A stretch of DNA of 64,000 nt from Gammaproteobacteria bacterium (GTDB taxonomy: Bacteria; Pseudomonadota; Gammaproteobacteria; Burkholderiales; Gallionellaceae). The DNA is taken from the NCBI GenBank assembly GCA_018814405.1, contig JAHIZO010000005.1, positions 422,684 to 486,683 of the forward strand, written 5' to 3'. Shown piece after piece: positions 1 to 64,000 of this stretch. The position numbers were made by a program, and so were the translations under genes. Position 1 is the first letter of the stretch, and each line of letters begins with the position of its first letter. A model generated the notes under the pieces. It made no database searches, was not told where the DNA came from, and saw only the letters and a program-made list of their open reading frames with translations.

Positions 1-1315
1 CGGCGGCATCGACCAGCACGCGGTCTCCTACCAGATGCCCGTGGGTATCGTTGATCAGCTTGAAGTGATCGAGGTCCAGAATGGCAATGGCGATAGTTCG
101 GTCATGCCTGGTCGCGCTGGCATATTCCTTCTGCAGGAATTCGTCGAGGTAGTGCCGGTTGTACAGCCCGGTCAGTTCGTCGTGCGCCGCCATATCCCGC
201 AAGGTGGCGGTCTGCTTTGCGATCATCTTTTCCAGACTGAAAGTGGCGCGGCGCAGCGCGAAGAACAGCATGGTCTCGATCAGCAGGAATGCAATCACCG
301 CATAGGTGACGTTAAAGGACAGGTCGCGCTGGAGTTGCTGAATGTCTTTCTCAACATCCATCCACGCCATGACGGTGCCGATCGGCGGGCGCTGCGGGTC
401 CTGTTGCGCTAGGTAGTCACGCAAAGGGAAAGCAGTGAATGCCAGATGGCGCTCGCCGAGCTTGAGCCAGAGTGTACCTTTCTGTTCAACCAGTCGCGCG
501 ATCTGCGCATTGGCGAGTAGTTCGCGCACCTCGGGATGCAGGGTGGCTTCGACGATGTTGCCGTTGAGCGCCGGGTTCTCTTGCTTCAATCTTTCCAGAC
601 GGTCCGGGAAATAAGTGTCGCTCAGGTGCGACATCGAGAGCAGCACGGCGAACTTGGCCTGACTCGGTTTTTCCAGCAGTTCGAGCAGGGTGCGGAACGA
701 GGTGCCCGCTTCCAGCACGCCGATGAATCGCGAATCGCCGGCATGCTGACCGTTGAGGAACACCGGCGTGACACCGCGGATGCCGCAGATGATGCGTCCG
801 CACTCGAAGCCTTTGGTCGGGCGTTGGTCGCGCAAGGCATGGAAGATGGTGTGGCGCACACCATCCAGATCGTCGCCGAAGCGGTCGGTGGCATGCACAC
901 GCAAGAACGAGGTGGCGTTGCTGCCAAACTGAAAATGCAACTGACGGGTGTCGTAGTGCTCGCGCAGTTCCTGCCAGGGGGTGTTGATAAGCTTGAGCAG
1001 ACGTTCACGGGCCAGTTTGGCGCGCGGGCCGCCTGCCCCCCCACCTTCATGTTCCGCCGCGAGCCGCCCCTGATGAAAGGCCAGTTGGACTTCGGGCATG
1101 GAGGCGACGAATGTGGCGGTCTGCTGCATGCTCAAGGCAGTGTTGCCCATCTCGACTTCGAACAAATTACGCAGATGGGTGGCACGTTGTTCCAAATGAC
1201 CCTGGAAACGCGCCTGTTCTGCCCGATAGTTGATCCAGACGAACAATGCATCGCTCACGATCAGGATCAGACTTAGCCAAAGAAAGACTTTGGCGCGTAC
1301 CGATAGATTCGACAT
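1..1315 (-). CDS. Membrane diguanylate cyclase with periplasmic double-Cache-like sensor, C-terminus cut off by window edge
   Basis: The open frame runs from an ATG at 1315 off the left edge (about 438 codons seen). A GAGGAG ribosome site lies just upstream. Residues about 9-29 form a first membrane helix and about 330-352 a second. The segment between them carries SFLRVHATDRFGDDL, typical of dCache_3-like sensor domains. After the second helix the GGDEF domain starts (HDELTGLYNRHYLDEF, then AILDLDHFKLINDTHGH), but the window ends before the catalytic GG[DE]EF loop, so activity cannot be judged. The expected role is making cyclic di-GMP from GTP in response to a periplasmic ligand. It lies downstream of purL on the same strand with a 75-base gap. 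Confidence 0.88.
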   Translation of the reverse strand, partial: MSNLSVRAKVFLWLSLILIVSDALFVWINYRAEQARFQGHLEQRATHLRNLFEVEMGNTALSMQQTATFVASMPEVQLAFHQGRLAAEHEGGGAGGPRAKLARERLLKLINTPWQELREHYDTRQLHFQFGSNATSFLRVHATDRFGDDLDGVRHTIFHALRDQRPTKGFECGRIICGIRGVTPVFLNGQHAGDSRFIGVLEAGTSFRTLLELLEKPSQAKFAVLLSMSHLSDTYFPDRLERLKQENPALNGNIVEATLHPEVRELLANAQIARLVEQKGTLWLKLGERHLAFTAFPLRDYLAQQDPQRPPIGTVMAWMDVEKDIQQLQRDLSFNVTYAVIAFLLIETMLFFALRRATFSLEKMIAKQTATLRDMAAHDELTGLYNRHYLDEFLQKEYASATRHDRTIAIAILDLDHFKLINDTHGHLVGDRVLVDAA

Positions 1316-1390
1316 CCTACTCTCCTCGTGCTGCTTGTCCGAGCATGTACGCCCGTTTATATTTTCGTTCTGAACTGCCTGCAGCTATTC

Positions 1391-4300
1391 TCAACCTACC
1401 CACTTCCTCGCATTCTGGAACATGCGCAGCCAAGCGCCATTCTCTTGCCAGTCTTTTGGATACCAGGAGTTCTGCACGGCACGGAACACACGCTCGGGGT
1501 GCGGCATCATGATGCTGAAGCGACCGTCGGCGGTGGTGAGTCCGGTGATGCCTTGCGGCGAACCGTTGGGGTTGAGCGGATAGGTGGTGGTCGGCTTGCC
1601 GTAGTGGTCGATGTAACGCAGGGTGACCACTTCTTGTGCGGCGTGCAGGCGCTTGTTGTTGCCGAAGTCGGCGAAGCCTTCGCCGTGTGCGACGACGATG
1701 GGCATGCGGCTACCGGCCATGCCGTCGAACAGGATGGAGGGCGATTCCTGCACTTCCACCATTACAAAGCGCGCTTCGAACTGCTCGGACTGGTTGCGAC
1801 CGAAGTGCGCCCAGTTGTCCGCACCGGGGATGATCTCGTGCAGGTTGCTCATCATCTGGCAGCCGTTACACACACCCAATGCGAAGGTGTCGTTGCGATT
1901 GAAGAAGGCTTCGAATTCGTCACGCGCGCGCGGGTTGAACAGGATGGACTTGGCCCAGCCCTCGCCCGCACCCAGCACGTCGCCGTAGGAGAAACCGCCG
2001 CAGGCGACCACGCCTTTGAAATCTTCCAACTTCACACGACCAGCGATGATGTCGCTCATGTGTACGTCCACCGCTTGGAATCCAGCGCGGTCGAAGGCAG
2101 CCGCCATCTCGACATGGCCGTTCACACCCTGCTCGCGCAGGATGGCCATCTTGGGACGCGAGGTGATGATGGCCGGTGCGACGTTCTCGTTCACGTCGTA
2201 GCTCAGCTTCACATGCAGGCCGGGGTCTTTGGCGTCGAGGATGCGGTCGTATTCCTGTTGCGCGCAGGTCGGGTTATCGCGCAGCTTCTGCATCTGGTAG
2301 GTGGTCTCGGACCACATGCGACGTAACACGATGGCATTTTCTTCGTAGACCGTTTGCTTGTTACGCATGACGTTGAGTGTGCCGCTGGTGTTGAGGCGTG
2401 CCACTTCGTGCACGTTGAGCAGACCGGCTTCTTCGCACAACACGAAGATGTCGGCCAGATCGGCACGGCGCACTTGCGCCAGCGCACCCAGCTCTTCGTT
2501 GAACAACACTTCAAGGTCGTCGCCCTTCAGTTCGTCCAGCATCACATCCAGACCTACATGCGAGGCGAAGCTCATCTCGGCCAGTGCGGCGAACATGCCG
2601 CCGTCGGAACGGTCGTGATAAGCGAGCAGTTTGCCTTCGCGGTTGAAACGTTGGATCAGGTTGAAGAAGGCTTTGAGGGTGTTGGCATCGTCCACGTCCG
2701 GCGCGACATCGCCCACTTGTTTGTAGACCTGTGCCAGTGCGGAACCACCGAGGCGATTCTTGCCACAACCCAAGTCGAACAGCAGCACCACGGTGTCGGT
2801 GTCGGCCACCAGTTGCGGGGTGAGTGTCTTGCGCACGTCCGGTGTGGGGGCGAAGGCGGAGATGATGAGCGACAAGGGCGCGGTGACGGTCTTCTTCTCG
2901 CCGCCCTCTTCCCATGCGGTCTTCATCGACATGGAATCCTTACCGACCGGGATGCTGATGCCGAGTTGCGGGCACAGCTCCATGCCGACCGCTTTCACGG
3001 TGTCGTACAACGCGGCGTCTTCGCCGTGGTGACCTGCGGGGGCCATCCAGTTGGCGGAGAGTTTGATGTCGCCGATCTTGGCAATCTGCGCGGCGGCGAT
3101 GTTGGTGATGGATTCGCCGATGGCCATGCGACCAGAGGCCGGTGCGTCGATGACCGCGATGGGTGTGCGTTCGCCCATGGCGAAGGTCTCACCCGCGAAG
3201 GTGTTGTAGCCGAAGGTGGTGACGGCTACGTCGGCCACCGGCACTTGCCACGGGCCGACCATCTGGTCGCGTGCGGTGAAGCCGCCCACGGTACGGTCAC
3301 CGATGGAGATGAGGAAGGTCTTGTCGGCCACGGAAGGCAGACGCAGCACACGCTCGGCGGCGTCCTTGATGGCGATGCCATTGGTGTCGAACTTGGTCAG
3401 TGCTACTTGCTCGCGCTTCACATCGCGCGTCATCTTGGGCGGCTTGCCCAGCAACACGGAGAGCGGCATATCGACGGCGTCGTTGTCGAACTCGTTGTCA
3501 TGCACCACCAGACGGTCTTCATCCACTGCGGTGCCGAGCACGGCGAACGGACAACGCTCGCGTTCGCACATGGCCTGGAACTCTTCCAGACGCTCTGCCG
3601 GGATGGCGAGCACGTAACGCTCTTGCGCTTCGTTGCTCCAGATCTGCATCGGCGACATGCCATGTTCTTCACTCGGCACTTCGCGCAGCTCGAAACGCGC
3701 GCCCATGCCGCCGCCATGCACCAGCTCAGGCAAAGCATTGGAGATACCGCCCGCGCCCACGTCGTGGATGCTCAGGATGGGATTGTTCTTGCCCATCTGC
3801 CAGCAACGGTCGATGACTTCCTGCGCACGACGTTCCATCTCGGGGTTGCCACGCTGCACGGAATCGAAGTCCAGATTCTCGGCGTTGGAACCGGTATCCA
3901 TGGAAGACGCTGCACCGCCGCCCAGACCGATGAGCATGCCGGGGCCGCCCAATTGGATGAGCAGCGCGCCTTTCGGCAGGTCGGATTTTGCAGTGTGCTT
4001 GTCGCTGATATTACCCACGCCACCGGCCAGCATGATGGGCTTGTGATAGCCGCGCACTTCGCCGTTCACCTTCTCTTCGAAGGTACGAAAGTAGCCAGTG
4101 AGGTTCGGGCGACCGAATTCGTTGTTGAACGCAGCGCCGCCCAGCGGGCCGTCGATCATGATCTGCAATGGCGAGGCGATACGACCCGGCTTGCCGATGG
4201 CGTCGGCTTCCCAAGGTTGGGCGAATCCGGGGATGTTGAGGTTGGACACGGTGAAGCCGGTGAGGCCTGCCTTGGGCTTGGAGCCGATGCCGGTCGCGCC

Positions 4301-5272
4301 TTCATCGCGGATCTCACCGCCGCTGCCGGTGGCCGCGCCCGCGAACGGGGCGATGGCAGTCGGGTGGTTGTGCGTCTCTACCTTCATCAGGATGTGGGTG
4401 AGTTCATTACTGAATTCATAACTACCGTCGGCACGCGGATAGAAGCGCTCGAACGCCGCGCCTTCGATAACGGAGCAGTTGTCGGAATAGGCGATCACCG
4501 TGCCTTCTGGGTGCAGCTTGTGCGTGTTGCGGATCATGCCGAACAGCGAGATGGCTTGCTGTTCGTCGTCGATGATCCAGTCGGCGTTGAAGATCTTGTG
4601 GCGGCAGTGTTCGGAGTTGGCCTGTGCAAACATCATCAGTTCCACATCGGTGGGGTTGCGACCCAGCTTCTTGAAGTTCTCCACCAGATAGTCGATCTCA
4701 TCCGGCGACAGCGCCAAACCGAGTTTACGGTTCGCGACTTCAAGTGCAGCAGCACTGCCTGCGAGGATGTCCACGCTGGACAGCGGCTGTGGGGTACCGT
4801 GCTGGAATATCTGCGCTTCGATACCGTTGGTGTCGAACACCACGGACTCGGTCATGCGGTCATGCAGAAGCGGCAGCACGGCTTGTTGTTCGGCTGCAGT
4901 CAGCGCCTTGCCGCTCTTGCTCTTCAGGTAATAGGTCACGCCGCGCTCGATACGCATCACCTGCGGCAGTGCGCAGTGACGGGCGATGTCGCTGGCTTTG
5001 GACGACCAGGGAGAGATGGTGCCCAGACGTGGCACGATCAACACAGATTGGGTACCGGCAGCGACTTTGGGGGCTGCGGCATGTTCATCCAAGCTCAATA
5101 GGCGTTGCAACAGGGCCTGCTCTTCTGCACTGAGTTCCTCAGAAAGCTCTGTGAAGTAGCAATGACGGGTGTCTTCCAGGGTGACGCCGCTGCCGGTGGC
5201 AGCCAGTGCTGCGCGCAGTTTGTCGAGACGGAATGAAGAAAGAGCGGCTTTACCTGTCGAATTGAGGAACAT
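1391..5272 (-). CDS. purL: Phosphoribosylformylglycinamidine synthase, large single-chain form
   Basis: This 1293-residue enzyme makes FGAM from FGAR, glutamine and ATP in purine synthesis. It has the full-length gammaproteobacterial/eukaryotic architecture: N-terminal PurS-like part, two AIRS-type ATP-binding halves (for example [23 protein letters not shown]) and a C-terminal class I glutamine amidotransferase. The amidotransferase shows the nucleophile motif GVCNGCQ near residue 1130 and the catalytic His in MPHPERVF near the end. Length matches the family (E. coli 1295). It starts at ATG 5272 and is divergent from the NAD(P)HX dehydratase gene. A very long open frame on the opposite strand is a shadow of its codon bias. 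Confidence 0.98.
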
Positions 5273-5305
5273 AGCTTGGATAAACGGCGTTAAAAACAGG
5301 CAGCG

Positions 5306-5313
5306 ATTATAAT
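5306..5313. promoter_or_regulatory. Possible shared divergent promoter between purL and nnrD
   Basis: The 74-base divergent gap holds the palindrome ATTATAAT, which provides a TATAAT -10 box on both strands. No convincing -35 element is visible on either side at 16-18 bases. Placement fits a short leader of about 27-34 bases for each gene, but this is inference from sequence only. Confidence 0.4.
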
Positions 5314-5346
5314 GCAGCCGACTCTTTACGACCCGAGGAAAACCGC

Positions 5347-6201
5347 ATGAAGCTGCCCCGCCCCACCACTATCACCCCAAAACAGGTCTCCGCCTTCCTG
5401 AAACCGCGCCAAAAAGACAGCCATAAGGGCGATTTTGGCAGCGTCGCCATCATCGGCGGCGGCGAAGGGATGATAGGCGCAGCCTTTCTGGCGGGGCGAG
5501 CCGCGCTGAAGATGGGGGCGGGTGTGGTGCATATCGGTCTGCTGGCCGACAAGATGCCGCTGGTGGACATGCGCATGCCGGAGCTGATGGTGCACCGCGC
5601 ACAGGACGCGCTCAAATTGCCGGGACTGGATGTAGTGGCCATCGGCAACGGCTTGGGCCGCAGCCTGCCCGCACAGAAACTGCTGTTCGATGCGATCAAA
5701 CTGGATGTGACGCTGGTGCTGGATGCGGATGCGCTGAACATTCTGGCCGAGCGCCCCGACCTGCGCGGCATGCTGTTCGAACGCAAGCGCCCCACCCTGC
5801 TCACCCCACATCCGGGTGAAGCGGCGCGCTTACTGCACAAGAAGACAGAAGATGTACAGGAAGCACGTGTCGCCTCGGTGCTGGACATCGCCCAGCGCTA
5901 TCACGGTAGCGTCGTGTTGAAGGGCGCGGACAGCCTGATCGCCAGCGCCGACGGCAAGCTGTATGTGAACAAGACCGGCAACCCCGGCATGAGCGCGGCC
6001 GGCATGGGCGATGTGTTGAGCGGCATGATCGCCGCCTTCGTCGCGCAAGGTCTGACTGGCGATGAAGCCTTGCTGCTGGCGGTGCATCTGCACGGTGCGG
6101 CCGGTGATGCGCTGGCCGAACAGGTTGCCAGCATCGGCATGAGTGCGACCGAAGTGACCGAATGGGCACGCTGGTTGTTGAACCAGATGGCGATACGCTG
6201 A
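5347..6201 (+). CDS. nnrD: ADP-dependent (S)-NAD(P)H-hydrate dehydratase
   Basis: This 284-residue ribokinase-fold enzyme belongs to the NAD(P)HX repair family, which dehydrates damaged NADHX and NADPHX using ADP or ATP. Seen motifs are [23 protein letters not shown] near residue 37 and [15 protein letters not shown] near residue 212, the latter with the catalytic Asp of the family. [12 protein letters not shown] is also typical. It stands without a fused epimerase domain (NnrE), so an epimerase must lie elsewhere. The start has a good GAGGA site. It begins a tight plus-strand run with the DUF2937 and spermidine-synthase-like genes (8-base gap to the next). Confidence 0.93.
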
Positions 6202-6208
6202 GATAGAT

Positions 6209-6730
6209 ATGGGTGACCCACTCTACCGTTACCTGCTGATCATCGTCGCTTGCGTCGCGCTGTTGCTCGGCTTGCAGGTGCCGAACTTCGTTGATCAATA
6301 CCAGAAGAGAGTGGATGCGCATCTGCGCGAGGTCTCCGTCAACCTGCAACCGTTCCAGGCTATAGCCGACAAATATTTTGCGGGCGATATGAACAAACTG
6401 ATCGCGCTGCATCGCGGCAGCACTGAGAAACCGTTCCAAGAGGAAGGCTCTGCCCTCGAACAGATGGTGCAACGCAAGTTGCGCTTTGAAGCAGACATGG
6501 CGGCATTGGATGCGAGCCTGCCGGTCAAAGCGTTCCGCGTCATGTTCCAGGGCGACCGCGAGATGATCGATGAGACGCTGGGACAGTTCAGCTACAACGT
6601 GCCGATGAATCAGGATGCGTTACTTTTCGGTGCGGGTTTCGCATTCGCACTGCTGTTATCACTTGAAGGTCTGCTCGCACTGGCACGACTGATCACCCGT
6701 AAAACACTCTCAGCAAACAAAGTACATTAA
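6209..6730 (+). CDS. DUF2937 family membrane protein
   Basis: A 173-residue protein with a membrane helix at residues about 6-23 and a second at about 137-158, enclosing a largely helical, charged domain of roughly 110 residues that probably faces the periplasm. The N-terminal FVDQYQKRVDAHLREV and the following region resemble DUF2937 proteins; I assign the family by recognition and know no function for it. The next gene starts inside its stop codon (TAATG), so the two are likely translationally coupled. Confidence 0.7.
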   Translation: MGDPLYRYLLIIVACVALLLGLQVPNFVDQYQKRVDAHLREVSVNLQPFQAIADKYFAGDMNKLIALHRGSTEKPFQEEGSALEQMVQRKLRFEADMAALDASLPVKAFRVMFQGDREMIDETLGQFSYNVPMNQDALLFGAGFAFALLLSLEGLLALARLITRKTLSANKVH

Positions 6731-7485
6731 TGAGTTACCCCATCGACATCAGCGAGGAGGCGGGTGTCCGCTATCTTCATTTCGGCTCTCTTTGGATCCA
6801 GGGCGCGATGCGCATCGCCCGTCCGTGGAATCTGGAACTGGAATACACCAAGGAGATGATGGCCAGCCTGTTGCTGCGCGACGGCGTGCGTTTCCCGCGC
6901 CGCGTGTTGTTGATCGGCTTGGGCGCTGCTTCCATCACCAAGTTCCTGTACCGCAACTATCCTCTATCGAACCTGACAGTGGTGGAGATCGAACCGGGTG
7001 TAGTCGCTGCAGCGAGACAATTTTTCAAACTACCAGAAGATCCACTGCGTTTGAACATCGTGATCAGCGACGGCGCGAGATTTGTGGAGACGTGCGAGAA
7101 ACAGTTCGATCTGATTTTGGTGGACGGCTTCGACGAGAACGCACGTGCGGGTGAACTGGACACTTCACCGTTCTATGAAAGTTGCTACGCGCGTCTGAAC
7201 GAGAACGGCATCATGGCAGTGAATCTATTGGGACGCACACGCGGTTACAAAGCCAGTTTCGAGCGCATCTCGGAAACATTCGATGGCCGTGCATTGGCCT
7301 TCCCTTCTTGCGATAGCGGCAACGTGATCGCCCTTGCTGCACGCGGCAAACCGATCAAAGTATCGCTGGATGATTTGAAAGATGATGCGGAAAAGATGAA
7401 GAACAAGACAGGCCTGAATCTGCTACCGACCATCACCCGCATCGAACAAGCCCATACCTGCAAAGGCGGCATGCTCATAATTTAA
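6730..7485 (+). CDS. Spermidine-synthase-like class I methyltransferase-fold protein
   Basis: 251 residues. A Rossmann-type nucleotide-binding region is seen as LIGLGAASITKFLYRNY (near residue 59), VVEIEPGVVAAARQFF and ILVDGFDEN (near residue 129), matching proteins annotated as spermidine synthase-like. The true spermidine synthase signature GGGDGG and the catalytic Asp in a D-x-x-D-P context are not present: the equivalent stretches read GLGAAS and VDGFDEN. A different small-molecule transferase role, or none, is therefore likely. There is no speD nearby. The ATG overlaps the preceding stop by one base. Confidence 0.75.
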   Translation: MSYPIDISEEAGVRYLHFGSLWIQGAMRIARPWNLELEYTKEMMASLLLRDGVRFPRRVLLIGLGAASITKFLYRNYPLSNLTVVEIEPGVVAAARQFFKLPEDPLRLNIVISDGARFVETCEKQFDLILVDGFDENARAGELDTSPFYESCYARLNENGIMAVNLLGRTRGYKASFERISETFDGRALAFPSCDSGNVIALAARGKPIKVSLDDLKDDAEKMKNKTGLNLLPTITRIEQAHTCKGGMLII

Positions 7486-7579
7486 TCTCCCCGTCACAGG
7501 AAATGTGTAGAATCGCCTCAGGGACAGGCTTTCAAGCGAAAACCGGCATACCAAATATCACTTAAAAAGGGGAATCATC

Positions 7580-7972
7580 ATGGCAACTACAAAGAAGGCT
7601 GCGACCGCAACCAAAAAAACAACTACTGCTGCAAAACCTGCAGCCAAGAAAACTGTAGCAGCTAAACCTGCTGCAAAAAAAGTCGCCGCACCAAAAGCTA
7701 CTGCAAAGAAGCCTGCAGCAGCAAAGAAAGTCGCTGTCGCCAAGCCTGCTGCAAAAGCTGCGGCACCAAAGAAAGTCGCTGTCGCTAAGCCTGCTGCAAA
7801 AGCTGCGGCCAAGAAGTCCTCCGCCAAGTATGTGCCTTCTCCTGAACAGCGCTATCGCATGGTGCAGGATGCTGCATATTTCTTGGCAGAGAAGAATGGT
7901 TTTGCTGGTGGCGCGCTGGATTACTGGGTCGCTGCTGAAGCCCAGATCGAAGCACTGCTGTCCGGGAAATAA
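7580..7972 (+). CDS. Histone H1-like Ala/Lys/Pro-rich protein with C-terminal DUF2934 domain
   Basis: 130 residues in two parts. Residues 1-83 are almost only Ala, Lys, Pro, Thr and Val in AAKK/KPAAKK steps like the tail of eukaryotic H1 and bacterial H1 mimics, which suggests DNA or RNA binding. Residues 84-130 contain EQRYRMVQDAAYFLAEKNG and DYWVAAEAQIEALL, the DUF2934 pattern. The upstream RBS AAAAAGGGG is strong, suggesting high expression. The coding DNA contains an internal 45-base tandem duplication. It converges with the DUF190 gene with 4 bases between the stops. Function as a nucleoid protein is inference. Confidence 0.82.
   Translation: MATTKKAATATKKTTTAAKPAAKKTVAAKPAAKKVAAPKATAKKPAAAKKVAVAKPAAKAAAPKKVAVAKPAAKAAAKKSSAKYVPSPEQRYRMVQDAAYFLAEKNGFAGGALDYWVAAEAQIEALLSGK
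7723..7809 (+). repeat. Two-copy 45-base-period tandem repeat within the H1-like gene
   Basis: Bases 7723-7764 and 7768-7809 match at 41 of 42 positions, the difference being C/T in a wobble position. Each unit encodes KKVAVAKPAAKAA plus flanking residues. Near identity at the DNA level implies a recent duplication and a site where repeat number may change. Confidence 0.9.
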
Positions 7973-7976
7973 TCCT

Positions 7977-8303
7977 TCAGTCTTGCGGCAAAGTGTTGCC
8001 GCACTCAACGACGTAACGCACATACGGCAGAGAGATATTCTCTGCCGTGATGACGCCCAGCAACTGGTTGGCACGCGTGGGTTCGAGCACGAACTCAACT
8101 TGTATCGGCAGGTCTGCACCCAACTCAAAGAAAGTCTCTTCGTGCAAGCGACCGTGTCGCCCGTAACCCGCGACCGCACGAAACACTGAGCCGCCCGGCG
8201 CGCCCAGTGCGCGTGCCGTTTCCAGCAGCCATTCGGCCATTGATTTGCTTTGATGCAGTTGTTTCTCGGTCAGGTAGAACTTGAGATAGACATTGCTTTG
8301 CAT
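7977..8303 (-). CDS. DUF190 protein, companion of the CrcB fluoride channel
   Basis: 108 residues from ATG 8303, chosen over ATG 8318 because the later one follows the crcB stop (8305) directly and has GGGAG upstream. NVYLKFYLTEKQLHQ, GAPGGSVFRAVAGYG and LPIQVEFVLEP are typical of the DUF190 family, which adopts a PII-like ferredoxin fold and is frequently adjacent to crcB. A role in fluoride response is inferred from that association. It is last in the yhdP-nit-tldD-crcB run. Confidence 0.85.
   Translation of the reverse strand: MQSNVYLKFYLTEKQLHQSKSMAEWLLETARALGAPGGSVFRAVAGYGRHGRLHEETFFELGADLPIQVEFVLEPTRANQLLGVITAENISLPYVRYVVECGNTLPQD
7984..8003. other. Perfect 8-bp stem-loop at a convergent gene junction
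   Basis: TGCGGCAA, a four-base loop, then TTGCCGCA. It lies in the last codons of the DUF190 gene and just after the stop of the H1-like gene. No U-tract follows on either strand, so it is not a standard terminator, but it may limit readthrough or protect 3' ends. Confidence 0.4.
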
Positions 8304-8304
8304 A

Positions 8305-8694
8305 TCACGCTCCCGCATTGAACCATTTGAAAGTTTGAATCCCCAGTATCGTCATCAACAGCGAGCCACCAAGGTGTGCCGCGACGATGCCGGATGCCCA
8401 AGCATATTGCCCGCGCATCAACAGGGTGACAGTCTCAGCCGAGAATGTCGAGAAGGTCGTCAGGCCGCCAAGAAAACCGGTGATGATGAACAAGCGCCAT
8501 TCGGGCGACAGGCCGGGATGCTGCATGAAGAAGGCGATGGAAACGCCGATGAGATAACCGCCGATTAGGTTGGCGAGCAGCGTGCCCGGTGGCAACTCGG
8601 CCATGGTCGGATTCAACCAGGCGCCCAATATCCAGCGCAGCCAAGCGCCGCATGCGGCACCACATCCGACGGCGAAGAATGCATAGAGCGTCAT
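8305..8694 (-). CDS. crcB: CrcB/Fluc fluoride ion channel
   Basis: 129 residues, four membrane helices. The Fluc signatures are visible: [12 protein letters not shown] near the start, [11 protein letters not shown] and [18 protein letters not shown]. Family members are dual-topology dimers that let fluoride leave the cell. Start ATG 8694 lies 13 bases after the tldD stop and gives the normal family length. There is no room for a fluoride riboswitch directly upstream, so expression probably depends on the upstream genes or on a promoter inside tldD. Confidence 0.95.
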
Positions 8695-8707
8695 CGCCTT
8701 CGCCGCC

Positions 8708-10147
8708 TCAGGCTGTGCCGCCGACGGTGAGCCCGTCGATACGCACGGTCGGCTGCCCCACACCCACCGGCACGCTCTGCCCTTCTTTACCGCAAGTGCC
8801 GACGCCGCTGTCGAGTGTCATGTCGTTGCCGATCATGCTGATGCGGGTCAACGCATCCGGGCCATTTCCTATCAAAGTAGCGCCTTTCACCGGATAGGTG
8901 ACTTTGCCATCCTCGATCATGTAAGCCTCGGTGGTAGAGAACACGAACTTGCCGCTGGTAATGTCGACCTGACCACCGCCGAAGTTTGCAGCATATAGAC
9001 CGAGCTTGACCGAGGCGATGATCTCTTCCTGTGTCTTGTCACCGTTCATCATCATGGTATTGGTCATGCGCGGGATGGGCAGATGTGCGAACGATTCACG
9101 ACGCGCGTTGCCGGTGACCGGCACCTTCATCAGGCGCGCGTTCATGCTGTCTTGCAGATAACCGCGCAAGATGCCGTCTTCGATCAGCACGGTGCGCTGT
9201 GTGAGGTTGCCCTCGTCGTCGATGTTGAGTGAACCGCGCCGGTCTTTGATGGTGCCGTCATCCACCACGGTGACGCCTTTGGCCGCCACGCGTTTACCCA
9301 CACGACCAGCGAAGGCCGAACTGCCCTTGCGGTTGAAGTCGCCTTCCAGTCCGTGACCCACCGCTTCATGCAGCAGGATGCCGGGCCAGCCGTTGCCGAG
9401 CACAACAGTCATATTGCCTGCCGGTGCGGGACGCGCATCGAGATTGATCACCGCCTGATGAACCGCTTCTTTGGCGTAGCGTTGCAATATCTCTTCGGTG
9501 AAGTAGTCGTAACCAAAACGTCCGCCGCCGCCAGCCGAACCTTGTTCGCGCTTGCCGTTGCCTTCGACGATGACTTGCAGCGAGAGACGCACCAGCGGAC
9601 GGATATCGGCGCTCATCAAGCCGTCGTTACGTGCCACCAGCACCACTTCATATTCTCCGGACAGATTGGCCATCACTTGCGTCACGCGCGGGTCGAGTGC
9701 GCGCGCAATGCGTTCCAGTCTTTCTAGCAATGCCACCTTGTCGTCGGCACGCAGCGAGGCGATGGGGTCTTGCGGTAAATAGAGTTCGTGCGCCTTGCTG
9801 CGGCGCAGGATGGGGGCGGTCTGGTTGCCACCCTGACGGCCGATGGCGCGCGTCGCGATGGCGGCTTGTTGCAATGCATCAAGCGTGATGTCGTCGGAAT
9901 AGGCGAAAGCGGTCTTGTCGCCACTGACCGCGCGCACGCCCACGCCCTGATCGATGTTGAAGCTGCCGGATTTGACGATACCCTCCTCCAGCGACCAACT
10001 TTCTGCACGGCTGTATTGGAAATACAAGTCGGCGTAATCGACCTTGTGCGTCAGCATGTTGCCGAACACTTGTTGCAACTGGGCCGCTTTCAGGCCGTGG
10101 GCATCGAGCAGGGTATGTTCGGCGAGTTGCAGCGTCGATGTACTCAT
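8708..10147 (-). CDS. tldD: Zinc metalloprotease TldD
   Basis: 479 residues. TldD works with TldE (PmbA) as a heterodimeric protease that opens unfolded peptides such as microcin precursors and the CcdA antitoxin in E. coli. The metal site HEAVGH (HExxxH) is present near residue 262, and [12 protein letters not shown]-type flanks match the family. Its start overlaps the nitrilase stop (ATGA), indicating coupling. No tldE is in the window. Confidence 0.96.
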
Positions 10148-11013
10148 GCCTTGTCGCTACAGCAAGTGCAGGTGATGGTGCGGTGTGTCAACGCCGGCAA
10201 GCTGCTGCGTAGGCTCTTCTGGTACGAGGTGTTCACATCGGCGATGACCACGCCGGAACCGCGCTGCAGTTCGTCCATGACGCGACCCCATGGATCGACG
10301 ATCATGCTGTGGCCGTGCGTCTCGCGACCGCTCACGTGATAGCCGCCCTGAGCTGCGGCGACAACGTAAGACAGGTTCTCGATGGCGCGTGCGCGGATCA
10401 ATGGTTCCCAGTGCACTTTGCCGGTGGTGGCGGTAAAGGCCGACGGCAACACGATGATGTCGACATCCTTCATGGCGCGGAATAACTCGGGGAAGCGCAG
10501 GTCATAACAGATGGCCAGACCGATGCGGCCGAACGGGCTGTCGACCACAACGACCTTGTCACCGGCTTCGATGGTCTGTGCTTCGTTATAGCTTTCGTTG
10601 CCCAGCGTTAGATTGAACAGGTGGATCTTGTCGTAACGCGACACCGGCGCGCCGGTCTCGTCGAACACCAACAGGCTGTTGCGCACTTTATTCGGCGTGT
10701 TCGATACCAGCGGCAACGAACCCATCAGCCATACCTTGTGTTTGCGTGCAGTCTCGCTCATGAACTGCTGAATCGGGCCTTCGCCCGGTTGTTCGCATAC
10801 TTTGACCTTGTCTTGTTCGTTCATACCCATGATGGCGAAGAACTCAGGCAGGACGATCAGCTTTGCGCCTTGCCCGGCTGCATCCGCCACCAGACGCCGC
10901 GCCTCACTCAGGTTGCCTTCAACATTGGGGCCGGAGGCCATCTGGATGGCGGCGACCTTGAATGCGCTCTGCTGCGCGGCGATACGGGCTTGGGTGGAAT
11001 CAAGAGAGCTCAT
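10144..11013 (-). CDS. Carbon-nitrogen hydrolase (Nit/NitR-type, probable deaminated glutathione amidase-like)
   Basis: 289 residues with the nitrilase-superfamily triad: Glu in LPEFF (about 56), Lys in DKIHLF (about 128) and Cys in [11 protein letters not shown] (about 169). The pattern [20 protein letters not shown] and [11 protein letters not shown] places it with Nit proteins, whose known members hydrolyse deaminated glutathione. Substrate is inferred. The C-terminus ends in an unusual Cys-rich TCTCCSDKA. It sits between yhdP and tldD, a common proteobacterial arrangement. Confidence 0.88.
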
Positions 11014-11050
11014 GTTGTCAGTGCTTTCAGTTTTTATTCGTTGAGAGAGA

Positions 11051-14000
11051 CTAATTATTATTATCTATTGTGTCTTGCGAGCGGGAGGCACCCATCCGTT
11101 CAACCTTTGGATCGGCCCAACTGCCGCTGACATTGTAGTCAAACGACACCAGCTTATCGAGCGGATCGCGCAGGAGTTTGTTTGTAAGCAACACGCCCAT
11201 TCCGATGGCAGGCCCGGCAGCAAAAGAAAGCAGCGATACATTGTCACCGATGGCCGGCAACACGCGCACCTTGAGTTCCTGCGTCTCACGCGCCAGATCG
11301 ACGTCCCCTTGCAGGGTTACCTTGGCTGAAGAGCCTGTCATCACGAAGTTTTCGGTCTTGAGCAAACCGTTCTGAATGACCGCTTCACCCTTGATGCTGC
11401 TGAATTCAAAGCCGGGCGTGAACACGTCGGTGAAGTCGAGAGATATCCGTTTCGGGATCGATTGCAGACTGAGCACGCCCAGCAATTTGGCGGCGCCCGG
11501 ATCGACCTGCAGGAATCGTCCCTTGCCGGTCGTCAATTGCAGGCTGCCATTCAGACTGGGGAAATCAAGTTCATCGGGTGCGCCGCGCCAGCTAAGCTCG
11601 CTCACCAGCAGCCCCCCGCCGCCTGTCAGGCTTTCGGGATACCCGGAACGGGCGAGGATGCGACCGGCATCGGCGATCTCGATGCGGGCGCTGATTTCGC
11701 TCGTGCCCTGCAACGGACGCCAGCGTCCACCGACATTCACCACGCCATCAGGGTTGGTCAGACGCATTCTTTTCAGGACGGCATCGCCCGCATCGTCATC
11801 CATCAGCATCTCCAACTTGCCCAGCTGCCGTCCCTTCCAGGTCAGTTGATCGACGACCATATCGATCTCCGGCATGGAGATCGCCTCTGCTTTTGTAGGG
11901 GGGGCATCTTGAGCAAGCTTTGCCACTTCCACATCCGCAGTCTCTCCCAGCATGAGATGCTTCAAACGCACATACAGCTTGCCTTCATGCTGCGGTTGCC
12001 AGATCAGATCGCCGCTCACTTCGCGCGCATCCAGCCGCGTGCTGATCAAGCCGTTGCGTCCGCTGCCACGAATTTGCAGGTCGTGCAGGGCATTGCCATA
12101 ACCTTGTACCGTATCGATGTTCACGTCGATACCGGCGATGTTGGGTAACGCGCCCTCGCTATCCGGCAAGGATGCCCAGCCGCTCCATCCTTGCATGGAA
12201 AAATACGGCAACTTTCCAGTGATCCAGATGCCGTCTTGCGGCGGCGCATCCGCCACCTTACCCAGCGAGATATTGCCGCGCTTGATGTCCCAGTGCCCGG
12301 CTTCGTTCCTGGTTCTGGCCAAATCGATCTTGAAGATATCGCCGTAGCGGAATTTCAGTTGATTCTTGCCGGCATTAATGTCTTTCAACTCGAACTTCAG
12401 GGACCGGCTCTGCGCTGCCGTCTTGTTGAAAGGTTGCGGCAGATTCGAACTCAATCCTTGCAGGTTGGAACTGACACTTACATCTGCCAACTTGTCTTTG
12501 ACACTGATCTCGGCCTGCCAGGCGGTCTTGCCATGCAGACGCCACAACAAGGGGTAGCCATAGGTGTCGTACAGGCTATCCGCATCCATCGTGCCAGCTG
12601 CATGCACGAATAGCACACTGCCTTCGTTGCGCAATGAGATACGCGCCGGCCCGCCGAGTATCTGTGCCGTCACGCCTTCTGCTTTGATACTTTGTTCGGT
12701 GAAGGTAAGCGTGCCCTTCGCCTTGCTTAGCAGCGGCACGCCCCCGCCCAAATCGATATCGTTACCATCGACGCGATAACTGCCTTTCACGCTTGTATCA
12801 CCACCACCAGTAAGCGGTATATCCAATCGTAGCTTCAGCAAGCCGCGACCTTTTGCGTGGAAATCATCGGTGTATCCACTCAGATAACCGCGTACCGGAC
12901 TATTACGAATATAGTCGAGCGAATGCTCAGTGGGACCGGCCGCCTCGCCGTCGACTTCCATCACCAGCGATTTCGACAAGGTGTCGGGCAAGGCGACGCG
13001 CACGTTCTGCAAAGCGGCCCCCACCGTTTCCGCCTTTGATGCTTTCACTTCCAGCAAACGCCCTTGTATCAACAGGTCGGCCTTGGCTTTTTCGATACGC
13101 GGCCAACCGGGATCGAATTCGATGGCGACATCCTTGGCGTTGGCGGTCAAACGGAACAGCCCGATTTTGCTGTCTGGGAACGGGAAGTCGTTCAGGTCAC
13201 CACGCACGTGCATCTGGAACGTATCTGCTATGCCGCCCTGCAAACCGGTTTGCAACCAGCGGTAGGTCTGGTCGTTAAAGGCATGCATAGGGATGTAACG
13301 CGCGGCGTGCTTTACCTCGACGCGTGTCAGGCTGACCGTCAGGTCGGCGATGCCGGGGCCATCGTTGATCTGATAACTGCCATACACCGTCCCTTCTGCA
13401 TCCGCATTGGAGACCAGCACCTTGTTCAATTTGAGATCCCAGCCATGCTGGTTGTTACGTTGCCAATCAAGTTGGCCGTAAATGCGGTCGAATGAGAGCG
13501 GTTCGGACAGGAAGCCCGGTGCCTGCAAACGCAGTTTTCGACTGTCGATCTTCAGTATCCCGTCACTGTCGTTGCCTTCCACAGTACCGCTTAAACCGGA
13601 AATGGAGGGCCAATCACCCACTTGATTCAGCCCTACTTTATCGAATTGAGCACGCACCTGATAGCGCTGCAACTTTTCCAAGTCCCCCTGCCAACTCAAA
13701 TGCAAATTTCGGATCTTTCCCTGCGGCGCAAATTCAGTCAGCTTACGCTTGATGTCCTCAGCCACCGGCAAATAGGCCAACAAGCGATTGATATCCGGCA
13801 AGTGCAGCGCATTCACCTTTACCTCACCGGAGGCGGAGCGGTACCCGCTCTTGGCGGACAGATTGATCAGGAAGTCGGTCGGCTGCAGAGTAAAACCGTC
13901 ATGCGTACGCAACGATAGTTTACTGCTCGATACTTCAAATCCATTCTCCGACTGCTGCCACCCCAAACGTCCTTGCATACGCTGCAGCGAAAGTTCTGGC

Positions 14001-14887
14001 AGGTCTTCAGCCAGACGTGTCTTGACTGCGCTCAGGTCGATATCGGCATCCAGCTTGACCGGCACACCGGCGGATAAGCCCAGCCAGAAGCGCACGCCCC
14101 CGCTTCCGCTGTTTATGGCCGAGGGCAAGTCGAACCAAGTGCGCCAAGCGCCCACATCCGTGTGATCCATTCTGGTGTAGACCTCACCTTCCCAACTTGC
14201 CGTATCGGCAAAACTATCACCGCGCAGATTCGCACGCAGGTCGATAGGTGTAGCCAATGCCGCAGGTGGGGTGGCATTCAGGGCGAGGCGATGACGCCCG
14301 CGCACATTCTGAATAATGAGATCGACTTTCTCGAAAGCGATGGGCGGTGCATTGCGCAGCTCGTCCTGCCAGATGATGCGACCGTTGCGCACCACGATAA
14401 GCGACTGCCGCAACAACCAATCCAAACTCTTCGCGTCCGAGCTCAGTTCGCTCTGCCCGTTGGACGAGATGCCCGCCACGAAGCGATTGCCCTGTGCATC
14501 ACGCCGTACCAGCAGTTGCGGACGCTCAAGTTCAAGACTATGAAACCGAAGTTCTCCGAAGAAAAAAGTCGTCCATGCCACTGCGTTCCTCAGCAGCGGG
14601 AACTGAAGTGCTGTTGCACCCTGCTCGTCCAGCACACGCACATCAGACAACAACAAGCGGGGACGGAATCCGTGCCAGTCCGCTTCGATATGCGCGATAG
14701 TGACCTGGCGACCGACCGCAGAGGTGGCAGCGAGTTCGATGACGGCGTGATAGCGTTCGATGCCCGGCAACACCCAATAGCGTAGCGTGAGCAAACCACC
14801 CGCACCGAGCAGCAATAAAAGCAGTAAAAGCACACGGGAAAGTCTCCAGGTGCCGATCGCGGTGAAACGGAGCGCGAGTTTCAGCAT
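11051..14887 (-). CDS. yhdP: YhdP-family AsmA-like envelope lipid transport protein
   Basis: About 1278 residues from ATG 14887. It has one N-terminal membrane helix (LSRVLLLLLLLLGAGGLL) and a very long periplasmic part made of beta-rich AsmA-like repeats, with the C-terminal AsmA region near GGRWRPLQGTSEISARIEIADAGRIL. E. coli YhdP (1266 residues) helps move phospholipid to the outer membrane. An ATG at 14973 would add 28 residues of non-membrane-like sequence, so I prefer 14887. The open frame continues antisense into glnE, but that part is chance. Confidence 0.92.
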   Translation of the reverse strand: MLKLALRFTAIGTWRLSRVLLLLLLLLGAGGLLTLRYWVLPGIERYHAVIELAATSAVGRQVTIAHIEADWHGFRPRLLLSDVRVLDEQGATALQFPLLRNAVAWTTFFFGELRFHSLELERPQLLVRRDAQGNRFVAGISSNGQSELSSDAKSLDWLLRQSLIVVRNGRIIWQDELRNAPPIAFEKVDLIIQNVRGRHRLALNATPPAALATPIDLRANLRGDSFADTASWEGEVYTRMDHTDVGAWRTWFDLPSAINSGSGGVRFWLGLSAGVPVKLDADIDLSAVKTRLAEDLPELSLQRMQGRLGWQQSENGFEVSSSKLSLRTHDGFTLQPTDFLINLSAKSGYRSASGEVKVNALHLPDINRLLAYLPVAEDIKRKLTEFAPQGKIRNLHLSWQGDLEKLQRYQVRAQFDKVGLNQVGDWPSISGLSGTVEGNDSDGILKIDSRKLRLQAPGFLSEPLSFDRIYGQLDWQRNNQHGWDLKLNKVLVSNADAEGTVYGSYQINDGPGIADLTVSLTRVEVKHAARYIPMHAFNDQTYRWLQTGLQGGIADTFQMHVRGDLNDFPFPDSKIGLFRLTANAKDVAIEFDPGWPRIEKAKADLLIQGRLLEVKASKAETVGAALQNVRVALPDTLSKSLVMEVDGEAAGPTEHSLDYIRNSPVRGYLSGYTDDFHAKGRGLLKLRLDIPLTGGGDTSVKGSYRVDGNDIDLGGGVPLLSKAKGTLTFTEQSIKAEGVTAQILGGPARISLRNEGSVLFVHAAGTMDADSLYDTYGYPLLWRLHGKTAWQAEISVKDKLADVSVSSNLQGLSSNLPQPFNKTAAQSRSLKFELKDINAGKNQLKFRYGDIFKIDLARTRNEAGHWDIKRGNISLGKVADAPPQDGIWITGKLPYFSMQGWSGWASLPDSEGALPNIAGIDVNIDTVQGYGNALHDLQIRGSGRNGLISTRLDAREVSGDLIWQPQHEGKLYVRLKHLMLGETADVEVAKLAQDAPPTKAEAISMPEIDMVVDQLTWKGRQLGKLEMLMDDDAGDAVLKRMRLTNPDGVVNVGGRWRPLQGTSEISARIEIADAGRILARSGYPESLTGGGGLLVSELSWRGAPDELDFPSLNGSLQLTTGKGRFLQVDPGAAKLLGVLSLQSIPKRISLDFTDVFTPGFEFSSIKGEAVIQNGLLKTENFVMTGSSAKVTLQGDVDLARETQELKVRVLPAIGDNVSLLSFAAGPAIGMGVLLTNKLLRDPLDKLVSFDYNVSGSWADPKVERMGASRSQDTIDNNN

Positions 14888-14943
14888 CGTGCTGCGGCGC
14901 GCCGGATATTGCGACGAGATGAAAAGCAGAAGGGCATGGAGAC

Positions 14944-14949
14944 TATAAT
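14944..14949 (+). promoter_or_regulatory. Candidate -10 element for glnE
   Basis: A consensus TATAAT lies 42 bases before the glnE start, in the divergent gap with yhdP. The region 16-18 bases upstream has only a weak TGAAAA-like -35. Position would give a leader of about 35 bases. Confidence 0.45.
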
Positions 14950-14991
14950 GCGATGCAGGATGTACGACTTTCATTTTAACCGAAACCAGCC

Positions 14992-17682
14992 ATGAGAAAC
15001 CCCCAAGCCAGCAACGATTTCGATCAACTCGTCCAACATGCCGCACAGTGCAGCCGCTATTTTTCCAGATTGGTGGAAGCGGAGCCGGATTGGCTGGACA
15101 CTCTGCGCAGAGACCATCGCCTCCCCGCCGATGCAGATTTGATCCGTCGCTGGCTGGACGAGCTGCCCGCCGACGACGAGGCACAACTTTCGCGCGCCCT
15201 GCGCATGCTGCGCAAACGCGTGATGTTGCATCTGATCCTGCGCGACTTGGGCGGTCTGTGCGGATTGGAAGAAGTGGTGAGCGCCATGACCGCACTGGCC
15301 GAGCTGGCGGTACAGCGCGCGCAGGCACTGATGATGGCGACCTTGGGCACCCAGTTCGGCCAGCCGATAGGCGCTGACAGCGGTGAGCCGCAGCAGATGC
15401 TGGTGATCGGCATGGGCAAGCTTGGCGGGGGCGAACTGAATGTCTCATCCGATATCGACCTCATCTTCGTCTACCCGGAAGAAGGCGAGACCAACGGTGC
15501 CCGCACGCTTTCCAACCATGAGTTCTTCAGCAGACTCGGTCGCAAAGTGATCGCACTGGTGAACGACCTCACCGCAGACGGCTATGTGTTCCGCGTCGAT
15601 ATGCGCCTGCGCCCCTACGGCGACAGTGGCCCGCTGGCGATGAGCTTCGCCGCACTGGAGGAGTATCTGGTGGCACAAGGCCGCGAATGGGAGCGCTATG
15701 CCTGGATCAAGGCACGCGTCATTTCGCCCTTGGGCGACCCCAACATCGATGAACTGGAGAAGCTGGCCCAGCCTTTCGTATTCCGCAAATATCTTGATTT
15801 CGGCGCTTTCGATTCCATGCGCAAACTGCATGCACAGATACGCGCAGAAGTCGTTCGCCGCGACCGGCAGGACAATATCAAGCTCGGCTCCGGCGGCATC
15901 CGCGAGATCGAGTTCATCGCACAAGTGTTCCAACTGATACGCGGCGGGCGTGATGCACGACTGCGCATCAAGCCGACGCGGCAAGTATTGCAACTGCTCG
16001 CACAGGAGGGAGAACTGCAAGCCGATGTGGTGCAAAAACTGGATGAGAGCTACGCGTTCCTGCGCAACCTTGAGCACCGTTTGCAATATCTGGATGACCA
16101 GCAGACGCAGATGCTGCCGGAAGGCGAGGAGCAAAGATCCATCATCGCTCGCGGCATGGGCTATGCCGACTATGCCGCGCTGCTGGCTGAATTGGACCCG
16201 CTGCGCGAGTTCGTCAGCTCACAGTTCGAAGCGGTCTTTGGCAGCAAGCAGGCAGCCAGCGATAGCAGTATTTGGCATGAGAACGGCGATCATGATGAGC
16301 TGACCAAGCAACTAAGCCATGCGGGATATTCGGAAGCGGCCGAACTCGCCGACATCCTGCTGCAGATGCGCGCCAGTGGTCGTTACCGGCAGTTGCCGGA
16401 GATCAGCAGAGAGCGAATGGATAGTCTGATACCACGCTTCATCAAGCTATGTGCGACCGAGCCCAAACCCGATGCCACCTTGCGCCGCGCACTCAATCTG
16501 TTGGAAGCCATCGCCCGGCGGGCGGCCTATCTGGCCTTTCTAGCCGAATATCCGCAGGCGTTACCCAGGCTGATGCGCATATTGAGCGCCAGCGCATGGG
16601 CGGGCGACTATCTTGCACAGCACCCTATCCTGCTGGATGAATTGCTCGATGCGCGCGAGTTGTATGAGGCGCCGGATTGGAAAGCGCTGGATGCGCAGTT
16701 GCTCGAACAACTCGAGGCGCATCTCGGCGACACCGAACGCGAGATGGATGTGTTGCGACAGTTCAGGCAGGTGCAGACCTTCCATTTGCTGGCGATGGAT
16801 CTGCACGGTGTATTGTCTCTGGAAAATCTAAGCGATCATTTGAGCGACTTGGCCGACCTGATCTTACGTCATGTGTTGCGCCTGTGCTGGCGCGATGCAC
16901 GCAAAAAACACATCGAACAGCCAAAGTTCGCGGTGATCGCTTACGGCAAATTGGGCGGCAAAGAGTTGGGCTATTCCTCCGATCTCGATCTTGTGTTCTT
17001 GTTCGAGGACGATGATCCAGATGCCGGGCAGATCTATGCACGACTGGGGCAACGTATCAACACACTGATCTCCAGCTACACGGCTGCCGGGCGCTTGTAT
17101 GAAGTTGACTTGCGCCTGCGTCCTAACGGCGATAGTGGCTTGTTAGTCAGTTCGACTGAAGCATTCGAGTCCTACCAGCGAGAGAACGCCTGGATGTGGG
17201 AACATCAGGCACTGACCCGGGCTCGATTCTGCGCAGGCGATCCGGCTGTGGGCGAAAGATTCGAGCAGATACGCAAATCGATATTGTGCATGCCGCGAGA
17301 TACTGAAAAACTTAGGGCGGAAGTACGTGAGATGCGTCAGAAGATGCATGACGGACATCCGAACCCAACGGAATTATTCGATATCAAGCACGATAGTGGC
17401 GGCATGGTGGATATCGAATTCATGGTGCAGTTCATCGTGTTGGCCTATGCGTCCAGATATCCGCAATTAACGATGAACGTCGGCAATCTGGCCTTACTGC
17501 AAACTGCGGCCGAACTGAAGCTGATCGATCAGGACGTCAGCACTGCCTTGCAAGCCCACTACCGGGAATTGCGCAAATTGCAGCATCAGATGAGATTGAA
17601 TAAGACTGCTGCCCGCATAGAACCGGGCAGACTGGATACTTCTGTAGTGAAGACTTTGTGGGAAACGCTATTTGAGCAGTGA
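14992..17682 (+). CDS. glnE: Glutamine synthetase adenylyltransferase / deadenylylase
   Basis: 896 residues. It attaches and removes AMP on glutamine synthetase under control of PII. Both nucleotidyltransferase halves are seen: GMGKLGGGELNVSSDIDLIF near residue 140 (N-terminal, AMP-removing half) and AYGKLGGKELGYSSDLDLVF near residue 650 (AMP-adding half), each with the metal-binding DxD. Length is somewhat shorter than E. coli GlnE (946), as in many betaproteobacteria. Its TGA abuts the stop of the convergent adenylate cyclase gene. Confidence 0.97.
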   Translation: MRNPQASNDFDQLVQHAAQCSRYFSRLVEAEPDWLDTLRRDHRLPADADLIRRWLDELPADDEAQLSRALRMLRKRVMLHLILRDLGGLCGLEEVVSAMTALAELAVQRAQALMMATLGTQFGQPIGADSGEPQQMLVIGMGKLGGGELNVSSDIDLIFVYPEEGETNGARTLSNHEFFSRLGRKVIALVNDLTADGYVFRVDMRLRPYGDSGPLAMSFAALEEYLVAQGREWERYAWIKARVISPLGDPNIDELEKLAQPFVFRKYLDFGAFDSMRKLHAQIRAEVVRRDRQDNIKLGSGGIREIEFIAQVFQLIRGGRDARLRIKPTRQVLQLLAQEGELQADVVQKLDESYAFLRNLEHRLQYLDDQQTQMLPEGEEQRSIIARGMGYADYAALLAELDPLREFVSSQFEAVFGSKQAASDSSIWHENGDHDELTKQLSHAGYSEAAELADILLQMRASGRYRQLPEISRERMDSLIPRFIKLCATEPKPDATLRRALNLLEAIARRAAYLAFLAEYPQALPRLMRILSASAWAGDYLAQHPILLDELLDARELYEAPDWKALDAQLLEQLEAHLGDTEREMDVLRQFRQVQTFHLLAMDLHGVLSLENLSDHLSDLADLILRHVLRLCWRDARKKHIEQPKFAVIAYGKLGGKELGYSSDLDLVFLFEDDDPDAGQIYARLGQRINTLISSYTAAGRLYEVDLRLRPNGDSGLLVSSTEAFESYQRENAWMWEHQALTRARFCAGDPAVGERFEQIRKSILCMPRDTEKLRAEVREMRQKMHDGHPNPTELFDIKHDSGGMVDIEFMVQFIVLAYASRYPQLTMNVGNLALLQTAAELKLIDQDVSTALQAHYRELRKLQHQMRLNKTAARIEPGRLDTSVVKTLWETLFEQ

Positions 17683-19002
17683 TCAGGAGGCTACGGCCGG
17701 TGATTCACCTTGGGGTGGCAATTTAAAGATGTTGTTCTTTCCGGCTTCCGCCAAGCTATCCGCGCGGCCAACCAAGCGATAAGAGGTCATCTCCCCTTTG
17801 CCTTTAACGTTCAACACGTTCGGCGGCTCAAACAAATATTCATGGCGAAGACGGTTGTAGGTCAGGCGGTCGGTCAGGATATGGCCTGATTTGGCATCGT
17901 CAGTCAGGCGACTGGCGATGTTCACAGTGTCGCCCCACAGGTCGTAGATAAAACGCTTGGTGCCGATCACACCAGCCACCACCGGACCGGTCGCGATACC
18001 GACGTGCACGCCGAGATTGCGCTTGGCGGCCAACGGGTGCTTGTTGACGAAATCGATCATCTCCATGCCCATGTTCACCACGTCGGCGGCGTAATCCGGA
18101 CGCTCCCGGGTCAGACCACCCACCACCATATAGGCATCGCCGATGGTCTTGATCTTCTCCAGCCCGTACTTCTCTGATAGCTCGTCAAAACCCGAGAACA
18201 CCGTATTGAGCAGACCGACCATCTGTTCCGGCGACATCTGTTCGGTGAGCTGCGTGAAGTTGACCAGATCGGCGAACATCACCGTCACATCTGCATAGCC
18301 GTCCGCGATCAGGCCCTCGTTACGCTTGAGCCGTTCAGCGATTGAGGAAGGCAGCACATTGAACAACACGCGCTCGGACTTCTTCTGTTCCTCTGCCAGC
18401 AAAGCATGTTGTTCATCCAGCTGATGCTTGATCTTCTCCGTCTCGATCACGAAATAGCGCACCAGAAAATACAGGATGGCGGACATCGCGGCGAAGTTGA
18501 GCGCGAAGAAGAAACCGATGGTATTGAGCGGGATTCCTGTCGTGCTGCCGGTGCCCAGATAGAAATCAAAGAAGCCGGACACGGCCGTCAGCACCATGTA
18601 GGCAACGAACCATGGCACAGATTCCTTCCAGCTCGAAACCACCAAGGCACCGATCGGCGCCAGCAGGGCCCAAAGTGCCACGCCGCTGGAAGTGATGGAA
18701 CTGCCGATGCTCCACTGCATGACGAAAGGGGCGAACAGGAACAGGTTCAACTGTACGAAACGCAGCACTTCAAAGTTGCGCGTTTTCATGTAATAGACCA
18801 GCGAACCGACGGAGATGATCTGATAGACCAGCGGGACATTACTGGAGAAATTCAGCCCCATCATCCAGTAGATAGCCAGCCAGAACATGACGGCGAACGT
18901 CATGAATGCCGCGGCAAAGATGAGCAGACTCTTGCGCAGTTTGTCTTCCTGCGTATCGAGGACCTCCGGATCTATCTGTTGCGTATCGATGTGCTGCGCC
19001 AT
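17683..19002 (-). CDS. Class III adenylate cyclase with six-helix membrane domain
   Basis: 439 residues from ATG 19002, which has a GGGGGG ribosome site; an in-frame TTG at 19017 is less likely. Residues about 28-195 form six membrane helices, then a short coiled stretch leads to the catalytic domain. Metal-binding Asp residues are in FADLVNFT (about 242) and GDAYM. The adenine-specifying Lys in KIKTIGDAYM (about 284) and Asp in YDLWGDTVNIASR (about 355), with the following Asn and Arg, point to ATP rather than GTP as substrate. The product would be cAMP at the membrane. No cAMP-binding protein lies nearby. Confidence 0.9.
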   Translation of the reverse strand: MAQHIDTQQIDPEVLDTQEDKLRKSLLIFAAAFMTFAVMFWLAIYWMMGLNFSSNVPLVYQIISVGSLVYYMKTRNFEVLRFVQLNLFLFAPFVMQWSIGSSITSSGVALWALLAPIGALVVSSWKESVPWFVAYMVLTAVSGFFDFYLGTGSTTGIPLNTIGFFFALNFAAMSAILYFLVRYFVIETEKIKHQLDEQHALLAEEQKKSERVLFNVLPSSIAERLKRNEGLIADGYADVTVMFADLVNFTQLTEQMSPEQMVGLLNTVFSGFDELSEKYGLEKIKTIGDAYMVVGGLTRERPDYAADVVNMGMEMIDFVNKHPLAAKRNLGVHVGIATGPVVAGVIGTKRFIYDLWGDTVNIASRLTDDAKSGHILTDRLTYNRLRHEYLFEPPNVLNVKGKGEMTSYRLVGRADSLAEAGKNNIFKLPPQGESPAVAS

Positions 19003-19097
19003 GCGCCCCCCGGCCAAACCTGACTGAATGAAGCGATATTACCTTAAGCACAGGCAAAGGGATATGCCCCCACAGCGGGATATAGCGTTCACGCGGC

Positions 19098-19126
19098 TTC
19101 ATAATCGCACTGGAAACAGCTAGAAT
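19098..19126 (+). promoter_or_regulatory. Candidate sigma-70 promoter of ilvE
   Basis: TTCATA (19098-19103) and TAGAAT (19121-19126) are spaced by 17 bases in the 166-base divergent gap between the cyclase and ilvE. The leader would be about 36 bases and shows no leader peptide or riboswitch that I can recognise. Confidence 0.5.
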
Positions 19127-19168
19127 CCCCACCCCGAATTCAAACCCAACGCTTTCAAGGAAATCACC

Positions 19169-20089
19169 ATGTCCATGTCCGACCGCGACGGCTTCATCTG
19201 GCACGACGGTAAGCTCGTCCCCTGGCGCGATGCCACCACCCATGTCCTGACTCATACTTTGCACTATGGAATGGGTGTCTTCGAGGGCGTGCGCGCATAC
19301 AAGACGACGCAGGGCACGGCGATCTTCCGCCTGCAAGAGCATACCGATCGCCTGTTCAATTCGGCGTTCATCTTCAAGATGAAGATGCCGTTCGACAAAG
19401 AGACCCTGATCGAAGCGCAAAAAGAAGTGGTGCGCGCCAACAAGCTGGAATCCTGTTACATCCGTCCCATCGTATTCTACGGATCCGAAGCCATGGGCAT
19501 CGCCGCCAACAAAGTCAGCGTGCACGTCGCCATCGCGGCCTGGCCGTGGGGGGCTTATCTGGGTGAAGAAGGCATGGCCAAGGGCATCCGAGTCAAGACC
19601 TCCAGCTTCACCCGCCATCATGTGAACGTGAACATGTGCCGCTCCAAATCGGTCGGCACTTATACCAATTCCATCTTGGCACACCAGGAAGTGGCGAATG
19701 ACGGCTATGACGAAGCGTTGTTGTTGGACGTGGACGGCTACGTCGCCGAGGGCGCGGGGGAGAACATCTTCATCGTGAAGAAGGGCAAACTGTACACGCC
19801 CGACCTGACTTCTTGTCTGGAGGGCATCACGCGCGATTCGATCATCACGCTGGCCAAAGACATGGGGCTAGAGTTGATCGAGAAGCGCATCACACGCGAC
19901 GAAGTGTATTGCGCCGAGGAAGCCTTCTTCACCGGCACCGCCGCTGAAGTGACACCCATCCGCGAACTAGATACACGCACCATCGGCAGCGGCAGCCGCG
20001 GCCCGGTGACCACCAAGCTGCAAACAGCGTTCTTCGACATCGTCGCAGGCAAAAACGAAAAATACGCCGACTGGCTGGCGCACGTATAA
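19169..20089 (+). CDS. ilvE: Branched-chain amino acid aminotransferase
   Basis: 306 residues of fold-type IV PLP enzyme that performs the last step of Leu, Ile and Val synthesis. The PLP Lys is in [18 protein letters not shown]-type sequence near residue 160, and [18 protein letters not shown] is the typical downstream motif. An AAGGAA site precedes ATG 19169. It heads a plus-strand run with the zinc-finger gene (9-base gap), waaF and algC. The leucine pathway genes are 24 kb away in this window. Confidence 0.96.
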
Positions 20090-20098
20090 GGGGGAAGC

Positions 20099-20299
20099 AT
20101 GGCCAACGATCAAATCTCGCAACGTTATGTCGAAGTCTCGGCAGAGGCGTTGCCGCTGTTCTGCCCGACACCTTCGGTGAGCCTGTGGAGTGCCCACCCG
20201 CGCGTCGCAATCCCGGTCGAGAAACTGGGCGAAGCGGTCTGTCCTTATTGCGGCACACACTACAAGTTCAAGGGCGAGTTGCCCCACGGCCATCACTGA
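20099..20299 (+). CDS. Small zinc-finger protein (zf-CHCC / NDUFS6-like)
   Basis: 66 residues. LFCPTPSVSLWSAHPRVAIPV followed by AVCPYCGTHYKF supplies the Cys-His-Cys-Cys ligands of the zf-CHCC family related to the complex I subunit NDUFS6. Such genes are often found just after ilvE in betaproteobacteria. Function is unknown. A GGGGGAA ribosome site precedes the ATG. Confidence 0.88.
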   Translation: MANDQISQRYVEVSAEALPLFCPTPSVSLWSAHPRVAIPVEKLGEAVCPYCGTHYKFKGELPHGHH

Positions 20300-20309
20300 G
20301 ATCGGCCAG

Positions 20310-21314
20310 ATGAACAAGATCCTCGTCGTCGCACCTAGCTGGGTCGGTGACTGTGTCCTGATGCAGCCCATGCTGCAACGACTGGCACAGCGCCACCCCG
20401 GCGTGCAGATAGACGTGCTGGCACCACCGTGGACAGAGAAGCTGTTGCGCCAGATACCTGAAGTCGGCGAGATCATCATCAACCCCTTCCCGCATGGTGC
20501 ACTGCAACTCGGTGCGCGGCGTGCTTTGGGCAGGCAACTGCGGGCGAACAGTTACGATCAGGCCATCGTCCTGCCCAACTCGCTCAAGTCCGCACTGGTT
20601 CCATGGTTCGCCGACATCCCATTGCGCACGGGCTTCACCGGCGAGATGCGCTACGGGCTGCTCAACGATGCACGCAAGCTGGACAAACGCAAACTGCCGC
20701 TGATGGTAGAACGCTTCGCCGCACTGGCAGAAGAACGCGACACCGACATCGTTCGCCCCATCCCTTCCCCAAAACTGCAGGCCAGTGATGCACAACGACA
20801 GGCCGCGCTGACCAAGTCAGGCCTGTCGCTGGACAAACCGGTCGCCGTATTCTGCCCGGGCGCTGAATATGGACCCGCCAAACGCTGGCCCGCACACTAC
20901 TACGCCGAACTTGCGCAGCGACTACGCAACAAAGGTTATGCGGTATGGCTGATCGGCTCGCCCAAGGATAAGGAAGTGGCGGACAAGATCGTTGCGCTAG
21001 GCAACGAACCCTGCCGCAATCTTTGTGGTACGACCGACCTCACCGAAGCCATCGCACTCATATCCTGCGCCAAGCTGGTGGTCAGCAACGATTCCGGTCT
21101 GATGCACATCGCTGCAGCACTGGATATTCCAATGCTGGCAATTTTCGGTTCAAGCAGTCCGCAGTTCACACCGCCATTGTCCGATCAGGCTCGCGTTCTC
21201 AAGCTCGACCTTTCTTGCAGCCCCTGCTTTAAACGTGAATGCCCGCTGGGACATTTCAACTGCATGCTGCAACTGACACCACAGGAAGTGGCTCGACACC
21301 TTCCCGACAGGTAA
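20310..21314 (+). CDS. waaF: ADP-heptose:LPS heptosyltransferase II
   Basis: 334 residues from ATG 20310, which leaves 10 bases after the zinc-finger gene and places the family start MNKILVVAPSWVGDCVLMQP at the N-terminus. It is a GT9 glycosyltransferase that adds the second heptose to the LPS inner core on the inner face of the membrane. ADP-heptose-site motifs are seen in GAEYGPAKRWPAHYYAEL and VVSNDSGLMHIAAALDIPMLAIFGSS. It is followed after 3 bases by algC, a sugar-phosphate mutase gene, so both likely feed envelope polysaccharide. Confidence 0.94.
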   Translation: MNKILVVAPSWVGDCVLMQPMLQRLAQRHPGVQIDVLAPPWTEKLLRQIPEVGEIIINPFPHGALQLGARRALGRQLRANSYDQAIVLPNSLKSALVPWFADIPLRTGFTGEMRYGLLNDARKLDKRKLPLMVERFAALAEERDTDIVRPIPSPKLQASDAQRQAALTKSGLSLDKPVAVFCPGAEYGPAKRWPAHYYAELAQRLRNKGYAVWLIGSPKDKEVADKIVALGNEPCRNLCGTTDLTEAIALISCAKLVVSNDSGLMHIAAALDIPMLAIFGSSSPQFTPPLSDQARVLKLDLSCSPCFKRECPLGHFNCMLQLTPQEVARHLPDR

Positions 21315-21317
21315 GCC

Positions 21318-22697
21318 ATGTCATCCGCCGTACCCGCTGAGATATTCAAGGCTTACGACATACGCGGCATCGTCGGCAAGTCGCTGACCAACGACATCAT
21401 CACCCTCCTCGGCCACGCCATCGGCACGGAAGCCAAAGCACGCCAGCAACACACCATCGCCATCGGCTTCGACGGTCGCTTGTCCGGCCCTGCTTTCTCT
21501 CAAGCGCTGGCGCGCGGCATTCAGCAAAGCGGCGTTGATGTCATCGACCTAGACCGCATCACCACTCCCATGGGCTACTTCGCTGCATTCCAGCTCAGGA
21601 CTGAATGCGCTGTGATAATCACCGGCAGCCACAATCCACCCGAGTACAACGGCCTGAAGATCGTGCTGGCCGGAGAAACTTTGTCCGGAGAGGCGATTCA
21701 GGATTTGCGCGTACGCATCGAATCCGAGGACTTGATTACCGGCAATGGTAGTTATGTCCGATATGACATAGTGCCGGAATACATAACGCGCATCATCGGC
21801 GACATCCGCCTAGCCCGTCCGATGAAACTAACAGTGGATTGCGGCAACGGTGTGGCAGGTGATTTCGCCGCCAAGCTATATCGTAGTCTGGGCTGTGAAG
21901 TGAGCGAATTGTTCTGTGAGGTGGACGGCAATTTCCCCAACCATCATCCCGACCCGTCCGATCCGCGCAACCTTGCAGATCTGATCGCCAGCTTGCACGA
22001 TAGCGACAGCGAATTGGGTCTGGCCTTCGACGGTGATGGCGACCGGCTCGGTGTCGTCAGCAAAGATGGCCGCATCATCTTTCCCGATCGTCAGTTGATG
22101 CTGTTCGCGGCCGATCTGCTCACGCGCCATCCCGGTGCCGAAGTGATCTTTGACGTGAAGTGCTCAGGAAAGTTGTTCCCGTGGATACGTGATCACGGCG
22201 GAATACCCTCTATGTGGAAGACCGGACATTCGCTGATCAAAGCCAGGATGAAAGAAACCGGTGCCCTGCTCGCCGGAGAGATGACCGGCCATATGTTTAT
22301 CAAAGAACGCTGGTACGGCTTTGATGATGGTTTGTATGCCAGCGCCAGACTACTGGAGATCCTAAGCAGATTCGATGACCCGAGTGCAGTGTTGAATGCA
22401 CTGCCCGACTCGGTGAACACGCCGGAGTTGCATATTCACACCGCCGAAGGTGAGAGCCATACTTTGATCAACCGACTGCAGTCCGAGGCTAGATTCGCCG
22501 ATGCACTGGAGATCATCACTATTGACGGCCTGCGCGTGGAATATGCTGATGGCTTTGGCCTGATGCGCCCTTCCAATACGACGCCTGCCATCGTACTCAG
22601 GTTCGAGGCGAATAACGCAGTTGCGCTGAAGCGCATACAAGAAGATTTCAGGAAGGTGTTACGGGAAGCCGCACCAGCATTGATGCTTCCATTCTGA
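21318..22697 (+). CDS. algC: Phosphomannomutase/phosphoglucomutase
   Basis: 459 residues of the alpha-D-phosphohexomutase family. The phosphoserine loop TGSHNPPEYNG is near residue 101 (Ser about 103), the metal loop DGDGDR near 238, and the sugar-binding GEMTGHMF near 320. It interconverts hexose 1- and 6-phosphates for LPS and exopolysaccharide precursors. The C-terminal phosphate-binding domain has RPSNTTPAIVLRFEA. It converges with the receiver-domain gene after 12 bases without a terminator. Confidence 0.93.
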   Translation: MSSAVPAEIFKAYDIRGIVGKSLTNDIITLLGHAIGTEAKARQQHTIAIGFDGRLSGPAFSQALARGIQQSGVDVIDLDRITTPMGYFAAFQLRTECAVIITGSHNPPEYNGLKIVLAGETLSGEAIQDLRVRIESEDLITGNGSYVRYDIVPEYITRIIGDIRLARPMKLTVDCGNGVAGDFAAKLYRSLGCEVSELFCEVDGNFPNHHPDPSDPRNLADLIASLHDSDSELGLAFDGDGDRLGVVSKDGRIIFPDRQLMLFAADLLTRHPGAEVIFDVKCSGKLFPWIRDHGGIPSMWKTGHSLIKARMKETGALLAGEMTGHMFIKERWYGFDDGLYASARLLEILSRFDDPSAVLNALPDSVNTPELHIHTAEGESHTLINRLQSEARFADALEIITIDGLRVEYADGFGLMRPSNTTPAIVLRFEANNAVALKRIQEDFRKVLREAAPALMLPF

Positions 22698-22709
22698 AGC
22701 GATCTTTGC

Positions 22710-23171
22710 TCAGGACGAGTGGATGGTCTGCTGCAACGCCTTGCCCATGCCGTTCTCATCCAGCCAGCCAAGATAAACAAGATCACGCATCAACTGGCTG
22801 AACTCAGCCAGATTCTCCGGCTTGCGCACGAAACTATTGGCACCGATCTGATAGGACAGCACCACGTCCGAAGGTTCATGGATCTCTGAAAACACCACGA
22901 TAGGTACGTGAGCCAAGCGACTATCCATACGCAGGGTACGCAACACCGCCAGACCGATCAGCTTGGGCAACTTGAGATCGATCAGGATCAGGCGCGGCAC
23001 GGGATGGCCATGCGCAGTCTCCGCAGACATCCAGTCCAGTGCGGCCACACTATCCGGTACCACGGCCAGATACAGATCTCTGGGGCAACTTGCGACCGCC
23101 TGCTGTACCAGCAGGATCGCCGCTTCCTCATTCTCCACCAGCAAGATCGTGTCGCCAGACTGCTTCAACAT
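22710..23171 (-). CDS. Stand-alone response-regulator receiver protein (Rcp1-like)
   Basis: 153 residues, a single CheY-like domain with no output domain. The acidic pocket reads LLVENEEA (Glu rather than Asp), the phosphoacceptor Asp is in LILIDLKLPKLIGL, the conserved Ser in VVFSEI and the Lys in FVRKP. The insert before the phosphorylation site resembles Rcp1-type regulators that partner phytochrome-like or hybrid kinases. No kinase is adjacent. The gene follows alaS on the same strand after 66 bases. Confidence 0.88.
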   Translation of the reverse strand: MLKQSGDTILLVENEEAAILLVQQAVASCPRDLYLAVVPDSVAALDWMSAETAHGHPVPRLILIDLKLPKLIGLAVLRTLRMDSRLAHVPIVVFSEIHEPSDVVLSYQIGANSFVRKPENLAEFSQLMRDLVYLGWLDENGMGKALQQTIHSS

Positions 23172-23237
23172 CAGCCTTCTCCACCCAAAGTTATGCCCAG
23201 AGTTGCGGCGCGTACTGCCTGAGATTCTGACAGAAAA

Positions 23238-25859
23238 TTACAACTTGGCTTTTGCCCAATCCGCTACCGATGCCAATGCCTTTGACAGATGTTCCGGTTG
23301 CGTTCCGCCTGCCTGCGCCATATCCGGCCGACCGCCGCCTTTTCCGCCAACCTGTTGTGCGACGAAGTTGACCAACTCGCCCGCCTTCACCTTGGATGTC
23401 GCGTCATTCGTCACACCCGCAATAAGGCTGACCTTGCCTTCAGATTCAGTAGCCAGAACTATTACGGCAGATTTCAGCTTGTCTTTAAGCTTATCCATTG
23501 TCTCGCGCAAAGTGGCGACATCAGCACCCTCCAGCTTGGCAGCCAGCACTTTCACACCATTAAAGTCTTGCGCTTGCTCAACGAGATCATCGCCTTGTGC
23601 GGAAGCAAGCTTGGACTTCAGTGCAGCCAGCTCTTTCTCCAGTGACTTCACGTTATCCAGAATCTGTGTGATACGGGCAGCGGCTTCCTGAGGCTGCGCC
23701 TTCACGGCATCGGCCACCTGTTGCAACTGCTCTTCCTGCTGCTGAACCAGCGCCAGTGCGCCTTCGCCGGTCACCGCTTCGACGCGGCGCACACCGGCCG
23801 CCACACCACTCTCCGCTACGATCTTGAAAAGGCCGATGTCGCCGGTGCGCTTCACGTGTGTACCGCCGCACAGTTCTTTTGAACTACCGATGGACAGCAC
23901 ACGCACTTCGTCGCCGTACTTCTCACCGAACAACATCATCGCACCGGTCTTCTGTGCATCCTCGATACCCATCACGCTGGCATCAGTGGCGCTATTGGAC
24001 AATATTTCGGTATTGACGAGTGCTTCCACCTTGCGGATTTCCGTATCGGTCATCGGCTGGTTCTGCACAAAGTCGAAACGCGTCTTGTCGGGATCGACCT
24101 GCGAACCTTTTTGCTGAACATGCGGGCCCAACACTTCGCGCAAAGCCTTGTGCATCAAATGGGTCACAGAGTGGTTACGCTCGGTGCGCGCACGCGCCAA
24201 CATATTCACACGTGCATTGACGTTGTCACCCACAGACAACTTACCGGTCGAGACCACACCGTGGTGACCGAACACAGCGGCTTGGATCTTCTGCGTATCT
24301 TCCACCGCGAAGATGCCGTGTGTGCTGCGCAGTTCGCCACTGTCGCCGACCTGACCACCGGACTCGGCGTAGAACGGGGTATCGTCCAGCACCACCACAC
24401 CCATGTCGCCTTCGTTCAGCTCCTTCACTTCCGCGCCGTCCTTGTACAAGGCCAGCACGTTACCTTTGTGCTCCAGTGTGTCGTAACCGTGGAAAGTCGT
24501 TGCCGGACCTGCGTACTCCAGATTGGCTGCCATCTTGAACTTGCCAGCTGCGCGCGCTTGATCCTTCTGGCGAGCCATCGCTGCGTTGAAAGCTTTGTCA
24601 TCCACAGTCATGTCACGCTCACGGCAGATGTCTGCCGTGAGGTCTAATGGGAAACCATAGGTGTCGTGCAGCTTGAATGCCGTCTCGCCGTTGAACACCT
24701 TGTCACCAGCTTTATCCATCTCCGCCAGATCGGCTTCGAGGATCGCCATGCCGTGTTCGATGGTGGCGAAGAAACGTTCCTCTTCCAGCTTGAGCACGCC
24801 TTTCACGCGCGCCTGCTCTGCGACCAACTCCGGATATGCGGAGCCCATCTGCGCCACCAGATCCGCCACCATGTTGTGGAAGAACGCTTCGCGTGCACCC
24901 AGTTTGTAACCGTGGCGGATGGCGCGGCGGATGATACGGCGCAGCACGTAGCCGCGACCTTCATTGCCTGGGATCACGCCGTCGGCGATGAGGAAAGAAC
25001 AGGCTCGGATATGGTCGGCCAGTACTTTCAGTGAAGGGGAATCAAGATCGGGGCACTGGGTCTCGCGCGCGGCGGCTTTGATCAGCGCTTGGAACAGATC
25101 GATCTCGTAGTTGGCATGCACATGTTGCAACACCGCAGAGATTCGCTCCAAGCCCATGCCGGTATCCACCGACGGCTTGGGCAGCGGATGCATCATCCCC
25201 GCTTCGTCGCGGTTGAACTGCATGAACACGTTGTTCCAGATCTCGATATAGCGGTCGCCGTCTTCCTCGGGCGTACCCGGCAGACCGCCGGGGATGTGTT
25301 CGCCGTGATCGTAGAAGATCTCGGTGCACGGACCGCAAGGACCGGTGTCGCCCATCATCCAGAAGTTGTCGGAAGCGTAGCGTGCGCCCTTGTTGTCCCC
25401 GATGCGGATCACGCGTTCAGCAGGTACGCCGACCTCCTTGGTCCAGATGTCGTATGCCTCGTCATCTTCGGCATACACGGTGACGTAGAGCCTGTCTTTG
25501 GGGAGTTTGAATACTTCAGTCAGCAGTTCCCACGCGTACTTGATGGCATCCTGCTTGAAGTAATCGCCGAAACTGAAGTTACCCAGCATCTCGAAGAAAG
25601 TGTGGTGACGCGCGGTGTAACCGACATTCTCCAGATCGTTGTGCTTGCCGCCAGCGCGTACGCATTTCTGCGAAGATGTGGCGCGGGTGTAGGGACGCTT
25701 ATCGAAACCGAGGAACACGTCCTTGAACTGATTCATACCCGCATTGGTGAACAGCAACGTCGGGTCTTCGTGCGGCACCAACGAACTGGAGGCGACCACA
25801 GCGTGGCCTTTGGAGGCAAAATAATCTAGGAATTTCTGGCGAATCTCGCTGCTTTTCAT
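23238..25859 (-). CDS. alaS: Alanyl-tRNA synthetase
   Basis: 873 residues. The class II catalytic core ([36 protein letters not shown]) occupies the N-terminal half. The editing domain has the zinc ligands HSVTH near residue 565 and CGGTH near 664. The C-Ala domain is at the end ([33 protein letters not shown]). Length and motifs are normal. It lies 96 bases downstream of recX, as in many proteobacteria where recA-recX-alaS form a block. Confidence 0.98.
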
Positions 25860-25894
25860 CTGGTCACCGCTGGCCGCAATTGTTCAATAAACAC

Positions 25895-25911
25895 GCCGCC
25901 TCACGGGCGGC
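25895..25911 (-). other. Stem-loop in the recX-alaS gap
   Basis: GCCGCC, five-base loop, GGCGGC in the 5' leader of alaS. It is followed only by a weak GTGTTTATT tract, so it could be an attenuator-like structure or just a leader hairpin. A TATGAT -10-like box (25924-25929) stands just upstream on the same strand without a clear -35. Confidence 0.35.
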
Positions 25912-25955
25912 TTCACGGCGCGAATCATACCATTTGACAGACAGTTAGGGCATAG

Positions 25956-26432
25956 CTATGAGTCTTCATCGGCCAGATTGGCACCGGCGGATTTCAGGAC
26001 TTTAAGGATCACCTCGGTGGGAAATCCACGGGATTGCAGAAAACGCATCTGACGTGCTTTTTCCTTGGCTTCTTGCGGAGGTTTACCGAACTTTCGTTGC
26101 CACACCTCTCGCGCCGCTTCCAACTCGGAGGCTTTGAGCTCAGGTAGCGCTTCAGCGATCAGATCATCGCCGATACCGCGTTGACGTAATTCGTGTGCGA
26201 TACGCTGGCTGCCGAATCGACTACGTTTGGCATCCACCAGTTGCGTGGCTGCGCGCGCATCGGATAGCCAGTTACGCATTTCCAATTCATCCAGCACGGC
26301 AGTTAGGTCTTCCCCCTCCTGCGCATGTGCTTGCAGCTTATGCTGCAGCTCGGCCCGACTATGCTCGCGCCGCGCCAGATACTGCATGGCGCGGACACGC
26401 AGGCTTAACTCAGGCTTCTTCTGCGACTTCAC
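25956..26432 (-). CDS. recX: RecA regulator RecX
   Basis: 158 residues. RecX binds RecA filaments and limits their activity. [49 protein letters not shown] and [18 protein letters not shown] match the helical repeats of the family. The start is a GTG that overlaps the last 23 bases of recA. The first ATG would come at residue 16 and cut into the conserved first helix, so GTG is preferred. Translation is probably coupled to recA. Confidence 0.93.
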
Positions 26433-27435
26433 TTGTGCCCATGGCGTTGATGCCTAGCGCGGCACGCACCTTGTTCTCGATCTCGCGGGCGATCTCAGGA
26501 TTGTTACGCAGGAACTCGCGCGCATTGTCCTTGCCCTGACCGATCTTCTCGCCATTGTAGGAATACCAAGCGCCGGACTTCTCGACGATCTTGTTCTGCA
26601 CACCCAGTTCAACGACTTCGCCTTCGCGCGAGATACCTTCCCCGTACAGGATGTCGAAATGCGCTTCCTTGAACGGCGGGGCGACCTTGTTCTTCACTAC
26701 CTTGACGCGTGTCTCGTTACCGATGACCTCGTCGCCCTTCTTGATCGAACCGGTGCGGCGGATATCAAGGCGCACAGATGCGTAGAACTTGAGCGCGTTA
26801 CCGCCGGTGGTGGTCTCGGGATTGCCGAACATCACACCGATCTTCATGCGGATCTGGTTGATGAAGATGACCAGCGTGTTGGAACGCTTGATATTGGCGG
26901 TGAGTTTGCGCAGCGCTTGCGACATCAGACGTGCATGCAGACCCATCTGCGCATCGCCCATCTCGCCTTCGATCTCGGCGCGCGGCGTGAGGGCGGCGAC
27001 CGAGTCGATCACCACCACGTCGACTGAGCTGGAGCGCACCAGCATGTCGGCGATCTCCAGTGCCTGTTCACCGTTGTCCGGCTGCGAGATCAGCAGGTCT
27101 TCCACGCGTACACCCAGCTTTTGCGCGTACTGCGGATCGAGTGCGTGTTCGGCGTCAATGAAGGCAGCGGTGCCGCCCAACTTTTGCATCTCGGCGATGA
27201 CTTGCAAGGTCAGCGTGGTCTTGCCGGAAGATTCCGGACCGTAGATCTCAACCACACGGCCACGTGGCAGACCGCCAACACCCAGCGCGATGTCCAGGCC
27301 TAGGGAGCCGGTGGAGACCACTTCGATATCCTTGATCACCTCGCCCTCACCTAGGCGCATGATGGAACCCTTGCCGAATTGCTTCTCGATCTGGCTCAGT
27401 GCGGCCGCGAGTGCCTTGCTTTTGTTGTCATCCAT
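26410..27435 (-). CDS. recA: Recombinase RecA
   Basis: 341 residues from ATG 27435, preceded by AAGGAG. Walker A GPESSGKT is near residue 67, and [35 protein letters not shown] covers the L2 loop. It drives homologous recombination and SOS induction. The longer open frame upstream does not belong to the protein. It lies 76 bases after cinA, a classic cinA-recA-recX order. Confidence 0.99.
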
Positions 27436-27511
27436 GTTTGATCTCCTTGTGAAAATTTCGGAGCGGATTGTTGCACAAGGTTTTCGACTTGTACAGAACG
27501 TTCGTTCTTTT
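27436..27511 (-). promoter_or_regulatory. recA upstream region with candidate GAAC-N4-GTTC operator
   Basis: The gap holds, in the recA direction, a TATAAA -10-like box beside the end of cinA, then GAACGAACGTTC, then CTGTACAAG. I see no CTGT-N8-ACAG box of the usual beta/gammaproteobacterial LexA type. GAAC-N4-GTTC is the form used by Gram-positive-type LexA. Whether it is a real operator is open. Confidence 0.35.
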
Positions 27512-28003
27512 TTATACGAGAAGGGTATTTTTGGACAGCCGGTCAAATACGCCCTGCAATGCCACACGCACCGCCTGCGCTCTCACCTCGTCCCGGTTGC
27601 CGGTGAATTGATGACGCGCGGCCGTGATGGCACCGTCGGCGAGTGCCCAGGCGAACCAGACCGTGCCGACTGGCTTGTCCAGAGTGCCGCCGTCAGGGCC
27701 GGCGATACCGCTCACCGCCAGAGACACCTGCGCCGTACTGTTGCGCAGCGCGCCTTGTGCCATCTCGCGCACGACGGCTTCCGACACCGCGCCATAGGCG
27801 ATCAGTGTGGCTTCCTGCACGCCCAGCATCTGCTGCTTGGACAGATTGGAATAGGTGACGAAGCCACGCTCGAACCAGGCCGAGCTGCCGGAGACGCTGG
27901 TGACCGCCTGCGCGATGCCGCCGCCGGTGCAAGATTCCGCTGTCGCCAACATCATGCCGTGCGCCTTGAGTGCTCCACCAACCTGTGCGGCAAGTACATC
28001 CAT
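27512..28003 (-). CDS. pncC: Nicotinamide-nucleotide amidohydrolase (CinA C-terminal type)
   Basis: 163 residues from ATG 28003, overlapping the metZ stop by one base (TGATG). It converts NMN to NaMN in pyridine nucleotide recycling. The family motif [22 protein letters not shown] and [27 protein letters not shown] are present. It is the short form without the N-terminal COG1058 domain. The position before recA is conserved widely and shows cotranscription in other bacteria. Confidence 0.94.
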
Positions 28004-29172
28004 CACAGTCCCCGTGCCAGATCGTTCTGAATATCGACCACTGCTTCCAGCCCGACCGCGATGCGGATCAAGCCCTCGGTGATGCCGGCCGCCGCGCGTG
28101 CTTCCGGCGTGATACGCGCGTGTGTGGTGGTGGCCGGATGGGTGATGGTGGTCTTGGTGTCGCCCAGATTGGCGGTGATAGACAGCAACTTGGTGTTGTC
28201 GATCACCTTCCACGCTGCCTCCTTGCCGCCTTTCACTTCGAACGCCACGATACCGCCGCCGGTCTTCTGTTGCTTCATCGCCAGCGCATATTGCGGGTGC
28301 GATGGCAGGCCCGGATAAAGCACGCGCGCCACGTTCGGCTGTTGTTCCAGCCATTGCGCCAGCTGCAAGGCATTGGCACTGTGCGCATCCATACGCAGCT
28401 TCAACGTCTCCAGCCCCTTGAGGAACACCCAGGCGTTAAACGCACTCATGGTCGGCCCAGCCGTACGCAGGAAGCCGTACACCGGCTCCATCAGTTTTTT
28501 GCTGCCCAGCACGGCTCCGCCCAGCACGCGGCCTTGGCCATCGATGTATTTGGTGGCGGAGTGGATCACGATATCCGCCCCCAGCTCCAGCGGACGTTGC
28601 AAAACAGGAGTACAGAAACAGTTGTCCACCGCCAATAAAGCACCGCTTCCCTTTGCGACTGCCGCAATGGCTGCGATGTCGGATATCTCGGTCAACGGAT
28701 TGGATGGGGTCTCCAGAAAGAACAACTTTGTGTTCGGCAGCACGGCAGCCTGCCATTCCGCGACATCGGTCGCCGAGACATAAGTCGTTTCCACGCCAAA
28801 TTTTTTGAAGTAGTTGTTGAACAAGTTGATGGTCGAGCCGAACAGACTGCGCGACGCAATGATATGGTCGCCCGCCTTCAACAGACCCATGCAGCACGCC
28901 AGAATTGCAGCCATGCCGCTTGAGGTCGCCACACATTGCTCCGCCCCTTCCAGCGCAGCCAACCTTTCCTCGAACATGCTGGTCGTGGGATTGGTGAAGC
29001 GGGCGTAGATGTTGCCCGGCTCTTCGCCGATAAAGCGTCGCGCTGCTTGCGCTGCATTGTCAAAAGTGAAACTCGAGGTCAGGAACATCGCCTCGCCATG
29101 TTCCATGAAAGGGGTTTGTGCACGCCCTGCCCTGACGGCCAGAGTCTCAAGTTGATATTCGTTGTCAGACAT
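28003..29172 (-). CDS. metZ: O-succinylhomoserine sulfhydrylase
   Basis: 389 residues of Cys/Met-metabolism PLP enzyme. MetZ makes homocysteine directly from O-succinylhomoserine and sulfide. The PLP Lys is in HSATKYIDGQGRVLGG near residue 208. LETLAVRAGRAQTPFMEHGEAMFLTSSF is the typical MetZ N-terminus. ATG 29172 has GGGAGGTG upstream and is preferred over an earlier in-frame start. The leader contains a SAM-II-type riboswitch and an intrinsic terminator, which supports the methionine-pathway role. Confidence 0.95.
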   Translation of the reverse strand: MSDNEYQLETLAVRAGRAQTPFMEHGEAMFLTSSFTFDNAAQAARRFIGEEPGNIYARFTNPTTSMFEERLAALEGAEQCVATSSGMAAILACCMGLLKAGDHIIASRSLFGSTINLFNNYFKKFGVETTYVSATDVAEWQAAVLPNTKLFFLETPSNPLTEISDIAAIAAVAKGSGALLAVDNCFCTPVLQRPLELGADIVIHSATKYIDGQGRVLGGAVLGSKKLMEPVYGFLRTAGPTMSAFNAWVFLKGLETLKLRMDAHSANALQLAQWLEQQPNVARVLYPGLPSHPQYALAMKQQKTGGGIVAFEVKGGKEAAWKVIDNTKLLSITANLGDTKTTITHPATTTHARITPEARAAAGITEGLIRIAVGLEAVVDIQNDLARGL

Positions 29173-29206
29173 CTTCACCTCCCGCGCGGCCGTTCGCACA
29201 CGCAAC

Positions 29207-29240
29207 AAAAAACCCGGAAAGCTTGACGCTAAACCGGGTT
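29207..29240 (-). terminator. SAM-controlled intrinsic terminator before metZ
   Basis: In the metZ direction AACCCGG (29240-29234) pairs with CCGGGTT (29217-29211) and is followed by a run of U ending at 29207. The 5' half of this stem is also part of an alternative hairpin (29253-29228) made by GCTAAA with TTTAGC and CGGG with CCCG around a UGAA loop. The two cannot coexist, which is the layout of a transcriptional switch. Confidence 0.85.
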
Positions 29241-29242
29241 CA

Positions 29243-29295
29243 CCCGCTTTAGCTGTATTTATATAGCGCCCGCAAGCTGTTCCTCAAATCGGCGC
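29243..29295 (-). ncRNA. SAM-II (SAM-alpha) riboswitch aptamer controlling metZ
   Basis: Read on the minus strand, P1 is GCGCC (29295-29291) with GGCGC (29270-29266). Loop 1 begins GATTTGA, as in SAM-II. The pseudoknot P2 is GCTTGC (29277-29272) with GCTAAAGC (29253-29246), leaving the A and U that are unpaired in the family. Loop 3 is the A/U-rich TATATAAATACA, followed by GGG. These match the conserved core of SAM-II RNAs of alphaproteobacterial met genes. Binding of SAM should hold GCTAAAGC in the pseudoknot, free the terminator 5' strand and stop transcription. Confidence 0.87.
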
Positions 29296-29301
29296 AGTCG
29301 G

Positions 29302-29331
29302 AAAGTAGCACCCCCCGCCTTGCTTCGTCAA
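29302..29331 (-). promoter_or_regulatory. Promoter of the metZ riboswitch transcript
   Basis: TTGACG (29331-29326), an 18-base spacer and TACTTT (29307-29302) in the metZ direction. The predicted start at about 29295 coincides with the first base of aptamer helix P1. The -35 box begins right after the purF stop codon, so metZ has its own promoter. Confidence 0.65.
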
Positions 29332-29332
29332 C

Positions 29333-30859
29333 TCACATGGACGAGGCAGACATCGCCAGATCCAACTCCAGCTGATCGTCGTCCGGTGTCTTGTTCGCTT
29401 TGCCCGCGCCACGCGCGGCTTCGATAGCATCCAGATATTCCGGCGTGATGTCACCGGTGATGTACTGCCCGTCGAAGCAGGAACAGTCGAAACCCTTCAA
29501 TGCCGGATTCGCCTTGAACACAGCCGCTTTCAGATCTTCCAGATCCTGATAGAACAAACGATCCGCACTGATCTCGCGGCAGATCTCTTCGTCGCTGCGT
29601 TCAGTGGCGATCAGCTCGGTACGGCTGGGCATGTCGATACCATAAACATTGGGGAACTTGACCGGCGGTGCGGCCGAAGCGAAATACACTTTGCGTGCTC
29701 CGGCATCGCGCGCCATCTGCACAATCTCGCGGCTGGTGGTACCGCGCACGATGGAGTCGTCCACCAGCAACACGTTCTTGTCCTTGAACTCGATGCTGAT
29801 CGCGTTCAGTTTCTGTCGCACCGATTTCTTGCGCATGGCCTGACCCGGCATGATGAAGGTGCGGCCGATGTAACGGTTCTTGACGAAGCCTTCACGGAAC
29901 GGGATACCCAGATGATTCGCCAGTTGCAACGCACTGGGGCGACTGGAATCAGGGATGGGAATGACGACGTCGAAGTCATGCTCCGGCCACTCTTTTTTGA
30001 TTTTGTCCGCCAGATACTCGCCCATGAACAGGCGTGTAGCGTACACGGAGATACCGTCCATCACTGAATCAGGACGGGCGAAATACACATATTCAAAAAT
30101 ACAGGGAGTGAGTTGCGGCTGCTCGGCACACTGTTGGCTAAAGAAGTTCGCTTCCAGATCGATGAACACCGCTTCACCCGGCGCGACGTCACGCAGGAAG
30201 TCGAAGCCCAAGGTATCAAGCGCCACGCTTTCTGAGGCGATCAAGTATTCGATGCCCTCTGACTGCTGATTACTACCCACTACCAGCGGACGGATGCCGT
30301 TCGGGTCGCGGAAAGCGAGCAAACCGTATCCCGCGATCATCGCCACCACGGCATATGCGCCTTTGCAACGGCGATGTACACCGGATACGGCGGCGAATAT
30401 CTTCTGCGGGTCGAGTTTGAAACCGGTGGCATTGGCTTGTAGTTCGTGCGCCAGTACATTCAGCAGCACTTCGGAGTCTGAGCCGGTATTGATATGGCGC
30501 AGATCCTGTTTATACATGGCGCTGCGCAGCTCATCGGTGTTGGTCAGATTGCCGTTGTGTGCCAGCACGATACCGAATGGCGAATTCACATAGAACGGCT
30601 GAGCTTCGTTGTGATCGACCGAAGAGCCGGCCGTGGGATAGCGCACATGGGCGATACCTGAATTTCCTTTGAGTGCTCGCATATTGCGCGTGCGGAACAC
30701 ATCGCGCACCAGGCCATTGCCTTTATGCAGGTGGAATGTTCTGTCTTCCAGTGTGGCGATACCCGCCGCATCCTGCCCTCTATGCTGCAACACCTGCAAA
30801 CCGTCATACAGCACCTGGTTCACCGGCGTATTGGCCACCACTCCCAGAATCCCGCACAT
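29333..30859 (-). CDS. purF: Amidophosphoribosyltransferase
   Basis: 508 residues. It commits PRPP and glutamine to purine synthesis. The nucleophile Cys2 in MCGILGVV is exposed after Met removal; there is no propeptide, as in the E. coli type. The PRPP loop [18 protein letters not shown] is near residue 365. It is preceded by cvpA with a 36-base gap. The purF stop is followed at once by the metZ promoter. Confidence 0.98.
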
Positions 30860-30895
30860 ATCGTTTTCCGTTTCCTGTGAATTTAATCGTTTGTT

Positions 30896-31375
30896 TTAGC
30901 GTCGCGCTGTCTGCGTCGGCAGATAGTCGCGTGCATACATGGCTGCCTGATGCAGGGGCTTGCTGGTCCACGCATCCTTCCACCAGGATTTCTCCGGCAA
31001 GCTGGTCAAGCCACCTACCCACACCAATGCCAGCACCACCAACAATCCGCGCAGCACACCGAACATGACCCCGAATTTCCCATCCAGCCCGCCCAGCCCC
31101 GCAACTTTGGTCAGCTTGGACAAGAACCATGCAAACACGGCAGCCACGATCAGCGTCACCACGAATACCAGCGCAAAGGCCGCTGCCGAGCGGATAGCTT
31201 CTACCGTAATGGCTTCCGGAATATACGGCAATGCCTGATCCGACATGGTTGTCGCTGCGATATAAGCGGCGATCCAACCCAACAATGAAAACAGTTCATA
31301 CATGAAACCGCGCCACCAACCTAGCAACGCCGACAATGCAATGATGACCAGTACTGCAATATCAAAAAACGACAT
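30896..31375 (-). CDS. cvpA: CvpA family membrane protein
   Basis: 159 residues with four predicted membrane helices: IAVLVIIALSALLGWWRGF, the LLGWIAAYIAA region, AAFALVFVVTLIVAAVFAWFL and GVLRGLLVVLALVWVGGL. CvpA is needed for colicin V production and envelope stress tolerance in enterobacteria; its molecular role is unclear. The dedD-cvpA-purF order is conserved, with 5 bases to the SPOR-domain gene upstream. Confidence 0.93.
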   Translation of the reverse strand: MSFFDIAVLVIIALSALLGWWRGFMYELFSLLGWIAAYIAATTMSDQALPYIPEAITVEAIRSAAAFALVFVVTLIVAAVFAWFLSKLTKVAGLGGLDGKFGVMFGVLRGLLVVLALVWVGGLTSLPEKSWWKDAWTSKPLHQAAMYARDYLPTQTARR

Positions 31376-31380
31376 GCAGC

Positions 31381-31986
31381 TTATTCCGGATTGATAAGAT
31401 TGGGTTGCAAGCCTATCGCTTCCAGCTTGAGCTTCACCTTCTCTGCCGCTTCACGGGAAGGATAACCGCCCACGCGTACGCGCAGCATGCCAGCGACCTT
31501 TTCGGTATAAGCCGGGAAGCCGCGCTTCTTTAGATTGTCGAGCATCTGGCGTCCGGCATCTTCGCGGGAATAGGCACCGACCTGCAGCACCCAGCCTGAA
31601 GGCGGCGCAGTTTTCTTGGGAGCGACTGCCTTGGGCGCAGTTTGAACCGGCACCACTTTGGGAGTGACAGGCGCGACCACTTTGGTCTCAACCGGCTTTG
31701 TCTGGGCAACCACTGGCTCGTGGACTTGTGCCGGGATAGCGGCGGACACAGTGCTGGCTGCAGGCTCAGCCACTTGATCCGTCGTTGCGTTAGGACGGAA
31801 TTCAGGCACTTCGTTTTTGTCCGGGATACGCAGTTCGATGTTGCCCACATTCACGCCCGGCTCGCTATCGAACACCATGGGCAAGAAGATGACGATTGCC
31901 AACATCAGCGCCACGGCACCGATCAGACGATGACGTGCCTGCCGTTTCAACTTGAATTCTTCGTCCGTATTGATCTGTTTAGCCAT
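31381..31986 (-). CDS. dedD: SPOR-domain cell-division protein (DedD-like)
   Basis: 201 residues: short cytoplasmic N-terminus, one membrane helix (LIGAVALMLAIVIFLPMVF), a Pro/Val/Ala-rich linker, and a C-terminal SPOR domain starting at GWVLQVGAYSREDAGRQML. SPOR domains bind denuded peptidoglycan at the septum, and DedD helps constriction. Position between folC and cvpA supports the assignment. Confidence 0.9.
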   Translation of the reverse strand: MAKQINTDEEFKLKRQARHRLIGAVALMLAIVIFLPMVFDSEPGVNVGNIELRIPDKNEVPEFRPNATTDQVAEPAASTVSAAIPAQVHEPVVAQTKPVETKVVAPVTPKVVPVQTAPKAVAPKKTAPPSGWVLQVGAYSREDAGRQMLDNLKKRGFPAYTEKVAGMLRVRVGGYPSREAAEKVKLKLEAIGLQPNLINPE

Positions 31987-32003
31987 GGTAGATACCGGGA
32001 ATC

Positions 32004-33269
32004 TCAGACACCGCGCACTTTGCGCAGATGCATCACTTCCGCCACTGTATAGAAGGAACCGAGGGCCGCGATTCTATCATTTTCACCCGCCCGATTGCTG
32101 GCCTCATTCAGCGCATTTTCGATGGAATTGCAGTCAATTACCTCTCCTCTTACTGACAACCCACGCAACACTTGTCCCAATTCAGCCGAATCTGCACCGC
32201 GCGGCACGTCTATACCTGCGATCAGCCATACATCGATCTGTGCATCCAGCGCTTGCACCACCCCCGCCATGTCCTTGTCTTTGAGCATAGCGAGTAAGGC
32301 GAAGGTCTTGGCGGGAGGGAGATTCGCCAGATTCTGTGCCAGCGAACGTGCGGCATGCGGGTTATGCGCCACATCCAATATCCATTGCGGCTTGCCGGGG
32401 ATGAACTGAAAGCGCCCGGCCAGCTCGACTTCGATCAGGCCACGGCGTACCGCCGACATGCTGACAGGCAATTCAGCTGTAAGCACATCCAAGACTGCCA
32501 ATACCGCACTGGCGTTCTGCAACTGAAATGCTCCGCGCAAAGCCGGATATGGCAAAGCACTGCGTCTACCGGACTTTCCGAAATAGTCCCACTGCCCCTG
32601 ATGCGCGCGCAGACCGAATTCCTTGCCGATACACCACAACTCAGCCCCGATCTGCTGCGCATGCTCGCGCAATGCTGGCGGCACCTCACTATCGGCACAG
32701 ATCGCCACTTTGCCAGAGCGGAAGATACCCGCCTTCTCGAACGCAATCTGCTCACGCGAATCGCCCAAGTAATCGATGTGATCGATATCCACACTGGTCA
32801 CCACCGCACAATCACCATCGAATACATTCACCGCATCCAATCTGCCGCCCAGTCCCACTTCAAGGATGGCGACATCTACTTTGTGCGCGATGAAACATTG
32901 CATTGCGGCCAGTGTGCCGAATTCGAAGTAGGTCATTTCGATATCGCCTCGCACCTGCTCGATCGCTTCAAATGATGCGCACAACTCGGCATCGCTCGCC
33001 TGTTGCTTGGCGATGCGCACACGTTCGTTGTATCGCAAAAGATGTGGCGAGGTGTAGCAGCCGACTTTGTAACCCGAGGCATGCAGGATGGATTCCAGCA
33101 TCGCGCACACAGAACCTTTGCCGTTCGTACCACCGACAACGATCACAGGAAAGTCCGGTTCGAGATCGAGACGTTGTTTGACTTGCGTCACGCGCTCCAG
33201 ACCGAGTGCGATGGTTTTGGGATGCAGAGATTCGAGATGAGAAAGCCAGTCGGCTAGAGATTTTGGCAT
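32004..33269 (-). CDS. folC: Bifunctional folylpolyglutamate synthase / dihydrofolate synthase
   Basis: 421 residues of the Mur ligase fold. The P-loop VVGGTNGKGSVCAML is near residue 46; YTSPHLLRYNERVRI and TSVDIDHIDYLGDS are FolC signatures. It makes dihydrofolate and adds glutamates to reduced folate. It follows a terminator that ends the accD unit, so a promoter should lie in 33270-33281 or transcription reads through. Confidence 0.96.
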   Translation of the reverse strand: MPKSLADWLSHLESLHPKTIALGLERVTQVKQRLDLEPDFPVIVVGGTNGKGSVCAMLESILHASGYKVGCYTSPHLLRYNERVRIAKQQASDAELCASFEAIEQVRGDIEMTYFEFGTLAAMQCFIAHKVDVAILEVGLGGRLDAVNVFDGDCAVVTSVDIDHIDYLGDSREQIAFEKAGIFRSGKVAICADSEVPPALREHAQQIGAELWCIGKEFGLRAHQGQWDYFGKSGRRSALPYPALRGAFQLQNASAVLAVLDVLTAELPVSMSAVRRGLIEVELAGRFQFIPGKPQWILDVAHNPHAARSLAQNLANLPPAKTFALLAMLKDKDMAGVVQALDAQIDVWLIAGIDVPRGADSAELGQVLRGLSVRGEVIDCNSIENALNEASNRAGENDRIAALGSFYTVAEVMHLRKVRGV

Positions 33270-33281
33270 TTCATTACTGGC

Positions 33282-33312
33282 AAAAAAACGGCCGACAGTT
33301 ATGCCGGCCGTT
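33282..33312 (-). terminator. Intrinsic terminator after accD
   Basis: In the minus direction AACGGCCG, a loop of about 10 bases, CGGCCGTT, then seven T in total. It lies between the accD stop at 33324 and the folC start at 33269. It separates the trp-acc unit from folC-dedD-cvpA-purF, at least in part. Confidence 0.8.
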
Positions 33313-33323
33313 GATACTGAAGC

Positions 33324-34208
33324 TTACGCCGCCTCCAGCTTCGCTACGGCATCCTGTTTGGTCAACAAGGTGATCAGCGTCGCCAGTTGGTCGCGCATCT
33401 GACGACGGTCAACGATCATGTCGATAGCGCCATGCTCAAGCAAGAACTCGGCACGTTGAAAACCCTCAGGCAATGTTTCGCGCACTGTCTGCTGGATCAC
33501 ACGCGCACCGGCGAAGCCGATCAGCGCACCAGGTTCGGCGATAACTACGTCGCCCAGGAAAGCGAAACTGGCAGAAACACCGCCCATGGTCGGGTCGGTC
33601 AGGACGGAAATAAATGGCAACTTGGCTTCGCTCAATTGCGTGAGTGCGGCACTAGTCTTGGCCATCTGCATCAGCGACAGCAGACCTTCCTGCATGCGCG
33701 CACCGCCGCTGGCGGAGAAACAGATGAAGGGGCATTGCTGCTCCAGTGCGACTTGCACGCCGCGCACAAAACGCTCCCCAACAACTGACCCCATCGAGCC
33801 GCCCATGAAGCCGAACTCGAAAGAAGCCGCCACAACAGGCAATGCATGGATGCTGCCTTGCAGCACGATCAAAGCATCGTCTTCGTCAGTCTTCTTCTTG
33901 GCCTCGACCAGGCGGTCGCTGTATTTCTTCTGATCCTTGAACTTCAGCGTGTCGACCGACAACACTTCGGAACCTATCTCGAAACGTCCCTCACCATCCA
34001 GCAGCCAATCAAGACGGGTGCGTGCAGTGATGCGGTGATGGTGGTTACATTTCGGGCAGACGCTGTGGTTCTTATCCAGATCGGCGTGATACAGCACGGC
34101 CTGACATTCGGGGCATTTGAACCACAGACCTTCCGGCACATTTTTTTTGCCATCTTCGTTTTCACGGCGCTTAATCTTCGGCGGCAACAGCTTTTGGAAC
34201 CATCCCAT
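33324..34208 (-). CDS. accD: Acetyl-CoA carboxylase carboxyltransferase subunit beta
   Basis: 294 residues. With AccA it forms the carboxyltransferase that transfers CO2 from biotin-AccB to acetyl-CoA for fatty acid synthesis. The zinc finger is Cys32, Cys35, Cys51 and Cys54, the E. coli arrangement. The crotonase-like core shows [12 protein letters not shown] and [16 protein letters not shown]. It starts 3 bases after trpA, the common trpA-accD-folC order. Confidence 0.98.
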
Positions 34209-34211
34209 GAC

Positions 34212-35018
34212 TTACTCCTTCTCGTTATCTATCGCTACGCGCAATTCTTGCACCAATCGCCCCACATTGGCGACTACATTCTGTTCGGTGGAATCTTCTA
34301 TCTCCTGCACGATGCGGCTACCCACCACCACACCATCACACAACTTCGCGACCGCTTTGGCTGTCGCCGCATCGCGGATGCCGAAACCGACACCGATCGG
34401 CAGCTTGATGTGCCTGCGCAACTGAGGCAGTTTTTCTTCAATGGCTGACAGGTCGAGATTCCCGGCACCGGTCACACCTTTCAGCGAGACATAGTACACA
34501 TAGCCGCGCGCCAATTTGGCGACCTGCTCTATGCGTGCCTCCTTGGTAGTCGGTGCCAGCAGGAAGATAGGCGCGATGCCATGCGCTTGCAGATGTTCGA
34601 ATGCTTCATGGCTCTCTTCCGGCGGGAAATCCACGGTCAACGCGCCGTCCACACCGACCTCGGCGCAGCGCTGGGCGAACGCTTCCCAGCCCATTGCCTC
34701 GATGGGATTCCCGTAACCCATCAGCACCACCGGCGTGGTCGCATCCTGTTTGCGGAATTCAGCCACCAAGTCCAGCACACCACGCAACGACATGCCGTTC
34801 TTGAGCGCACGTTCCGAGGCACGCTGAATAGTCGGCCCATCCGCCATCGGATCGGAGAACGGCACGCCCAGTTCGAGCACATCCGCACCGGCTTGCACCA
34901 AGCCATGCATCAGCGGCACGGTGAACGCTTGGGCAGGATCGCCTGCAGTGATGAACGGGATCAGCGCCTTGCGATTCTGCTGCTTAAGCTTTTCGAAAGT
35001 CGTATCGATGCGACTCAT
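34212..35018 (-). CDS. trpA: Tryptophan synthase alpha subunit
   Basis: 268 residues, a TIM barrel that releases indole from indole-3-glycerol phosphate. Catalytic Glu49 ([10 protein letters not shown]) and Asp60 (MADGPT) fall at the same positions as in the Salmonella enzyme. The phosphate loop [13 protein letters not shown] is normal. ATG 35018 overlaps the trpB stop by four bases. Confidence 0.98.
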
Positions 35019-36214
35019 AGCGTGATGCCCTTCAGATTGGCCACGGTATTCATGTCCTTGTCGCCGCGACCGGACAAGTTCACCAACAACACTTTGTCTT
35101 TTGCCATGCTCGGCGCGATCTTCATCGCATGTGCCAAAGCGTGGCTGGATTCCAACGCGGGGATGATGCCTTCAAAACGGCACAATGCATCAAAAGCAGC
35201 CAGTGCTTCGTCATCGTTGATCGCGACATACTGCGCACGACCGATGTCTTTCAGTAGGCAATGCTCGGGACCGACGCCGGGATAATCCAGTCCTGCCGAG
35301 ATGGAATGTGTCTCGATGATCTGCCCATTCTCATCCTGGATCAGATACACCTTGTTGCCGTGTAGCACACCAACTTTGCTGTTGGCGGTAAGCGGTGCGG
35401 CATGCTGGCCGCTGGCGATACCATGACCACCCGCCTCTACGCCGATGATCTGCACATCGGGCACCTCGATATATGGATGGAACAAACCGATCGCGTTGGA
35501 ACCGCCGCCTACACACGCGATCACCGCATCCGGCTGTCGACCGATCATCTCCGGCATCTGCACACGGGCTTCGTTGCCGATCACACACTGAAAATCGCGC
35601 ACCATCATCGGATAGGGATGCGGACCTGCCGCTGTACCGAAGATGTAGAAAGTAGTTTCGACGTTGGTGACCCAATCACGGATGGCTTCGTTGCATGCAT
35701 CCTTCAGGGTTCTGGAGCCGCTTTCCACGGGCACGACGGTCGCGCCCAGCAGCTTCATACGGAAAACGTTGGGCGCCTGACGCTGGATGTCCTCCGCGCC
35801 CATGTACACGATGCACTCCATACCGAAACGTGCCGCCACGGTGGCGGTCGCCACACCGTGCATGCCCGCGCCGGTCTCGGCGATGACGCGCTTCTTGCCC
35901 ATGCGCTTGGCCAACAGTGCCTGACCGATAGCATTGTTGATCTTATGCGCGCCGGTGTGATTCAGGTCTTCGCGCTTCAGATAGATCTGCGCACCGCCCA
36001 AGTCATCGGAAAGACGCTTGGCGTGGTAGATCGGACTGGGACGACCGACGTAATGCTTGAGTTCGTATTCGAATTCGGCCTTGAATTCCGGATCATCACG
36101 GAAGCGCAGATACTGGTCTCGCAATTCCTCGACTGCCGGGATCAGCGTCTCGGCCATGTAGACACCGCCGAACTGCCCGAAGTGACCTTGCAGGTCAGGA
36201 TAACTGTATGTCAA
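35015..36214 (-). CDS. trpB: Tryptophan synthase beta subunit
   Basis: 399 residues if read from TTG 36214, which gives the family N-terminus [24 protein letters not shown] and has GAGG nine bases upstream. PLP Lys91 is in [13 protein letters not shown] and the catalytic Glu is in [16 protein letters not shown] binds the cofactor phosphate. An ATG at 36256 with an AAGGA site would add 14 residues and overlap trpF by 62 bases; both starts remain possible. TTG alone overlaps trpF by 20 bases. Confidence 0.95.
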
Positions 36215-36824
36215 CGTTCTTAACCTCTTTGATGAATGCAGCGATCTTCGCTGCATCTTTGATTCCTTTTGATGCCTCCACGCCGCTGGAGACATCCACC
36301 GCGTAGGGCCGTACTGTTCGTACGGCCTCGGCCACATTGTGAGGATGCAGGCCGCCTGACAGAACTACCCGTGACGCCAACTCCTTAGGGATCAATCCCC
36401 AGTCGAACGACTCTCCGGTGCCGCCCTGCACGCCTTCCACAAAAGCATCAAGCAACAATCCCTGGGCATCCGCATAACGGGCCGCGCATTCTACCAAATC
36501 CACCCCAGCCTTGACGCGTATCGCCTTCAAATAAGGACGCCCGAACTGTCCGCAAAATACCGGGGATTCGTCACCATGGAACTGCAATACATCAAGCGGC
36601 ATGTGCGCCAGAACATCGCGCACCATTTCCTCGGATGGATCGACGAACAGACCGACACTGGTCACGAAAGGTGGCACAGCTCGCAACAGCTGTGATGCTT
36701 GCGGCAGCTCGACATTGCGCGGACTCTTGGCGTAAAACACGAAACCGAGCGCATCCGCCCCGGCAGTTACCGCTGCCAGCAGGTCTTGTTCACGTGTAAT
36801 GCCGCATATCTTGATTCGGGTCAT
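36195..36824 (-). CDS. trpF: Phosphoribosylanthranilate isomerase
   Basis: 209 residues from ATG 36824. The general base Cys7 (KICGIT) and acid Asp126 (LLLDAFVEG) are in place. It performs the Amadori rearrangement in tryptophan synthesis. The open frame extends upstream through truA but has no family support there. Only trpF, trpB and trpA are here; trpE, G, D and C must be elsewhere, the usual betaproteobacterial split. Confidence 0.96.
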
Positions 36825-36831
36825 CAGGGAT

Positions 36832-37614
36832 TCAATCGTTTTCCGAAGACGGCATTGTACCTTGCGGCAGCCCCCACTTAGCGTCGTAGCCAATATGGCG
36901 CAGATAGAGACCGTCAGGCGCAAACGTAGGCGCAGCCAGTTTGCGCTCGCGCGACTCGAGTACCTGTTTCATCCACACCGGCGGATATTTACCCTTGCCG
37001 ACATACACCAGACAACCAACGATGTTGCGCACCATATGATGCAGGAACGCATTCGCTGTCAGGTCAAAGATGATTGTTTCGCCCTGCTGGTGGATATCCA
37101 GCTTAGCCAGCGTCTTGATCGGAGATTTGGCCTGGCACTGTGACGCACGGAAGGCACTGAAATCATGCTCGCCCAGCAGATATTGCGCTGCCTCCCGCAT
37201 CGCCGCCACGTCAAGCGGTGCATGGAACCAACCCGCTTTGCCCGCATGCACAGCCAGCCGTGTTGGGCGATTGAACAATACATATTGATAACTGCGCGAC
37301 CATGCCGAGAAACGCGCATGAAATTCATCACTCACCTCATACGCCCACAAAACGGCGATACCCGTTGGCAGCAGCGCATTACAACCGCGCACCCAAGCTG
37401 TGAGCTGACGAACCGTGGCAGTCTCAAAATGCACCACCTGCTCTAGGGCATGCACACCGGTATCGGTACGACCGGCCGCGATGATGCTTATCCGTTCGCA
37501 AGCGATTTTCGACAGTGCATCCTGCAATGCATCCTGCACGTTCGCCATATCCGGCTGACTCTGCCAGCCGTGATAACGGCTTCCGTCATATTCCACACCT
37601 AGGGCGATCCTCAT
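36832..37614 (-). CDS. truA: tRNA pseudouridine(38-40) synthase
   Basis: 260 residues. Catalytic Asp51 lies in [26 protein letters not shown] and [19 protein letters not shown] are TruA signatures. ATG 37614 overlaps the stop of the upstream membrane-protein gene (ATGA) and gives the normal length. Seven bases separate it from trpF. Confidence 0.97.
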
Positions 37615-38234
37615 CTCCAGACCCCGTAAAGTAGTGCTGCGCATAGCAGCAAACAAATACCATCTATTGCCTTCAACGTATTTCTATCCAACAACACATG
37701 CCCCCCGGTTTCCATGGGCAGACGCAAAGCATCTTTGATCGCCTGCCTCCAGTCTGCGGCGGTATCTCGCATGGTTGGTTCTGCATATTGCAATGTCAAC
37801 GCCAGCCGCACGGCCACTCGCTCACGCGAGCCACCGAACCAGTTCAACGGATAAGCCAGTGCATAAATACCAGCGATGAATTGCGACTCTGTTAGCAATG
37901 AAAGCAGGATAGCCAGGCCTGACAACATGGATAACAACCTTCCTAGTTGCATCAGACCATCCGACAAGCCTTCCAGCGTCGGCGAGTATCGCCCCAGCTC
38001 CGCTACCAGCGCTACGCCGGGCGTCGTGTATGCATAGATGAGTAGCAGGGAGAATAATATCCAGCGTGTACGCCGAATCAAACTATAGAGTTGGCGTGAG
38101 TTGAGTTTTGCTGCAGCGAAGAACAATGCAAACGTCATCACCAGCAGGCCCGGCACGGCGAGCACCTGTGCCGAGATGGACAGTGATATCCAGATCAGTA
38201 TCTGTATAGCGGGATGGGGCATCAGCCTATCCAT
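37611..38234 (-). CDS. Membrane protein, possibly CbiQ/EcfT-type transporter component
   Basis: 207 residues with about five membrane helices. The C-terminal cytoplasmic part ERVAVRLALTLQYAEPTMRDTAADWRQAIKDAL has the flavour of the coupling region of energy-coupling factor T proteins, but a clear Ala-Arg-Gly motif is missing and no ATPase or S component is nearby. I therefore keep the family call tentative. ATG 38234 or 38222 could be the start. It is coupled to truA by a four-base overlap. Confidence 0.5.
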   Translation of the reverse strand: MDRLMPHPAIQILIWISLSISAQVLAVPGLLVMTFALFFAAAKLNSRQLYSLIRRTRWILFSLLLIYAYTTPGVALVAELGRYSPTLEGLSDGLMQLGRLLSMLSGLAILLSLLTESQFIAGIYALAYPLNWFGGSRERVAVRLALTLQYAEPTMRDTAADWRQAIKDALRLPMETGGHVLLDRNTLKAIDGICLLLCAALLYGVWR

Positions 38235-38243
38235 TCCTTCAAA

Positions 38244-38271
38244 TAAAAACGGCAGCCGTTATGGCTGCCGT
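38244..38271 (-). terminator. Intrinsic terminator after fimV
   Basis: In the minus direction ACGGCAGCC, a five-base loop, GGCTGCCGT, then a T-rich tract. It lies between the fimV stop (38290) and the start of the membrane-protein gene (38234) and so closes the leu-asd-fimV side. Confidence 0.82.
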
Positions 38272-38289
38272 CGTGTTCATGCAATGTGC

Positions 38290-41205
38290 TTAGAGTTGAT
38301 CAAGAATACTTTGCGCACTGGCTCGCTGCTCATCATCGCCGTCACGCATCACTTCTTCGAGAATCTCTTTCGCACCGGCCCCATCACCCATCTCTTGATA
38401 GGCTTTGGCAAGATCGAGTTTGGTAGCAACTTCCTGCCACCTCTCATCCTTCACCTCTGAAACCGGACTAGGCTCTTCGGTGCCGCCTAGTGCATCCAGA
38501 TTCAAGCTGATATCTCCCAAGCCAATATCCATCGGCGCCGAAGGCTTCTCTTCCTCAGATTGAACCTCTTCCGGAATATCCAGTGTAAAGGCCAGACCAT
38601 CATCAGCTGCAGGAGCCTCAGCTTTCGCAGCGGCAGGAATAGCCTCCGCTCCTTCTGAATGATTCGAAGTCACATCAAACATCAGATCATCCAGCCCCTC
38701 GGACACTTCAGGCTCGTTACCTTCCGCAGATTCAACCGGCGCCTGGAAACCTGGATGCGTAGCAGTCACGTCGAACACCATATCATCCGATGCACCAGCC
38801 TCTTCAGTTGAGTCAGCTTGCTCCTCAATCATCTGGCTTGGAACGCCTGAATGCGTGGAGGTCACATCAAAAATCAAATCATCAGATGCTGCAGATTCCG
38901 CATTGCTCTCATCTTTTGGCGCATGTGCTTCAATTGCGGAATCACTATCCTGCTGTGCTCCGGTGATATCAAAGTCCATCGCACCTTCACTTACAGCCTG
39001 CCTATCCTCTGCGGAAAGGATGGACGTAGTCTCACTGGATGCTGCCTTTGGTTGCATGACTACCGTACCCAGGAAATCTTCAGCTAGAACATTCGCTTCT
39101 TCGTTCTCAGTCGCGCTTATATCCATCTTCATGGTGGCAAGCGGACTCGCCTCATCCTCTGGAGAAGAAGTGCCGAAACCAAGATCGAAATCGACTGCAG
39201 GATCTACTGCCGTCTCTTCGACTTGGGGTGCGGCGGCTTCACTTGCCTCACCCTCACCGCCGTAGAACGGATTGCCGGGCTCAAGCTCGCGTCCCATGGC
39301 AGCGGCCTGCAGCCATGCCGCCTCATCGCCTCCATCCTTGATCTGGCGCGCAAATGTCATAAATGCGTTCGCATCCTTGCGAGTCGCGTAGATCGACAGC
39401 AGTTTGAGAATGATCTGCACATCACCCGGCTTGGAATTCAGTGCTTCCTTCAATACCTCTTCGGCCTGTACGTCACGACCGAAAGTGAGGAACAGATCTG
39501 CCTCGGCGATCGGATCAACCTCATCGGAAGATTGCTCTTCGTTGCTATCTTCAGCTTGCTGGGTGAAATCGCCCGTATCAGGCGACGGCATCACAGGCTC
39601 GGCAATACGTCCTGTTGAGCTACCTACATCTTCTGCATCAGACGCAACAGCTGCGACCGATTTTTTCGGAACCGGCTTACCACTTCGACGCGACAGCCAG
39701 AAACCCACACCCAGCAATGCGAGCAGTCCAGCAGCCCCCCCACCCAGCAATACCGGGTCTTCCAGCAGACTATCGACCAATGAAACCTCTACCGGCGGCG
39801 CCTCAACTGGTGAGGGAACAGCGGGCTTGACTACAGGTTTGGCTGGTACAGGCGCACTCGCTCCGATCGAAGCAGTTGCAACGCCCGCATCCGGAGTTGA
39901 CGTAGCTTTTTTCGCCGCTTCAGCCTGTTGCTTCTTCAGCTCTGCAAGCCTCTCCAGATCTTTGACGTTCTTTTCGAGTAGTGCCGTACGATCTTGTGCT
40001 TCCTTCAGCGCCTTGGTTTTGGCGACAGACTCTTCTTCCTTGCTGCTTGCAGAGCCGCCAGCCTTACCATCTCCGGGCGCCTCTCCCTTGGAGAGTTTCA
40101 GCACTTCCGTTGGGGCTTCCTTACCAGCAGTTTTCTCGGTTACCGCGGCAGTCACTTTGCCAGAGGTTCCCTGCTGCGCAGTTTGCTCACGTGCTTCAGC
40201 GCGGACAGCGGCAAGTTGCTGACGATAGGCGTTCCAATCTTGCACTTGGGCACGGTAGACCTTCACTGCCTCACCTTGTCCAACCGCTTCTATCTCGGCA
40301 GCATCAGGGATGCGAATGATCTTGCCTGCTTTCAGGCGGTTCATATTCTTGCCCATGAAGGCATTACTGTTGGCACGATACATCGCCACCAACATACGCT
40401 CCAAACTGACATCAGCCGGCTTGACCTTCAGTGCAATCTTGCTCAACGAATCGCCACGCACTACTTTGATGTCGACATTTTCGGAAACTGGAATAGCCTC
40501 TTCCTTGCTCAAAGCATCTTCCACTATGACGGGAGCGGATTCCACTACTGGCTCCGAAGGCATCGAAGCAGTTTCTTCCGTCGCCGCCGCTTCAGGGGCA
40601 GGAGATTCTTCTGCAACAGCTGGCTCTGCATTCAGGGATTCAGTATGCGCATCAGCAGATGCCATATCTGAAGACACTTCCGGGGCGGCTGGTGTAATGC
40701 GTGCCTCTGGCATAGCTTTCGGCATTGGCAGCGGCTCGCTCAGTGCTGGCGGCGTCGAAACGACGGGGGCGATAGGTGTAACCGCTTCAGCCTGCGGCTC
40801 AACAATAAACCCGACAGGATCAAGCAAGAAGGTGTATTCGCGCATCAACTTGCCAGACGGCCAAGCAACCTCGACCAGCAACGTAACAAAGGGCTCGTTT
40901 ACAGGTTGGACAGAACTGATTTTTACTCGGGGCTGTGCACTATCGCGATTGGTGATCTCGAACTTGAGTTTGGGGAGTGCGTAGGGATAGTCGATACCGG
41001 CGGCTTTGAATGCCTCTGCAGATGCAAGCTTGGCGACAATACTGTTTCGGTCCGCCTTGGCCACAGCCACCAGTTCAATCTCTGCTTTCAGCGGTTGCCC
41101 CAGATTGGAACTGACTGCCATACCACCAAGACCCGTCGCACTCGCGATACCGGATACCAGCAAGCAGGCAATATAGCCCGACGTTTTTAGAATTGTTTTC
41201 AGCAC
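38290..41205 (-). CDS. fimV: FimV/HubP-like polar landmark protein
   Basis: 971 residues. Signal peptide and FimV N-terminal domain (ATGLGGMAVSSNLGQPLKAEIELV), LysM-like peptidoglycan-binding region near residue 247 (VVRGDSLSKIALKV), one membrane helix near 480-500 (LLGGGAAGLLALLGVGFWL), a long acidic cytoplasmic part and a C-terminal TPR-like FimV domain (DLAKAYQEMGDGAGAKEIL). Homologs organise the cell pole and support type IV pili and motility. The acidic part contains three copies of a DD[LM]xFDVTxxH segment near residues 778, 808 and 842. Confidence 0.92.
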   Translation of the reverse strand: MLKTILKTSGYIACLLVSGIASATGLGGMAVSSNLGQPLKAEIELVAVAKADRNSIVAKLASAEAFKAAGIDYPYALPKLKFEITNRDSAQPRVKISSVQPVNEPFVTLLVEVAWPSGKLMREYTFLLDPVGFIVEPQAEAVTPIAPVVSTPPALSEPLPMPKAMPEARITPAAPEVSSDMASADAHTESLNAEPAVAEESPAPEAAATEETASMPSEPVVESAPVIVEDALSKEEAIPVSENVDIKVVRGDSLSKIALKVKPADVSLERMLVAMYRANSNAFMGKNMNRLKAGKIIRIPDAAEIEAVGQGEAVKVYRAQVQDWNAYRQQLAAVRAEAREQTAQQGTSGKVTAAVTEKTAGKEAPTEVLKLSKGEAPGDGKAGGSASSKEEESVAKTKALKEAQDRTALLEKNVKDLERLAELKKQQAEAAKKATSTPDAGVATASIGASAPVPAKPVVKPAVPSPVEAPPVEVSLVDSLLEDPVLLGGGAAGLLALLGVGFWLSRRSGKPVPKKSVAAVASDAEDVGSSTGRIAEPVMPSPDTGDFTQQAEDSNEEQSSDEVDPIAEADLFLTFGRDVQAEEVLKEALNSKPGDVQIILKLLSIYATRKDANAFMTFARQIKDGGDEAAWLQAAAMGRELEPGNPFYGGEGEASEAAAPQVEETAVDPAVDFDLGFGTSSPEDEASPLATMKMDISATENEEANVLAEDFLGTVVMQPKAASSETTSILSAEDRQAVSEGAMDFDITGAQQDSDSAIEAHAPKDESNAESAASDDLIFDVTSTHSGVPSQMIEEQADSTEEAGASDDMVFDVTATHPGFQAPVESAEGNEPEVSEGLDDLMFDVTSNHSEGAEAIPAAAKAEAPAADDGLAFTLDIPEEVQSEEEKPSAPMDIGLGDISLNLDALGGTEEPSPVSEVKDERWQEVATKLDLAKAYQEMGDGAGAKEILEEVMRDGDDEQRASAQSILDQL

Positions 41206-41238
41206 ACTGCCACCCTCATTCTTTCCCTGACGATATTC

Positions 41239-41267
41239 AGACTAACATCAGAGGGTTAGTGATGCAA
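41239..41267 (-). promoter_or_regulatory. Candidate promoter of fimV
   Basis: TTGCAT (41267-41262), 17 bases, TAGTCT (41244-41239) in the fimV direction, giving a leader of about 25-30 bases. It lies in the 120-base gap between asd and fimV, which otherwise shows nothing I recognise. Confidence 0.35.
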
Positions 41268-41325
41268 GCTCACCCACCCTCTAGGTTCAGGCACTAACCA
41301 GCGGTAATCAACCGGATTTTTGCCC

Positions 41326-42426
41326 CTAGCCCAATAAAATTCGCAACATACGACGTAGCGGCTCAGCCGCCCCCCACAGCAACTGGTCACCACAAACAAA
41401 GGCACTTACATACTCAGGGCCCAATTCCATCTTACGCACGCGGCCAACTGCGATATCCAGCCTTCCAGTTACGGAAGCCGGTGTCAATTCGCGCATCGAC
41501 GCTTCGCGCTGGTTCGGCACGAATTTGACCCACGGATTACCCCCTTTGACCATCGCCTCGATCTCTTCCAAAGACACATCTTTCTTTAGTTTGATCGTTA
41601 ACGCCAAGCTATGGCTACGCATAGCACCGATACGCACGCACAGCCCGTCTACGGGAATGACGTCAGTCGTTCCCAATATCTTGTTTACCTCGGCCTTGCC
41701 TTTCCATTCTTCTTTGGATTGGCCATTTTCGAGCTGCTTGTCGATCCATGGAATCAAGCTACCTGCCAGAGGCACCCCGAAATGAGCTACCGGCATAGCC
41801 TCTGAGCGCATCGTCTCTGTCAGTAAGCGGTCGATTTCAAGGATAGGAGATTTGGGGTCGGCCAACATACCGGCGACGGAAGCATGTGCAACGCCCATCT
41901 GGCTCAACAACTCGCGCATATTCTGCGCGCCAGCGCCCGAGGCAGCCTGATAGGTCATAGAAGAAACCCACTCCACCAGACCTGCATGGAACAAACCACC
42001 CAAGCCCATCAGCAGGATGCTGTTGGTGCAGTTGCCGCCGATGTAATTCTTGATGCCTTTTTCCAGTGCCGCGTCGATCACATTGCGATTGACTGGATCG
42101 AGGATGATCACCGCATCTTTTTCCATACGCAAAGTCGAAGCCGCATCGATCCAGTAACCGTTCCAACCGGCAGCACGCAGTTTCGGAAATATCTCAGTCG
42201 TGTAATCACCGCCCTGACAGGAGATGATGACATCCATCGCCTTCAGCTCGTTGACATCCTTCGCATCCTTCAATGCCACCCCGCGCCCTTCAGCAGGCGC
42301 CTCACCACCTACATTGGAGGTGGTGAAAAACACTGCATCGATCAGGTCAAAGTCCTTCTCCTCACGCATACGCTGCATGAGCACTGAACCGACCATCCCG
42401 CGCCATCCGATCAAACCTACTTTCAT
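41326..42426 (-). CDS. asd: Aspartate-semialdehyde dehydrogenase
   Basis: 366 residues from ATG 42426, with AAGGA upstream. It makes aspartate semialdehyde for Lys, Thr, Met and diaminopimelate. [19 protein letters not shown] binds NADP, the catalytic Cys is in GGNCTNSI near residue 131, and [19 protein letters not shown] follows. This is the long proteobacterial form. It follows leuB after 20 bases. Confidence 0.98.
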
Positions 42427-42446
42427 GATTTGTCCTTGCTTCTGAA

Positions 42447-43502
42447 TTAAAGCGCCGCAACCACTGCGTCGCCCATCGCTGCACAACCCACTTTATTGCC
42501 ACCCTCAGTGTAAATATCCGCTGTGCGATAACCTTGTGCCAATGCTTTCTTCACTGCATCTTCGATACGTACCGCATTCGCTTCATCATTGAAGGTGTAG
42601 CGCAACATCATCGCAGCAGACAAGATGGTCGCCAAGGGATTAGCGACGTCCTTACCTGCGATGTCGGGTGCAGAACCATGACTAGGCTCGTACATACCTT
42701 TGTTGTTCGCATCCAGCGAAGCAGATGGAAGCATACCAATAGAACCAGTCAGCATCGAGGCCTCATCGGACAGGATGTCGCCAAAGATGTTGCCGGTGAC
42801 CATCACGTCGAATTGCTTGGGCGCACGAATAAGTTGCATCGCAGCGTTGTCCACATACATGTGCGACAACTCGACTTCCGGATATTCCTTGGATAGTTCG
42901 ATCATCACCTGACGCCACAGCTCAGTGGTCTCCAGCACGTTGGCCTTATCCACGGAACACACTTTCTTGTTGCGCTTCATAGCGATATCGAATGCGACGC
43001 GACCGATGCGTTTGATCTCGGTCTCGTTATAGCGCATGGTGTTGATGCCTTCGCGCTCACCGTTCTCCAGCGTGGAGATACCGCGCGGTTGACCGAAGTA
43101 GATGTCGCCTGTCAGTTCGCGCACGATCATGATGTCCAGACCGGACACCACTTCCGGCTTCAGCGTGGAAGCAGAAGCCAGTTCCGGATACAGCAATGCG
43201 GGACGTAGATTGGCGAACAGGTTCAGTTCTTTTCGAATGCGCAGCAGACCGCGCTCAGGACGCAGATGACGTTCCAACTTGTCATACTTCCAGTCACCCA
43301 CCGCGCCCAGCAACACAGCGTCGGAAGCCTTGGCAAGTGCCAGTGTCGCATCCGGCAGCGGATCGCCCGCCGCCTCATATCCGGCGCCACCGATAGGCGC
43401 CTCTTCCATTTGCAGGCCGATGTTCAACGCGTTCAAAACCTTCACGGCTTGCGCCACGATCTCGGGACCGATGCCGTCACCCGGCAATACTGCGATCTTC
43501 AT
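42447..43502 (-). CDS. leuB: 3-isopropylmalate dehydrogenase
   Basis: 351 residues from ATG 43502. It oxidatively decarboxylates 3-isopropylmalate in leucine synthesis. [11 protein letters not shown] at the N-terminus, the substrate Arg loop [14 protein letters not shown], and [25 protein letters not shown] are diagnostic. It lies 22 bases after leuD. Confidence 0.98.
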
Positions 43503-43524
43503 GCTCTCATCCAATCGAAAAATA

Positions 43525-44163
43525 TTATGCGTACAGCCAAGGTTGCGCTGCGCGATGCTTCACTTCGAAAGCTTTAATGTCATCCACGTGCTGCAAGGTC
43601 AGGCCGATATCATCCAGACCATTCAACAAGCAATGCTTACGGAACGCATCCACCTCGAAGGCGGTCTCTTTACCATCAGGCGTTGCAATGACCTGACGCT
43701 CAAGATCGACCTTCAGCTTGTAGCCTTCGTTGGTTGCGACTGCTTTGAACAGTTCGTCCACGACGGAGGCATCCAGCTTAATCGGTAACAGACCATTCTT
43801 GAAGCAGTTATTGAAGAAAATATCAGCAAAGCTGGGTGCAATGACGACTTGGAAACCATAGTCTTCCAAAGCCCAAGGTGCATGCTCGCGCGATGATCCG
43901 CAGCCGAAGTTCTCGCGTGCCAGCAACACCTGCGCCCCCTGATAGCGCGACTGGTTCAGCACGAAGTCCGGATTGATCTGACGCTTGCTGTTATCCATGC
44001 CCGGCTCGCCATGGTCCAGATAACGCCATTCGTCGAACGCATTGGGGCCGAAGCCGGATCGTTTGATCGACTTCAAAAACTGTTTGGGAATGATGGCGTC
44101 CGTATCCACGTTGGCACGATCCAACGGCACGACCAAGCCATCAAGCAAGTTAAATTTGCGCAT
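43525..44163 (-). CDS. leuD: 3-isopropylmalate dehydratase small subunit
   Basis: 212 residues, the swivel domain of isopropylmalate isomerase, partner of Leu[20 protein letters not shown] and [13 protein letters not shown] are the signatures. The start is 2 bases after the entericidin-like lipoprotein gene, so those two are coupled. Confidence 0.97.
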
Positions 44164-44165
44164 AA

Positions 44166-44288
44166 TTATTTAGAGGCAGCCTTTTCGATCGCCTGCCCGC
44201 CCTTTTGAATATCTTCACCCAAACCTTTGAACGTGTTGCACCCCGCCAGCGCCACGAGAACGACAACACCCAAAACAAATTTCTTCAT
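44166..44288 (-). CDS. Entericidin-family small lipoprotein
   Basis: A 40-residue frame from ATG 44288, too short for standard gene finders. It encodes [17 protein letters not shown], a signal peptide ending in the lipobox LAGC, followed by [20 protein letters not shown], the amphipathic entericidin A/B core. AAAGGGATGGGC precedes the start. It sits between leuC and leuD, with 11 and 2 bases to its neighbours. Entericidins form a toxin/antidote lipoprotein pair in E. coli; here only one copy exists and its role in a leu operon is not known. Confidence 0.88.
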
Positions 44289-44299
44289 GCCCATCCCTT

Positions 44300-45703
44300 T
44301 CACGATTTGCTCACGTCAACAAAATGCCCTGCGATAGCAGCGGCAGCAGCCATTGCGGGACTCACCAAATGCGTGCGACTGCCCTGCCCTTGGCGCCCTT
44401 CGAAGTTGCGGTTCGAAGTCGACGCGCAACGTTCGCCGGATTCCAAACGATCATCATTCATCGCCAGACACATCGAGCAACCCGGATCACGCCACTCGAA
44501 GCCAGCTTCGATGAATACCTTGTCCAAGCCTTCCTTTTCGGCCTGCGCCTTCACCAAGCCAGAACCCGGCACCACCATCGCCAGTTTGATGTTGGCCGCG
44601 ACCTTCTTGCCCTTCGCTACGGCAGCCGCTTCGCGCATATCTTCGATACGCCCATTGGTGCATGAGCCGATGAACACCTTGTCCACCTTGATCTCTGAAA
44701 TCGGCGTATTGGCCTGCAAGCCCATGTACTGCAAGGCACGCTCCCAGTCACTGCGTTTAACAGCATCCGGTGCAGAAGCAGGATCCGGCACGTGACCATT
44801 GATATCCGTCACCATCTCCGGCGACGTTCCCCAAGTCACTTGCGGCTTGATCTGCGCAGCATCCAATTCCACCGTCGCATCGAACTTCGCCCCGTCGTCT
44901 GAATGCAATGTCTCCCAGTAGCCAACAGCCTTATCCCAGTTCTCGCCTTGCGGTGCGAACGGACGGCCTTTCACATATTCGATGGTCGTATCGTCAGCTG
45001 CCACCATGCCTGCGCGCGCACCGGCTTCGATCGCCATATTGCACAAGGTCATGCGACCTTCCATGCTCAAGCCACGAATGGCAGAGCCCGCGAATTCGAT
45101 GGCGTAGCCCGTACCACCTGCCGTACCGATCTTGCCAATCACTGCCAGCGCAACATCTTTTGCGCTCACGCCACGGCCCAACACGCCGTCGACTTTGACC
45201 AGCATGGCTTTGGATTTCTTCGCCACCAAACACTGCGTCGCCATCACATGCTCGACCTCGGAAGTGCCGATGCCGTGAGCCAGCGCGGCGAATGCGCCGT
45301 GCGTGCTGGTATGCGAATCACCGCACACCACGGTCATACCCGGCAAGGTCGCGCCCTGCTCCGGCCCCATCACATGCACCACGCCTTGGCGGATATCGCC
45401 CATCTTGAATTCGACGATGCCGAATTCGGCGCAGTTCGCATCCAGCGTCTCCACTTGCAAGCGCGAGATCGGATCGGCGATACCCGCAGCACGGTTGGTG
45501 GTCGGCACGTTGTGATCCGGCACGGCCAACATCGAGGCGGTACGCCACGGCTTGCGCTTAGCAAGCTTCAGACCTTCGAAGGCTTGTGGGCTGGTGACTT
45601 CATGCACCAATTGACGGTCGATATAGATCAGCGCGGTGCCGTCGGCATCCTGCCGCACCACGTGAGAATCCCAGAGTTTGTCGTATAAGGTTTTGGCGTT
45701 CAT
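44300..45703 (-). CDS. leuC: 3-isopropylmalate dehydratase large subunit
   Basis: 467 residues from ATG 45703. This aconitase-like subunit carries a [4Fe-4S] cluster; the ligands are Cys in GSCTNG (near 347) and the pair in DPGCSMC (near 407 and 410). [33 protein letters not shown] is typical. It starts 24 bases after leuA ends. Confidence 0.98.
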
Positions 45704-45727
45704 TTCAGTTCCCAAAGAAGCGCGCGA

Positions 45728-47455
45728 TTATGCCACAGCGGATGCTGCATCCAAAGCGAGCGCGCCCGTTTCAATACTCTGCATCGTCGAAGGCAATCCG
45801 ATCCGGTCGACACCACTCACCAGCGCCTTGATAGATGCCGTCACAATATTGGCATCCACACCCACGCCATAGCAAACTCGGCCACCCTGCGCATCAGCCA
45901 TCTCCATGAAAGCACAGGCCCGCGCCTCCCCCGCCTCGCGACTGGCAGCCATCGAGCGCTCTTCGTAGCTGCGCACCTGCACACGGATACCGGCGCGCTG
46001 CAAGGCATGCACCGCAGCATCAACCGGCCCATTCCCCTCTCCCGTGAGCTGATGCAAAACACCCCGGATATCCACATTCAGGCGGATACCCTGCCTGCCA
46101 TCCTGCTCGAACAGATGATGCTCTCGGTAATGCACCGGCTCGACTGGGTCGATATAGGCCGCCGCGAACAAACGCCATATATTGTCCGCGCTGACCTCAC
46201 CCCCATGTTTATCCGCATGAGCCTGCACCACGCCGGAGAATTCCACCTGCAAACGGCGCGGCATGACGATGCCGTATTCCGATTCCAGCAGATAGGCGAT
46301 GCCTCCCTTGCCAGACTGGCTATTCACGCGGATCACCGAGTCATAGTTGCGCCCCACATCCTTCGGATCGACAGGAAGATAAGGCACACTCCAATTCGCA
46401 TCCGGCTGTTGCACAGCGAATCCCTTCTTGATCGCATCCTGATGCGAACCGGAGAACGCGGTGAACACCAAATCTCCCACATACGGATGACGGGGATGAA
46501 TGGGTAACTGGTTGCAGTGCTCGACCGTGCGTGCAATGGCATCGATATCGGAGAAATCCAAGCCCGGATCGATACCTTGCGTGTAGAGATTCATCGCCAA
46601 AGTCACGATATCTACATTACCGGTACGCTCCCCGTTACCGAACAAACAACCTTCGACACGATCCGCACCCGCCATCTGCGCAAGTTCGGCTGACGCCACA
46701 GCAGTTCCTCGGTCGTTATGCGTATGCAAACTAAGAATGATGCTGTCGCGTCGCGCAAGGTGACGGTGCATCCATTCGATCTGATCGGCATAGACATTCG
46801 GCGTGGCAAGTTCCACGGTAGTCGGCAAGTTGAGGATCACCTTATCTTCCGGTGTCGCGCCCCATGCCTCGGTCACCGCATCGCAGATCTCCAACGAAAA
46901 ATCGAGCTCCGCCGCCGTGAAAGTCTCTGGGCTGTATTCAAGCACCCATTCCGTTTCTGGCTGCTCTACTGCCAACTGCCTGACCAACTTCACAGCAGAT
47001 ACAGCCATATCGATGACCTCGGCCTTGCTCATACGGAATACGGTTTCGCGGAACGTCTTCGATACCGGGTTGTACACATGCACGATGGCGCGCCGCGCGC
47101 CCTTGAGCGATTCCATGGTGCGGCGGATCAGATGCTCACGTGCCTGGGTCAACACTTCGATGGTGACATCCTGCGGAATATGACCGCCCTCGATCAGTTC
47201 GCGCACAAAGTTGAAATCCGTTGCCGAAGCCGAAGGAAAGGCCACCTCGATCTCCTTGAAGCCGATCTCGCACAGCATGCGGAACATGCGCATCTTGCGC
47301 TCGGCATCCATAGGCTCGAACAACGATTGATTGCCATCGCGCAAGTCGGTACTCATCCAGATCGGCGGCTTGGTGATGGTGCGACTCGGCCATTGGCGGT
47401 CGGCAAGCTCAATGGCCGGGAACGGCCGATATTTGGTTTCGGGATGCTTCAACAT
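45728..47455 (-). CDS. leuA: 2-isopropylmalate synthase, long (yeast/actinobacterial) type
   Basis: 575 residues from ATG 47455, which has AAAGGT upstream. It condenses acetyl-CoA with 2-oxoisovalerate, the committed leucine step. The barrel shows [16 protein letters not shown], the metal ligands HTHND and the loop [17 protein letters not shown]. The C-terminal LeuA dimer domain (about 440-575) is the site of leucine feedback in the family. The length and the [18 protein letters not shown] start mark the long form rather than the ~515-residue E. coli form. It is divergent from an Lrp-type regulator. Confidence 0.96.
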
Positions 47456-47547
47456 GACCTTTATCTCCTTGGCGACTGAAAAACTCAACGAGAGGAATCA
47501 TAGAGACAAACCCTTGGCATACGCTTGCGTATTCATCCACCTAAATT

Positions 47548-47609
47548 GCAATATCGGCAATATAATTGCGCATAAATGCATTTATGCTTTGGATATATGA
47601 ATTTATATC
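47548..47609. promoter_or_regulatory. Phased palindromes in the leuA-lrp divergent gap (candidate Lrp operators)
   Basis: Three inverted elements are visible. GCAAT-N12-ATTGC spans 47548-47569, the perfect 18-base palindrome GCATAAATGCATTTATGC spans 47570-47587, and GATATA-N6-TATATC spans 47592-47609. Their centres are 20 and 22 bases apart, about two helical turns. The last one lies 18 bases before the regulator gene. This is the spacing expected for an Lrp-type octamer wrapping DNA, but binding is inferred. Confidence 0.65.
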
Positions 47610-47627
47610 AGAATTCAGGAGAATGTT

Positions 47628-48089
47628 ATGCAACTCGACAACTACGATCTGCAAATCTTGCGAACCCTGCAAGCAGAAGGACGCATCAGCAATCAGGAAC
47701 TGGCCGATCGCATCAGCCTCACTCCCTCCCCTTGCCTGCGCCGCTTGCACGCACTGGAAGACGCCGGCCTCATCACCGGCTACCGCGCGATACTCGATGC
47801 AAAAAAACTAGGCTTGTCGTTGATGGCGCTCATCCTGATATCAATGGACAAGCACACACCTGAACGCCTCGACAACTTCGAAGCGAAAGTAGTGGATATC
47901 CCAGATGTGCTCGAATGCCTGCTGATCACCGGACAAGATGCCGATTACCAGCTCAAGGTGGTCGTGAAAGATATGGATGCCTATCAGGAGTTGCTACTGA
48001 ACCGCATCACCCGTATCGAAGGCGTCACCGGCGTGCATTCCAGCTTTGTATTGCGGCGGGTGGTGGATAAGACGGCGTTGGCGCTGTGA
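47628..48089 (+). CDS. Lrp/AsnC-family transcriptional regulator
   Basis: 153 residues. The N-terminal HTH is LDNYDLQILRTLQAEGRISNQELADRISLTPSPCLRRLHALEDAGLITGY, nearly the Lrp consensus. The C-terminal RAM domain (AKKLGLSLMALILISMD, LECLLITGQDADYQLKVVVKD) binds amino acids and makes octamers. AGGAG precedes the start. Its position divergent to leuA suggests control of the leucine operon and of itself. It could be Lrp itself or a paralog. Confidence 0.92.
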   Translation: MQLDNYDLQILRTLQAEGRISNQELADRISLTPSPCLRRLHALEDAGLITGYRAILDAKKLGLSLMALILISMDKHTPERLDNFEAKVVDIPDVLECLLITGQDADYQLKVVVKDMDAYQELLLNRITRIEGVTGVHSSFVLRRVVDKTALAL

Positions 48090-48091
48090 GT

Positions 48092-49258
48092 TTATGCGGC
48101 AGGTGTTTGACTTCTGGCGATGTGCCGCACTTTCCACACCATCAACAACAATCCGGCAAACCCCATCAGTGCACTGAAGGTGTACAAGGCCGAGCCGCCC
48201 CAGTGTTGCCAGATCGGGCCGCTGGCCAGTCCGCCCAGTACGCCGCCTGCGCCATAAGTCACGCTACCGAACAAAGCCTGGCCGCGCGATTGATGCCGCC
48301 CTTGAAAGAACTCATGTATCAGGCCCACCGACGCCGCATGGAAAGAGCCGAAGGTGAAGGCGTGCATCACCTGTGCCAATAACAACAGGTAAACGATATC
48401 CACCGTCCAGCCGATCAGCAGGAAGCGGACAACTGCCGCTACCAAGCTGAACAACAAGATGCGCTCGAAGCCGAAGCGCCGCACCAGTGCCGGCATCAGG
48501 AAGAACACGCCGATCTCGCAGATCACCCCCAATGCCCACAGCCCGCCGACCGCGCTCTTGGCATAACCGTGCTCCACCAGATAGATAGAGAAGAAGGTGT
48601 AATACGGGCCATGCGCCACGGCCATCAGGAAGCTGGCACCCAGCAAAGCCAGCACGCGCGGTTGCATGACGATCTGGCGGATAGGCTGATGGTCGGTGTG
48701 ATGCGCCAGCACTTCGGTCTTGGGTATCTCGCGTGCGAACAGCAGGATGCCGATTTCGCATAACAGCCCTGCCCACAACAGCCAGGCGATGGCGATGTAG
48801 TCAAAGGCATAACCCAAACCGACTACCGACACAATGAAGCCCACCGACCCCCAGGAGCGCAGCCGTCCGTAGTGCGCCGTGTTCTTGCCCAGATAGGTCA
48901 GTGTGGTCGCCTCCACCAGCGGCATCGAGGCGCTCCAAAAGAAGTTCATCAGCAACATCACCGCGAACAAGCCCCAGAAGCTTTCGGTGAAGAACACCCC
49001 CGCATAGAACAGCGCGCTCAGCCCCGCCGCAGCCACCACGACTTCCTGCCGTTTGCCCGTATGGTCGGCCAACCATCCCCACAAACTGGGCGCGACCATA
49101 CGCATCACCGGTTGTAAAGACATCAGGATGGCGATATCGATGGCATCGAAACGCAGCGATTGCAGGTAGAGGCTCCAATATGGGGAGAACATCCCCACGA
49201 AGGCAAAGTAAAAGAAGTAGAAACCGGCGATACGCCAGTGGTAATTGCGGGTAGTCAT
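48092..49258 (-). CDS. MFS transporter of the HcaT / 3-phenylpropionate permease type
   Basis: 388 residues from ATG 49258, twelve predicted membrane helices. AGFYFFYFAFVGMFSPYWSLYLQSL at the N-terminus and ADHTGKRQEVVVAAAG (loop 2-3 motif) place it in the MFS_1_like family with HcaT. Substrate is not known. The longer upstream open frame would run into the heat-shock promoter of grpE and is not used. It converges with the Lrp gene with 2 bases between stops. Confidence 0.85.
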   Translation of the reverse strand: MTTRNYHWRIAGFYFFYFAFVGMFSPYWSLYLQSLRFDAIDIAILMSLQPVMRMVAPSLWGWLADHTGKRQEVVVAAAGLSALFYAGVFFTESFWGLFAVMLLMNFFWSASMPLVEATTLTYLGKNTAHYGRLRSWGSVGFIVSVVGLGYAFDYIAIAWLLWAGLLCEIGILLFAREIPKTEVLAHHTDHQPIRQIVMQPRVLALLGASFLMAVAHGPYYTFFSIYLVEHGYAKSAVGGLWALGVICEIGVFFLMPALVRRFGFERILLFSLVAAVVRFLLIGWTVDIVYLLLLAQVMHAFTFGSFHAASVGLIHEFFQGRHQSRGQALFGSVTYGAGGVLGGLASGPIWQHWGGSALYTFSALMGFAGLLLMVWKVRHIARSQTPAA

Positions 49259-49313
49259 AGCGGGACTGTGTTGAACGGCGCGCATTATCGCACCAAAAAA
49301 TTTCCCGCTACCT

Positions 49314-49339
49314 CTTGAAATCGAAAATCGCGCCCCCAT
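49314..49339 (+). promoter_or_regulatory. Sigma-32 heat-shock promoter of grpE
   Basis: CTTGAAA (49314-49320), 13 bases, CCCCAT (49334-49339): a near-consensus RpoH promoter. Transcription would start about 20-25 bases before the grpE ATG at 49369. Confidence 0.85.
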
Positions 49340-49368
49340 CAAGCACCAGTCGAAAACAGGAGACGTAC

Positions 49369-49914
49369 ATGGAACAGCAAGAGAACAAGCCTCAGGACGA
49401 TCAGAAAGCAGCGGCCATAGAGAACGAAAACGCAGCTGAGCAGACCACCGACACCACCCCCAGCATGGAAGAGATGCTGCAGGCTGCCGAGCGCAAGGCA
49501 CAGGAACACTATGACGCTTGGATGTACGCCAAGGCCGAGGGCGAGAACATCCGCCGCCGCGCCGCAGAAGATGTGAGCAAGGCACAGAAGTTCGCCGTGG
49601 AACGCTTCTCCAACGAGATGCTGGCCGTGATGGACAGCCTGCAAGCCGGTATGGCCGTGGAGACCGAGAACGTGGAAAGTTTCAAGAGCGGCATGGAGCT
49701 GACCTTGAAGCAACTGAGCAGCGTGTTCGAGAAATTCAACATCGTTGAGATCGATCCTGTCGGCGAGAAGCTTGATCCGCACAAACATCAAGCCATCGGC
49801 ATGGTCGAGAGCGAACAGGAAGCCAATACCGTGGTCACGGTGATGCAAAAAGGCTACAGCCTGAATGATCGCGTTTTGCGTCCCGCCTTGGTGATGGTCG
49901 CCAAAGGAAAATAA
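49369..49914 (+). CDS. grpE: Nucleotide exchange factor GrpE
   Basis: 181 residues from ATG 49369 with CAGGAGA upstream. An acidic, disordered N-terminus is followed by a coiled coil ([35 protein letters not shown]) and the beta wing ([35 protein letters not shown]). It releases ADP from DnaK. It is first of grpE-dnaK-dnaJ. Confidence 0.97.
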
Positions 49915-49922
49915 TTAAAGCA

Positions 49923-49950
49923 CTTGAAATATCTGCCCGCGCCCTGATAT
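49923..49950 (+). promoter_or_regulatory. Second heat-shock promoter, before dnaK
   Basis: CTTGAAA (49923-49929) and CCCTGATAT (49942-49950) with 12 bases between. The -35 box is perfect, the -10 less so than that of grpE. It would give dnaK an additional RpoH start inside the operon. Confidence 0.6.
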
Positions 49951-50009
49951 CAGGCTGCGAGGCAACAGAATCCAACCGAATTTAAGCATTCAACTGAAAG
50001 GAAAGCATC

Positions 50010-51932
50010 ATGGGAAAAATCATCGGTATTGACTTGGGCACCACCAACTCTTGCGTATCCGTCATGGAGAACGGCAAGACCAAAGTGATCGAGAACGCAG
50101 AAGGCGCTCGCACCACCCCATCCATCATCGCCTACATGGAAGACGGCGAAGTACTGGTGGGTGCACCTGCCAAGCGTCAGGCCGTGACCAACCCCAAGAA
50201 CACCCTGTACGGCGTAAAGCGCCTGATCGGTCGCCGCTTCGACGAGAAGATGGTACAAAAAGACATCGACATGGTGCCTTACGAGATCGTCAAGGCCAAG
50301 AATGGCGACGCATGGGTGAAAGTGCGCGACAAAGAGATCTCCGCACCTGAGATCTCCGCAGAAGTGCTGATGAAGATGAAGAAGACCGCCGAAGACTATC
50401 TGGGCGAGCCAGTCACCGAAGCGGTCATCACCGTGCCGGCTTACTTCAACGACTCTCAGCGCCAAGCCACCAAGGATGCTGGCCGCATCGCCGGTCTGGA
50501 CGTGAAGCGCATCATCAACGAGCCGACCGCTGCTGCTTTGGCTTTCGGTATGGACAAGCAGGAAGGCGACCGCAAGATCGCGGTGTATGACTTGGGCGGT
50601 GGTACGTTCGACATCTCCATCATCGACATCGCCGAGATCGACGGCGAGCATCAGTTCGAAGTGATGTCCACCAACGGCGACACCTTCCTCGGCGGTGAAG
50701 ACTTCGACATGCGCGTGATCGAATTCCTGGTGGAAGAGTTCAAAAAAGAATGCGGCGTCGACCTGAAGAAGGACATGCTGGCACTGCAGCGCCTGAAAGA
50801 CGCTGCTGAGAAAGCCAAGATCGAACTGTCTTCCGCTCAACAGACCGAAGTGAACCTGCCTTACATCACTGCCGATGCAACAGGCCCGAAGCACTTGGCC
50901 GTGAAGATCACACGCTCCAAGCTGGAAAGCATCGTGGAAGATCTGGTGGCTCGCACCATCGAGCCTTGCAAGGTCGCAATGAAAGATGCGGGCGTTTCCG
51001 TATCCGACATCTCTGACGTGATCTTGGTCGGAGGTCAGACTCGCATGCCTATGGTTCAAGAAAAGGTCAAAGCATTCTTCGGCAAAGAAGCCCGTAAGGA
51101 TGTGAACCCGGACGAAGCTGTGGCCGTTGGCGCAGCCATCCAGGGCGGCGTGTTGCAAGGTGAAGTGAAAGACGTGCTGTTGCTGGACGTGACTCCGTTG
51201 TCTCTGGGTATCGAGACCATGGGCGGCGTGATGACCAAGCTGATCAAAAAGAACACCACCATCCCGACCAAGGCATCGCAAGTGTTCTCGACTGCTGATG
51301 ACAACCAGTCCGCCGTGACCATCCACGTGCTGCAAGGTGAGCGCGATGTGTCATCCGGCAACAAGAGCCTGGGCCAATTCAACCTGTCCGACATTCCGCC
51401 CGCACCGCGCGGCATGCCGCAGATCGAAGTGACCTTCAACATCGACGCCAACGGTATCCTGCACGTGAGCGCGAAGGACAAGGCCACCAACAAGGAAGCC
51501 AACATCACCATCAAGGCCAGCTCCGGCTTGAGCGAGGAAGAGATCGAGCGCATGGTGGCGGATGCCGAAGCACATGCAGAAGACGACAAGAAGTCTGTCG
51601 AACTGGTAACTGCGCGCAACCAACTGGACGCGCTGATCCACTCCACCAACAAGTCGATGAAGGAATACGGCGAGCAGTTGTCTGCCGAAGAGAAATCCGC
51701 CATCGAAGCTGCAGTGAAGGAAGCCGAAGAAGTGGTGAAAGGCGACGACAAAGAAGCCATCGAAGCCAAGACCGAAGCATTGGCAACCGCTGCACAGAAG
51801 CTGGGCGAGAAGATGTACGCAGCCGAGCAAGCCAAGGCACAAGCCGAAGGCGGTGCACAGCCAGAAGCCAAGGCTGACGATGCTGACGTAGTGGATGCCG
51901 AGTTCACCGAAGTCAAAGACGACAAGAAGTAA
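50010..51932 (+). CDS. dnaK: Molecular chaperone DnaK (Hsp70)
   Basis: 640 residues. The ATPase domain has [27 protein letters not shown] and [13 protein letters not shown]; the substrate-binding domain follows [17 protein letters not shown], and a helical lid ends in an acidic [10 protein letters not shown] tail like the E. coli EEVKDKK. AAAGGAAAG is the ribosome site. It works with DnaJ and GrpE on unfolded proteins. Confidence 0.99.
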
Positions 51933-51960
51933 GCCTCACCTTTCTTGAAGCTGTAACCGG

Positions 51961-51978
51961 TGGGGCGCATGCGCCCCA
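51961..51978. other. Perfect 18-base GC-rich palindrome between dnaK and dnaJ
   Basis: TGGGGCGCATGCGCCCCA lies 28 bases after the dnaK stop and 18 before the dnaJ start. It lacks a U-tract, so it is more likely an mRNA hairpin that sets the dnaK to dnaJ ratio than a terminator. Confidence 0.55.
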
Positions 51979-51996
51979 TCGTCACATGGAAAAAAC

Positions 51997-53124
51997 ATGA
52001 GCAAGCGCGACTATTACGAAATCCTCAGCGTCAACCGCGACGCTTCGGAGGAAGAGATAAAGAAGGCTTATCGCAAGCTGGCGATGAAGTATCACCCCGA
52101 CCGCAATCCGGACAATCCGAAGGCCGAGGAACACTTCAAGGAAGCCAAGGAAGCCTATGAGACCTTGTCCGACGGGCAGAAACGTGCGGCCTACGATCAA
52201 TACGGCCACGCCGCATTCGAAGCGGGCGGCATGGGTGGCGGCAATCCGTTCGGCGGCGGTGGCGGTGCAGGTGGTTTCGATTTCGGTGACATCTTCGGCG
52301 ACATCTTCGGTGGTGGACGCGGCGGACGCCAGCAAGCACATCGCGGCGCCGATCTGCGCTACAACTTGGAGATATCACTGGAAGAAGCTGCACGTGGCGC
52401 TGAGAAGCAGATCCGCATTCCCGTCATGGAAGAGTGCGAGACTTGTGAAGGTTCCGGTGCCAAACCGGGCACCACTGCTTCCACCTGCCAGACCTGTGCT
52501 GGTCACGGTCAGGTACGTATGCAGCAAGGCTTCTTCTCGGTACAGCAGACCTGCCCGCGCTGTCACGGCAGCGGTAAGCAGATCAGCTCGCCGTGTAAGG
52601 ATTGCCACGGCAGCGGTCGCGTGAAGAAACAAAAGACGCTGGAGATCAAGATCCCGGCCGGCATCGATACTGGCATGCGTCTGCGTCACAGCGGCCACGG
52701 AGAAGCCGGTTCGCACGGCGCACCGCATGGCGACTTGTATGTGGAGATCCACATCAGACCGCACAGCGTATTCGAACGCAACGGCGATGACCTGCACTGT
52801 GAGATGCCGATCAGTTTTGCCACGGCGGCTTTGGGTGGCGAGATCGAGATCCCGACGCTGGATGGTGCGGCACGCATCAAGATCCCGGCCGAGACACAGA
52901 GCGGCAAGCAGTTCCGCCTGCGCGGCAAAGGTATCAAAGGTATGCGCACGCACGCCCACGGCGACTTGCATTGCCACGTCATCGTCGAAACACCTGCCAA
53001 GCTGACCGATCGCCAAAAAGAACTGCTGCGTGAATTCGAAGAGATCAGCCAGTCCGATTCTGCCCGCCATAACCCGCGTGCAAAATCATGGATGGGCAAG
53101 GTGAAAGACTTTTTCGGCAACTAA
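51997..53124 (+). CDS. dnaJ: Co-chaperone DnaJ (Hsp40, type I)
   Basis: 375 residues. J domain with HPD at 33-35, Gly/Phe-rich linker near 78-110, four CxxCxGxG zinc repeats ([32 protein letters not shown]) at about 146-220, then the substrate-binding C-terminal domains. It delivers clients to DnaK and triggers ATP hydrolysis. All elements are intact. Confidence 0.99.
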
Positions 53125-53151
53125 AAACCGCTGGTCGACGAGGAGGTGCGC

Positions 53152-53592
53152 ATGCAAGTCAAAGCACTCGGCCATGTGGTGCTCAAGGTCCGCGACCTTG
53201 AGCACTCCATCGTCTTCTATCGCGATGTACTGGGCATGAAGGAAGTCGCACGCTATCAAGGTGTGATGGCCTTCTTCACGCTGGGCGACAACCATCATGA
53301 CCTCGGCTTGATGCAACTCGGAGCACAAGCACCAGAAGCCGATCACGACAGTATCGGGCTATATCACGTGGCTTTCAAAGTCGGCGACAGCCTGGATGAG
53401 CTCCGTGCATGCAAAGCTCATCTGGAAGCAAACAACGTGAGTATCTTCGGCATGAGCGACCATGGCGTGAGCCAGTCGCTCTATATTCATGACCCCGACG
53501 GCATCGAGATCGAACTTTATGTGGATGCCGATCCTGCTATCTGGCGCGACGATCCCGGTGCAGTATTGACCACCAAGCGTTTGGTACTCTAA
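53152..53592 (+). CDS. VOC-superfamily (extradiol dioxygenase / glyoxalase-like) protein
   Basis: 146 residues from ATG 53152, which has GAGGAGG seven bases upstream; a GTG at 53146 is less well placed. One pair of beta-alpha-beta-beta-beta modules is seen, with likely metal ligands His in LGHVVLKV, His in LYHVAFKV and Glu in DPDGIEIELYVD. This is the ligand triad of a ring-cleaving dioxygenase-type VOC enzyme. The substrate is unknown. It follows dnaJ by 27 bases and may be cotranscribed. Confidence 0.82.
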   Translation: MQVKALGHVVLKVRDLEHSIVFYRDVLGMKEVARYQGVMAFFTLGDNHHDLGLMQLGAQAPEADHDSIGLYHVAFKVGDSLDELRACKAHLEANNVSIFGMSDHGVSQSLYIHDPDGIEIELYVDADPAIWRDDPGAVLTTKRLVL

Positions 53593-53657
53593 CCACACAT
53601 TCACTGGCGGATTGTTTTATGATTCGCCGCGAAATCATTCGGACTTAGGAGTCGCAC

Positions 53658-54227
53658 ATGACCTCTACCCTGCTTTTGCTCGGTGTCAGCCTCGTCACAC
53701 TGATCTATGGCATCACGCTATACAACCATCTGGTCAGCCTCAAGCATGCGGTCAGCAAAGCTTGGGCCAACATCGATGTATCGCTCAAACAGCGTCATGA
53801 CGAATTGCCCAAACTGGTTGAGGTGTGCAAGCAATACAAACAGTTCGAGCAAACGACGCTGCAACGCGTGATTGAAGCCAGATCCATGGTGCAGAGCGCG
53901 CGCGAAGGTCAGGACATCGCTGCATTGGGAAAAGCCGAAGGCATGTTACGCATGGGGCTTGGCAGCATCTTTGCCGTGGCCGAGGCCTATCCGGAATTGA
54001 AGAGCAACGAACATTTCATGCAGCTGCAAACCCGCATCAGCGGACTGGAGAACACCATTGCCGATCGGCGCGAGCTATATAACGAGTCGGTAAACATCTA
54101 CAACGTCGGCATCGAGCAGTTCCCGGCAGTACTGATCGCCAATATGTTCGCCTATCCGGTCAAGCCATTATTGGAGTTCGCCGCTGCGGAAAAGGCAGAT
54201 GTAAATATCAAGAAACTGTTCGACTAG
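53658..54227 (+). CDS. lemA: LemA family membrane protein
   Basis: 189 residues. One N-terminal membrane helix (LLLLGVSLVTLIYGITLYN) with a short outside end, then a helical bundle: ALKHAVSKAWANIDVSLKQRHDELPKLVEVCKQY-type start, RISGLENTIADRRELYNESVNIYNVGIEQFPAVLIANMF. These are the LemA signatures. The family is widespread and its role is poorly known. It is followed by a secreted protein and a GIDE-domain protein, a neighbour combination seen for LemA. Confidence 0.92.
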   Translation: MTSTLLLLGVSLVTLIYGITLYNHLVSLKHAVSKAWANIDVSLKQRHDELPKLVEVCKQYKQFEQTTLQRVIEARSMVQSAREGQDIAALGKAEGMLRMGLGSIFAVAEAYPELKSNEHFMQLQTRISGLENTIADRRELYNESVNIYNVGIEQFPAVLIANMFAYPVKPLLEFAAAEKADVNIKKLFD

Positions 54228-54314
54228 GAACCAAAATCGATCCGCACACTCACAGACGTGCCTGCGTCTGACTTTTGACGCAGACATCACTTTATATTTC
54301 AAAGGGAACACAAC

Positions 54315-55031
54315 ATGAAGAAACTGCTCGTACTGACCTGTGCCTTGGGAATCGCCCAACCTGCCTTGGCCGGCAACATCAACCTAGGCAACCTGACTGG
54401 CGGACAAGCATCTTTCCGCAGCGTATCGGAAGACCTCGGTTCCGCATTGAGCTACAAAGGTGTCGTGCCTGCTGAATCGATCGGCATCACCGGCTTCGAT
54501 GTCGGCGTGGAACTCACCCAGACCGATCTGGCCAAAAGTGCAGCACTATGGAACAGCTTGACCGGTAGCGACTTCAGCAATCTGTACGTTCCCAAATTGC
54601 ATATCACCAAGGGCCTGCCGCTCAACATCGACATCGGTGCTTTTTATTCCGCCGTGCCCACTACCGACATCCGCTTGATGGGCGGTGAACTGCGCTGGGC
54701 CTTCATCGAAGGTAGCACCGTCATGCCGGCAGTCGCCGTGCGCGGCGCGCTGACCAAGCTTTCCGGCGTAAACCAGTTGTCGCTGGATACCAAGAGTCTG
54801 GACGTTTCCATCTCCAAGGGTTTCGCCATGTTGACCCCGTACGCCGGTGTCGGTCAAGTATGGACCAACAGCACACCTGATGCTGCAACCGGCTTCACTG
54901 CCGAGAGCTTCACACAAAGCAAGTTGTTCGCCGGTGCCAACCTGAACTTCGGCCTGACCAATCTGGCCATCGAGTTCGACAAGACTGGGGCTGCAAAGTC
55001 CACCAGCTTCAAGCTGGGTTTCCGCTTCTAA
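54315..55031 (+). CDS. Predicted outer-membrane beta-barrel or periplasmic protein, unknown
   Basis: 238 residues. A signal peptide MKKLLVLTCALGIAQPALA-G is clear. The mature part has alternating beta strands, a Ser/Gly/Thr-rich composition and ends in GFRF; a terminal Phe after an aromatic/hydrophobic strand is the outer-membrane barrel signal. No family is recognised. AAAGGGAA is the ribosome site. It lies between lemA and the GIDE gene with gaps of 87 and 31 bases. Confidence 0.75.
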   Translation: MKKLLVLTCALGIAQPALAGNINLGNLTGGQASFRSVSEDLGSALSYKGVVPAESIGITGFDVGVELTQTDLAKSAALWNSLTGSDFSNLYVPKLHITKGLPLNIDIGAFYSAVPTTDIRLMGGELRWAFIEGSTVMPAVAVRGALTKLSGVNQLSLDTKSLDVSISKGFAMLTPYAGVGQVWTNSTPDAATGFTAESFTQSKLFAGANLNFGLTNLAIEFDKTGAAKSTSFKLGFRF

Positions 55032-55062
55032 TATCGACAAGCGTGCCGCACGGGGAACAGTC

Positions 55063-55962
55063 ATGCTGAACTCCCTGCGGCGTCAGTACGCGCAACTCAT
55101 CACTTCCGGCGGACAGCTTCTATTGCTGTTCGCCGGTTTTCATTTGGGTACCCGGGACAGCTGGTTGTGGACATTGGGAGGCATCGCCTTCATCAGTGTG
55201 TTTGCATGGTATTCCGCACTGCACCGCTACCGCATGATCAGCGGCACCCCCACTTCTCGCATTGCTTCAGCAGCTCAAGGCTATGTCGAGTTGATCGGCA
55301 GAGCACATCCGCATGGCGATCCCATACTGGGCAAATATTCCATGCTGCCTTGCCTGTGGTATCGCTACAAGGTCGAGCGCAAGAACAGCAAGAACGAGTG
55401 GAGCCACGAATCCAGCGGCGAGAGTGAAGCGCCGTTCTGCATCAACGACGGCAGCGGACTTTGCGTGATCGATCCTCGCGGTGCAGAGATCATGACGCAA
55501 CACAAAGACACCTGGCAGGCCGGCGATCATCGCTACACGGAATGGAAACTGATCCAGCAGGACAATCTCTATGCGCTAGGCGAGTTCAGAACCATGGGCG
55601 GCAGCAACAACCCGATCACCCGCAACGAGCTGATCAAACAAGTCATCGCCGAATGGAAGATGGACAACGCCGAACTGATGCAACGCTTCGATCTGGACGG
55701 CAACGGCCACTTGGACATAGATGAATGGATGCTGGCAAGACAGGCGGCGAAGCGGGAAGCGGATAAACGATTGACCGCTGTGCGCAATGAGCCGGACACC
55801 CACTTCCTGCGTCAGCCACGTGACAAACGATTATTCCTGCTCAGCAACCTGTCTCCAGCCAGACTGGCCCGACGCTATGTCGTCTGGGCATGGGCACATC
55901 TGATCTTCTTTTTCAGCGCCTTAACGGGCGTGGCATGGGTGCTGACCTCACTACCGGGTTGA
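55063..55962 (+). CDS. Membrane protein with GIDE-like domain and EF-hand
   Basis: 299 residues. Two membrane helices near residues 15-50, then RIASAAQGYVELIGRAHP and MLPCLWYRYKVERKNSKNEW, which resemble the GIDE domain of the mitochondrial E3 ligase MULAN; no RING finger is present. Residues about 209-221 are a canonical EF-hand loop, DLDGNGHLDIDEW, with all oxygen ligands in place. A last helix is near the C-terminus. It stands with LemA and a secreted protein. Function unknown; calcium binding is inferred from the loop. Confidence 0.75.
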   Translation: MLNSLRRQYAQLITSGGQLLLLFAGFHLGTRDSWLWTLGGIAFISVFAWYSALHRYRMISGTPTSRIASAAQGYVELIGRAHPHGDPILGKYSMLPCLWYRYKVERKNSKNEWSHESSGESEAPFCINDGSGLCVIDPRGAEIMTQHKDTWQAGDHRYTEWKLIQQDNLYALGEFRTMGGSNNPITRNELIKQVIAEWKMDNAELMQRFDLDGNGHLDIDEWMLARQAAKREADKRLTAVRNEPDTHFLRQPRDKRLFLLSNLSPARLARRYVVWAWAHLIFFFSALTGVAWVLTSLPG

Positions 55963-56859
55963 TCACACTGCGTATGCGCCACCCGGATTCAACATCTTGA
56001 CGATCTCACGATGTCCCGCATACTCGGCCAGATCCAATGCCGTTCTTCCGTCGCTGTATTTAGCATATCGGTTGGCGCCTTTGTCCAGCAGCAGTTTGAC
56101 TACTTGCGTATGACCGTTGTTGGCTGCCTTGTGCAGAGCCGTCCAGCCGTCCAGCGTAGCCAGATTCACATCGCCACCACGCAATATAAGATACGCACAA
56201 GCCAGCAGATGCCCCCGCGTGGCTGCCTGCATCAAAGCTGTCCAGCCGAACTGGCTTTGTGCATTGGGATTGGCACCTTTATCGATCAACAGTTTGACCA
56301 CGTTCGCATATCCATTGAAAGCAGCCCAATGCAGCGGGTTGTAGCCATTCTTGTCGCTGGCGGTGATCTTGGCCCCACATTTGATCAATAGCAGTGCAAA
56401 TTCCTCATTGCCATTGAAAGATGAGATCATCAACGGTGTCCAGTGACGCTCATCACGTGCCTCAAGGTCTACCCCGCAGGACAAGAATTCATGCACTGCG
56501 TCGTGGTTGTTTTCCTCGATGGATTTAACCAGACCTGCGGGGCTAAATTCATAACCCAGTCGTTCCATTTCGTATCGCTTGTATTCGGGAATATCATCCC
56601 AAGCTCCGACTTTCTTATCGGCATTGTGCAATTTATCCAAATAGTTGCTAAGACGAATGATCTCCGCCGCAGCTTCAGGTGGAAAACCGGCACGATCACC
56701 CGTGCGTTTATCCACCATCAGATCTTGCAAGTAGGAGTCGATATGAGGTGTCTCGATCAGTTCCACGATCTTGTTGAACACTCTAGAGAAACGCGCCTCA
56801 AGCACCTCCGGATACAGGGACTTGTCATTACCCAGCAACATCAACAGGCGCGCGTCCAT
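55963..56859 (-). CDS. Ankyrin-repeat protein
   Basis: 298 residues. The N-terminal ~125 residues are helical and unassigned. From about residue 130 there are five ankyrin repeats, each with the [WT]-PLH-A-x-x-G core (WTPLMISSFNG, YNPLHWAAFNG, WTALMQAATRG, WTALHKAANNG, RTALDLAEYAG). Ankyrin repeats bind protein partners. The start ATG overlaps the HD-GYP stop by one base (TGATG), so the two are translationally linked. Its stop abuts that of the GIDE gene. Confidence 0.9.
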   Translation of the reverse strand: MDARLLMLLGNDKSLYPEVLEARFSRVFNKIVELIETPHIDSYLQDLMVDKRTGDRAGFPPEAAAEIIRLSNYLDKLHNADKKVGAWDDIPEYKRYEMERLGYEFSPAGLVKSIEENNHDAVHEFLSCGVDLEARDERHWTPLMISSFNGNEEFALLLIKCGAKITASDKNGYNPLHWAAFNGYANVVKLLIDKGANPNAQSQFGWTALMQAATRGHLLACAYLILRGGDVNLATLDGWTALHKAANNGHTQVVKLLLDKGANRYAKYSDGRTALDLAEYAGHREIVKMLNPGGAYAV

Positions 56860-58214
56860 CAATCACTGAACCTTTCTGCAATCTGCATGAATTCTTGCTG
56901 AATCGACAGGAATGCATCCACCGCATCCGGATCGAAATGTTTGCCGCGCCCCTCCAGGATGAACGCCACGGCATCCTCGTGGGTGAACGCTTCCTTGTAG
57001 ACGCGCTTGCATATCAAAGCATCATAAACATCGGCCAGCGCCATCAACCGTGCCGAGATGGGGATCTCATCACCCTTCAGCCCCTTGGGATAACCGCTGC
57101 CATCCCACTTTTCGTGATGTCCGGCAGCGATCTCGCGCCCGATATGCAGGAAGCGGCTGGGGGCGGGCAGACTCGCTTCGGCAGCCGCCAGCGCATCCCC
57201 CCCCAGCGTCGGATGCGTCTTCATGATCTCGTATTCTTCAGGTGTGAGTTTTCCCTGCTTGCGCAGGATGTGATCGGGGATACCGACTTTTCCGATGTCG
57301 TGTAGCGGGGCGAGCTTGTACAAGGATTCGATGCTTTCGTCATTGAGATAATCACTGAAGCGAGGATGCGAGCGCAGTTTCCTCGCCAGTGCGCGGATGT
57401 AGGTCTGCGTGCGCTTCAAATGATTGCCGGTCTCATTGTCACGCGTCTCCGCCAGCGTCGCCATCGCGATGATGGTGACGTCGCGTATCTGCGAGACCTC
57501 CTCAGTCTTGTGTTGCAACTGCTCGGTACGTTCGCGCACTTTGCTCTCCAGTCCGTCGTTCAGTGCTGTGAGTTGACGCGCCAGTGATTGGTTCACAAAA
57601 CGTTGCTGCAAAGACTGCATGATGAGCTTGCTCAGGAACTGCCCTGCCCCCAGCATCACCACCATGAACAGGAGCAGCATGACAGCCAGTGCCAGATGCG
57701 TCTCGTCCTGCTCGACGGCCACCCGGAAGATGAGCGGCAACATCAAACCCAACAGATAGGCATAGAACGCCGGCGGGTGGGTGGCATTCATCGAAGTGGC
57801 TCCGGCGGCAAGCCCTAGCATCACACAGATCAGCAACACCTGATCCAGCAAGGCAACTGGAAAGAAGAACAGCGTGCCGAAACCCCACATCATGCCGATG
57901 ACCAGCGAGAACCAAAGGAATCGGCTACTCCAATCCAGACATTCACTGACAGTATCGATACGATCACGATATTTCAGCCAAGTCACGAACTCGGCAAAAT
58001 GGAGCAGATAGGCACAACTGATCCAGAGCAACAAGTCCCGATGTGCGTCTGAACCCCACATCAACCATACGAAAATAGGCTCGGCACACACCTGCCCCAG
58101 CACCATATAAGGGAACAGATTAAGACGCGCACGCAGCTGTTCAGAGCGCACGGCAAGGTTTCCCGCATCGACCCTGAACATTAGTTCTTCAAAGAAATTT
58201 CCAGTTGCCGTCAT
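56859..58214 (-). CDS. Membrane-anchored HD-GYP cyclic-di-GMP phosphodiesterase
   Basis: 451 residues from ATG 58214. About six membrane helices cover residues 35-205, a coiled coil (QSLARQLTALNDGLESKVRERTEQLQHK) follows, then the HD-GYP domain. Metal ligands are seen in ETGNHLKRTQTYI, HDIGKVGIPD (near 304), and HHEKWDGSGYPKGLKGDEIPISAR with the GYP tripeptide. It should hydrolyse c-di-GMP to GMP. It lacks a receiver domain, so input comes through the membrane part or the ankyrin protein. Confidence 0.9.
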   Translation of the reverse strand: MTATGNFFEELMFRVDAGNLAVRSEQLRARLNLFPYMVLGQVCAEPIFVWLMWGSDAHRDLLLWISCAYLLHFAEFVTWLKYRDRIDTVSECLDWSSRFLWFSLVIGMMWGFGTLFFFPVALLDQVLLICVMLGLAAGATSMNATHPPAFYAYLLGLMLPLIFRVAVEQDETHLALAVMLLLFMVVMLGAGQFLSKLIMQSLQQRFVNQSLARQLTALNDGLESKVRERTEQLQHKTEEVSQIRDVTIIAMATLAETRDNETGNHLKRTQTYIRALARKLRSHPRFSDYLNDESIESLYKLAPLHDIGKVGIPDHILRKQGKLTPEEYEIMKTHPTLGGDALAAAEASLPAPSRFLHIGREIAAGHHEKWDGSGYPKGLKGDEIPISARLMALADVYDALICKRVYKEAFTHEDAVAFILEGRGKHFDPDAVDAFLSIQQEFMQIAERFSD

Positions 58215-58362
58215 TGATATAAACCGTTGCAAACCACATAGCCCACAGTGGACATCAATCTGTCACACCCGTCAATGTACTTACCCAGTCAGCTTTTGCC
58301 GCGGCCAGCAATAATTCGGGACGTTCGCATGATCGGCCAAACAGGTTCGCTATCGCAGCCGC

Positions 58363-60288
58363 TCAAATCTGTGCAAAGAACGCCACAGCCTCTTCTTCCA
58401 CACGCGTGCGTTTGAAAGGCGGCAGACTCTGCCAGATTCGCTTGCCATAGTGTTTGGAGATCAGGCGCGGGTCGCAGATCATCAGCACACCGCGATCACT
58501 CTCGTCGCGGATCAAACGTCCCGCGCCCTGCTTCAGATTGATGATGGTGCGCGGCAACTGGAACTCCATGAAGGCATTGCGTCCCTGCTTGTTCATCTCG
58601 GCGATACGCGCCGCCAGCACCGGATCATCCGGTGGCGCGAACGGTAGCTTGTCGATCACCACCAGCGACAATGCCTCACCGCGCACGTCCACCCCTTCCC
58701 AGAACGACTGGCTGCCCAGCAGCACCGCATTGCCGTGCTCACGGAAACGCGCCAGCAATTCATTGCGCGAACCTTCGCCCTGGATCAGCAGCGGATATTT
58801 CAGGTTCTTGCGATCGAACTCCGCCTGCAATATCTCGTAGGCACGCTGCATCGCCCGCAGACTGGTGAACAGCAGGAATGCCCTGCCACGGCTTGCCTCG
58901 ATCAGCGGCAATGCAGCCTGTACCACCGCATCGGTGTAACCCTCGGTATTCGGTTCCGGCAAACCTTGCGGCACATACAGCAGCGCCTGCTCGGGATAAT
59001 CGAACGGGCTGTCCCAACATGCGGTGCGCGCATCCTGCAGCCCCATCTCGGCCTGGTAATGGGAAAAGTTCTGCTTCACCGCCAAGGTCGCCGAGGTGAA
59101 TATCCAGGCACGAGGATGGCCGTCGATCTGTTTCTTGAATATCTCGGCGATGGAAAGCGGTGTGGTGTTGAGTTGTAAAGAATGGTGAAATATCTCCAGC
59201 CAGCGCACCGTCTCCGGCACATCGCCATCCTGCCAATGCTTCAATTGCTGTGCCAATGCCAGCGCGCGCTGCCAGCAGTTCTCCAGCCCTTCACTACGTT
59301 CCGCCTGTTTCTCAAGCATTGCTGACAGATTACTAAGCTTTTCGCTCACCGTCTTGAGTGTCGATGTGAAGTCTTTGATGTCCTCGGTCGCCTGCGCTGC
59401 CATGCGGCCTTCGCGCTTGAACACCAGTCGCAGATCGCGCCCTGCCTTTTCCAGGGCATCACAGGCCACCGGTAGCGCGGCGAAATCCTTGGCCGATGTC
59501 AGCCCCTCAATGCGCGCATCCTTTGCCAGCTCAAACAACTGTGCTGTGGAAAGACTTTCCCCGAAGAACAAACTCGCCGTCTCGGGTAACTGGTGCGCTT
59601 CGTCGAAGATCACGGTATTGCAGGCGGGCAACAGTTCTGCGACGCCCTCGTCGCGCAGCATCACGTCGGCAAAGAACAGATGATGATTCACCACCACGAT
59701 GTCCGCTTCCATCGCCTCTTTGCGCGCTTTGAGCACAAAACATTCTTTGTGCTGCGGGCAGTCCTGCCCCAGACAATTGTCGCGTGTCGAGGTCACGTTC
59801 ATCCAGATCGGCGCATTCTCCGGCACATCGGCCAGCCCGCTCTTGTCACCGCTCTGTGTGACCTTGGCATAGGTCACGATCTTGGCCAGATGTTTCACAT
59901 CCTCGCGCGTCTTGAACAGGCCGTTCGATTGCGCCAATTCCAGATGGTAGTGGCACACATAGTTGGAACGCCCCTTGAGTAGCGCCACCGATACTGGCGC
60001 TTTCAGTGCATCGCGCACCATCGGCAAGTCCTTCTGGAACAACTGGTCCTGCAGGTTCTTGGTGCCGGTGGAAACCACCACCTTGCCGCCATTGAGCAGC
60101 GCGGGCACCAGATAGGCAAAGGTCTTGCCCGTGCCCGTCCCTGCTTCCGCGATCAGGATGGCGTTATCACGTATCGCCTCTGCCACGGCCACAGCCATGT
60201 CCCGCTGCTGCACGCGCGGACGAAAAGAGGCTATCTCTGTAGACAGCGGGCTTTGCTCGGAAAAGAAACGTTCGACTTCAGCTGACAA
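58363..60288 (-). CDS. DinG/YoaA-family ATP-dependent DNA helicase
   Basis: 641 residues from a TTG at 60288; the first ATG would remove the first 30 residues just before the core. Walker A is AEAGTGTGKT near residue 47, DEAH is in VIFDEAHQLPE near 226, and motif VI is GAGRLIRDESDRGVL. Four Cys (NYVCHY and NCLGQDCPQHKEC) can hold the [4Fe-4S] cluster of XPD-like helicases. Residue pattern and length are closer to YoaA than to DinG (716). Role in DNA repair is expected. Confidence 0.9.
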   Translation of the reverse strand: MSAEVERFFSEQSPLSTEIASFRPRVQQRDMAVAVAEAIRDNAILIAEAGTGTGKTFAYLVPALLNGGKVVVSTGTKNLQDQLFQKDLPMVRDALKAPVSVALLKGRSNYVCHYHLELAQSNGLFKTREDVKHLAKIVTYAKVTQSGDKSGLADVPENAPIWMNVTSTRDNCLGQDCPQHKECFVLKARKEAMEADIVVVNHHLFFADVMLRDEGVAELLPACNTVIFDEAHQLPETASLFFGESLSTAQLFELAKDARIEGLTSAKDFAALPVACDALEKAGRDLRLVFKREGRMAAQATEDIKDFTSTLKTVSEKLSNLSAMLEKQAERSEGLENCWQRALALAQQLKHWQDGDVPETVRWLEIFHHSLQLNTTPLSIAEIFKKQIDGHPRAWIFTSATLAVKQNFSHYQAEMGLQDARTACWDSPFDYPEQALLYVPQGLPEPNTEGYTDAVVQAALPLIEASRGRAFLLFTSLRAMQRAYEILQAEFDRKNLKYPLLIQGEGSRNELLARFREHGNAVLLGSQSFWEGVDVRGEALSLVVIDKLPFAPPDDPVLAARIAEMNKQGRNAFMEFQLPRTIINLKQGAGRLIRDESDRGVLMICDPRLISKHYGKRIWQSLPPFKRTRVEEEAVAFFAQI

Positions 60289-60396
60289 AATGGATTTGAA
60301 TATGGAAAGGTGGTGGCGCTATAGTGCGGGAGGGATTTTACGCGAGGCGACGCATAAGCAGAAAGAATCTCGCCTGATACTCACTCGACCCTTGAA

Positions 60397-60810
60397 ATGA
60401 TGAAGATAAGAATCCTTGCTGTCTGGTTCGTGATGCTGCTGGTTTCCATTCTCAATGGCACGATGCGCGACTTCACCTACGGCAAACACCTCCCCGACCT
60501 GCTCGCCCAGCAGATCTCCACCGTAAGTGGCATCGTCTTGCTGGGTCTGGTGATATTCCTGTACACACGCAAATGGCCATTCACTTCGGCACGCCAGGCT
60601 TGGCAGACCGGGCTATTCTGGATGTCGCTGACCGTGGCGTTCGAGTTCCTGTTCTTCCACTATGTCGGCGGACATTCCTGGCAGATATTGCTGGCGAACT
60701 ACGATATCTCTGCGGGAAGGCTGTGGCCGCTCATCCTGCTATGGGTCGCCTGCGCGCCTTATCTATTCTTTCGCCTTTCCCAACCGCGCGGCGTCACATC
60801 ACGCACATGA
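60397..60810 (+). CDS. Small four-helix membrane protein, unknown
   Basis: 137 residues with four hydrophobic helices near 5-21, 42-58, 74-90 and 105-124. Conserved-looking polar residues are NGTMRDF and [26 protein letters not shown] do not recognise a family with certainty. The ribosome site is weak. Either of two adjacent ATG codons may be used. It is followed after 13 bases by a YaiI-type gene. Confidence 0.65.
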
Positions 60811-60823
60811 ACGAAACCATCCA

Positions 60824-61279
60824 ATGAAGATACTCATCGACGCCGATGCCTGCCCAAAAGTCATCAAAGAGATCCTGTTCCGAGCTGCCGAACGGCGTCA
60901 GATACAAACCACTATGGTGGCGAACAAACTACTGCACTGCCCGCCCTCACCGTTTATCCATGCCCTGCAAGTGCCGGCCGGCTTCGATGTAGCGGATAAC
61001 AAGATCGTGGAGATGAGCGAAGCGGGCGACCTGATCATTACCGCAGATATCCCGCTGGCAGCCGAGGTCATCGCCAAAGGCGGCCATGTGCTGAATCCGC
61101 GCGGGGAGTTGTATACCAAAGACAGCATCCGGGAACGCCTGACGATGCGCGACTTCATGGATGTGCTGCGCAGCAGCGGTGTAGAGACTGGCGGCCCTGC
61201 CGCATTAAACCAGAAAGATCGGCAAACTTTCGCCAATCAGCTCGACCGATTCCTTGCGAAACACGCCCCCACTAGCTGA
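60824..61279 (+). CDS. YaiI/YqxD family protein (UPF0178)
   Basis: 151 residues. [43 protein letters not shown] and [13 protein letters not shown] are family hallmarks. The acidic clusters resemble PIN/NYN-type nucleases, so a metal-dependent nuclease fold is likely, but no activity is established that I know. The start is 13 bases after the preceding membrane-protein gene. Confidence 0.93.
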
Positions 61280-61297
61280 ATCTATGAAACCAGAAGC

Positions 61298-61498
61298 TCA
61301 GGACTGCTTATCCTCATCTTGGGATGAATCTTCTGTAGCGCGATTCCCTTTCCACTGCGCATAGCATTCAAGGCCGCAAAAGTGGGCAACATAGTCGCCT
61401 ACCTCGAAATCCACAGCAGAAGATTGTGGCACTTCTTTCAGACAGACCTTGCAACTGACTTGCTCGGACTCCGGGAGAGATCGGGGATGGGTAGTCAT
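61298..61498 (-). CDS. Small Cys-rich protein, DUF3330-like
   Basis: 66 residues. CKVCLKEVPQSSAV and YVAHFCGLECYAQWK form a treble-clef-like Cys4 (or Cys3His) site, as in DUF3330 proteins seen near metal and mercury genes. Its role is not known. AGGAGG precedes the start. It is divergent from the hemerythrin gene. Confidence 0.75.
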   Translation of the reverse strand: MTTHPRSLPESEQVSCKVCLKEVPQSSAVDFEVGDYVAHFCGLECYAQWKGNRATEDSSQDEDKQS

Positions 61499-61550
61499 AG
61501 CACACCTCCTATAGGGTCTAGCCGTGCCACCAGACTATGCCTGTCGCGCC

Positions 61551-61598
61551 AAAGTGGCAAGCGCAAAGATATCGCCACTTTTACGCCATGACTGTCAT
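61551..61598. promoter_or_regulatory. Inverted repeats in the DUF3330-hemerythrin divergent gap
   Basis: AAAGTGGC (61551-61558) and GCCACTTT (61574-61581) are perfect inverted arms 15 bases apart. A second palindrome ATGAC-T-GTCAT spans 61588-61598. A TACAAT box (61625-61630) lies before the hemerythrin gene, though without a good -35. The arms could be an operator or an RNA hairpin. The 177-base gap holds nothing else I can name. Confidence 0.45.
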
Positions 61599-61675
61599 AG
61601 GGTGAAGATGCTGTTTTCTAGGAGTACAATCATCCTGCACTGCCGCAATGGTCCACAGCAACGGGGGAGAAGATC

Positions 61676-62122
61676 ATGCAAATCGCCTGGAAAAAAGAAC
61701 TGGAGATCGGCAACGAAATGATCGACACCCAGCATCGCATGCTGGTGCTGTTACTCAAGAAACTCGACCTCGCCCTGACCAGCAAGATGGATCAGAAGAT
61801 TGTCATGGGCATCATGCTGGAGATCAAGAAGTTCACCGAATTCCACTTCCTCAGTGAAGAGAACCTGATGTCAGAACTACGCTATCCCGGCTTGGCTGAT
61901 CACGAGCGAATACATTCTGAATTGCTAGGGGTGTTGAACGTGTTCATCGCCAAGATCAATCGCAAGCAGGAAACACCAGAAGATATCCTGCCGCAGATCG
62001 TTTCCTGGGTCGCCAACCACGTGGTCAGCGAAGACCTGAAGATCGCGGAATATGTGAAGAACTCTTCATACCGCCCCATCGCCGAAGACTGCTACGCGCT
62101 GTACTTCAAAAGGTACGAGTGA
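61676..62122 (+). CDS. Bacteriohemerythrin
   Basis: 148 residues, four-helix bundle with a di-iron site. The ligands are His20 (DTQHRML), HFLSEE (His and Glu), DHERIH, and NHVVSED (His, Asp). AWKKELEIGNEMIDTQH at the start is the family signature. Such proteins bind O2 reversibly for delivery, sensing or protection, which would suit a microaerophile; that link is inference. GGGGGAGA is the ribosome site. Confidence 0.93.
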   Translation: MQIAWKKELEIGNEMIDTQHRMLVLLLKKLDLALTSKMDQKIVMGIMLEIKKFTEFHFLSEENLMSELRYPGLADHERIHSELLGVLNVFIAKINRKQETPEDILPQIVSWVANHVVSEDLKIAEYVKNSSYRPIAEDCYALYFKRYE

Positions 62123-62126
62123 CGCC

Positions 62127-63329
62127 TCACATCACTGCATACAGCTTCTTCGCCTCGACCACCTTCACGATGTAGCCGCGCGTCTCTGCATAAGGCAGCT
62201 TGGTGCGCAATGCGTCATACACCTGCTCCGGCTTCATGGTATTGATCTTGTTGATCGCGTCATATTGCCGGTCGCGACTACTCTTGAGTTGACTGAATGC
62301 GCGCATCACATTGGACGGCCCGGTATTGTAGGCGGCGATGGCGCAGTATTCGCGCGACACCGGATTCTGTATCTCGCGTAGCGGACTATCTTTTAGCAAC
62401 ACACCCAGATAGGTGGAACCCAGTTCGATGTTGTTGTTCGCATCGAACAGATATTCCTTGCTCGGCATCACATCCTCGCCCTTGGCCTTCCGATAAGCTT
62501 CTCGCCCGCCACTGGAAGGCACCAGCTGCATCATGCCGTAGGCCGGTGCACTGGATACGGCATAGGGGTTGAACGCGCTCTCGGTCTTGATGACTGCGAA
62601 AATGAGACTGCGACTGACCTGCGTGTTTTCCGAGTGACGGCGCACCGTGGCGGCATATTGCACCGCGCGTTTATCGAGATGCGAGTTCACCATATTGAAA
62701 CGCACGAAGTACACATTCTTGCGCGTGCCGTTGGCATCGATACTGCGCGACTGCAAGCGGTTATTCACCATGTAGTCCGCATAGCGCTCCACATCCTCGC
62801 GCGACTGCAGCGTATTGCCGTTCTGGTCCGCCACCATCTGTTCCAGATAGGGATCGCCATTGAGGGATATCTCCTTGTCGGAGAACAGATCGACCGCACC
62901 CGGATCATTCGGCGTCAGCAAGGCTACCACCACAGCATTGCGCAACTTATCCTTTACACTCACCTCATCCAGATGCTCGATGAGGATGCTGCCCGCGTCG
63001 TAATCCACCACCACGCGGTTCTTGTAGTTCTCAGTGTATTTGACGTAGCGCGTGCGACTGGGCAGGGTACGTGATTCTTTCTTGCCCCACTTCGAGCCGC
63101 TCTCCTTTTGCACATTGCCCATCAGGCGGTTGTACTCCGCCTCGGCCTTGCGCAGATCGGAAAGAATCAGTCGAGGATTGTATTTGTAGGCCTCCACACG
63201 ATTCGTGGCGACCCTGCGCAAAGCCTGCTGAGGATCACTAGCGGTGGCGATGTCGATCAGCTGTCTGGTGGAACAAGCGGGCAGACACAGCAGCCCGGCT
63301 CCAAGCACCATAAAGAATTTACGTTTCAT
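62127..63329 (-). CDS. mltC: Membrane-bound lytic murein transglycosylase, MltC-like
   Basis: 400 residues from ATG 63329 with GGGAGG upstream. The lipobox LPAC gives a lipoprotein with Cys near residue 19. The N-terminal half is the MltC-type domain (DUF3393), and the SLT domain shows the catalytic Glu in IKTESAFNPYAVSSAPAYGMMQLVP near residue 246. It cleaves peptidoglycan glycan strands. The stop is 4 bases from the hemerythrin stop. Confidence 0.92.
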   Translation of the reverse strand: MKRKFFMVLGAGLLCLPACSTRQLIDIATASDPQQALRRVATNRVEAYKYNPRLILSDLRKAEAEYNRLMGNVQKESGSKWGKKESRTLPSRTRYVKYTENYKNRVVVDYDAGSILIEHLDEVSVKDKLRNAVVVALLTPNDPGAVDLFSDKEISLNGDPYLEQMVADQNGNTLQSREDVERYADYMVNNRLQSRSIDANGTRKNVYFVRFNMVNSHLDKRAVQYAATVRRHSENTQVSRSLIFAVIKTESAFNPYAVSSAPAYGMMQLVPSSGGREAYRKAKGEDVMPSKEYLFDANNNIELGSTYLGVLLKDSPLREIQNPVSREYCAIAAYNTGPSNVMRAFSQLKSSRDRQYDAINKINTMKPEQVYDALRTKLPYAETRGYIVKVVEAKKLYAVM

Positions 63330-63351
63330 CCCCACCTCCCTTGCAAGCGAT

Positions 63352-64000
63352 TCAGCGTGATTCCAGCGCCTCCCAGCGCGCCATCATATCCAGCATCTGC
63401 TCTTCGATCTCGGCTGCGCGCTGGCTCAACTGTTTGGCATGTGCCGGATTGTCGCGAAACAGCGTACCCGAGCCAAGTGCCGCGGCGATATCTTCCTGTT
63501 CGCGCTCCAGCACCTCGATGCGGCGCGGAATCTCTTCCAGCTCTTGCTGTTCTTTGAAACTCAGCTTGCTGGAAGTCTTTGGTTTTGACGCCTCAGGTTT
63601 TGCTTCGGCTTTGGCGGGTGCAGGGGCAGCGACACGGCTCTTCGCCTCGAACTGCTTCATACGAACCCAGTCCTCGTAACCGCCCACATATTCCATCAAC
63701 TTGCCGTCGCCTTCGAAGGCGATCACCTGCGTCACCACGTTATCCAGGAAGGAACGGTCGTGGCTGACCAGGAACAACGTGCCCTGATAGTTCGCTAGCA
63801 ACTCTTCCAACAGCTCCAGTGTCTCGATGTCCAGATCGTTGGTCGGCTCGTCCAGCACCAGTACGTTGGCCGGCTGGGTGAACAGGCGCGCCAGCAACAA
63901 GCGATTGCGCTCGCCGCCGGAACAACTCTTCACCGGTGAACGTGCACGTTCCGGTGCGAACAGGAAATCACCCAGATAGCTGATGACATGTTTGCGCTGC
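63352..64000 (-). CDS. uup: ABC-F ATPase (Uup-like), N-terminal part outside the window
   Basis: The C-terminal ~215 residues of an ABC-F protein: HVISYLGDFLFAPERARSPV, signature SCSGGERNRLLLARL, Walker B VLVLDEPTNDLDIETLELLEELL and H-loop LVSHDRSFLDNVV, then an Ala/Lys/Pro-rich linker and a C-terminal coiled coil (EEIPRRIEVLEREQEDI). The signature has Cys where Leu is usual (CSGGE). The Uup C-terminal coiled coil binds DNA or the ribosome. The rest lies beyond 64000. Confidence 0.93.
   Translation of the reverse strand, partial: QRKHVISYLGDFLFAPERARSPVKSCSGGERNRLLLARLFTQPANVLVLDEPTNDLDIETLELLEELLANYQGTLFLVSHDRSFLDNVVTQVIAFEGDGKLMEYVGGYEDWVRMKQFEAKSRVAAPAPAKAEAKPEASKPKTSSKLSFKEQQELEEIPRRIEVLEREQEDIAAALGSGTLFRDNPAHAKQLSQRAAEIEEQMLDMMARWEALESR

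Follow-up and report, generated by a model that had tools for sequence, protein, structure and literature searches.

The purF and metZ genes of this genome are read from the minus strand of the window (the whole 64,000-nucleotide stretch of DNA that was analysed), and the gap of 160 bases between them carries a whole leader RNA region. The question raised by this locus is what class of RNA precedes metZ and how it might control the gene. An earlier note, made from the letters alone, had proposed a SAM-II-type riboswitch with a mutually exclusive terminator and antiterminator. The analysis described here leads to much the same reading, with the metZ leader very likely being a SAM-II riboswitch with a transcription-termination platform.

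The metZ gene and the aptamer

The host is a relative of iron-oxidising bacteria, and the closest MetZ proteins with informative names come from Sideroxydans and Gallionella, the former being classified as Betaproteobacteria, Nitrosomonadales, Gallionellaceae. The gene metZ (28003..29172, minus strand, ATG at 29172-29170) codes for an O-succinylhomoserine sulfhydrylase of 389 amino acids, scoring 725.5 bits against NCBIfam NF006003 (cut-off 522) and 616.7 bits against TIGR01325 (cut-off 510.05). Its Shine-Dalgarno sequence, GGGAGGTG (29176..29183, minus strand), lies outside the aptamer, and the purF stop codon is found at 29333-29335 on the same strand.

An Rfam scan of the window at gathering thresholds returned no matches. 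A low-threshold scan of a 201-base stretch identified a match to SAM_alpha (RF00521, SAM-II) at 29228..29305 on the minus strand (30.6 bits, E-value 1.8e-5), covering positions 1-79 of the 79 of the covariance model; the default scan was empty because this score lies below the gathering score of 36. The Rfam search which the earlier note had suggested as a check therefore gave a full-length match, yet one beneath the family cut-off. It is the single SAM_alpha match in the stretch, and two further sub-threshold matches there (AaHKsRNA41 and ncr1175) were set aside as chance. In a scan of the whole genome (2.38 Mb) the same match has an E-value of 4.8e-5, and RF00521 gives just two places, the metZ leader and the metX leader, the latter on another contig with 40 bits and above the cut-off. 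No RF00521 match was found in any of 14 control genomes. The metX copy had gone unreported in the earlier note, as had the promoter and the complementarity of the P2 5′ strand with the terminator 3′ half, both described below.

The P1 hairpin (29266..29295, minus strand) is formed by GCGCC (29295-29291) and GGCGC (29270-29266), as seen both in the RF00521 alignment and by reading the sequence, with a loop that holds GATTTGA (29290-29284) and GCTTGC (29272..29277). All five inner pairs of P1 are formed in the window, while the outer pair is an unpaired T-T. GCTTGC is the 5′ strand of the pseudoknot P2 and pairs with 29253-29246, where the 3′ strand GCTAAAGC (29246..29253) is common to the pseudoknot and the antiterminator; loop 3 (AAAT) lies at 29260-29257. 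P1, GATTTGA, GCTTGC, loop 3 and the hairpin pair had all been named in the earlier note, and each was found where it had been placed.

With the Rfam consensus of RF00521 the window shares GAUUUG, GCUUGC and GCUAAA. It differs from that consensus in its score below the cut-off and in P2a, the distal pseudoknot pairing, which is one C-G pair followed by two A-G positions; the order-wide consensus reads GCGCC-GATTTGA-CAGCTTGCGGGCGC. The reduction of P2a to a single pair could account for the low score. The final 3′ pairing element of SAM-II is likewise absent from SAM-V (PMC2704228, in the part concerned with this element), much as P2a is nearly missing here, and so the aptamer might be thought to belong to SAM-V or to sense another compound such as SAH. 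This has only the slightest probability, as no match to SAM_V (RF01826) was listed in 29150-29350 at an E-value of up to 10, against 1.8e-5 for RF00521, and the genes served (metX, metZ) are biosynthetic, as reported for SAM-II.

Assignment to SAM-II also agrees with what is described of the class. The metA element (Corbino 2005, PMC1273637) likewise consists of a stem P1 and a pseudoknot P2 in front of methionine or SAM genes, with terminators after P2 in many members. The SAM-II riboswitch of Sinorhizobium meliloti metZ precedes the same gene, with a terminator predicted to form on SAM binding (PMC9373788), and differs in its alphaproteobacterial host; its RZ RNA was seen on Northern blots at about 100 nt and was more abundant in rich medium, as given in the metZ part of that paper, whose authors describe the effects of the SAM-II class on gene expression as unstudied before their work. 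In the tandem SAM-II/SAM-V riboswitches of Pelagibacter a SAM-II aptamer is also followed by a terminator (PMC9481103); unlike these, the window is without a SAM-V match and holds a single SAM_alpha match.

Promoter, terminator and antiterminator

Directly 3′ of the purF stop codon lies a -35 element, TTGACG (29326..29331, minus strand), with an extended -10 element, TGC-TACTTT, 18 bases from it (29302..29310, TACTTT being 29307-29302). Among the 48 core-bearing metZ leaders of a named set of relatives (described in the next section), TTGAC is present 40-42 bases 5′ of GATTTGA in 46 and the pattern TGnTA was matched in 44, with a spacer from TTGAC that varies. A crude scan with promoter and terminator consensus patterns gave none of either in the window, a result for which the proposed explanation is the weak -10 hexamer, agreeing with the consensus at three of six positions, together with an internal loop in the terminator stem. 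From the position of the conserved promoter motifs, transcription probably starts at about 29298-29295, at or a few bases from P1. Corbino 2005 (PMC1273637) also notes, in the relevant passage, that a promoter may lie a few bases 5′ of P1 in SAM-II RNAs. There is also a GGGGGG tract within 29300-29316 of the minus strand, overlapping the extended -10, which could fold with a nearby downstream CTTTCC; being mostly upstream of the presumed RNA start, it is probably outside the RNA.

Two hairpins can form behind P1. The antiterminator (29228..29253, minus strand) is GCTAAAGCGGG-TGAA-CCCGGTTTAGC, or GCUAAAGCGGG-UGAA-CCCGGUUUAGC in its RNA form, with a computed energy of -14.5 kcal/mol, GCUAAAGCGGG being at once the pseudoknot 3′ strand and the antiterminator 5′ arm; its pairings include that of GCTAAA with TTTAGC (29233-29228) and that of CGGG (29246-29243) with CCCG (29238-29235). 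The intrinsic terminator (29210..29241, minus strand; -15.6 kcal/mol) is GAACCCGG...CCGGGTTT, as RNA GAACCCGG...CCGGGUUU, with the arms AACCCGG (29240-29234) and CCGGGTT (29217-29211), and its U-tract TTTTTT lies at 29207..29212; a T-run of at least four is kept in all 48 named leaders. Both hairpins need CCCGG and are mutually exclusive, and their energies are near-equal (-28.8 kcal/mol for P1 with the antiterminator and -28.6 kcal/mol for P1 with the terminator). Taken whole, the 121-nt leader does not exceed shuffles in stability (z -0.06), and this test was uninformative.

Step-wise folding, in which the RNA was grown from 29304 in four-base steps under energy models that ignore pseudoknot and SAM, keeps the antiterminator in the minimum-energy structure at every tested length from 76 to 100 nt, the U-tract being complete at 98. 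At 104 nt the terminator wins, and at 128 nt it is again the antiterminator. Since the antiterminator persists up to completion of the U-tract, polymerase would by default probably read through in the absence of SAM. The exclusive hairpin pair of the earlier note is upheld by the shared CCCGG, the energies, the step-wise folding and the antiterminator motif (the complement of GCUAAA at that place), which is kept in 46 of the 48 named leaders; its view that the antiterminator wins without SAM fits the ligand-free folding, where the predicted antiterminator persists to 100 nt. The clearest exception among the relatives is L043, with an aptamer and a differently built terminator and no antiterminator motif; TTGAC is likewise missing from the stretch of it that was scanned.

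In the proposed mechanism, RNA polymerase would begin at or near the first base of P1. In the absence of SAM, P2 would fail to hold and the newly made GCUAAAGCGGG would pair with the downstream CCCGGUUUAGC; the antiterminator would take the 5′ arm of the terminator, polymerase would pass the U-tract and metZ would be expressed. With SAM bound, GCUAAAGC would be held in P2 with GCUUGC and the antiterminator blocked, AACCCGG would pair with CCGGGUU, and transcription would stop after about 90 nt, plentiful SAM in this way stopping metZ transcription. The ligand, the direction of switching and the 90-nt terminated RNA are here presumed from the known behaviour of SAM-II. The second copy before metX would subject the step preceding MetZ to this signal too.

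That near-equality of the two hairpins makes the outcome depend on kinetics, and it lends something to another reading, in which a real aptamer is followed by a hairpin that attenuates constitutively, with SAM acting on translation or not at all. A terminator also follows the riboswitch of Sinorhizobium metA, and no effect of SAM on it is predicted (PMC9373788, in the part on metA). The terminator 5′ arm, however, pairs with the ligand-binding strand of the aptamer, by the motif kept in 46 of the 48 leaders, and the promoter between purF and the terminator means that the hairpin is more than a terminator for purF. Action on translation is opposed by the Shine-Dalgarno sequence lying outside the aptamer. 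A constitutive attenuator is on this evidence unlikely, and SAM-controlled termination is preferred.

Conservation and distribution of the leader

Relatives of the leader were compared in 118 loci taken from the RF00521 searches of the genome, the family and the order, a non-random sample of 58 best-match loci and 60 hand-picked from the listed matches. The core is conserved among them, with GATTTG in 116, TTGC in 118, GCTAAAG in 115 and loop-3 AAAT or AAAC in 93. An alignment of 71 of the 100 distinct aptamers, with that of the window first, has the consensus GCGCC-GATTTGA-n-CAGCTTGC-GGGCGC-n-AAAT-n-GCTAAAGCG. Across these 71 aptamers P1 and one outer pair are 98.8% paired, with changes on both sides in two of the six pairs, and the SAM-II structure as a whole has 90.9% of cells paired, compared with 85.5% when shuffled and at most 55.9% when slid.

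Covariation, proposed as a check in the earlier note, was found in part. The covariation score is 0.159 against 0.070 for shuffles, with none of 500 shuffles as high, and the sites responsible are the outer P1 pair, a P1 pair changing from C-G to U-A, and P2a, which covaries in the relatives with 67.4% of its cells paired and 30 cells changed on both sides. Two of the five measures, the counts of doubly changed pairs and of pair types, do not rise above shuffles, 144 and 199 of the 500 being as high. The three pairs of P2b are invariant in the 71 sequences and so uninformative for covariation. For the SAM-II type itself the covariance model, the conserved core, the covariation and the gene context agree, as the earlier note had held.

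The named-leader set comprises 80 loci, of which 48 hold the SAM-II core by a regular expression; as the expression demands an exact GATTTGA, this count is a lower bound. The MetZ proteins behind these 48 leaders are 71 to 97% identical, and all except that of L105 at least 82%. The remaining 32 loci divide into 12 whose titles name Gallionellaceae, one of its genera, or Nitrosomonadales, and 20 with other titles (11 Acinetobacter, 3 Bacteroidetes and 6 more). No core was found within 1200 nt of metZ in those 12, although for one of them (L107) the sequence ends at metZ. Conservation of this kind bears on the reading that the aptamer has decayed and no longer binds SAM, its low score reflecting lost function. 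The 30.6 bits below the gathering score and the P2a of one pair would suit it; against it, 48 named metZ leaders retain the core over the MetZ identities just given, a copy above the cut-off is present in 51 of the 158 family genomes, and the low scorers share the same core. Loss of function is thus very improbable, and a working SAM-II aptamer is the reading retained.

Matches to RF00521 with an E-value of up to 0.01 occur in 112 of 158 Gallionellaceae genomes (51 above the cut-off) and in 178 of 399 genomes drawn evenly from the order (65 above the cut-off), in searches whose filters lose weak matches. The family cut-off hides much, as just 65 of the 178 order genomes with a match pass it. 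Behind 108 of the 118 loci lies a terminator-like hairpin with an energy of at most -10 kcal/mol; at this threshold the terminator finder also called 29 shuffled and 11 coding stretches, and without it 109 of 118 real, 49 of 118 shuffled and 13 of 117 coding stretches. The remark in the earlier note that a transcriptional SAM-II riboswitch is less usual in a betaproteobacterium does not survive these counts, and SAM-II RNAs mostly with terminators had already been described in beta-Proteobacteria (Barrick and Breaker 2007, PMC2258182, in its part on SAM-II). Given that description and the metZ riboswitch of S. meliloti (PMC9373788), the riboswitch of the window belongs to an already known kind, of which it is a compact and readable transcriptional example.

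The relation of the two P2 strands to the terminator was assessed by comparing the best duplex of each strand with the downstream region against dinucleotide shuffles, in distinct loci with a terminator. At p ≤ 0.05, 56 of 108 loci have a complement of the P2 3′ strand and 34 of 107 have one of the P2 5′ strand; for the control, the loop GATTTGA, the number is 3 of 107. The 3′-strand complement lies within the terminator 5′ half in 52 of the 56, and the 5′-strand complement within the terminator 3′ half in all 34. At least one complement is present in 72 of the 108 loci and neither, at p ≤ 0.05, in 36. Since the loci are related, the fairer reading is by groups of similar regions represented by their first members, where p ≤ 0.05 is reached by 6 of 26 (P2 3′), 6 of 25 (P2 5′) and 1 of 26 (control), and p ≤ 0.01 by 5 of 26 for the P2 3′ strand; the excess persists after grouping, at a modest level. 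In the nine loci without a called terminator the corresponding numbers are 1, 2 and 1. For the window (row L002) p is 0.003 for the P2 3′ strand; for the P2 5′ strand it is 0.07 and not significant, the complement being CAAGCT (29220..29225, minus strand) in the terminator 3′ half, opposite AGCTTG (29278-29273) of the aptamer.

By tblastn, the genes 3′ of the 118 loci are metX (48), metZ (39), a MATE transporter (14), metH (8) and metK (4), with five loci having a downstream gene without assignment. A SAM-II aptamer and terminator lie upstream of metH in L122, L138, L142, L145, L151, L158, L186 and L193, and upstream of metK, for S-adenosylmethionine synthase, in L125, L131, L132 and L150. In L022, L023 and L024 a reading frame of 206 codons sits between the SAM-II terminator and metZ.

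Seven metX loci (L127, L134, L153, L166, L167, L169 and L176) have GCTAAAGAGGT followed within a few bases by ATG, and no terminator was found in them apart from a poor candidate in L127. The closeness of GCTAAAGAGGT to ATG and the want of a convincing terminator point to occlusion of the ribosome site, and the order would probably contain SAM-II platforms of translational as well as transcriptional type. Occlusion of this kind has been discussed for a metX SAM-II riboswitch whose structure is known (PMC10907184 and PMC9373788, in passages on that RNA).

The MATE loci are L119, L146, L156, L157, L162, L168, L171, L177, L178, L182, L185, L189, L194 and L196, the transporter being assigned by tblastn in all 14 and checked in two against NCBIfam. 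Behind the first terminator, all 14 have a second, variant SAM-II-like motif, roughly GCGCC-GA(T/G)TTAAT-CGACAACTTGC-GGGGCGC-n-CCGCTAAAGCGTCG; an additional hairpin frequently precedes its GCTAAAG. Among the 104 non-MATE loci a second motif is seen in only 4. No match of the 14 second motifs to Rfam SAM_alpha or SAM_V was listed at an E-value of up to 5. Tandem SAM-II arrangements are known, with 44 examples (PMC9481103, in its part on tandems), and no link between SAM-II and MATE transporters was found in what was seen of the literature on tandem SAM-II.

The metXZ element, RF02424 and SAM-II

Two other RNA descriptions from the betaproteobacteria resemble this leader. The metXZ element (Leyn 2014, PMC4239095) is described as having six conserved regions, a pseudoknot made from two pairings, and a terminator, before metX or metZ of beta-proteobacteria, with Methylophilales among the metZ cases. 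It is called novel there, with SAM_alpha found only in Rhizobiales and Rhodobacterales, and the passages on the element propose no ligand. Compared on genes, lineages and layout alone, as given in those passages, it is like the SAM-II leaders. One of the latter, the metZ leader L105, is from Methylotenera, of the group in which that paper places metXZ before metZ. Its core reads GATTTGA / CAGCTTGCGGGCGC / ATAAAT / GCTAAAGCG, a terminator is present, and it matches RF00521 with 18.2 bits (E-value 0.056), the low score being due to an insertion in loop 1. Other families among the best 16 sub-threshold Rfam matches of L105 were set aside as chance.

RF02424 (Bp2_287), a Burkholderia sRNA family, matches the strand opposite to SAM-II. 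In the window this match lies at 29215-29294 on the plus strand (18.9 bits); 11 of 18 further loci have an opposite-strand match of 18.7 to 28.7 bits, and L105 has one at 1354-1423 on the minus strand (22.2 bits, E-value 0.0035); the family cut-off is 70, far above all of these scores. Those who described the RNA proposed that it might be a cis-acting element for methionine, and metZ, metX and purF appear in their figure (PMC3521395, in the part on this RNA). Unlike SAM-II, RF02424 is filed as an sRNA, and its strand appears reversed.

Judged from sequence and layout, the metXZ element and, on the opposite strand, RF02424 are probably this SAM-II leader. A wider joint reading, for which the balance tips slightly in favour, would make metXZ, RF02424 and SAM-II one RNA that serves as the main methionine switch of the betaproteobacteria, and would add a Gallionellaceae metZ sub-type in which P2a is nearly gone. 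The weak match of L105 to RF00521 lowers confidence in the one-RNA reading. In the Gallionellaceae sub-type the P2a 3′ strand would be used by the antiterminator, and as both P2 strands can have complements in the terminator, SAM binding may hide both at once. A statement that metXZ is SAM-II was not found in what was seen of the literature on the metXZ riboswitch or on Burkholderia metX SAM-II, which is no proof of its absence.

Should the metXZ element and RF02424 prove to be SAM-II, a ligand would be gained for an RNA element of the betaproteobacteria, and two descriptions would need correction. Were the joint reading true, SAM-II would have been overlooked in this group because most copies fall below the Rfam cut-off, and it would be the main, and probably an old, methionine switch of the betaproteobacteria.
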